Under the pieces are notes generated by a model, which ran no database searches, had not been told where the DNA came from, and was given only the letters and a program-made list of their open reading frames with translations. From a virus: a stretch of DNA of 25,628 nucleotides. Location: the IMG/VR virus record IMGVR_UViG_3300035487_000105, positions 1-25,628 of that record, one strand, 5' to 3'. A program made the position numbers and the translations under genes. Shown one piece after another: positions 1 to 25,628 of this stretch. The number at the start of each line of letters is the position of its first letter. Position 1 is the first letter of the stretch.

Positions 1-193
1 CGTTTGATTTGTGCCTCCAAAACACACTATCAAAATCTCTGCGACTGCATCTCAAAACTCCTTTGAGTATTATTTCTTTTGTTATAATTCTAGGCTCAGA
101 CTCTCCAAGTGTATTTAAGTCTACTTTTTGTAGCTGCTCCATCTTAGCTATTAAGCTAGCTCTCTTTTTTATTCGTTCTTTTATTCTTTCCAT
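1..193 (-). CDS. Partial hypothetical protein, N-terminal 64 residues
   Basis: An open frame starts at the ATG at 193-191 and runs off the left edge, so only the first 64 codons are seen. The start overlaps the stop of the upstream exonuclease gene by one base (TAATG), the same tight coupling seen across this leftward operon. The N-terminus is strongly basic and likely helical (begins MERIKERIKKRASLIAKMEQ), followed by a segment ending in RRDFDSVFWRHK. I do not recognise the family. Its place downstream of the annealing protein and exonuclease suggests a DNA-metabolism or accessory early gene, but that is inference from position only. Confidence 0.6.
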   Translation of the reverse strand, partial: MERIKERIKKRASLIAKMEQLQKVDLNTLGESEPRIITKEIILKGVLRCSRRDFDSVFWRHKSN

Positions 194-795
194 TAAGTTA
201 TTTTTTTTATGTAATCTCTACTATTTAATACTGATTCTTTTAGTTGTTCTATTACCTCTTCATCGTAATCTATTGAAAAGGATTTGATTCTATACTTGCT
301 GCTCAAATTAGAGTAGTCAAATACATCTTCGTAAGCAAGCTCGCTAGGTGTATTCATTAGACAATATACTAACTCTGCTTTTCGCTTGCCAGTCAAGTGC
401 ATATAGACCTGAAGCTGGTAGTAGTAATCTTTGTTTGGAATATCCTCCTCAAATAAAGGAAAGGTAAAACAATCCCAAGAAGACTTTATGTCTATTATTG
501 TGTCCTCTAGTATTACATCAGGAGTACCACAGAAGAAGTCATCCTCAAAGTATTCATCGTTCTTAGATGCAAATAGCCATCCCAGCTCTTGAGCTGCATA
601 GTTTATAGCTTCGTCCTCTACTGCGTTACCCTTGTCTAAATACTTAGACGAGATAGACTTACGTACTCCGTAGACCTCTTGCTTAGCCCACTCTTGCAAG
701 TAGGTGATAGTTGTCTTAGATAAAACCTCGCTCTTGGAACGAGGTTTTGTCATTAGCTTACCGCTGGCAGATGCCCTTATCTTAAATTCTTTCAT
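193..795 (-). CDS. PD-(D/E)XK phage exonuclease (YqaJ/Cas4-like recombination nuclease)
   Basis: 200-aa protein with the PD-(D/E)XK nuclease core: E60 in GNAVEDE, D93 in GTPDVI, the D102-I-K104 pair in IIDIKSS, and a downstream YYYQLQ segment (about 124-129) typical of the YqaJ/lambda-exonuclease/Cas4 branch. Expected role: resecting double-stranded DNA ends so that the neighbouring annealing protein can load. The gene overlaps the ERF-type gene upstream by ATGA (792-795), the usual two-component phage recombinase arrangement. Length fits a compact phage exonuclease. The superfamily is well supported; the precise subfamily and the polarity of resection cannot be told from sequence by eye. Confidence 0.85.
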   Translation of the reverse strand: MKEFKIRASASGKLMTKPRSKSEVLSKTTITYLQEWAKQEVYGVRKSISSKYLDKGNAVEDEAINYAAQELGWLFASKNDEYFEDDFFCGTPDVILEDTIIDIKSSWDCFTFPLFEEDIPNKDYYYQLQVYMHLTGKRKAELVYCLMNTPSELAYEDVFDYSNLSSKYRIKSFSIDYDEEVIEQLKESVLNSRDYIKKIT

Positions 796-1289
796 TTGTA
801 AGGGTATGCTGCTTGGTTATCTTTAGAGATAGAGTAGTGCTTTTTTAGCTCGTCTATTTTTACTCCTTTATCTATTGCGGCATTCCAAATCTTATCGCCT
901 TTATTTACCCACTTCTTATCAGGAGCTTGGCTCGCTTTACTGGCAGCGTTAGCGTCATCGTCCTCAGCTTGTAAGCCTAAGAGTGACTGCAAGGTGTATC
1001 TTCTGTAGTAGGTAATCATACTACCCATTTTCTGCGGGTCGCTAAGTGATGCCATTTGAATACTACTTTCTGCTCTGTCTCCATTTTCTACGTCTATAAT
1101 TTGAGAGCATACAGACCCTTCAAGTATAGGCTGGAGTAGTAGTAGACCGTTCTTATCTAGTAATGGCTCTACGTGCTTTAAAAGACCGTTGATGTCAAAG
1201 TACTTAGACTTAAAGAACGGATTTGTTGAGTCTTTGGAAATAGCTCCTATCTCCTTTTTGACTGCGGCTAGTTTTGTGTATATGTTCAT
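792..1289 (-). CDS. erf: ERF-family single-strand annealing protein
   Basis: 165-aa protein matching the ERF recombinase core: N-terminal helix with KLAAVKKEIGAISKDSTNPFFKSKYFDI, a central GLLLLQP strand, and the signature MGSMITYYRRYTLQSLLGL followed by the acidic QAEDDDAN stretch, all characteristic of phage ERF proteins. It should anneal complementary single strands during phage recombination or circularisation, working with the PD-(D/E)XK exonuclease encoded immediately downstream (ATGA overlap). The C-terminal third is lysine-rich and less conserved. Slightly shorter than many ERF proteins (about 200 aa), but the core is complete. Confidence 0.88.
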   Translation of the reverse strand: MNIYTKLAAVKKEIGAISKDSTNPFFKSKYFDINGLLKHVEPLLDKNGLLLLQPILEGSVCSQIIDVENGDRAESSIQMASLSDPQKMGSMITYYRRYTLQSLLGLQAEDDDANAASKASQAPDKKWVNKGDKIWNAAIDKGVKIDELKKHYSISKDNQAAYPYK

Positions 1290-1558
1290 ATTTGTTTTGT
1301 TGCTAATTCTGCGAGTAGGCTTCTTACTCTGCTCAGGTTGGTGTCTCTTTTGTTGGCGTTTAAAATAGCAAGGTGCGTTACATCTAAGATAGGTCGTACA
1401 GTTACTTTAGTTATCTTTCTTTGCCTATTCAATACGCTATTCAGAGTGTGGATGCTTATACCTCTTTTGTTGGCAATGGCTTTCCTTTCTATCTCACTGG
1501 TCAAGTGCTTCAATGCCCTTGCAGTGTCTTGCGTTAGTTCGTCGTTTTTAAATAACAT
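1286..1558 (-). CDS. Small hypothetical protein, possible DNA-binding helix-turn-helix
   Basis: 90-aa basic protein starting at ATG 1558 and ending in an ATGA overlap with the ERF gene, so it is translated in the same operon. Residues about 26-48 (RKAIANKRGISIHTLNSVLN) have the spacing of a helix-turn-helix: a helix, a glycine turn, then a helix with polar recognition-like residues. That suggests a small DNA-binding or regulatory protein, but I cannot assign a family and the match is only by pattern. Its start lies inside the end of the 48-aa gene upstream (11-base overlap). Confidence 0.6.
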   Translation of the reverse strand: MLFKNDELTQDTARALKHLTSEIERKAIANKRGISIHTLNSVLNRQRKITKVTVRPILDVTHLAILNANKRDTNLSRVRSLLAELATKQI

Positions 1559-1694
1559 TTTCTTTTTCTATTTTATTTATGGTCAGTAGTGCCTTGATTA
1601 ATTCAAGTCTTCTAGTTAGTATGTCGATATTATCTTCTTTAGCTTCCAGCTCTGCGAGCCTAGCTTCTAGTGCGTTTTTAATTTTGTTTATCAT
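1548..1694 (-). CDS. 48-aa coiled-coil micro-protein
   Basis: Found by reading the minus strand between two larger genes. ATG at 1694-1692, 48 codons, TAA at 1550-1548. The start follows the upstream stop by one base (TAATATG), and the 3' end overlaps the next gene's start by 11 bases, so the frame fits the operon exactly. An AAGGA-like stretch lies a few bases before the ATG, unusual in this window. The product is rich in E, K, L and R with heptad-like spacing (LEARLAELEAKEDNIDILTR), suggesting a short coiled coil. Function unknown; it could be a small inhibitor or assembly factor. Confidence 0.6.
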   Translation of the reverse strand: MINKIKNALEARLAELEAKEDNIDILTRRLELIKALLTINKIEKENVI

Positions 1695-1695
1695 A

Positions 1696-2100
1696 TTAAT
1701 GTCCTTGATTTTTTAATGTCATTTTTGCTTTACTCCCTTCTCGTCTTAATACTGACGCATTTTGATTCGCTATCGCTTTACCGTTCGCAATATTAAAAGC
1801 CCTACCAATATTAGACAATCCTCTATTTTCTCTAAAGTTAATTAAGTCTTGAACTATATTTCTACCATATTTTTTTGTCATTGTGTAATCCTTTGAAGGC
1901 TTTTTAATTTCTCTTTCTTTTGTGAGAAAAAGTCTATCCTTTACATCTTGCCTAAAGTCAATCCTATCTAGGTTATAATACATTTTAACTAATTGATATT
2001 CTTTACCTACGTCAATTACTTGCTGAACAGTAAAGTCTTTAAAATCTCCAAACCCTATGTTTGATTTAAAAGTCAAAACCCTTTTTAATAATACGCTCAT
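1696..2100 (-). CDS. Hypothetical phage protein with an ExoX-C-like N-terminal motif
   Basis: 134 aa, starting at ATG 2100 in an ATGA overlap with the gene upstream. The N-terminal half (LTFKSNIGFGDFKDFTVQQV, then VGKEYQLVKMYYNL and ISF-like IDFRQDV) resembles the small domain pattern 'fGkykgkTv.ev...yL.w' found at the C-terminus of exonuclease X-like proteins and in small phage proteins. The C-terminal half is basic (about 30 K/R residues overall) and could bind nucleic acid. I cannot name the function. Its position in the recombination operon favours a DNA-metabolism role. Confidence 0.65.
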   Translation of the reverse strand: MSVLLKRVLTFKSNIGFGDFKDFTVQQVIDVGKEYQLVKMYYNLDRIDFRQDVKDRLFLTKEREIKKPSKDYTMTKKYGRNIVQDLINFRENRGLSNIGRAFNIANGKAIANQNASVLRREGSKAKMTLKNQGH

Positions 2101-2276
2101 TTTCTTAATTTTTCTAATATGCGTTCTAGCTCGTTTATTCTATTCTCCCAGTATAAGTCGTGGCTGAAATTATCGTCTGCGTCTGCATACATTTCAACTT
2201 TGCGAGTCTTTGATTTATACAGCTCTACTTTTACTATAGCCCTGAGCGTAAGGCTTTCATTTAAACTAAGCTTCAT
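2097..2276 (-). CDS. 59-aa hypothetical protein
   Basis: I place the start at ATG 2276 (MKLSLNESLTL...). A longer frame from a TTG at 2288 exists, but ATG 2276 lies inside the last codons of the preceding 50-aa gene, matching the overlapping style of this operon. The product ends in a charged helix (ENRINELERILEKLRK) likely to form a coiled coil. The stop overlaps the next start (ATGA at 2097-2100). No family recognised. Confidence 0.6.
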   Translation of the reverse strand: MKLSLNESLTLRAIVKVELYKSKTRKVEMYADADDNFSHDLYWENRINELERILEKLRK

Positions 2277-2418
2277 AGTCGTATGCAAATGCTAGTATAG
2301 CGATTGATAAAAATATTACGCATAGTGCTGGCTTATCAAAGTAAGCCATAGCTGCGGCTTCAAATGGCATAGAGTACCTTAGTACTTTGATGACTTGGTT
2401 TCTTGTAGTTTGTTTCAT
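2266..2418 (-). CDS. 50-aa putative single-pass membrane peptide
   Basis: Found by direct reading of the minus strand: ATG at 2418-2416, 50 codons, TAG at 2268-2266. It is the first gene after the promoter-like block at 2436-2461, so it probably leads this operon. The N-terminal half is basic and polar (MKQTTRNQVIKVLRYS); the C-terminal half contains a hydrophobic run (PALCVIFLSIAILAFAY, about residues 30-46) long enough to cross a membrane. The stop overlaps the next gene's ATG. Small membrane peptides made early by phages often affect host membrane or exclusion functions, but nothing here shows which. Confidence 0.6.
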   Translation of the reverse strand: MKQTTRNQVIKVLRYSMPFEAAAMAYFDKPALCVIFLSIAILAFAYDYEA

Positions 2419-2435
2419 TGTTTCTTATTGTTGTG

Positions 2436-2461
2436 CAAATGTAAGTATATTTTTTCAATAC
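2436..2461 (-). promoter_or_regulatory. Leftward promoter with the repeated 17-bp motif (copy 1)
   Basis: On the minus strand a -7 box TACATTTG (2443-2436) matches the Bacteroidota consensus TAnnTTTG. One base upstream lies the 17-mer GTATTGAAAAAATATAC (2461-2445), which differs at a single base from the copies near 3450 and 12545. The start codon of the first gene follows 18 bases after the box. No clear -33 TTG is present at the usual distance, so the 17-mer may carry the activator or repressor site. Support comes from the three-fold repetition and the placement in front of genes. Confidence 0.6.
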
Positions 2462-2542
2462 ACAGTACTTTACTTTTAATTTACTTGTTTTTATTGCTTG
2501 CTGCTGAATGGTATTTTATTACACATTTTAATATTATGTATC

Positions 2543-2845
2543 TTAAAACTCTGCTATAATAAATGAGTCTTCGCCTACTTCTATTACCTGAGTATAATCT
2601 CTAAGTTTGTCAAGATTTGGGTAATCTTCTTTGTCGTATATATTATGAAACTCCTCTAGGTTTTCGTATTCCATATACTCGCAGCAGATAGCTACTACAT
2701 CTAGCTCTATTTCTTCTCCAGTAGAATCTTCATACTCCTCTAAGTAGTCAAAGATAGCTCTTTGTCCTTCGTAGGTAAATTGGTCAGCTCTGCCAGCTTT
2801 TCTAAAAGCATCGCTAAAATCGTAAAAGTTAATTGTCTTTTTCAT
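2543..2845 (-). CDS. Acidic 100-aa hypothetical phage protein
   Basis: Starts at ATG 2845 and is strongly acidic. The visible pattern (NFYDFSDAFRKAGRADQFTY then LFDYLEE-like IFDYLEEYEDSTGEEIELDV and ICCEYMEYENLEEF) resembles a widespread family of small acidic early proteins in phages and plasmids whose function is unknown. Acidic early proteins of this size are sometimes DNA mimics or anti-defence factors; that is a possibility, not evidence. It is the last of four small genes read from the promoter near 3450, with the next promoter just downstream. Confidence 0.75.
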   Translation of the reverse strand: MKKTINFYDFSDAFRKAGRADQFTYEGQRAIFDYLEEYEDSTGEEIELDVVAICCEYMEYENLEEFHNIYDKEDYPNLDKLRDYTQVIEVGEDSFIIAEF

Positions 2846-2865
2846 ATTGTTTCTTATTAATGTTA

Positions 2866-3078
2866 TTAATATTCCATTTTGTTTATCTTATCTAACTGAG
2901 CAATTTTGTCTCTTAATGACGAGACTTTATTTTTTACATAAGTTTCCCAGTAAGCATTAGTTGCCTCTTCTCCATCCATATAATTAGCTAAGTTTTTATC
3001 TAAAGCTAAATCTATTGCACATTGAATCTCTGCTAAATCTCCTCCAACGTAATGCGAGTATTGTATACCTTTTTTCAT
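2866..3078 (-). CDS. 70-aa hypothetical protein
   Basis: Begins at ATG 3078, one base after the preceding stop (TAATATG), and ends 20 bases before the next start. The C-terminus is helical and charged (VSSLRDKIAQLDKINKMEY). The N-terminal part contains YSHYVGGDLAEIQCAIDLAL. No motif allows a function to be assigned. The tight spacing and codon use like its neighbours argue that it is a real gene. Confidence 0.6.
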   Translation of the reverse strand: MKKGIQYSHYVGGDLAEIQCAIDLALDKNLANYMDGEEATNAYWETYVKNKVSSLRDKIAQLDKINKMEY

Positions 3079-3079
3079 A

Positions 3080-3259
3080 TTATTTTTTTAATAAATTAAT
3101 ATTTAAAGCAAGATGTGCTGCGTAATGTTCGTGATGTCTAAATTTTGCAGAATAACCGTTCTTATGGAACTCGGTCATTTGCTTGCAAGACACTTCATAT
3201 TGTTCATTTTCTAACCTTTGAATTTGCATCTCTAATCTTGTTAATTCTATTTTTTTCAT
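3080..3259 (-). CDS. 59-aa hypothetical protein, histidine-rich centre
   Basis: Found by direct reading: ATG at 3259-3257, 59 codons, TAA at 3082-3080, immediately followed by the next ATG (TAATATG). The N-terminus is a charged amphipathic helix (MKKIELTRLEMQIQRLENEQ). Towards the middle and end come a single cysteine and a histidine cluster (KFRHHEHYAAHL). The Cys/His content might bind metal, but only one Cys is present, so this is weak. Function unknown. Confidence 0.6.
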   Translation of the reverse strand: MKKIELTRLEMQIQRLENEQYEVSCKQMTEFHKNGYSAKFRHHEHYAAHLALNINLLKK

Positions 3260-3270
3260 ATTGTTTTTTA

Positions 3271-3417
3271 TTAATGTTTTGTTATTGATTTAACTCTAAT
3301 GCCAAATACCTCGTCAAAGTGAGCTATTACGCCTTGTACTGTTAAAAAATCTAAATGAAAATCTTCTGTTTTCATTTCTTCCATTGCGTTTTTAAATGTG
3401 ATTGTAAATGTGTTCAT
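3271..3417 (-). CDS. 48-aa hypothetical protein, first gene of a leftward early operon
   Basis: ATG at 3417-3415, 48 codons, TAA at 3273-3271. It lies 24 bases downstream of the -7 box of the strong leftward promoter block, with an A-rich leader (AAATAAAAGAA) directly before the start. The next gene begins 11 bases after the stop. The N-terminus MNTFTITF resembles MNATINF of the 71-aa protein at 12592, and that gene is read from a near-identical promoter. The rest of the two proteins does not align convincingly by eye. Function unknown. Confidence 0.6.
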   Translation of the reverse strand: MNTFTITFKNAMEEMKTEDFHLDFLTVQGVIAHFDEVFGIRVKSITKH

Positions 3418-3441
3418 TTCTTTTATTTGTTTATGTTAGTA

Positions 3442-3474
3442 CAAATATAGTATAATTTTTCAATACGAAACAAA
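3442..3474 (-). promoter_or_regulatory. Leftward promoter with the repeated 17-bp motif (copy 2)
   Basis: Minus-strand -7 box TATATTTG (3449-3442) directly preceded by GTATTGAAAAATTATAC (3466-3450), identical to the copy at 12545-12561. A TTTG lies 21 bases upstream of the -7 box (3474-3471), also as at 12537. A sigma factor of Bacteroidota type should recognise TTTG/TTG and TAnnTTTG. It drives the small early genes from 3417 leftward. Confidence 0.72.
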
Positions 3475-3491
3475 TATTTTTTATTTTATTT

Positions 3492-3887
3492 TTAATTAAC
3501 TTCATTGTCACCGTTGCCTCCTCCATTTTTATCTTCAATAGATAGCCAATCTTGCACATCGTTTTTTATTTTTATCTCTACTTTATCTTCTAAACCTTTG
3601 GAGCTGGTGATAATTAATTCAGTCACTACCTTATAGCTATCGTTCTCGAATATTATATCCTCCACCATTTTAACCATAGCCACGCAGTTAGAAGCGTCTA
3701 AGGGTCTGCTCTTAAATGTAAAGTGGTATTCGACTTGGTAAGTCTTATCTTTAGGTAGAACTTTAGAGAACTGGCTACTTACTATCTGAGTGTAGTTATC
3801 CTTGATTTGTTTTCGCTTTGTCCAGTGCATACCAGCGTACCATTTGTTTAAAGAAATCTTAGGCAAGTCTTTTAAAATTATAATCAT
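3492..3887 (-). CDS. rusA: RusA-like Holliday junction resolvase
   Basis: 131-aa protein with the RusA layout: N-terminal NKWYAGMHWTKRKQIKDNY, a beta strand (YHFTFKSRP), then the catalytic acidic pattern LDASNCVAMVKMVED (D64, N67, K73, D77) and END (N82-D83), where RusA has D.dN..K...D and dD. A final beta hairpin (EDKVEIKIKND) and a glycine/asparagine-rich tail follow. RusA-type enzymes cut four-way junctions formed during recombination or replication, which fits the nearby ERF and exonuclease genes. The ATG at 3887 lies only four bases after a -7 box (TATATTTG, 3899-3892), so the mRNA may be leaderless. Confidence 0.82.
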   Translation of the reverse strand: MIIILKDLPKISLNKWYAGMHWTKRKQIKDNYTQIVSSQFSKVLPKDKTYQVEYHFTFKSRPLDASNCVAMVKMVEDIIFENDSYKVVTELIITSSKGLEDKVEIKIKNDVQDWLSIEDKNGGGNGDNEVN

Positions 3888-3890
3888 TTA

Positions 3891-3921
3891 GCAAATATAT
3901 CAAAGATTGTTTTATATTTGC
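3891..3921. promoter_or_regulatory. Divergent promoters forming an inverted repeat
   Basis: GCAAATATA (3891-3899) and TATATTTGC (3913-3921) are perfect 9-bp inverted repeats 13 bases apart. Each arm is a -7 box (TATATTTG), the left one firing leftward into the resolvase gene and the right one firing rightward into the leader RNA and replication operon. With the boxes this close, polymerase binding on one side should hinder the other, giving a natural early switch. No clear -33 elements are visible, so an activator or phage factor may be needed. Confidence 0.6.
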
Positions 3922-3928
3922 AGAAGTA

Positions 3929-4015
3929 TTAACCATTGAGGGGTTAAATTTAAGAACTTATAAGACCAACCTTAAGCAGCTGCCTCAATCAGCTTCTTAG
4001 GCGAGGTCTTTTTTT
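3929..4015 (+). ncRNA. Structured leader or small RNA with complementary hairpin loops and terminator
   Basis: Hairpin 1 is TTAACC (3929-3934) / GGTTAA (3942-3947), with the 7-nt loop ATTGAGG (3935-3941). Hairpin 2 has outer stem AAGACC (3962-3967) / GGTCTT (4005-4010), a middle stem 3970-3976 / 3996-4001 with one bulge, and apical stem AGCTG (3978-3982) / CAGCT (3990-3994), closing on the loop CCTCAAT (3983-3989). The two loops are exact complements over all seven bases, so they could kiss. A run of seven T (4009-4015) follows hairpin 2, as in an intrinsic terminator. The upstream box TATATTTG (3913-3920) would start the RNA near 3927, giving about 90 nt. It is either an attenuator for the replication operon (start at 4028) or an independent small RNA. 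Confidence 0.62.
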
Positions 4016-4027
4016 ATATAACAAATT

Positions 4028-4681
4028 ATGAAGCTAACAAAGCGAAAAGGGTTTAATTTTTTTAGGAGCTATTACGATGTCTACAATGAGCTTGCTACAC
4101 ATAAAGACAAAGTAGCTTTTATAGATGCCCTATTAGATAGGCAGTTTCTAGGTATCAAGCCTACTAAATTGACTGGGCTTGCTAAGTTTGCCTACATATC
4201 ACAGACTAATAGTATAGATAGCCAAGTAAAAGGCTATGAGGATAAAACAAATAGTAAACTAACTACCCATAATGAAGAAATAAACACCCCTACGGTAGGG
4301 GGTAGGCAAGGGGGTCTAGCACCCCCTACCCTACAAGTACAAGAGAAAGAGAAAGAGAAAGGGGAATATATAGATGTAGGTTTGCCTAAAACTAAACAAG
4401 ACAAAGACTTGGACAGATATAAGCTATTTATTACTAAATGGAATGAGATTAAGAACTCTAAATATAAGGGGAATACTAACGACCTCGTAAATTTTAACTT
4501 TTGGCTAAAGACATACACGCCAACTGAGATAATCAAAGCAGTAGAGAATCACGATAATCGCTTTTGGGCTGAGAAGATAAACCCACAATGGCTATTTAGA
4601 ACTAAAGACACTAAGGGGCAGCCAGTAGACTATATAGGTCAACTTTTAGAGCACGTAAATAGAAGCAAGCTAAGAGTATGA
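4028..4681 (+). CDS. Replication initiation-like protein (DUF6291-like N-terminal domain)
   Basis: 217 aa. Residues 1-75 (FNFFRSYYDVYNELATHKDK ... IDALLDRQFLG ... LTGLAKFAYISQTNSIDSQV) match the pattern of DUF6291-type domains found at the start of phage replication proteins. A low-complexity linker (about 85-115, VGGRQGGLAPP then EKEKEKG) joins it to a C-terminal domain (TKWNEIKNSKYKGN ... NFNFWLKTYTPTEIIKAVEN) resembling replisome-organiser C-termini. It is first in the rightward operon, downstream of the structured leader, and overlaps the helicase gene by ATGA. Expected role: recognising the origin and loading the helicase. The domain picture is moderately sure; the function is inferred from context. 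Confidence 0.68.
   Translation: MKLTKRKGFNFFRSYYDVYNELATHKDKVAFIDALLDRQFLGIKPTKLTGLAKFAYISQTNSIDSQVKGYEDKTNSKLTTHNEEINTPTVGGRQGGLAPPTLQVQEKEKEKGEYIDVGLPKTKQDKDLDRYKLFITKWNEIKNSKYKGNTNDLVNFNFWLKTYTPTEIIKAVENHDNRFWAEKINPQWLFRTKDTKGQPVDYIGQLLEHVNRSKLRV
4287..4334 (+). repeat. GC-rich inverted repeats in the initiator-gene linker (possible origin)
   Basis: In otherwise AT-rich DNA, CCCCTA (4287-4292) pairs with TAGGGG (4296-4301), and GGGGGT (4310-4315) pairs with ACCCCC (4321-4326) across the 5-nt loop CTAGC. TAGGG-type repeats recur on both strands (TAGGGGGTAGG and CCCCCTACCCTA). The tract encodes the flexible Gly/Pro linker of the initiator-like protein. Lambda-type phages carry their origin repeats inside the initiator gene, so this is a reasonable origin candidate, but low-complexity linker coding could also explain it. 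Confidence 0.4.
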
Positions 4682-5592
4682 TAAAGAAGAGTAGCGAAAT
4701 AATAGACAAGCTGATGCACTTGCAAAAGTATGGTCTGCCCGAAGGAAGTAAAATGGGGTTAAAATCCTTTGACGAGAATCTTACATTTGCTAGAGGTGGG
4801 TGTACAGATATTACTGGCTATCCATTCTACGGCAAGTCTCTAGTTTTAAAAGAAATACTTATGGGCTTAACTCTAAACGAGGGCTGGAAGCATTGCATCT
4901 ATATGCCTGATGACGGTAGCGATGTAGAGGTACTGAGTAATCTAATGCACAAGCTAACGGGCAAGACCTTTGACCAGCACTATGCCAACGCTATCACAGA
5001 GCAAGATATAGCTAGACACTCTGCTGCGTTTATTGATAACTTTAGATTCATAGGCTCAGAGCATAACCTAGAACCTGAAGCCTTTTGGAACTATGCAAAG
5101 GAACTTAAATGCAATTCAGCAGTCATAGATAGCTGGAACTATATGCAGCACAAAGGCGAGCCAACGAGTCCCGATTATTTACGCAAGATATTGAGTCTTA
5201 GAAATAGGTTTATGGATGTTAATAAGATGCACGCATTTACAATTATACACCCTAAGAACCCTGACCCGAAAGCAGTCAAGGACGGCAATGTAAAAAAGCC
5301 AAGTGTCTATGACCTGATGGGCGGCTCTGAGTGGAATAACAATGGTAAAAATATAATGGTAGTTCACAAGGATAGCAAAGAGAACCACCAGCCTTATCAG
5401 ATATATGTAGACAAAGTTAAACCTAAACACTATGGAAAGCTAGGCGATTGTAGTCTGTGGATAGACTGGAGCAAGCAAAGATTCTACGAGTACGATGCAC
5501 CCCTGAATAAAAAGACATACGCTTACGGAGAAGCTGAGACAGTAATAGACCCGATTAATAAATTTAAACAAAAAGACGGAGAGCCATTTTAA
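4678..5592 (+). CDS. DnaB/Twinkle-like replicative helicase (RecA-fold ATPase)
   Basis: 304-aa RecA-fold ATPase. Walker A is GYPFYGKS (G47-S54), after the typical lead-in GLKSFDENLTFARGGCTDI. Walker B is SAVIDSW with D151. The later FTIIHPKNP (H191) and YDLMGGSEWNNNGKNIMVVH match the DnaB/T7 gp4/Twinkle helicase pattern 'HP...yd..GS..w.n..dn...v.R'. There is no N-terminal primase or DnaG-interaction domain, so it is a helicase core only; loading may rely on the preceding initiator-like protein (ATGA overlap). It should unwind phage DNA at the fork. The family is sure; hexamer formation and direction are inferred from the family. Confidence 0.8.
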   Translation: MIKKSSEIIDKLMHLQKYGLPEGSKMGLKSFDENLTFARGGCTDITGYPFYGKSLVLKEILMGLTLNEGWKHCIYMPDDGSDVEVLSNLMHKLTGKTFDQHYANAITEQDIARHSAAFIDNFRFIGSEHNLEPEAFWNYAKELKCNSAVIDSWNYMQHKGEPTSPDYLRKILSLRNRFMDVNKMHAFTIIHPKNPDPKAVKDGNVKKPSVYDLMGGSEWNNNGKNIMVVHKDSKENHQPYQIYVDKVKPKHYGKLGDCSLWIDWSKQRFYEYDAPLNKKTYAYGEAETVIDPINKFKQKDGEPF

Positions 5593-5594
5593 TT

Positions 5595-5888
5595 ATGAGA
5601 ACAGAAAAAGAAATCAAAAAATTGATAGCAGAGTTTAAGCCTCCTATCCGCAAAGCAAAGAGCGTGATAAATGAAATGAGGGTTAAGCTGCAAGGATACA
5701 ACGGTAAGGATAAAGAAGCAGCAAGCGAGCGACTAGACGTATTGGATACGCTGGTGCTACATTGCATAGCTATGCAGACTGAATTTAATGACATTGAGGA
5801 GGAGTACCACAATACGCTACTAGACTCAGCTCATTTAAATAGTAAACTAAACGCAGCTAACTGGCATATAAAAATAAGTGAGTATTAA
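5595..5888 (+). CDS. 97-aa hypothetical helical protein
   Basis: Starts two bases after the helicase stop. The sequence is mainly charged helix: the N-terminal part is basic (MRTEKEIKKLIAEFKPPIRK) and the middle and C-terminal parts have heptad-like leucines (RLDVLDTLVLHCIAMQTEFN). Probably a small coiled-coil protein of the replication operon. No family recognised. The following gene has its own promoter-like box, so this may be the last gene of the first rightward unit. Confidence 0.65.
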   Translation: MRTEKEIKKLIAEFKPPIRKAKSVINEMRVKLQGYNGKDKEAASERLDVLDTLVLHCIAMQTEFNDIEEEYHNTLLDSAHLNSKLNAANWHIKISEY

Positions 5889-5898
5889 AATAAAATGA

Positions 5899-5921
5899 TA
5901 TATTTGCAGAAGTATGAACCA
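5899..5921 (+). promoter_or_regulatory. Promoter-proximal repeat with leaderless start
   Basis: TATATTTG (5899-5906) followed by CAGAAGTAT (5907-5915) and G-AACCA (5916-5921). It matches 3913-3935 at 22 of 23 positions; the one difference (G5916 against T3930) makes the ATG of the HNH-like gene at 5914. The start codon is eight bases after the -7 box, so the transcript would begin at or next to the ATG. There is no recognisable -33 element. Confidence 0.55.
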
Positions 5922-6201
5922 CTATTATACCTCTAACGAGGAACGAATAGCAAAAAGCGTCATAGATGCAAAAGTAAGAAAAGCTAAGTCTAACGCACTA
6001 AGCGAGCAATTTTGGGAGTTTGGTTATAACTTCTGCGTAGACTGCTTGCGTTCTACTGGAGTGTACTTAGATTGCTCTCATACTATTAGCGTAGATGAAG
6101 CTCAGAAGACTAGACGAGTTGAGCTGGCGTACGATAAAGATAATATAAAAGTAAGGTGTAGAGCTTGCCACATAGCACACGATAACAAGAGCAAGTTATG
6201 A
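5914..6201 (+). CDS. HNH/NinG-like zinc-binding protein
   Basis: 95 aa. The core has CVDC (about residues 41-44), DCSHTISVDEAQ, AYDKDNIKVRC and RACHIAHD: two CxxC knuckles framing an SH...N...H pattern. This is the layout of treble-clef HNH nucleases and of NinG-type recombination proteins (C..C...H...dNi...C..C). Likely a small nuclease or structure-specific DNA-binding protein acting in phage recombination or packaging. The start at ATG 5914 lies in a promoter-proximal repeat. Overlaps the next gene by ATGA. Nuclease activity is inferred; the metal-binding motif is directly visible. Confidence 0.68.
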   Translation: MNHYYTSNEERIAKSVIDAKVRKAKSNALSEQFWEFGYNFCVDCLRSTGVYLDCSHTISVDEAQKTRRVELAYDKDNIKVRCRACHIAHDNKSKL

Positions 6202-6560
6202 TAAGATACTCAACAAGGCTAGTCTTAGTTTTAAACGACATAGTTATAAAGATACCTATAGATAGAAGAGGTTATCTGCAAGGTTTGAACGAAAGTAAGA
6301 TGTGGAACAAGTACAATGCCATAGCACCGTTAGCAGAGTTAAGGTGGATGTGGATGGGAATAGTTTGTCAGAAGAGATACAATGAAGCTACATCTATAAC
6401 GGATGCACAAGTTAAAGAGATGAAAGGATTTATTCCTGAGTTTGACTTTGATAACTGCGACCTTTATAAACGTAGTAACTGGGGGACAGATGGCAATAGA
6501 TACGTATTGCTTGACTATGGAGTAAATGAATATATAGCAAGTTTATATAAAACAAAATGA
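6198..6560 (+). CDS. Mini protein-kinase-like protein (degenerate)
   Basis: 120 aa. Elements appear in the order of a kinase fold: a strand with lysine (DIVIKIPID, like the beta-3 VAIK), a helix with glutamate (GLNESKMWNKY), a hinge-like strand (GIVCQKRYNE), an asparagine in SNWG where the catalytic loop would sit, and YVLLDYGVNEY, like the DFG metal-binding segment. The HRD motif is absent and the protein is less than half the usual kinase length, so it is either a stripped-down nucleotide-binding relative or a pseudokinase. Linked by ATGA overlaps on both sides. The kinase reading is my pattern inference; otherwise it is a hypothetical protein. Confidence 0.5.
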   Translation: MIRYSTRLVLVLNDIVIKIPIDRRGYLQGLNESKMWNKYNAIAPLAELRWMWMGIVCQKRYNEATSITDAQVKEMKGFIPEFDFDNCDLYKRSNWGTDGNRYVLLDYGVNEYIASLYKTK

Positions 6561-6760
6561 GAGGAGTGTATCAGGTAACGGCAACAAAGGGAGGTAAGAC
6601 AATTACCTCAGAAATAGTAGGAAGTTTAGCAGAGAAAGATACGCTATTCGCTAGACTAATGAATCGCCATAAGATACTCCACAATAATAGACACCTTTGG
6701 AAGCTATCAGATGTCAAGGTTATAAAGAATTTAAATTTAATAATAAATAAAAATGAGTAA
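6557..6760 (+). CDS. 67-aa hypothetical protein
   Basis: Starts in an ATGA overlap with the preceding gene and ends overlapping the next start at 6753. Contains a small beta-type N-terminus (GVYQVTATKGGKTITSEIVG), then a basic helix and strand (LFARLMNRHKILHNNRHLWK). The pattern suggests a small compact fold with positive charge. Family and function not recognised. Its place between the kinase-like gene and the SSB-like gene gives no clear hint. Confidence 0.6.
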   Translation: MRGVYQVTATKGGKTITSEIVGSLAEKDTLFARLMNRHKILHNNRHLWKLSDVKVIKNLNLIINKNE

Positions 6761-7016
6761 CGTAAAAAAAGAAAAAGTATTCGCAGACGGGTTTATGTTT
6801 AAAATGAAAGCCGATTCTCCTGAATGGGTAGTAGGTAGCTTAAGCTTAAAGTCAGAAGATGCTATCAAGTTTATTAATCAGCATACAGACAAGGGCTGGC
6901 TTAATTTGAATGTCCACGTAGGCAAAAGCGGTAAGCCGTATGTAGAGCTAGACACTTGGAAGCCCACCCAAAAAGAAGGACATCAAGTTGCTGCCGCAGA
7001 TGGTCTACCATTTTGA
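6753..7016 (+). CDS. Putative single-stranded DNA-binding protein with LPF tail
   Basis: 87 aa. The body (FADGFMFKMKADSPEWVVGS ... LNVHVGKSGKPYVELDTWKP) reads as a small beta-rich fold with basic and aromatic residues. The C-terminus ends in AAADGLPF, very like the acidic D-x-P-F tip by which bacterial SSB proteins recruit partner enzymes. Together with the replication-operon location, this points to a short ssDNA-binding protein. The body is shorter than canonical SSB (about 110 aa before the linker), so homology to SSB is not established. The stop overlaps the TTG start of the next gene (TTGA). Confidence 0.45.
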   Translation: MSNVKKEKVFADGFMFKMKADSPEWVVGSLSLKSEDAIKFINQHTDKGWLNLNVHVGKSGKPYVELDTWKPTQKEGHQVAAADGLPF

Positions 7017-8365
7017 AGCTAGAGGAGATTTATTTTGACAAAGGCATAAGAGACTATGCTTTGAAGCTAACGTCCAACAAGGACGAAGCGGACGAGCTAG
7101 TATCTCTTGCGTTTGAAATTTGTTTAATTAAGAAGCCAGCGAAATTATCGACTGGCTTTTTTGCTATCGTAATGCGTAATCAATGGCTCAAGAAATGCAA
7201 TACAAAAGACCCGTACTTTGACAACGAAAGCAACGAGCTTACAGATGTAGAAGAGGTACTAGACAAGATGGGTCACTATCACTCTAATATCCTCAGAGCA
7301 GTATACAACGGAGAGAAGCTAACGCAGATACACAAGGGAGCTTCGATAGGATACCGAACCTTGAAAAGCGATTATGCTAAAGCTAAAAAAGAATTTAAAA
7401 TAATGTACGAGAACAAAACCAAAGTAGCTCTAATAGTTCGAAGCATAAGCGGAGTGTCTTATCATAGACTAATAGTTCCACTCGCTAAAATGAATAGAGA
7501 TTACGGCATAGAGGTAGTTTGCCTAAGCAATAAAGACGATGACTTCTTCGAGCATTTGGACGGAGTGACTCACGTAATTTATAACCGTAATATCTCAGCT
7601 AAGATGCAGCCCGAAGAAGCATACCTAAAACTAAAGGCTAAAGGCATAAAGGTAATCTGCGATATAGACGACTACTGGGTGCTGCCTAAAGGTCATCCGA
7701 TGAAATACTACTACAGTAAAACTAATCTAGATAAGTGTATCGTAAAGAATCTAAGACTTGCAGACGAGGTTTGGACTACGACAAAGATACTCGCTGATAA
7801 GATATTGCCGTACAATAAAAATGTAGAGGTAATCAAGAACGCTATAGACCCGATGGAGAAGCAATTCGCTTACGAGGACTTGAGCATTAACTTTGATACA
7901 TTCTTTTATTCAGGAGGTTCTACGCACTTGAAAGATTTAAAGCTACTAGGTAACTCATTTGACAATGAAAGTCTCTTAATCAAAGCCCCAGCTATCCCTA
8001 AGAGGATGGTAGCAATAAAGAAGCAACTAAGCGAGGTTCAGGACTACGCCAAAGACTATGAGCATTGTGGTATCTGCGTTATCCCTCTAAAGGATAATAC
8101 ATTTAATAGCTGTAAGTCAGAACTCAAAATGATAGAGGCTGGACACTTTGCAAAGCCAGTTATAGTCTCTGCTGTAGACCCTTATAATTCGCTCTCGACA
8201 ACAAAAAACAGTTTAAAAGTATATAATAACAGATGGGAGGATGCAATTAAGAGAATAAAAGGCAACCATACTATGCAAGTAGAGCTAGGGTTAAAGCTAA
8301 AAGAAGACGTGACATCGAAATATAATATAGTAAAAGAGAACGAAAAGAGACTACAAACACTATGA
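7013..8365 (+). CDS. Sigma-factor-like domain fused to a GT4-like glycosyltransferase
   Basis: I take the TTG at 7013, which overlaps the upstream stop as TTGA; an ATG at 6956 is in frame, but its 19 extra residues are an out-of-frame reading of the SSB-like gene. This gives 450 aa. Residues about 1-130 resemble a small sigma-70-like protein: region-2-like GIRDYALKLTSNKDEADELV and GFFAIVMRNQWLKK, and region-4-like GEKLTQIHKGASIGYRTLK. From about residue 135 comes a glycosyltransferase: VALIVRSISGVSYHRLIVPL, KVICDIDDYW, ADEVWTTTKILADKI and VEVIKNAIDP, then a GT-B C-terminal half (EAGHFAKPVIVS). An in-frame ATG at 7403 could start the transferase alone (320 aa). The target sugar acceptor is unknown. 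Confidence 0.68.
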   Translation: MKLEEIYFDKGIRDYALKLTSNKDEADELVSLAFEICLIKKPAKLSTGFFAIVMRNQWLKKCNTKDPYFDNESNELTDVEEVLDKMGHYHSNILRAVYNGEKLTQIHKGASIGYRTLKSDYAKAKKEFKIMYENKTKVALIVRSISGVSYHRLIVPLAKMNRDYGIEVVCLSNKDDDFFEHLDGVTHVIYNRNISAKMQPEEAYLKLKAKGIKVICDIDDYWVLPKGHPMKYYYSKTNLDKCIVKNLRLADEVWTTTKILADKILPYNKNVEVIKNAIDPMEKQFAYEDLSINFDTFFYSGGSTHLKDLKLLGNSFDNESLLIKAPAIPKRMVAIKKQLSEVQDYAKDYEHCGICVIPLKDNTFNSCKSELKMIEAGHFAKPVIVSAVDPYNSLSTTKNSLKVYNNRWEDAIKRIKGNHTMQVELGLKLKEDVTSKYNIVKENEKRLQTL

Positions 8366-8547
8366 CACAAGAACTAGAGCAAGAAGTAAGAATAATCTAC
8401 AAGCAAAAAGGCGGCAGACTAAAGGAAAGCTTAAAGCCTGAGTTTAAAACCTTATGCAGAGAGGACTTTAATTACAGCCCTGATATGAGCTGCGGCAAAT
8501 GTATATACAAGCACGCAGTAAAACTATACGATAAATATTTAAAATGA
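8362..8547 (+). CDS. 61-aa hypothetical protein with CxxC
   Basis: ATGA overlap with the glycosyltransferase gene upstream and with the methyltransferase gene downstream, so it is certainly within the operon. The N-terminal half is a charged helix. The C-terminal half has CREDFNYSPDMSCGKCIYKH: three cysteines and a histidine (C..., CGKC, H) that could bind zinc. Small proteins with such a CGKC(I)xKH ending recur in Bacteroidota phages, as far as I recall, without known function. Confidence 0.65.
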   Translation: MTQELEQEVRIIYKQKGGRLKESLKPEFKTLCREDFNYSPDMSCGKCIYKHAVKLYDKYLK

Positions 8548-9689
8548 TAAAGATTACAGAAATTAAGACTAACCCAAACAATCCTAGATTAATTAAGGAT
8601 GAAAAGTTTGCTAAGTTAGTCAAGTCAATTAATGAGTTCCCGAAGATGATGGAGCTTAGACCTTTAGTAGTGAATGCAGATAACGTCATACTAGGCGGTA
8701 ATATGCGTTTTAAGGCACTCAAAGAGCTTGGCTATACTAACATACCGAAAGAATGGGTTAAGCGAGCAGACGAGCTTACAGAGGACGAGACGAGGAGATT
8801 TATTATTGCTGATAATGTAGGCTTTGGAGAACACGATTGGGACTTACTAGCTAACGACTGGGATAGTCAAGAGCTGGAAGATTGGGGATTGGATGGATTC
8901 CCTTTTGATGAGGTAACAGAATTAGAGGCAGAGGAAGACGATTATACCGAACCTGATAATATTCAAGTCGATGTAGTCTTAGGCGACCTTATAGAGATAG
9001 GAGAGCATAGGCTACTTTGTGGTGATAGTACAGACTCTGACCAAGTGGCTAAATTAATGAATGGGGAGAAGGTCGATATGATTTGGACAGACCCTCCTTA
9101 CGGAATAAACGAAAAAGGAGATAGAAGCAAAAGAGGTGGTCTTGCTCAAGGCAATAATTTGCCTGATTTTAAAGACGATACAATTCAATATGCTATTGAT
9201 GCTTTTAACCAGCCTTTTAATTTAGATATAAACACTCAAGTTTGGTTTGGGGCTAATTACTATTGCCACACCCCAGAGCAGTCTGCTAATTGGTTAGTTT
9301 GGGATAAAAGAGTAGAGGATAACCAAAGAGATTACAATAGTGATTGCGAATTAGCTTGGGTCAAATCTCAGTTTAATTCTATAAGGATTTTTAGACATCT
9401 ATGGAAAGGAATGATTAAAGCGTCAGAACACGGAGAGAAACGAGTTCACGCAACACAAAAGCCAGTAGCACTTGTTGATTTTTGCATTAAAGAATACAAG
9501 TCTGACGCTAAAATTATAATGGATTATTTTGGAGGTAGTGGTGTTTGTATGGTATCAAGCCATCAATTAAAAAAGGTTTGTTATACAATGGAATTTGAGC
9601 CACATAATTGCCAAGTAATAATAGACAGAATGAGTAAACTTGATAGTAGCTTAGATATAAAGATAAACGGCAAACCTTACGAAATTTAA
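8544..9689 (+). CDS. ParB-like nuclease domain fused to beta-class DNA methyltransferase
   Basis: 381 aa. Residues 1-95 form a ParB/Srx-type domain (KITEIKTNPNNPRLI, RPLVVNADNVILGGNMRFKALKELG, FIIADN). From about residue 140 lies an S-adenosylmethionine-dependent DNA methyltransferase: VVLGDLIEI...LLCGDS, catalytic TDPPYGIN (DPPY 183-186), HATQKPVALV (302-) and the cofactor-binding DYFGGSGV (327-334). Motif order DPPY before FxGxG marks the beta class (N6-adenine or N4-cytosine). Probably protects phage DNA from host restriction; no partner nuclease is seen. This two-domain fusion is common in phages and prophages. Confidence 0.88.
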   Translation: MIKITEIKTNPNNPRLIKDEKFAKLVKSINEFPKMMELRPLVVNADNVILGGNMRFKALKELGYTNIPKEWVKRADELTEDETRRFIIADNVGFGEHDWDLLANDWDSQELEDWGLDGFPFDEVTELEAEEDDYTEPDNIQVDVVLGDLIEIGEHRLLCGDSTDSDQVAKLMNGEKVDMIWTDPPYGINEKGDRSKRGGLAQGNNLPDFKDDTIQYAIDAFNQPFNLDINTQVWFGANYYCHTPEQSANWLVWDKRVEDNQRDYNSDCELAWVKSQFNSIRIFRHLWKGMIKASEHGEKRVHATQKPVALVDFCIKEYKSDAKIIMDYFGGSGVCMVSSHQLKKVCYTMEFEPHNCQVIIDRMSKLDSSLDIKINGKPYEI

Positions 9690-9706
9690 CACTATAAAGA
9701 GAGTAA

Positions 9707-10090
9707 ATGGAACAAGAAAGGACAGAGACCCATAAGAAAGCAATGATAGTAGCCCTTGAGAAATCATTAGGGATAGTTACTACGGCTTGCAAAGAGGTAG
9801 GTATAAGTAGACCAACGCACTATAATTGGATGGAAGTAGATAATGATTACAGAAACGAGGTAGAAAGTATAGGAGACGTAGCTTTAGACTTTGCAGAGAG
9901 TCAGCTACACAAGCAAATAAAAGGCGGCAATACTGCTGGCACTATATTCTATCTAAAGACTAAAGGAAAGAAGCGAGGTTATGTAGAACGTACAGAGGTA
10001 CACCAAGAGACTACCTACAAGAGCTTAGATATAAACATCATAGATACTGGAATACCATTAGCATCAAGCGAGAAAGATATAGTTGATTAA
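9707..10090 (+). CDS. terS: Terminase small subunit
   Basis: 127 aa, starting 17 bases after the methyltransferase. The N-terminal half has a helix-turn-helix (MIVALEKSLGIVTTACKEVG ISRPTHYNWME) as in small terminase subunits that bind the packaging site, followed by VALDFAESQLHKQIKGGNTAG and TIFYLKTKGKKRGYVER, a sequence highly typical of TerS. It should recognise phage DNA and deliver it to TerL, encoded immediately downstream with an 8-base overlap. Confidence 0.82.
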   Translation: MEQERTETHKKAMIVALEKSLGIVTTACKEVGISRPTHYNWMEVDNDYRNEVESIGDVALDFAESQLHKQIKGGNTAGTIFYLKTKGKKRGYVERTEVHQETTYKSLDINIIDTGIPLASSEKDIVD

Positions 10091-11240
10091 GACGGGTTCT
10101 CTATATCGCTCTAATTACGAATCGACTGCGGATATAATAGTCAATCAAGGAGGTACATCTTCGGGTAAGACTTATGCTATCCTTCAGGTCTTGTTTAGCC
10201 TTGCTATCAATGCAGAATGTACCACAACGGTAGTAGGTCAAGATATACCTAATTTAAAGGTAGGAGCTTTAAGAGATGCCCTAGACATAATCAATGCAGA
10301 CGAGGCTATCTTGCAGCAGCTAGTATTCTATAATCGCTCAGAGCGTGTGCTTAGTTTCCGCAATGGCTCTATAATAGAGTTTAATAGCTACGACAATGAG
10401 CAAGACGCAAAGAGCGGTAAGCGTGACTACTTGTTCGTAAATGAAGCCAACGGAATACCCTACAATGTATTCGAGCAGCTATCTTTGAGGACTAGACAGA
10501 AAGTGTTTATAGATTACAATCCTGATACTAGCTTTTGGGTACACGATAAAATTATACCCTTAGAGAATACGGAGCTGATAATATCAGACCATAGGCATAA
10601 CCCTTTCTTAACAGATAAGACTAGGGCTAAGATAGAAGCCTTAAAGGATAAGGACGAGGACTTATGGAAGGTGTACGCTAGAGGGCGTACTGGCAGAGTA
10701 GAGGGCTTAGTATTAAAGAAGTGGTATGTAACGACAGAGAGCTTTATAGACAAGGAGCTGATAGGATACGGGATTGACTTTGGATTCACTAACGACCCTA
10801 CTGCAATGATAGAGGTTAGGATGCAAGACGGTGAGCTATGGATTAAGGAGGTAATATATGATACTGGCTTAACTAATCAAGATATAAGCAATAGAATGGA
10901 TATAGCGGACATTAGCAGAGGCACGCTTATTGTGGCTGATAGTGCAGAGCCTAAGAGTATTGAGGAGCTTAGACGGCTTCGCTGGACGGTAGACGGGGTT
11001 AAGAAAGGAAAGGATAGTATTATGTTTGGGATAAACCTATTAAAAGGGTACACGATAAACGTAGATGCTGGCAGTAAGAATTTAATAAAAGAACTAGAGC
11101 AGTATAGGTGGAAGGTAGATAAGAACGGGGATAGCTTGAATGTCCCTATTGACAATTACAACCACGCTATAGATGCTTTGAGATATATAATTATGCACAA
11201 ATTTAGTAAAAAAGGATATGGGAAATATAGAGTTATTTAA
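10083..11240 (+). CDS. terL: Terminase large subunit
   Basis: 385 aa. ATPase: Walker A GGTSSGKT (23-30) and Walker B-like DYLFVNEA (115-122), then a coupling-type YNP motif. Nuclease: D232 in GYGIDFGFTNDP, D286 in LIVADSAEP and D364 in HAIDALRY, the RNase-H-like triad of terminases. It powers DNA packaging and cuts the concatemer. The start is a TTG at 10083; no ATG lies between there and Walker A. Size is at the short end for TerL but all motifs are present. The 3' end overlaps the tail chaperone gene by 23 bases. Confidence 0.9.
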   Translation: MIKTGSLYRSNYESTADIIVNQGGTSSGKTYAILQVLFSLAINAECTTTVVGQDIPNLKVGALRDALDIINADEAILQQLVFYNRSERVLSFRNGSIIEFNSYDNEQDAKSGKRDYLFVNEANGIPYNVFEQLSLRTRQKVFIDYNPDTSFWVHDKIIPLENTELIISDHRHNPFLTDKTRAKIEALKDKDEDLWKVYARGRTGRVEGLVLKKWYVTTESFIDKELIGYGIDFGFTNDPTAMIEVRMQDGELWIKEVIYDTGLTNQDISNRMDIADISRGTLIVADSAEPKSIEELRRLRWTVDGVKKGKDSIMFGINLLKGYTINVDAGSKNLIKELEQYRWKVDKNGDSLNVPIDNYNHAIDALRYIIMHKFSKKGYGKYRVI

Positions 11241-11814
11241 TTTAACAGTCGGTCAATACCAGTTACTAGCTGAGATAGACCCAAAGCTAACCGCAATAGA
11301 GCAAAACATCTACGCAGTAGCAGCTATTAAGAACATCACATACGATGAGGCTAGGAACATTACTATGAAGGAATTTAATCAGATAGTAAATTCAATAGAT
11401 GCCATAGATGTTAGAGCATTCGAGAAGGGTAAAATTAACAACAGAATAAAGATAGGAGGTAAGCTATACTGGATGGAGAACGACCCTAGCAAGCTAACAA
11501 GTGGACAGCTACTAGACATCATAAATATAAGGGCTAATAATGACGGAGAGCCTTTGCTAGTTATGGACTTAATTATAGCAGCCTTGTGTAAACCTTTAAA
11601 TGGTAAGTATGGAGACGACGATATGACGCTCAATGAACGGGCAGCGTTATGCAGAAGCGTAAAAGTTGCTGAGGTTTGGAATCTCTTTATTTTTTTTTAT
11701 CAAGTTTGGAACAGTTACTTAACGCATACAGAGGACTCTTTAACGGAGTGGATGGAGGAAGTGCCGAAGAAGGTTCGGGAGATTTTGAACGAAAGTGGGG
11801 ACTCTTCACAGTAA
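11218..11814 (+). CDS. Tail assembly chaperone, zero-frame product
   Basis: 198 aa read without frameshift. The N-terminus (LTVGQYQLLAEIDPKLTAIE ... NITYDEARNITMKEFNQIV) matches the pattern of chaperones encoded in Bacteroidota phages, with a middle part (LLVMDLIIAALCKPLNGKYG) of the same kind. These proteins coat the tape measure during tail assembly. At the T-run 11690-11698 the zero frame continues as YQVWNSYLTHTEDS..., whereas the -1 frame gives a C-terminus that looks like the family's. It is separated from the tape measure gene by 5 kb, which is unusual. Confidence 0.65.
   Translation: MGNIELFNLTVGQYQLLAEIDPKLTAIEQNIYAVAAIKNITYDEARNITMKEFNQIVNSIDAIDVRAFEKGKINNRIKIGGKLYWMENDPSKLTSGQLLDIINIRANNDGEPLLVMDLIIAALCKPLNGKYGDDDMTLNERAALCRSVKVAEVWNLFIFFYQVWNSYLTHTEDSLTEWMEEVPKKVREILNESGDSSQ
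11691..11697 (+). other. Putative -1 ribosomal frameshift site (T TTT TTT)
   Basis: The heptamer T-TTT-TTT lies exactly in zero-frame phase (codons ATT TTT TTT TAT), fitting the X-XXY-YYZ rule for -1 slippage; the whole T run is nine bases (11690-11698). After slippage reading continues TTA TCA AGT, so the junction reads IFF-LSSLEQ. A homopolymer sequencing error would give the same apparent frame break and cannot be excluded. Confidence 0.55.
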
Positions 11815-11939
11815 TAGAGGCTATCGCTAAACTCCACAATATAAGTATAAACGCCGTAACTGAACTAGGAGCTATAGAGTTCTTAAACTGGTGGGCATAT
11901 ATGACAGAGAAAGCAGACAAAGAAAGGAATACAAAATGA
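11697..11939 (+). CDS. Tail assembly chaperone, -1 frame extension
   Basis: 80 codons in the -1 frame, giving a 240-aa fusion with the first 160 residues of the zero-frame gene. The content is family-like: LSSLEQLLNAYRGLF, then FERKWGLFTVIEAIAKLHNI and AIEFLNWWAYMTEKADKE, the 'kWG...i..lA' and C-terminal helix pattern of such chaperones. It ends in an ATGA overlap (11936-11939) with the next gene, which argues that this frame is translated to its end. A TTG at 11676 could give separate initiation but lies before the slip site and has no support. This parallels the gpG/gpGT system of lambda. Confidence 0.62.
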   Translation, partial: LSSLEQLLNAYRGLFNGVDGGSAEEGSGDFERKWGLFTVIEAIAKLHNISINAVTELGAIEFLNWWAYMTEKADKERNTK

Positions 11940-12517
11940 ATAAAAAACTAATACAAGGACTTACTAATGAGTTGGATATATTTTGGATGGGTATGGTCAG
12001 AGACTTAAAAACTAGTATGGTTAGGCAAAAGATATACGCTAGTGGTGTAACTGCTCAGTCTATAGGAGAGTTTAATACTACACCTATCACTATAACTTCT
12101 CAAGGTATACAAGTAACTCTAGCGATGCCTAAGCATTACATCTACTTAGATAGAGGTGTAGACGGTGCATTGAGTTCTAGAGGTGCATTGTCTACAGCAG
12201 ACGGTAAGAAGTTTGCTTATAAGAAGGGTGGTAAGATTGCTAACATAGGAGCTATTAAAAAGTTTATGATGAATAGAGGCATCACTAAACTATCAGACTT
12301 AAAGTCTAGCGGTGGTAACACTAGGTCAGGAAGAGCTAGAAAAACTGATATGACACTAGACCAAGTAGCATTCGTTATAGCTAGAAGTATATGGGCTAAG
12401 GGTACTAAGCCTACTAAGTTTTATTCTAATGTAGTTAACGACAATAGAATGAAGGCTTTAGAGCGTAGACTGATGGAAAAGTTTGGTGGTCTAATCACCG
12501 ACATAGTTGAGCTATAA
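11936..12517 (+). CDS. HK97 gp10-like neck/tail-completion protein
   Basis: 193 aa from ATG 11936; an in-frame start at 11891 is less likely because 11936 overlaps the preceding stop as ATGA. The central HYIYLDRGVDG followed by AIKKFMMNRGI and AFVIARSIWAKGTKPTKFYSNV matches the gp10/neck-protein pattern 'Y..yvd.G..G ... i..w....gi ... a..ia..i...Gt....f'. Expected role: joining the head connector to the tail or completing the tail end. Basic and glycine-rich in the middle. The assignment is by pattern and context. Confidence 0.65.
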   Translation: MNKKLIQGLTNELDIFWMGMVRDLKTSMVRQKIYASGVTAQSIGEFNTTPITITSQGIQVTLAMPKHYIYLDRGVDGALSSRGALSTADGKKFAYKKGGKIANIGAIKKFMMNRGITKLSDLKSSGGNTRSGRARKTDMTLDQVAFVIARSIWAKGTKPTKFYSNVVNDNRMKALERRLMEKFGGLITDIVEL

Positions 12518-12536
12518 AAATAAATAATTAAAATAG

Positions 12537-12569
12537 TTTGCTTGGTATTGAAAAATTATACTATATTTG
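12537..12569 (+). promoter_or_regulatory. Rightward promoter with the repeated 17-bp motif (copy 3)
   Basis: TTTG (12537-12540) and TTG (12542-12544) precede the 17-mer GTATTGAAAAATTATAC (12545-12561), then the -7 box TATATTTG (12562-12569). TTG-N17-TAnnTTTG is close to the Bacteroidota consensus spacing. The 17-mer is identical to the one at 3450-3466 on the other strand and has one mismatch to that at 2445-2461. The 71-aa gene starts 22 bases downstream. Confidence 0.75.
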
Positions 12570-12591
12570 TAGTATAATAAGAAATAAAGAA

Positions 12592-12807
12592 ATGAACGCA
12601 ACAATTAACTTTAACACAAACCAACAAGCTGAACACTTCGCACTACAATACTCTAGAGTAACTCTAAACGGGCATACAATAGCAGACACTAAGGTGTCTG
12701 TTTATAACGTAGACGCAGACACAAAAACTTTTATAGATGAGTATGTTGACAAATTGAACGAGTGGCATAGCAGTATAGACGAGTACATCGGTCAATTAAA
12801 TAAATAA
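12592..12807 (+). CDS. 71-aa protein of a self-contained early-type cassette
   Basis: I start at ATG 12592, behind an A-rich leader (AATAAGAAATAAAGAA). An in-frame upstream TTG at 12538 lies inside the promoter and would not be transcribed. The product (MNATINFNTNQQAEHFALQY ... DTKVSVYNVDADTKTFIDEY) is small and acidic with a helical C-terminus. No family recognised. It has its own promoter and terminator and sits between virion genes, so it behaves like a moron (an extra gene expressed apart from its neighbours). The promoter is that of the early leftward operons, suggesting early expression. Confidence 0.68.
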   Translation: MNATINFNTNQQAEHFALQYSRVTLNGHTIADTKVSVYNVDADTKTFIDEYVDKLNEWHSSIDEYIGQLNK

Positions 12808-12810
12808 GAA

Positions 12811-12849
12811 ACAACTTTATTCGGGGGTTGTGGGCAGCTGCGAATAGAG
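12811..12849 (+). ncRNA. Structured 3' region, possible pseudoknot
   Basis: CTTTATTCG (12815-12823) can pair with CGAATAGAG (12841-12849) over nine bases with one G-T pair, leaving an 18-nt G-rich loop. ACAAC just upstream (12811-12815) can pair with GTTGT inside that loop (12827-12831), an order (a-b-a'-b') that would form a pseudoknot; the two stems share base 12815. The loop holds GCAGCTGC, also present beside the second loop of the leader RNA at 3976-3983. It follows the stop of the 71-aa gene and precedes its terminator. Confidence 0.4.
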
Positions 12850-12853
12850 TAAG

Positions 12854-12881
12854 AGCCTTACAGAAATGTGAGGCTTTTTTT
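12854..12881 (+). terminator. Intrinsic terminator after the 71-aa cassette
   Basis: AGCCTTAC (12854-12861) pairs with GTGAGGCT (12868-12875) with one mismatched or wobble position, six-base loop AGAAAT, followed by a run of seven T (12875-12881). It would end the transcript from the promoter at 12537-12569. Confidence 0.78.
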
Positions 12882-12943
12882 ATTATAAAAATAATAGTAC
12901 ATTCGTTGTAATAAAGTAATATTTGTTCCATATTTTTCTATTT

Positions 12944-12975
12944 AAGGGGTAGCTTGTAAACTATCCCTTTTTTTT
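12944..12975 (+). terminator. Second rightward hairpin with T run (terminator or attenuator)
   Basis: AAGGGGTAG (12944-12952) pairs with CTATCCCTT (12961-12969) with one G-T pair across an 8-nt loop; T run 12968-12975. It lies only about 70 bases after the previous terminator with no gene between, so it may act as an attenuator or backstop before the tail genes at 13016. Confidence 0.7.
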
Positions 12976-13002
12976 ATACGTTAAATTTAAAGGGGCTTAA
13001 AT

Positions 13003-13015
13003 GTATATATAAGTA
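13003..13015 (+). promoter_or_regulatory. Late-gene upstream element, copy 1
   Basis: GTATATATAAGTA ends directly at the ATG of the tail gene at 13016. The identical 13-mer ends directly at the GTG start at 19338. Both follow gene gaps. It may be a phage-specific late promoter or a translation signal. Confidence 0.4.
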
Positions 13016-14257
13016 ATGGCAATCACTATCCAAGACCAACCGTCTACCACTTACGTCAGACCAGCATTTGCACCAATAGAGTACTTACTATCTTCTACTA
13101 ATGCTTCACAAACTGGCTTTAAGATAATCTGCAAGGTCTACTTTGACCCTACGGGAGCTAATACACTTATAAGCACTCAGCAGCTTAATATAAGACCGCT
13201 AACAACCCAAGCAGTATTTAGCGTTCAAGATGTAGTTAAGTCTTATGTACCTATTACCTACTCGATACCTGAAGGAGATACGGTAGACCTCATACAGAAT
13301 CCATTAAGCGATTTTAAGGTAACCTTTCAAGAGTACTACAATAGTGCATTACAAGGCTCTGTAGTGGCATCTAACGTTATAGCCGCTTACGCTGCATCTC
13401 CTAAGTACATACAGTTTGCATCTAACGAGTGGCAAGACTATCAAGTAGCTACGGGAGCTATAGATAAAAACTTCCTAAGTGGGTTTAATAATTATATCCC
13501 AGTCATAAACCTATTTACTGCTGCGGATACTTTCCTAAAAGTTAAATATACTCAGAAGATTCAGATACAATGGCTGCAAAGAAGTGCTACTGCAAACCTC
13601 CAAGTTTGGTTCAAGACTTTAAACGCTTCGTTTGCTCAGGTGTCACTTAGTAAGTTAGACATAGGTGCTACAACTCAAGACTACTTTGCTCTAGATATAG
13701 GAAGACAAGAGGTAGGCTCTCACTCTTGGGATACTCCTCCAGTTTGGACAGACGCTAAGTATTTCGCAGTAGGGTTATACGACGAGTCTACGGTAGAGAT
13801 GTGTAGCAATACTTATCTCTATGAACTAGATGTATGCGATACCAACTACACTCCATACGAACTACATTGGCTTAACAGATGGGGAGGCTTTGATAGCTTC
13901 GTATTTGACGGTAAAAGCAATCAAGATACAGAGATAAACAAAACCTTTGCGAAGTATGCAACGAATAGGATAAGCGGAACTAGTTTAGTGTACTCTACAT
14001 CAGCACAACGCACGAGAGCGTTTCATACGGGTACAAGCGAGAGTTATAGTCTTAATAGTAGATTACTGCAAGACTTTGAAGTTAATGGCTTAGAAGACCT
14101 TATATCGTCTCCTGAAGTTTATTGGAAAAGTCCTGAAGGATTTGTTAGTGCAAATGTGGACGGTAGTGTATACAAGCATAGCAGAGCTGAAAACGGCAAA
14201 GTATTTAACTTAGCCTTAGATATGACAATAAACAACTCAGACGAAAGACAATGGTAG
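13016..14257 (+). CDS. Phage tail structural protein
   Basis: 413 aa. Reads as a beta-rich virion protein with no signal peptide or membrane segment. The region around residues 270-300 (DVCDTNYTPYELHWLNRWGG FDSFVFDGKS) has the 'LNrlGgfDsf.F' pattern I associate with tail proteins of Bacteroidota phages and prophages. It overlaps the 951-aa tail gene by seven bases, and both precede the tape measure gene, so a tail-tip or distal tail role is likely. Exact function not established. First gene of a transcription unit after two terminators. Confidence 0.62.
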   Translation: MAITIQDQPSTTYVRPAFAPIEYLLSSTNASQTGFKIICKVYFDPTGANTLISTQQLNIRPLTTQAVFSVQDVVKSYVPITYSIPEGDTVDLIQNPLSDFKVTFQEYYNSALQGSVVASNVIAAYAASPKYIQFASNEWQDYQVATGAIDKNFLSGFNNYIPVINLFTAADTFLKVKYTQKIQIQWLQRSATANLQVWFKTLNASFAQVSLSKLDIGATTQDYFALDIGRQEVGSHSWDTPPVWTDAKYFAVGLYDESTVEMCSNTYLYELDVCDTNYTPYELHWLNRWGGFDSFVFDGKSNQDTEINKTFAKYATNRISGTSLVYSTSAQRTRAFHTGTSESYSLNSRLLQDFEVNGLEDLISSPEVYWKSPEGFVSANVDGSVYKHSRAENGKVFNLALDMTINNSDERQW

Positions 14258-17106
14258 TAGAGCATTTAATAGCTGGGTACTCTATCCCACATAATGAAGG
14301 AGCTATACCTTTAACTAAGGAGAGCTACGATATAAACAACCCACAAAAGAGGAGTAGCGATTTCAGTAAGACTATAACCATACCTGAAGATACGCTAACT
14401 AATCAAATCTTTGAACACGCCTTTGATGTTAACGTATCCTTTCAAACTTTCGACCCTAATAAAAAAACAAGCTATCAGATACTACAAGATGGGATTCTTC
14501 TTATGGATGGATACTGTCAACTAAGAGAGATTAACAACGTAGACGGTAAGGTAGTTTATGGCATACAAGCTACTGGCAAGACGGGGAATATATTTGAGTC
14601 TATAAAAGACTTATACCTTACTGACCTTGACTTTAGTGCTTATAATCACGTATGGAGCTACGCTAATGTAGTAGCAAGCTGGACTCCGACAATAGGGCAA
14701 GGATACGTCTACCCTATGATTGACTTAGGTGGTAGAACTAATTACAAGGAATGGAAGACTACAGATTTTAAGCCAGCTTTCTTTGCACGTGAATACTTTA
14801 CTAAGATATTTAGCGAGCAAGGCTATACGATAAACTCATCGTTCTTTAATACTACTCTATTTAAGTCTCTTATAATACCATATTTGAGTGATAGTATTCC
14901 AGTAGATAATTCAGGCTTAAAAGCTAAGTCTTTTAGTGTAGGGAGAACTACCCCTCAAGTAATAGCAAGTCCATCAGGTACGCTAATATTTAACAAAGAT
15001 ACTGCTCCATATTATAATAATACTGCTGGAGATTACAATACCACTACTGGAGTCTTTACAATTACAGAGGATAACCTATACAATTGGCAAGGGCTACTTA
15101 GTTTTGATTTAAATTTTACTCAATTTACGGCTAACAATACAGTACTTCACAACGCATTAAGACAAGCATCCGATTTTAAGGGTTTAATGAATTGGAGTTT
15201 AATAGACACATCTACTTCTACAGTAAAGGATAGCGGCTATTTAGATATAACAGAGGAAGTAAAGGGAGTTAATTTAGGGCTTAGTACTGCTTTCACTACC
15301 ATATCAAAAGCTTTTACTACTAATGTCTTTGACGCTAAAGTAGGCGAAACGTATATACTCAATATAGAGTCTCCTAGATATGAAACTAGCTTTATAGGTA
15401 CATCTCAAGGCGGTTGGTCTATAAGTATAGACACAAATTCAAATTCTCAAGTAAATTTACAAAGCACTAATTATAAAGAAAACGACACTCTTATATCTTC
15501 TAGCGTTATCCCTGACAATATAAAACAAACGGATTTCATCAGCTCCATTATTAAAAGGTTTAATCTATACCTAGACTACGACCCTATAGACGAGAACTTA
15601 ATTTATATAGAGCCTAGAGTAGACTACTTGCTAGATACTAGCGAAGACTTGACTACTATGGTAGATAGGTCAAAGGCTTTAGATATAAAACCTCTAGGAG
15701 CGTTAGAGGCAAATACTTATTTATTTACAGACAAGGCAGATAAGGATAGACTAAACGCAGAGCATCAAGATACATTCGATAGCATATACGGAGAGCGTAA
15801 AATAGAGGTAGACAATGACTTTGTAAAAAATAAAAAGGTTATAACTTCTATATTCTCTCCCACTCCTTTAGAGACCATTGAAGGACAAAACGATAGGGTT
15901 CTAAGCTCGGTTAGATTCGAGGACGACAACGGGAATAAAAAAAATGGAGAGAGTAAGATTAGGCTCTTGTATTGGGGTGGCACATTGCCTACTTCTGAGT
16001 TTTGGTTCTTTAGATTTACAACCGCAGTCGGTGTAGGAGCAAATACGTTCTTACTTTATCCATACGCTGGACACTTAGACAATCCTTATACCCCTACATT
16101 TGATTTAAGCTGGGGTGTACCTTATAGATTATACTATGACTTTAACTACGGAGGGAGTAATATAGTAACCTATCCTAATAATAACTGCTATAATCTATTT
16201 TGGAGGGAGTACATCCAAGAAATAACAGACAAAGATAGCAGACTACTAGAGTGCTACATATCTCTTAGACCAATAGACTACGCTAATCTTTCATTTAGAT
16301 ATAAGTATTATATAGACGGCTCATTTTGGAGACTGCTTAAAGTGATAGATTACAATGCAAACGCCAACCAAACTACTAAATGTATATTTCTAAAGGCAGA
16401 GCCGCAAGCAGCATTTACCAGTCAAACGCCTGAGATATTAGGAGGTGACGATGTATTCGATAACGGAGAGGACTACCCTACGTTCAGAGACTTAAGTAGA
16501 CCGAATGATAGCTATGGTAACCCTCAGGACTCTATAATATACGGAGATGGTGTTAAGACTTCGCAAAGAAGTATAATAGTATCTAATAACGTATTGAGTG
16601 GAGCTGGACTCAGTAACATAACTGCCCTTGCTTCTGATGGTAGTACTATAACGGCTTCAGGTGTAACTTTAATCAATAGCCCTGATACAATAGCTAGTAC
16701 AACATCTACATATATAAACGGCTTATTTGTAGAGCATCGCTTGAGTGTGGAGCTACCTACCTCTATATTAGAAAATATGGCTGGAGGGCTTGAAGTTTTA
16801 CCTTCAGTAGCTGCCGATGAGTTTTACGAGATTACAAGGGGATACGCTAGACTAAACGGATTAGCCGCAACATCAGGACATAAGATTGAAATAGAAACCT
16901 CAGTCGATGGACATTCTCTAATGAAGATACCAGCAGCCTTTTTTAATACAGATAATAACACTATCTTTCTAGAAAAGACAACTCCAGCGACAACAGAATT
17001 ACACTTCGGGGAGGGGATTACTTTACTATCTAATACGGATATGTCATTCCCAAGCGGAACGACTACACTTTCACTACAACTTGTTTACAGAATAATAAAA
17101 TTATAA
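14251..17106 (+). CDS. Large tail protein (distal tail / hub-like)
   Basis: 951 aa, starting in an overlap with the previous tail gene. The N-terminal region (HLIAGYSIPHNEGAIPLTKE SYDINNPQKRSSDFSKTITI) is the kind of opening seen in large tail proteins of Bacteroidota phages, where a short domain recalls distal-tail or hub modules. The middle is beta-rich with many aromatic residues; the part from about residue 745 (QRSIIVSNNVLSGAGLSNIT ALASDGSTITASG) is serine/threonine/glycine-rich, like a receptor-binding or adhesin-type domain. It ends one base before the tape measure start (TAATATG). Likely tail tip and possibly host binding; domain borders are by eye. Confidence 0.62.
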   Translation: MVVEHLIAGYSIPHNEGAIPLTKESYDINNPQKRSSDFSKTITIPEDTLTNQIFEHAFDVNVSFQTFDPNKKTSYQILQDGILLMDGYCQLREINNVDGKVVYGIQATGKTGNIFESIKDLYLTDLDFSAYNHVWSYANVVASWTPTIGQGYVYPMIDLGGRTNYKEWKTTDFKPAFFAREYFTKIFSEQGYTINSSFFNTTLFKSLIIPYLSDSIPVDNSGLKAKSFSVGRTTPQVIASPSGTLIFNKDTAPYYNNTAGDYNTTTGVFTITEDNLYNWQGLLSFDLNFTQFTANNTVLHNALRQASDFKGLMNWSLIDTSTSTVKDSGYLDITEEVKGVNLGLSTAFTTISKAFTTNVFDAKVGETYILNIESPRYETSFIGTSQGGWSISIDTNSNSQVNLQSTNYKENDTLISSSVIPDNIKQTDFISSIIKRFNLYLDYDPIDENLIYIEPRVDYLLDTSEDLTTMVDRSKALDIKPLGALEANTYLFTDKADKDRLNAEHQDTFDSIYGERKIEVDNDFVKNKKVITSIFSPTPLETIEGQNDRVLSSVRFEDDNGNKKNGESKIRLLYWGGTLPTSEFWFFRFTTAVGVGANTFLLYPYAGHLDNPYTPTFDLSWGVPYRLYYDFNYGGSNIVTYPNNNCYNLFWREYIQEITDKDSRLLECYISLRPIDYANLSFRYKYYIDGSFWRLLKVIDYNANANQTTKCIFLKAEPQAAFTSQTPEILGGDDVFDNGEDYPTFRDLSRPNDSYGNPQDSIIYGDGVKTSQRSIIVSNNVLSGAGLSNITALASDGSTITASGVTLINSPDTIASTTSTYINGLFVEHRLSVELPTSILENMAGGLEVLPSVAADEFYEITRGYARLNGLAATSGHKIEIETSVDGHSLMKIPAAFFNTDNNTIFLEKTTPATTELHFGEGITLLSNTDMSFPSGTTTLSLQLVYRIIKL

Positions 17107-17107
17107 T

Positions 17108-19291
17108 ATGATAGATAAAAGTATAGCCTTAAACTTATCCATCCAATTAAAGGATAGTAACAAATCTTTAGATGATTTAAATAAATTATTAGTAAAATCT
17201 AAAGAACATTTAAAGAATGTAGGTAAAAACTCAAAGGAGTTTAAAAAGCTAGACGCATCGGTAAAGAAAGTCGAGAAGTCAATGTCGAAGTCTTCAAAGA
17301 CTATAACTAAGATGGGCGGCTCTACTAAGAAATTAAATACTAATATTGCTGCAACTGGTAAGGCTGCTGCTGTTACTGCGTCAGGTACTGGAGCTTTGGG
17401 AGGGTCTATGGTATTAGCGGATAGAGCTACTGGCGGACTGGCTAGTAAGATGCTATTCCTAAAAACGGCAGCTGGCAAAGTAGTTCAGTCATTAAAAAGT
17501 GTAAAGGTTGCTATGATGGCGACGGGAATAGGTCTTCTATTGGTAGCTGTACTTGCACTCAAGGCAGCGTTTACATCTAGTGAAGGGGGGCAGAACAAGT
17601 TTGCTAAAATAATGGGTGTAATAGGTGCTATAACTGGCAACCTTGTAGACTTACTAGCAGACTTAGGCGAGAAAATAATAGGCGTTTTTGAAGACCCTCA
17701 GAAGGCTATAAATGACTTTGCTGATTTATTAAAAGAGAATATAATAAATAGATTTGAAGGATTATTCGAACTTCTGCCAAAGCTAGGCGAAGCGATAGGC
17801 TTGTTATTTAAAGGTGAGTTTTCAGCCGCTGGAAAGGTTGCTACGGATGCTGTGGGCAAGGTTGCTTTAGGCATAGATAGTGTTACGGATAGCATAGGTG
17901 ACGCTATAGAAGCCACTAAAAAGTTTGCTGCAGAGCAAGTAAGAGAGGGCAATTTAGCGGCTAAGGTTGCTAATATGAGAGCTAAGGCAGATAAGATAGA
18001 CAGAGCCTTAATAGTAGAGAGAAGTATATTAGAGAGTAAGATAGCTGAGTTAAGACTTAAGGCAAAGAAAGAAGATGAAGTATCAGCTAAGGACAGAAGG
18101 CAAGCTTTGCTAGATGCTAGAGATTTAGAGGAAACTTTACTTGACGCAGAAACTAAGGCTTTATCTTTAAGAAGAGATGCTCAAGTTTTAGAAAATACGT
18201 TTAGTAGAACCAACAAAGAGAATTTAGACAAAGAAGCTAATTCAATCGCCGCAGTTAATCTACAGATAGCAAAAAGAGCTACGGTAGCTAGAACACTACA
18301 AAGAGAATTAAATACAGTAAATGCTCAAGTAGCTACAGAAGAGTCTAAGCTAGCTGCCGAAAAGATAGCCGCAGAGAAAGAACTAGCTGCCGCAATAGAA
18401 GGCATCAGAGTAGCTAACATTAACGGAGAGGATGAAAAGAGAGCAGAGGAGAAGAGGAAGGTAGATAAGCAATACGAGGAGCTACTAGCTAAAGCCAAGA
18501 AATACAACCTAGATACGAATGGACTAGAAGAGGCTAGACTAGCTAAGAAGCAAGAGATAGACGACAAGTATGTTAAGGCTAAGGCAACGAAGGAACTAGC
18601 GGAGCAAGAGAAGATAATAGCTAAACTTAAGTATGACCAAAAGGTTTCAGAAGATGAGTTTCAACTTAGACGAGAAGAGATAGCTAGAAGAGAGTTAATA
18701 GTAGCTGAGGACAAGACTTTAACAGACGAGCAACGTTTGCAACTTCAAAGGCAATTCGCTGCGGAGAGCGTAAAGATAACAGAGAAAGAGGAGGCATTGA
18801 AGAGAGACACGATGATTCAACGCATAGAAATGGCTGGAAATGTTCTCGGTGCTATATCTGGATTAGCTAAAGCCTTCTCTAAAGACGACGAGGCGAGTCA
18901 AAAGAGAGCGTTTGAACTACAAAAGAAGTTCGGAATAGGGCAAGCGTTAATCTCTACGGCTGTAGGTGTTGCCAATGCGTTGACGGCTGGAGGTAATCCT
19001 TTGAAGCTAGCAACTGGAGCTCAGTTTGTAGAAGCTGGAATAGTCGCAGCTACTGGAGCTGCTCAGATAGCTACTATATCTAAGAGTCAATTCGGTGGAG
19101 GAGGTACTGCAACTACTGGAGTAGCATCACCTTCGGGTAGTGATGGAGCTGGAAGCCAACCTAGAGCCTTTACAAGCCCTAGAGTAGACACTAGCCAGTC
19201 AACTACTAAGGTAATAGTAACCGAGACAGATATAAGAAGCGTTACGGGTAATGTAAGCGGCATCTATAATAGAGCGATAGTAGTAGAGTAA
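17108..19291 (+). CDS. Tail tape measure protein
   Basis: 727 aa. N-terminal coiled coil (about 10-75), a hydrophobic segment VAMMATGIGLLLVAVLALKA (about 134-155), long charged coiled coil rich in A, E and K (about 260-600), a hydrophobic glycine/alanine region (GIGQALISTAVGVANALTAG, about 613-672) and a short flexible C-terminus. This composition and length are typical of tape measure proteins, which set tail length and later cross the host membrane. By the usual 0.15 nm per residue this would give a tail near 110 nm (inference). The chaperone that should wrap it is encoded 5 kb upstream. Confidence 0.82.
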   Translation: MIDKSIALNLSIQLKDSNKSLDDLNKLLVKSKEHLKNVGKNSKEFKKLDASVKKVEKSMSKSSKTITKMGGSTKKLNTNIAATGKAAAVTASGTGALGGSMVLADRATGGLASKMLFLKTAAGKVVQSLKSVKVAMMATGIGLLLVAVLALKAAFTSSEGGQNKFAKIMGVIGAITGNLVDLLADLGEKIIGVFEDPQKAINDFADLLKENIINRFEGLFELLPKLGEAIGLLFKGEFSAAGKVATDAVGKVALGIDSVTDSIGDAIEATKKFAAEQVREGNLAAKVANMRAKADKIDRALIVERSILESKIAELRLKAKKEDEVSAKDRRQALLDARDLEETLLDAETKALSLRRDAQVLENTFSRTNKENLDKEANSIAAVNLQIAKRATVARTLQRELNTVNAQVATEESKLAAEKIAAEKELAAAIEGIRVANINGEDEKRAEEKRKVDKQYEELLAKAKKYNLDTNGLEEARLAKKQEIDDKYVKAKATKELAEQEKIIAKLKYDQKVSEDEFQLRREEIARRELIVAEDKTLTDEQRLQLQRQFAAESVKITEKEEALKRDTMIQRIEMAGNVLGAISGLAKAFSKDDEASQKRAFELQKKFGIGQALISTAVGVANALTAGGNPLKLATGAQFVEAGIVAATGAAQIATISKSQFGGGGTATTGVASPSGSDGAGSQPRAFTSPRVDTSQSTTKVIVTETDIRSVTGNVSGIYNRAIVVE

Positions 19292-19324
19292 TAAATGTCC
19301 GATTGCCCCTTTTATCCTTTTTAG

Positions 19325-19337
19325 GTATATATAAGTA
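19325..19337 (+). promoter_or_regulatory. Late-gene upstream element, copy 2
   Basis: GTATATATAAGTA identical to 13003-13015, ending directly at the GTG start of the protease/scaffold gene. The 46-bp gap after the tape measure gene contains no hairpin terminator. Confidence 0.4.
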
Positions 19338-20471
19338 GTGGACTTACCCTTAATTGAATTTAAACTGAGCGAAGATGTCGAAGGACTCCAAGCTATTGCT
19401 CTTGTAGATACTCCAGCTATAGGCTTGAATTATCAGGCATTTGCAAATCATAAGTTTGAAGTAATTAACGAGGACAAAAGAATAGTGATGGGAGCTGCTA
19501 TGATTCCTGACTTGCCAATCTATCGCAGAGACGAGAGAGGTGAGTACTATGCTATTTTTAAAAAGGAAACTATCAAAGCACTCGTGCAAAAGCTATTCAA
19601 AGAGAATAAGCATAATAATTTTAACGAGGAGCACAACGCATTTAAGATATTAGACGGTGTCTATATTTATCAATCTTTTATAACCGATGCCGAGCTTGGT
19701 ATCTCAGCCCCTTCAGGTTTTGAAAACGTAGCAGATGGCACTTGGTTCATTGCTGCAAAAGTAGAGAATGACGAAGCTTGGGCAAAGGTAAAAAAGGAAG
19801 GTCTTTTAAAAGGATTTAGCGTTGAGGGTGTATTTGATTTAGAGCCGTATAAATTTAAAACAATGAATAAAATAAACTTAGAAAGCGTAATACATACGCT
19901 AAAATCTGTATTCGCAGATGCTGAGGGAGAAGTAGTAGTCGAAGAAAAATTCGGTGAAGCTATCTTAGTAGATGGGACTATCGTAAAATGGGAAGGCGAT
20001 TTAGTAGAAGGTGCTGCTCTAGTAGTAGTATTACCTGAAGGCGAAGTAGCTGCTCCTGATGGCGTTCACGAATTAGAGGACGGAACTATCATAGAGACTG
20101 CTGGCGGTCTTGTAGTTAGTATCCAAGCAGTAGGTGAGGAAGTAGAAGTAGAAGAGGACAACGAGTTCACTACTGAAATGCTTGACAGCCTAATCGAAAA
20201 GGCATTAGCTAAATACGCTAAGGCATTCACTACATCTTTAGAAGCGGTAAACGCTGACAACAAATCTTTGAAATTAGAACTTGCTTCTGTAATAGCAGCT
20301 AAGAACGAAATGAAAGAGGAGTTTAAGTCTACACTTACTAAGGTGGGAACAGAACTAGAGGACATTGCAAAGAGCGAGTTATCTACTTCAAGCAAGCCAA
20401 AAGAATTTAAGGCATTAACTAGAGCTGAGAAGGCTGCTAGGATGGGTGCTATTTTAAGAGCAAACAAATAA
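19338..20471 (+). CDS. XkdF-like head maturation protease fused to scaffold
   Basis: 377 aa from a GTG start. The N-terminal 170 residues match the XkdF/S78-type phage protease pattern: VMGAAMIPDLPIYRRDERGE YYAIFKKETI, the likely catalytic histidine H99 in NFNEEHN, ISAPSGFENV and the serine S161 in GLLKGFSVEG. The rest is acidic and beta/coiled-coil-rich (FGEAILVDGTIVKWEGD..., then NKSLKLELASVIAAKNEMKE), as expected of a scaffold that organises capsid assembly and is then cleaved. An in-frame ATG at 19863 (MNKINLESV) could make the scaffold part separately, as in lambda C/Nu3. It directly precedes the major capsid gene. Confidence 0.78.
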   Translation: MDLPLIEFKLSEDVEGLQAIALVDTPAIGLNYQAFANHKFEVINEDKRIVMGAAMIPDLPIYRRDERGEYYAIFKKETIKALVQKLFKENKHNNFNEEHNAFKILDGVYIYQSFITDAELGISAPSGFENVADGTWFIAAKVENDEAWAKVKKEGLLKGFSVEGVFDLEPYKFKTMNKINLESVIHTLKSVFADAEGEVVVEEKFGEAILVDGTIVKWEGDLVEGAALVVVLPEGEVAAPDGVHELEDGTIIETAGGLVVSIQAVGEEVEVEEDNEFTTEMLDSLIEKALAKYAKAFTTSLEAVNADNKSLKLELASVIAAKNEMKEEFKSTLTKVGTELEDIAKSELSTSSKPKEFKALTRAEKAARMGAILRANK

Positions 20472-20486
20472 AAAATAATATAAAAA

Positions 20487-21434
20487 ATGAGTTTTGATGT
20501 ATCAGGTTTAACGAATTACGTTAACGAAAACAGCACAGACCTTATCTCAAGATTATACTTTGAGAAAACGTCTAGCGACTACTTCACGCTACAAGCTGGA
20601 GTAAAGAAAACAGACGCACTACACCTTTTGGCGGTAACTGCATTTCCACAAGACGGAAGCGGTTGTTCTCCATCAGCTTCAGGCGATGTAAATTTTACAG
20701 ATAGAAATATCACAGTAGGGCAAATTACTTACTTTAGCGGATTCTGTATGAAGGATTTAATTCCTAAGTACACTCAAATGCTTTTAGCTGCTGGAAACGC
20801 AGAGACTGAGTCTATGAGTTTTGAGTCTCAAATTGCTAGCATGATTCTTTCTACTATAATGGAGCAGAACGAGACTGCTGATTGGCAAGGAGATACTGCA
20901 AGTGCTAACGTTTACATAAATAGATATGACGGTCTTATAAAGACTATCGATGCTGCTACTACTGCGGTAGATGGTAATACGGGAGCGGTAACTGCTGCTA
21001 CTGGTATCACTTCAGGAGCTTCAGGTAACGTAGATACTTTAATAACAGACATCTGCAACGCTAGACCAGCAAACGTTAAATCTGCACTTAATCAAGTTCT
21101 ATTTGTAGGACAAGATACTTTCGACAAGTATGTTGATACTTTAAACGCTAAGAATCTTTTCAACGTAAACGCTACTGACTGGGCTAACTATACAATGAGC
21201 GTAGTAGGTAAGAACGTAACACTTGTTGGAGTTGTAGGACTTGACGGCACGAACAGAATGTTCTTAGGAACGCAAGAGAATTTTGTTCTAGGTTTTGATT
21301 TACAAAACGACGAGGAAGAGTTCGATATGTGGTACGAGAAGAAAGACGATAAGGTTTACTACAGAGTTAAATTCAAAAGAGGTTTGCAAGTCGCTTACCC
21401 TACTGAAGTTGTTGAATTTACGCTAGTACCTTAA
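20487..21434 (+). CDS. Major capsid protein (HK97-fold, putative)
   Basis: 315 aa, directly after the protease/scaffold gene with an A-rich leader. Family-like sequence: SGLTNYVNENSTDLISRLYF at the N-terminus, MSFESQIASMILSTIMEQNE in the helix region, and a C-terminal half (FDMWYEKKDDKVYYRVKFKR GLQVAYPTEV) with the pattern of Bacteroidota phage capsid proteins. It should form the icosahedral shell. The HK97 fold is inferred from context and general pattern, not from a structure match. A terminator stands after the next gene, consistent with high expression of these two genes together. Confidence 0.8.
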   Translation: MSFDVSGLTNYVNENSTDLISRLYFEKTSSDYFTLQAGVKKTDALHLLAVTAFPQDGSGCSPSASGDVNFTDRNITVGQITYFSGFCMKDLIPKYTQMLLAAGNAETESMSFESQIASMILSTIMEQNETADWQGDTASANVYINRYDGLIKTIDAATTAVDGNTGAVTAATGITSGASGNVDTLITDICNARPANVKSALNQVLFVGQDTFDKYVDTLNAKNLFNVNATDWANYTMSVVGKNVTLVGVVGLDGTNRMFLGTQENFVLGFDLQNDEEEFDMWYEKKDDKVYYRVKFKRGLQVAYPTEVVEFTLVP

Positions 21435-21437
21435 TCT

Positions 21438-21956
21438 ATGGCGTGTCAACTCACACAAGGCTTTGCAGTAGGTTGTAACGATAGTACTGGAGGTATTGCC
21501 GAATTTTGGTTTGCTAACATGCCAACCGATTTCGCAGTAGCAGAAAGTGCAACTGGAGAAGCATCAGCTATAACGGGAACTAATCTTATATATTATAAGT
21601 ATGAGACTACTAACGCTCAAGGTGCTGCATCAGTAATCAATGACAATCCTACTGTAAATGACCAAAACGGAACAAGCTACTTCGACCAAACTTGCACGTA
21701 TGTCCTTAATAAAATGGATACTGCGAAACGCAACGAGGTGAAGATGTTAGCAAGAGCCAAGCTATCAGTTATCGTGAAAGATAATAATGGTATCTACTGG
21801 TTAATGGGTAAAGTAAATGGAGTGCGTATGACTGCTGGAGACAACGGTACTGGTACTGCATTGGGAGATAGAAACGGTTATTCGTTATCCTTCCAAGCAC
21901 AAGAATCAGAGCCTCTTACTGAGGTTACTGCTGAGAGTGCTTTTCCTATAGTATAG
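21438..21956 (+). CDS. Putative major tail (tube) protein
   Basis: 172 aa, three bases after the capsid gene. The N-terminus (MACQLTQGFAVGCNDSTGGI AEFWFANM) and the segment SYFDQTCTYVLNKMDTAKRN EVKMLARAKL...VIVKDNNGIYWLMGKVNGVR followed by ALGDRNGYSLSFQAQESEP match a virion protein common in Bacteroidota phages that I take to be the tail tube protein. Made in bulk next to the capsid and ended by a strong terminator, which fits. A head-decoration role is the alternative. Confidence 0.6.
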   Translation: MACQLTQGFAVGCNDSTGGIAEFWFANMPTDFAVAESATGEASAITGTNLIYYKYETTNAQGAASVINDNPTVNDQNGTSYFDQTCTYVLNKMDTAKRNEVKMLARAKLSVIVKDNNGIYWLMGKVNGVRMTAGDNGTGTALGDRNGYSLSFQAQESEPLTEVTAESAFPIV

Positions 21957-21975
21957 GACATAATAAATAATAACC

Positions 21976-22009
21976 AAGCCCACCGCCTAGATGTGGTGGG
22001 CTTTTTTTT
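21976..22009 (+). terminator. Strong intrinsic terminator after capsid/tail-tube genes
   Basis: AAGCCCACC (21976-21984) pairs perfectly with GGTGGGCTT (21995-22003), ten-base loop, then eight T (22002-22009). It ends the high-expression capsid unit. The next gene starts nine bases further. Confidence 0.88.
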
Positions 22010-22018
22010 AAGTACACA

Positions 22019-22381
22019 TTGGATATCATAGAACTAAATACAACGAATTACATTTATTGTAACATCTCAAACGAGGTGATTAACAATTACTACACTATGA
22101 CTATCACAAGCTCTGAGTATACGGTTGACGTGACCTTAGCTGCACCCGTTAGCGTAAACGGTAGATATGTAACCTTTCAACTTATTGAGGGCGTACAAGA
22201 CCTAGCAAACGCTACCATAGCTCTGCCTAATAGCGGAGACTATCCATATATGATTACAAACGCTACGACACTTAGCGGAACAACTGGAGTAGTAATACAA
22301 AGGGGAATATTAAGACTAAAACAAGCGGCAGAAGTAGTATATTCGTACACAGATGAACAAACGACTATAATTTATGAGTAA
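22019..22381 (+). CDS. Small beta-rich virion-associated protein
   Basis: 120 aa from a TTG at 22019, nine bases after the terminator; the next in-frame ATG would remove the first 26 residues. The sequence is beta-rich with alternating hydrophobic residues (MDIIELNTTNYIYCNISNEV..., YVTFQLIEGVQ, GVVIQRGILRLKQ, VVYSYTDEQT). It resembles small beta-sandwich structural proteins that sit beside head genes in Bacteroidota phages. Function (decoration or fibre-like) is unproven. It overlaps the portal gene by eight bases. Confidence 0.6.
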   Translation: MDIIELNTTNYIYCNISNEVINNYYTMTITSSEYTVDVTLAAPVSVNGRYVTFQLIEGVQDLANATIALPNSGDYPYMITNATTLSGTTGVVIQRGILRLKQAAEVVYSYTDEQTTIIYE

Positions 22382-24380
22382 TTTCCCAGCAATAACAAAC
22401 TTCGCATCGGTAGAAGTACCTAAGTTCTTAGAAAAAACGAGTCAAAACCTCGTATATTTCGGTGTAGATAACCTCTATCCCTTCGAGCTTATAGATTTAT
22501 ACAACGACTCAAGTACTCACAACGCTATTATAAACGGCAAAGTTGGCTATATAGTAGGCAATGGGCTTGAAAGTGATGAGCTAAAGACTAAGAAATGGCT
22601 ATCAAGTGCCAATATTGACGAAGATTGGACTAGCTTAATGAAGCGTTTGACCCTAGATTACGAGCTATTCAATGGATATGCTATAGAAGTAATCAGAACA
22701 ACGGCTGGAAATCAGTATCACCACTTAGATTTCGCTAATATTAGACTAGGTTTAGACGGTAGTATACAATATGCTGACAATTGGATAACAGAAAGAGGAG
22801 GTAGAAACTCAAGACCTGAGATTGAATACTTAGAAAGATACAATCCAAGAGACGAAAACCAAAAGAGAGGGGTTATATATCACGTAGACTACAGACCTAA
22901 TTTAAAGTACTATCCTTTGCCCGTATATGTTGGCTCACTTGCCGAGATTAAGACAGACGTACAGATAGGCGACTACTGGCTAAACGAAGTTACTAACGGT
23001 TTTGTAGGCGGTACTTTAATCCAGCATAACAACGGAGTACCTGAGACTAAGGAAGAATCAGAAGCCTTTGAGGATGCGTTTAAAGATAAATTTGGTAAGG
23101 CAACTGGGACTAAAATAGTACACTTATTCTCGCCTTCTAAGGATAATGCCTCAGAAATAACTAACTTAAACGGAAACGACCTTCACGAAAGATATATCGA
23201 GATGAGCAACCGAGTTAAGGAGTCTATCTTTATCGGTCACCGAGTAACTAATCCTATACTTTTCGGAGTAAAGGAAGCTGGACAAATGGGTGCTAGAAAT
23301 GAACTAGATTTAGCTTACGAAATATTTACTAATACTTATATCTCAGAACGACAAAATACTTTACTACGTACTATCAAGAAATTAGCTTTCTACGACATAC
23401 AAAGTACGGATATAGATATAATACCTCTTAAGCCTATAGATACTATAGACCTAACAAGTGACATCATACTAGGGAATCTAAGCAGAGCAGAGATTAGAGA
23501 GCTTATTAACGACCAAAGCGGACTACAACTTAAAGAAGAAGCAGAGTCAACTACTGAAATGTCTAAATTTGATGAAGACAAAGAGATGGTAGACGGCATA
23601 GTAGAACTGCTGCTTAGAGTAAAAGACTTAGATAACCGAAAAGAGATGGTTATAGCCACTTTAAGAGACTTTGACGAGCAAGGAGTAATATATAACAGAA
23701 AAGACTTTTTGAATAGAGTAGGCGTATCTCTAGGCGACGAGAAGATGTCATCTTGCAGCCACTTCTCGGACGATGAAGATATAATGCCATTCTTTAGAGA
23801 GAACGGAGTTTCTGCTGATGATTACGATATAGTAGAAAGGTTTGACTTAGAGTTTAATGCAGACGGTCAGCCTATAGAGTTTGCTACAGAGATTCAAGAA
23901 ATACAAAGAGAAATACTTTCTTTTCTAGTAGAGAATCCGCTAGCTACTGCGGTTGTAATAGCTAAGACTTTAGAGCTAGAGATAGCAGCAGTATTAAACG
24001 CATTAGGCATATTGCAAGAAGCTGGATTATTAGTCTTAGAAAATGCTACTATAACAGTAACGCCAATAGGGGGAAAGGTAGCTAAGGCTATAAAAATACC
24101 TCAAGCGAAAATTAAATACAGATACGAAGAAAGACCTAACGCTCCATCATTAGTGCGAGGAGGTAAGTCTAGAGATTTCTGTGCTGATTTAATGAGTATA
24201 AATAAACTGTACAGTAGAGAAGAGATAGATTCGCGTAGAAATGGAATGAAGTCTAGTTATTCAGATGTCGCAGACGTTTGGCTAGCTCGTGGAGGATGGT
24301 ACAGACCAGAAGGAACGACTACTTCACTACCTTATTGCCGTCACGTATGGAGTCAAGTTATAGTTAGAAAAAAGAAATGA
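22374..24380 (+). CDS. Portal protein with C-terminal winged-helix-like and minor-head-like domains
   Basis: 668 aa. Residues 1-400 read as a portal: YPFELIDLYNDSSTHNAIINGKVGYIVGNG, FNGYAIEVI, LDFANIRLG, SNRVKESIFIGHRVTNPILFGV and LDLAYEIFTNTYI. It forms the ring at the packaging vertex. Residues about 506-578 (QREILSFLVENPLATAVVIA KTLELEIAAVLNALG ... ITVTPIGGKVA) have a winged-helix pattern. Residues about 579-668 (RPNAPSLVRGGKSRDFCADL, REEIDSRR, VWLARGGWYRP, LPYCRHVW) match the C-terminal Cys/His region of MuF-like head proteins. The fusion makes it longer than usual portals (about 450 aa). Ends in an ATGA overlap. Confidence 0.78.
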   Translation: MSNFPAITNFASVEVPKFLEKTSQNLVYFGVDNLYPFELIDLYNDSSTHNAIINGKVGYIVGNGLESDELKTKKWLSSANIDEDWTSLMKRLTLDYELFNGYAIEVIRTTAGNQYHHLDFANIRLGLDGSIQYADNWITERGGRNSRPEIEYLERYNPRDENQKRGVIYHVDYRPNLKYYPLPVYVGSLAEIKTDVQIGDYWLNEVTNGFVGGTLIQHNNGVPETKEESEAFEDAFKDKFGKATGTKIVHLFSPSKDNASEITNLNGNDLHERYIEMSNRVKESIFIGHRVTNPILFGVKEAGQMGARNELDLAYEIFTNTYISERQNTLLRTIKKLAFYDIQSTDIDIIPLKPIDTIDLTSDIILGNLSRAEIRELINDQSGLQLKEEAESTTEMSKFDEDKEMVDGIVELLLRVKDLDNRKEMVIATLRDFDEQGVIYNRKDFLNRVGVSLGDEKMSSCSHFSDDEDIMPFFRENGVSADDYDIVERFDLEFNADGQPIEFATEIQEIQREILSFLVENPLATAVVIAKTLELEIAAVLNALGILQEAGLLVLENATITVTPIGGKVAKAIKIPQAKIKYRYEERPNAPSLVRGGKSRDFCADLMSINKLYSREEIDSRRNGMKSSYSDVADVWLARGGWYRPEGTTTSLPYCRHVWSQVIVRKKK

Positions 24381-24880
24381 TATTAATAATTAGCCCAGCA
24401 TTTACTAAGGAGAATACCGTACTGCATTATAATATAGATGACGGATACTTAAAGCCGCTAATAGATAGTACTCAAAATACATTTGTTAGACCGATATTAG
24501 GCTCTGCGTTATTCGACGAAGTACTTACACAGATAAAAGCTGGTACAGTATCAGCGGATAACGAGATACTTATAAAAGAATATCTTAGAGATGCTTTAAA
24601 GTGGGAAGTTTGCCACAAGTTTACAAGAATAGGAACTTACAAGATACGTAATAAAGGAGCTGGAACTAAGTCAGGCGATGATTTTACTCCATTAAGTGAG
24701 AGCGAGCTAGTAACTGCTAAGAATATATTTAAGGACAACGCAGATTTTTACAGAAGAAAATTAAAGTTATTTTTGAAACAGAATAGTGCTACTTATCCGC
24801 TATACGCAAGCCCACCAAGCGGATTAGATGTAGTATATCCTGAACAAGACACACAATGGAGAAGCCAGTTTATAGTTTAA
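24377..24880 (+). CDS. Head-tail connector protein (gp6/adaptor-like, DUF6712-like)
   Basis: 167 aa, overlapping the portal stop by ATGA. The helical pattern (IDDGYLKPLIDSTQNTFVRP ILGSALFDEVLTQIKAG ... LIKEYLRDALKWEVCHKF) is that of small head-tail adaptor proteins that dock beneath the portal ring. The C-terminal part (NADFYRRKLKLFLKQNSATY) is also typical of the family in Bacteroidota phages. Context (directly after portal) supports this strongly. Confidence 0.68.
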   Translation: MILIISPAFTKENTVLHYNIDDGYLKPLIDSTQNTFVRPILGSALFDEVLTQIKAGTVSADNEILIKEYLRDALKWEVCHKFTRIGTYKIRNKGAGTKSGDDFTPLSESELVTAKNIFKDNADFYRRKLKLFLKQNSATYPLYASPPSGLDVVYPEQDTQWRSQFIV

Positions 24881-24904
24881 AAGAAGAAAAATTAGCAAAA
24901 TACA

Positions 24905-25378
24905 TTGAAAAGTTTAACAATAAAAAACCTAGTTACGATAATGGAGGGGATAGCGACAGAGCATCCTCAGATAAACACCGTCTTAAAGGGTAACGTTTGG
25001 GATGTAGACCTTACTAAAAACGTAACTGGTAGCTATCTTATATATGAGGTAGCATCTATTATTCCAAACGGGTTCAATGGCATAGACTATTCATTAGATA
25101 TATTTTTGTGTGATAATGTAACAGAGCTAAATACGCAGACAAATGAGGTCAGCGTACAAAACGAATGCACTCTAATCGCTTTAGATATAATGAGCATATT
25201 TGAGAATTATAATAAGACGAGCTGGGCAGATAAAGACTTAAATTTAGTATTAAATAAGACTTGGAGCATAGAACCTTTTACAGAAAGATTTGACAGTCTA
25301 TATTCAGGAGCAGCTATTAATATGAGCTTGAGTACTGGATACGGTTATGCAAGATGTAAAGTGCCAATAAAAATATAA
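24905..25378 (+). CDS. Neck or tail-terminator-like protein
   Basis: 157 aa from a TTG at 24905; the first ATG (24941) would remove the N-terminal helix, which I regard as part of the fold. The sequence is alpha/beta: SLTIKNLVTIMEGIATEHPQ INTVLKGNVWDVDL, YLIYEVASIIPNG, LDIFLCDNV, a helix (VQNECTLIALDIMSIFENY) and a C-terminal strand (SIEPFTERFDSLYSGAAINM). The layout recalls tail-terminator or neck proteins encoded after the adaptor gene. Evidence is pattern and context only. Confidence 0.6.
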   Translation: MKSLTIKNLVTIMEGIATEHPQINTVLKGNVWDVDLTKNVTGSYLIYEVASIIPNGFNGIDYSLDIFLCDNVTELNTQTNEVSVQNECTLIALDIMSIFENYNKTSWADKDLNLVLNKTWSIEPFTERFDSLYSGAAINMSLSTGYGYARCKVPIKI

Positions 25379-25398
25379 AAAATAAAAATAAAAATAAA

Positions 25399-25628
25399 AT
25401 GAGTACTACAACAGATTTACTAATAGCTAGAAACGGTCAGAAATTTACCGACTCATCAGCAGCTATAACGGCAGCAACCATTACAGAGAACTATATCTAC
25501 ATTGTAATAAATGAAGAAGCAGTAGTATCTACGCTTACAAGCTCAGGAGGTACTAACCTTGTTACAGAGATAGGGGTAGCATCTAAGACGCTTTCGGCTG
25601 GAATGATACTAGCAGCACCAAGCGGAGA
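25399..25628 (+). CDS. Partial virion-associated protein, N-terminal 76 residues
   Basis: ATG at 25399 after an A-rich repeat leader (AATAAAAATAAAAATAAA); the frame is open to the right edge. It begins MSTTTDLLIARNGQKFTDSS and continues with short beta strands (ENYIYIVINEEAVVSTLTSS, TEIGVASKTLSAGMILAAP). The 'IvvNed.v.t.l....g.n....lg....tLsaG.il' pattern is common in small decoration or fibre-like proteins of Bacteroidota phages. The C-terminus is outside the window. Confidence 0.58.
   Translation, partial: MSTTTDLLIARNGQKFTDSSAAITAATITENYIYIVINEEAVVSTLTSSGGTNLVTEIGVASKTLSAGMILAAPSG

Follow-up and report, generated by a model that had tools for sequence, protein, structure and literature searches.

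A probable RNA switch with conserved loop-loop complementarity ahead of early genes in phages of Flavobacteria

RNA I and RNA II of ColE1, two RNAs from opposite strands, carry 7-nt hairpin loops that are fully complementary. Early phage operons can also begin with RNA hairpins, such as lambda nut and HK022 put, which decide on read-through with or without proteins; these hairpins act on the polymerase, without a kiss to a terminator loop. The leader described here, found in a virus sequence and its relatives, shares with nut and put its place as RNA hairpins of an early operon, whereas in the flavophage leader one side of the kiss is the terminator itself. With ColE1 it shares complementary loops of 7 nt. 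The sequence-only reading of this DNA had drawn that comparison, and the 7-bp loop geometry stands but the logic does not, as both loops lie in the same transcript in all leaders instead of facing an opposite-strand, countertranscribed partner; an antisense RNA may exist in addition.

In the guanidine-IV riboswitch, a kiss between two hairpin loops was proposed to stand in the way of the terminator; as P2 grows longer the linker becomes shorter, and the kiss is then less favoured (PMC11611296). The flavophage leader is like guanidine-IV (mepA) in having a 5' hairpin and a terminator-forming hairpin in one leader, with linker length proposed to couple the two (PMC11611296), and a kiss between the 5' loop and the terminator loop is indicated in it by a conserved, covarying pairing. 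The two differ in that guanidine-IV senses guanidine and belongs to exporter genes, whereas the flavophage leader has other hosts, replication or endonuclease genes behind it and no Rfam match, and its loops conserve only complementarity and no sequence. The env8 hydroxocobalamin riboswitch also has a kiss, between the aptamer loop and the expression-platform hairpin, but it differs by controlling translation via the RBS and by its large ligand-binding core (PMC10907184).

The window, i.e. the whole stretch of 25,628 nt that was analysed (IMG/VR record IMGVR_UViG_3300035487_000105), is a 25.6-kb phage contig in which the leader is located between a leftward RusA-like gene and the rightward early operon (Table 1). 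The order is -7 box, H1, 14-nt linker, terminator hairpin H2, U-run and early gene (3913-4028). The layout with two hairpins and a terminator, as first read, proved correct to the base in sequence and fold, and loops L1 and L2 are exact reverse complements across all seven bases. H2 has a 3x3 internal loop (AAC/CGA) above its foot and a 1x1 mismatch between the middle and top stems; the first two T of the U-run are paired at the foot, and 12 nt separate the run from the ATG of the early gene. The leader thus has the form of an intrinsic (Rho-independent) terminator leader, a hairpin with a direct U-run between promoter and ORF, and so do its relatives. No clear -33 element was found before the -7 box of the window; in most relatives a TAnnTTTG box lies 1-7 nt upstream of H1. 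Judged from the -7 box only, the window RNA would start near 3923-3927, and the U-run supports an end near 4015. When the fold was compared with shuffled sequences (z -1.8), 8 of 200 shuffles were equally good; the energy only moderately beats the shuffles and is therefore not the special feature of the leader.

The first gene behind the leader had no Pfam or PHROG match. In named phages, no match was obtained for the leader region (BLASTN) or for the first gene (tblastn), and matches were present for the helicase of the operon. The promoter and RNA 5' end occur once more (TATATTTGCAGAAGTATGAACCA) at 5899-5921 of the window, ahead of an HNH-like gene (5914-6201); the ATG of this gene lies about 7 nt past the box, so that its mRNA is probably leaderless.

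Table 1 Features of the window and leaders located in other genomes
Genome	Feature	Coordinates	Strand	Basis or genes behind the leader
Window	RusA-like resolvase gene, divergent, other side of leader	3492..3887	-	phrog_4632, 1e-9
Window	-7 box, Bacteroidota-type promoter, TATATTTG	3913..3920	+	sequence
Window	H1, 5'-terminal hairpin, 6 bp, TTAACC (3929-3934)/GGTTAA (3942-3947)	3929..3947	+	fold
Window	L1, H1 loop ATTGAGG, 5' half of kiss	3935..3941	+	exact complement of 3983-3989; covaries in homologues
Window	Linker, A/U-rich, single-stranded, 14 nt	3948..3961	+	14-18 nt in most relatives
Window	H2, terminator hairpin	3962..4010	+	fold; compensatory changes in upper part
Window	H2 foot, 6 bp, AAGACC/GGTCTT	3962-3967/4005-4010		
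Window	H2 middle stem, 6 bp, CTTAAG/CTTAGG	3971-3976/3996-4001		
Window	H2 top stem, 5 bp, AGCTG/CAGCT	3978-3982/3990-3994		
Window	L2, H2 apical loop CCTCAAT, 3' half of kiss	3983..3989	+	exact complement of L1; covaries in homologues
Window	U-run of intrinsic terminator, seven T	4009..4015	+	sequence
Window	First gene behind leader, 217 aa, MKLTKRKGFNFFRSYYDV...	4028..4681	+	ORF; frequently the post-leader gene in relatives
Window	Second gene, helicase-like	4678..5592	+	phrog_5482 (6e-53), primase/helicase phrog_239 (4e-19)
FCL-2	Leader	37475-37604		gp54 (replication initiator, phrog_428) and helicase gp55
phi10:1	Leader			gp024-gp026 (primase/helicase)
elemoB	Leader 1	9818-9953	-	gp19, gp18 (replication), gp17 (primase/helicase)
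elemoB	Leader 2	4044-4152	-	endonuclease VII
P12002L	Leader			gp44 primosomal protein
sniff9-2	Leader 1	12490		an endonuclease
sniff9-2	Leader 2	13525		gp042-gp044 (primase)
11b	Leader			gp62
P2559S	Leader			gp48-gp49
Several loci	NUMOD4-type HNH genes with own kissing leader	L122:860, L144:254, L199:12490, L236:1862, L218:1918, L238:1187, L314, L317, L291		by eye

Loci of helicase relatives carry this leader at the corresponding position, with different loops. The loop pair GTTAGGA/TCCTAAC is found in L007, L008, L019 and L023, and L001 has two leader copies with GTTAGG/CCTAAC and AGTGA(A)GG/CCTCACT. Homologues of H1 are present in L001, L007, L008 and L019, with 83 % of cells paired. In the six-sequence alignment of the window's group, 8 pairs changed on both sides, compared with 3.1 in shuffles; the kiss accounts for 4 of the 8 (4/7 of its pairs), and 4/11 pairs changed in this way in the upper part of H2. 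Copy L001b is misplaced by two columns in alignment A1 of this group, which depresses its pair-change counts. The covariance search proposed by the sequence-only reading thus gave compensatory changes in both the stems and the loop pair. Loss of loop complementarity in homologues, which would have spoken against a kiss, is not what they show: the loops are other ones and the complementarity is kept.

In sister phages (L009:3251-3380, L018:1522-1640 and L010:3153-3295, also L012-L017), a different leader occupies the same slot. A long hairpin in it has a loop complementary to the 5' segment (CGTGATACAT or CGTGCAACAT), and this segment is repeated right before the start codon (CGTGATACgaaATG; CGTGCAACAATG). 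This leader looks like a translation-level counterpart, whose loop may pair with either copy. The window has no such third loop copy by its start codon.

When loci fetched by the first gene alone were scanned, many unrelated loop pairs were observed in a constant order of promoter box, H1, linker, terminator hairpin with complementary loop, U-run and ORF. A first, loose descriptor gave 24 matches compared with 5-6 in shuffles, and hence a stricter descriptor and a model without loop pairs were used. The strict descriptor was fixed and consists of a TAnnTTTG box and two hairpins whose loops are complementary, together with a terminator arm and a T-run. Applied to 202 loci, it gave 26 distinct matches at a score of at least 36 (0-1 in dinucleotide shuffles, 0 in reversed sequence) and 41 at a score of at least 34 (1-6 in dinucleotide shuffles). 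A wide DNA-pattern search with the window's own 5' end gave mostly unrelated matches. After removal of near copies, 67 descriptor matches with 54 distinct loop pairs were obtained, a few of which are doubtful (e.g. L064, L254, L229-). An ORF lies directly downstream in 66 of the 67, the exception being a doubtful match. The kiss is 7-8 nt long in most of them, and its stability as a bare duplex has an interquartile range of -9.2 to -11.8 kcal/mol. Some relatives (L212, L213 and L231) have retained no more than 6 paired bases (GGTCAG). Longer linkers often contain an extra small hairpin that uses up length (L126, L148, L149, L151 and L198), and an internal loop UGAA/GGAU, read from the sequences, recurs by the H2 foot in L128, L165, L177 and L179. 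The stems contain 17 G-U pairs and 4 A-C pairs; this strand asymmetry points to selection on the RNA strand. In nine leaders of one subtype (alignment A2), 98.6 % of the cells of the kiss helix are paired and 6/8 of its pairs changed on both sides; over the whole structure, 35 cells with changes on both sides were counted (10 ± 2.7 when shuffled).

Two subtypes have reciprocal loops: TCTCAC is the H1 loop and GTGAGA the H2 loop in one, and the other has them exchanged (L128:1878 and L128:2882; L150 and L180 against L127 and L142). The H1 loops of both subtypes can therefore pair mutually. The stretch TAGTTTATNGGNNNCTTAAAACC is conserved between the U-run and the ATG of genes of about 70 aa (L127, L129, L142, L144, L165, L167 and L177) and is possibly a translation element.

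Loop complementarity was also examined in leaders that had not been selected for it. Leaders picked as promoter, terminator and ORF regardless of their loops showed complementarity of at least 7 nt between the 5' part and the inner hairpin in 20/36 cases, compared with 5-8 % in controls. A covariance model (R1) of nine leaders, in which the kiss columns were left unpaired, gave 51 matches in 89 loci, many of them loci seen before. It recovered leaders missed by the descriptor (L150, L136, L172, L180 and L187), all with 8-nt complementary loops. Among the non-seed matches, 24/29 have own-loop complementarity of at least 7 nt, compared with 3.3 % for mismatched pairs (permutation 0/20000). A chance origin of the complementary-loop leaders is ruled out by the shuffle, reversed-sequence and permutation controls.

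R1 excludes the window's group and matches the window leader weakly (24.9 bits, E-value 0.46), and a second model (R2), which includes the window leader, gives an E-value of 1.8e-8 for it. All subtypes, including that of the window, likely have a common origin, with a single-model link that is weak without the window's own group; one family is favoured because promoter, layout and position are common to the subtypes, and convergence is possible. Ten named phages, of which eight were newly fetched, were searched with R2. Strong matches were obtained in 11b, P12002L, P2559S and phi10:1 (E-values 2e-8 to 1.2e-4), all with complementary loops of 6-8 nt. These are isolated phages and none was used in model building. 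The weak matches in named phages (E-values of at least 0.03) show no loop-loop complementarity: only such matches were found in B40-8, 6H, JQ and CRP19 (an 8-nt match in JQ is an ordinary stem), and crAss001 and Cellulophaga phi38:1 gave no match with R2. As judged from these alignments and searches, selection acts on the loop-loop pairing, and loop sequences vary between phages. Methods based on sequence conservation miss the leader, since the loop contact is conserved and its sequence is not.

The leader is present in Flavobacterium, Cellulophaga, Polaribacter and Croceibacter phages, with three clear copies at most per genome inspected. R1 gave no match in 300 Flavobacteriaceae genomes under strict filters, which makes this a weak negative. 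In 200 Flavobacteriaceae genomes, R2 gave 12 matches in 11 genomes, with complementary loops in three only; these three were the best (E-values of 3.4e-5 or lower) and lie on short contigs (12.9 and 3.5 kb) that are likely phage, and the matches on complete chromosomes have loops that are not complementary. As far as sampled, the leader is restricted to phages.

The position directly ahead of an early operon, as first read, was confirmed, and the operon is one of replication genes in FCL-2, phi10:1, elemoB, P12002L and sniff9-2. In named phages the leaders mostly precede replication genes, and elsewhere they also precede HNH homing endonucleases. About nine leaders of metagenomic phages precede NUMOD4-type HNH genes (recognized by eye from the start MEVWKxIKDYxNYxxSxxGxVKS); as these carry their own leader, mobile genes travel with the regulator. 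In P2559S (NC_018276), the annotated start of gp48 (33955-34194) falls inside the leader, and its true start is probably the ATG near 34005. Two leaders per genome were found in L122, L137, L144, L177 and L199, three in L128, and two or three in G318, G319 and G321; the loop pairs differ between all leaders inspected within one genome. Upstream of a conserved MSKDLF gene (L205-L244), the leader is swapped for unrelated loop types (CTGGTCAG..., CCGCCAAG and AATGGTACT), and their occurrence before near-identical proteins is a sign of cassette exchange.

That no named RNA family has this layout agrees with Rfam (release 15, gathering score, curated riboswitch models), which gave no match in the window. 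No known Rfam RNA was found at the leaders of 19 related loci; the sole match is a DUF805b RNA (E-value 3e-11) at L128:1987-2019, just behind a kissing leader. No description of such a leader was found in open-licence papers.

We infer an effect of the kiss on termination, its direction and an input signal from the arrangement of the leader, and give slightly better than even credence to a transcription attenuator in cis, in which a kept kiss would give read-through and a lost kiss termination at the U-run; this direction is favoured with moderate confidence. RNA polymerase would start at the TAnnTTTG box and H1 would fold at the extreme 5' end, only a few bases from the RNA start and thus with no competitor upstream. 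L2 would emerge ahead of the 3' arm of H2, so that L1 could capture it first and the two loops could form 7-10 bp before the terminator 3' arm is made. H1, kiss and H2 would form a coaxial rod whose ends are tied by the linker of 14-18 nt. With the feet of H1 and H2 at opposite ends, the linker would span the whole rod when H2 is complete; completing the terminator foot would use the slack and leave the linker nearly taut, so that kiss and complete terminator would be opposed. The median leader has an H1 of 6 bp, a kiss of 7, an H2 height of 19 and a linker of 16 nt, giving a roughly estimated rod of 87 A and a linker of at most about 102 A (ratio 0.85), with 2.8 A per bp and 6 A per nt assumed. 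Ten leaders are over the limit, and five with a linker hairpin have more slack by simple count. Some input (a phage or host protein on the kiss, ionic conditions or polymerase speed) would shift the balance; a switch that no input controls would be no more than a fixed attenuator.

Bending of the kissing complex, or of H2 at its internal loop, would relieve the linker, and kiss and terminator could then coexist, in which case the kiss could stabilise the terminator. The kiss of 6 bases in some relatives also speaks against the attenuator. A kiss with a stabilising effect on the complete terminator or on the 5' end, giving a fixed partial terminator and a protected RNA end without switching, would suit the fairly narrow kiss stabilities and a linker whose length in most leaders barely suffices for kiss and complete H2 together. 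We regard it as unlikely, because a terminator this strong needs no helper and complementarity is nonetheless kept through complete turnover of the loop sequence. It is doubtful, too, that the main role is feedback in trans of the ColE1 kind, in which the free, terminated leader of about 90 nt would kiss nascent leaders of the same type, expression would be set by the number of same-loop genomes, and loop diversity would mark compatibility groups among co-infecting phages. Intermolecular kissing is possible, since both loops are exposed and each is the full complement of the other; leaders inspected in one genome differ, and whole leaders are exchanged upstream of the MSKDLF gene as specificity types would show. 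The internal partner, however, is 48 nt away and thus at a far higher local concentration, no leader apart from one doubtful match lacks an ORF behind it, and drift with compensation plus recombination accounts for the diversity equally well. A free small RNA, which had been offered as an alternative, is less likely as the main role, since nearly all leaders lie directly before an ORF, which favours control in cis; yet the terminated leader would be released and could act in trans. Different loop pairs within one genome fit an internal and not a shared partner. A system in which phage early genes and homing endonuclease genes sense how many same-loop genomes are present, with loop types diversifying and recombining like plasmid incompatibility groups, is a long shot.

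The general logic of a 5' hairpin, a terminator hairpin and loop-loop pairing would also suit a riboswitch that senses a ligand in the manner of guanidine-IV, in which the kiss would belong to a small-molecule site and the recurrent internal loop near the H2 foot would be a candidate binding site. This is very improbable, as the loops have no invariant nucleotides, the internal loop is variable (including that of the window), the downstream genes are phage replication and endonuclease genes instead of transporters or metabolic genes, and no Rfam riboswitch matched. A DNA-level element (origin, cruciform or recombination cassette) deserves hardly any credence: leaders are exchanged as cassettes and lie close to replication genes, but their orientation is fixed, after a promoter and before U-run and ORF, several occur per genome, and the excess of G-U over A-C in the stems is strand-asymmetric.

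A riboswitch provides the precedent for a kiss that acts on a terminator. What is new is complementarity conserved without sequence, the setting in a phage replication operon and endonuclease cassettes, and the breadth of occurrence; the leader is probably an unrecorded RNA switch that sets transcription past the stop. Early gene control in Bacteroidota phages is little studied, and the leader would offer a handle on it. To our knowledge, no RNA regulator common among Flavobacteria phages has been described before, and the leader would be the first. It would be placed in these phages at the decision to begin DNA replication. With their roughly 50 different kissing pairs built on a single architecture, the leaders form a natural series in which the action of a kiss on an intrinsic terminator can be tested.
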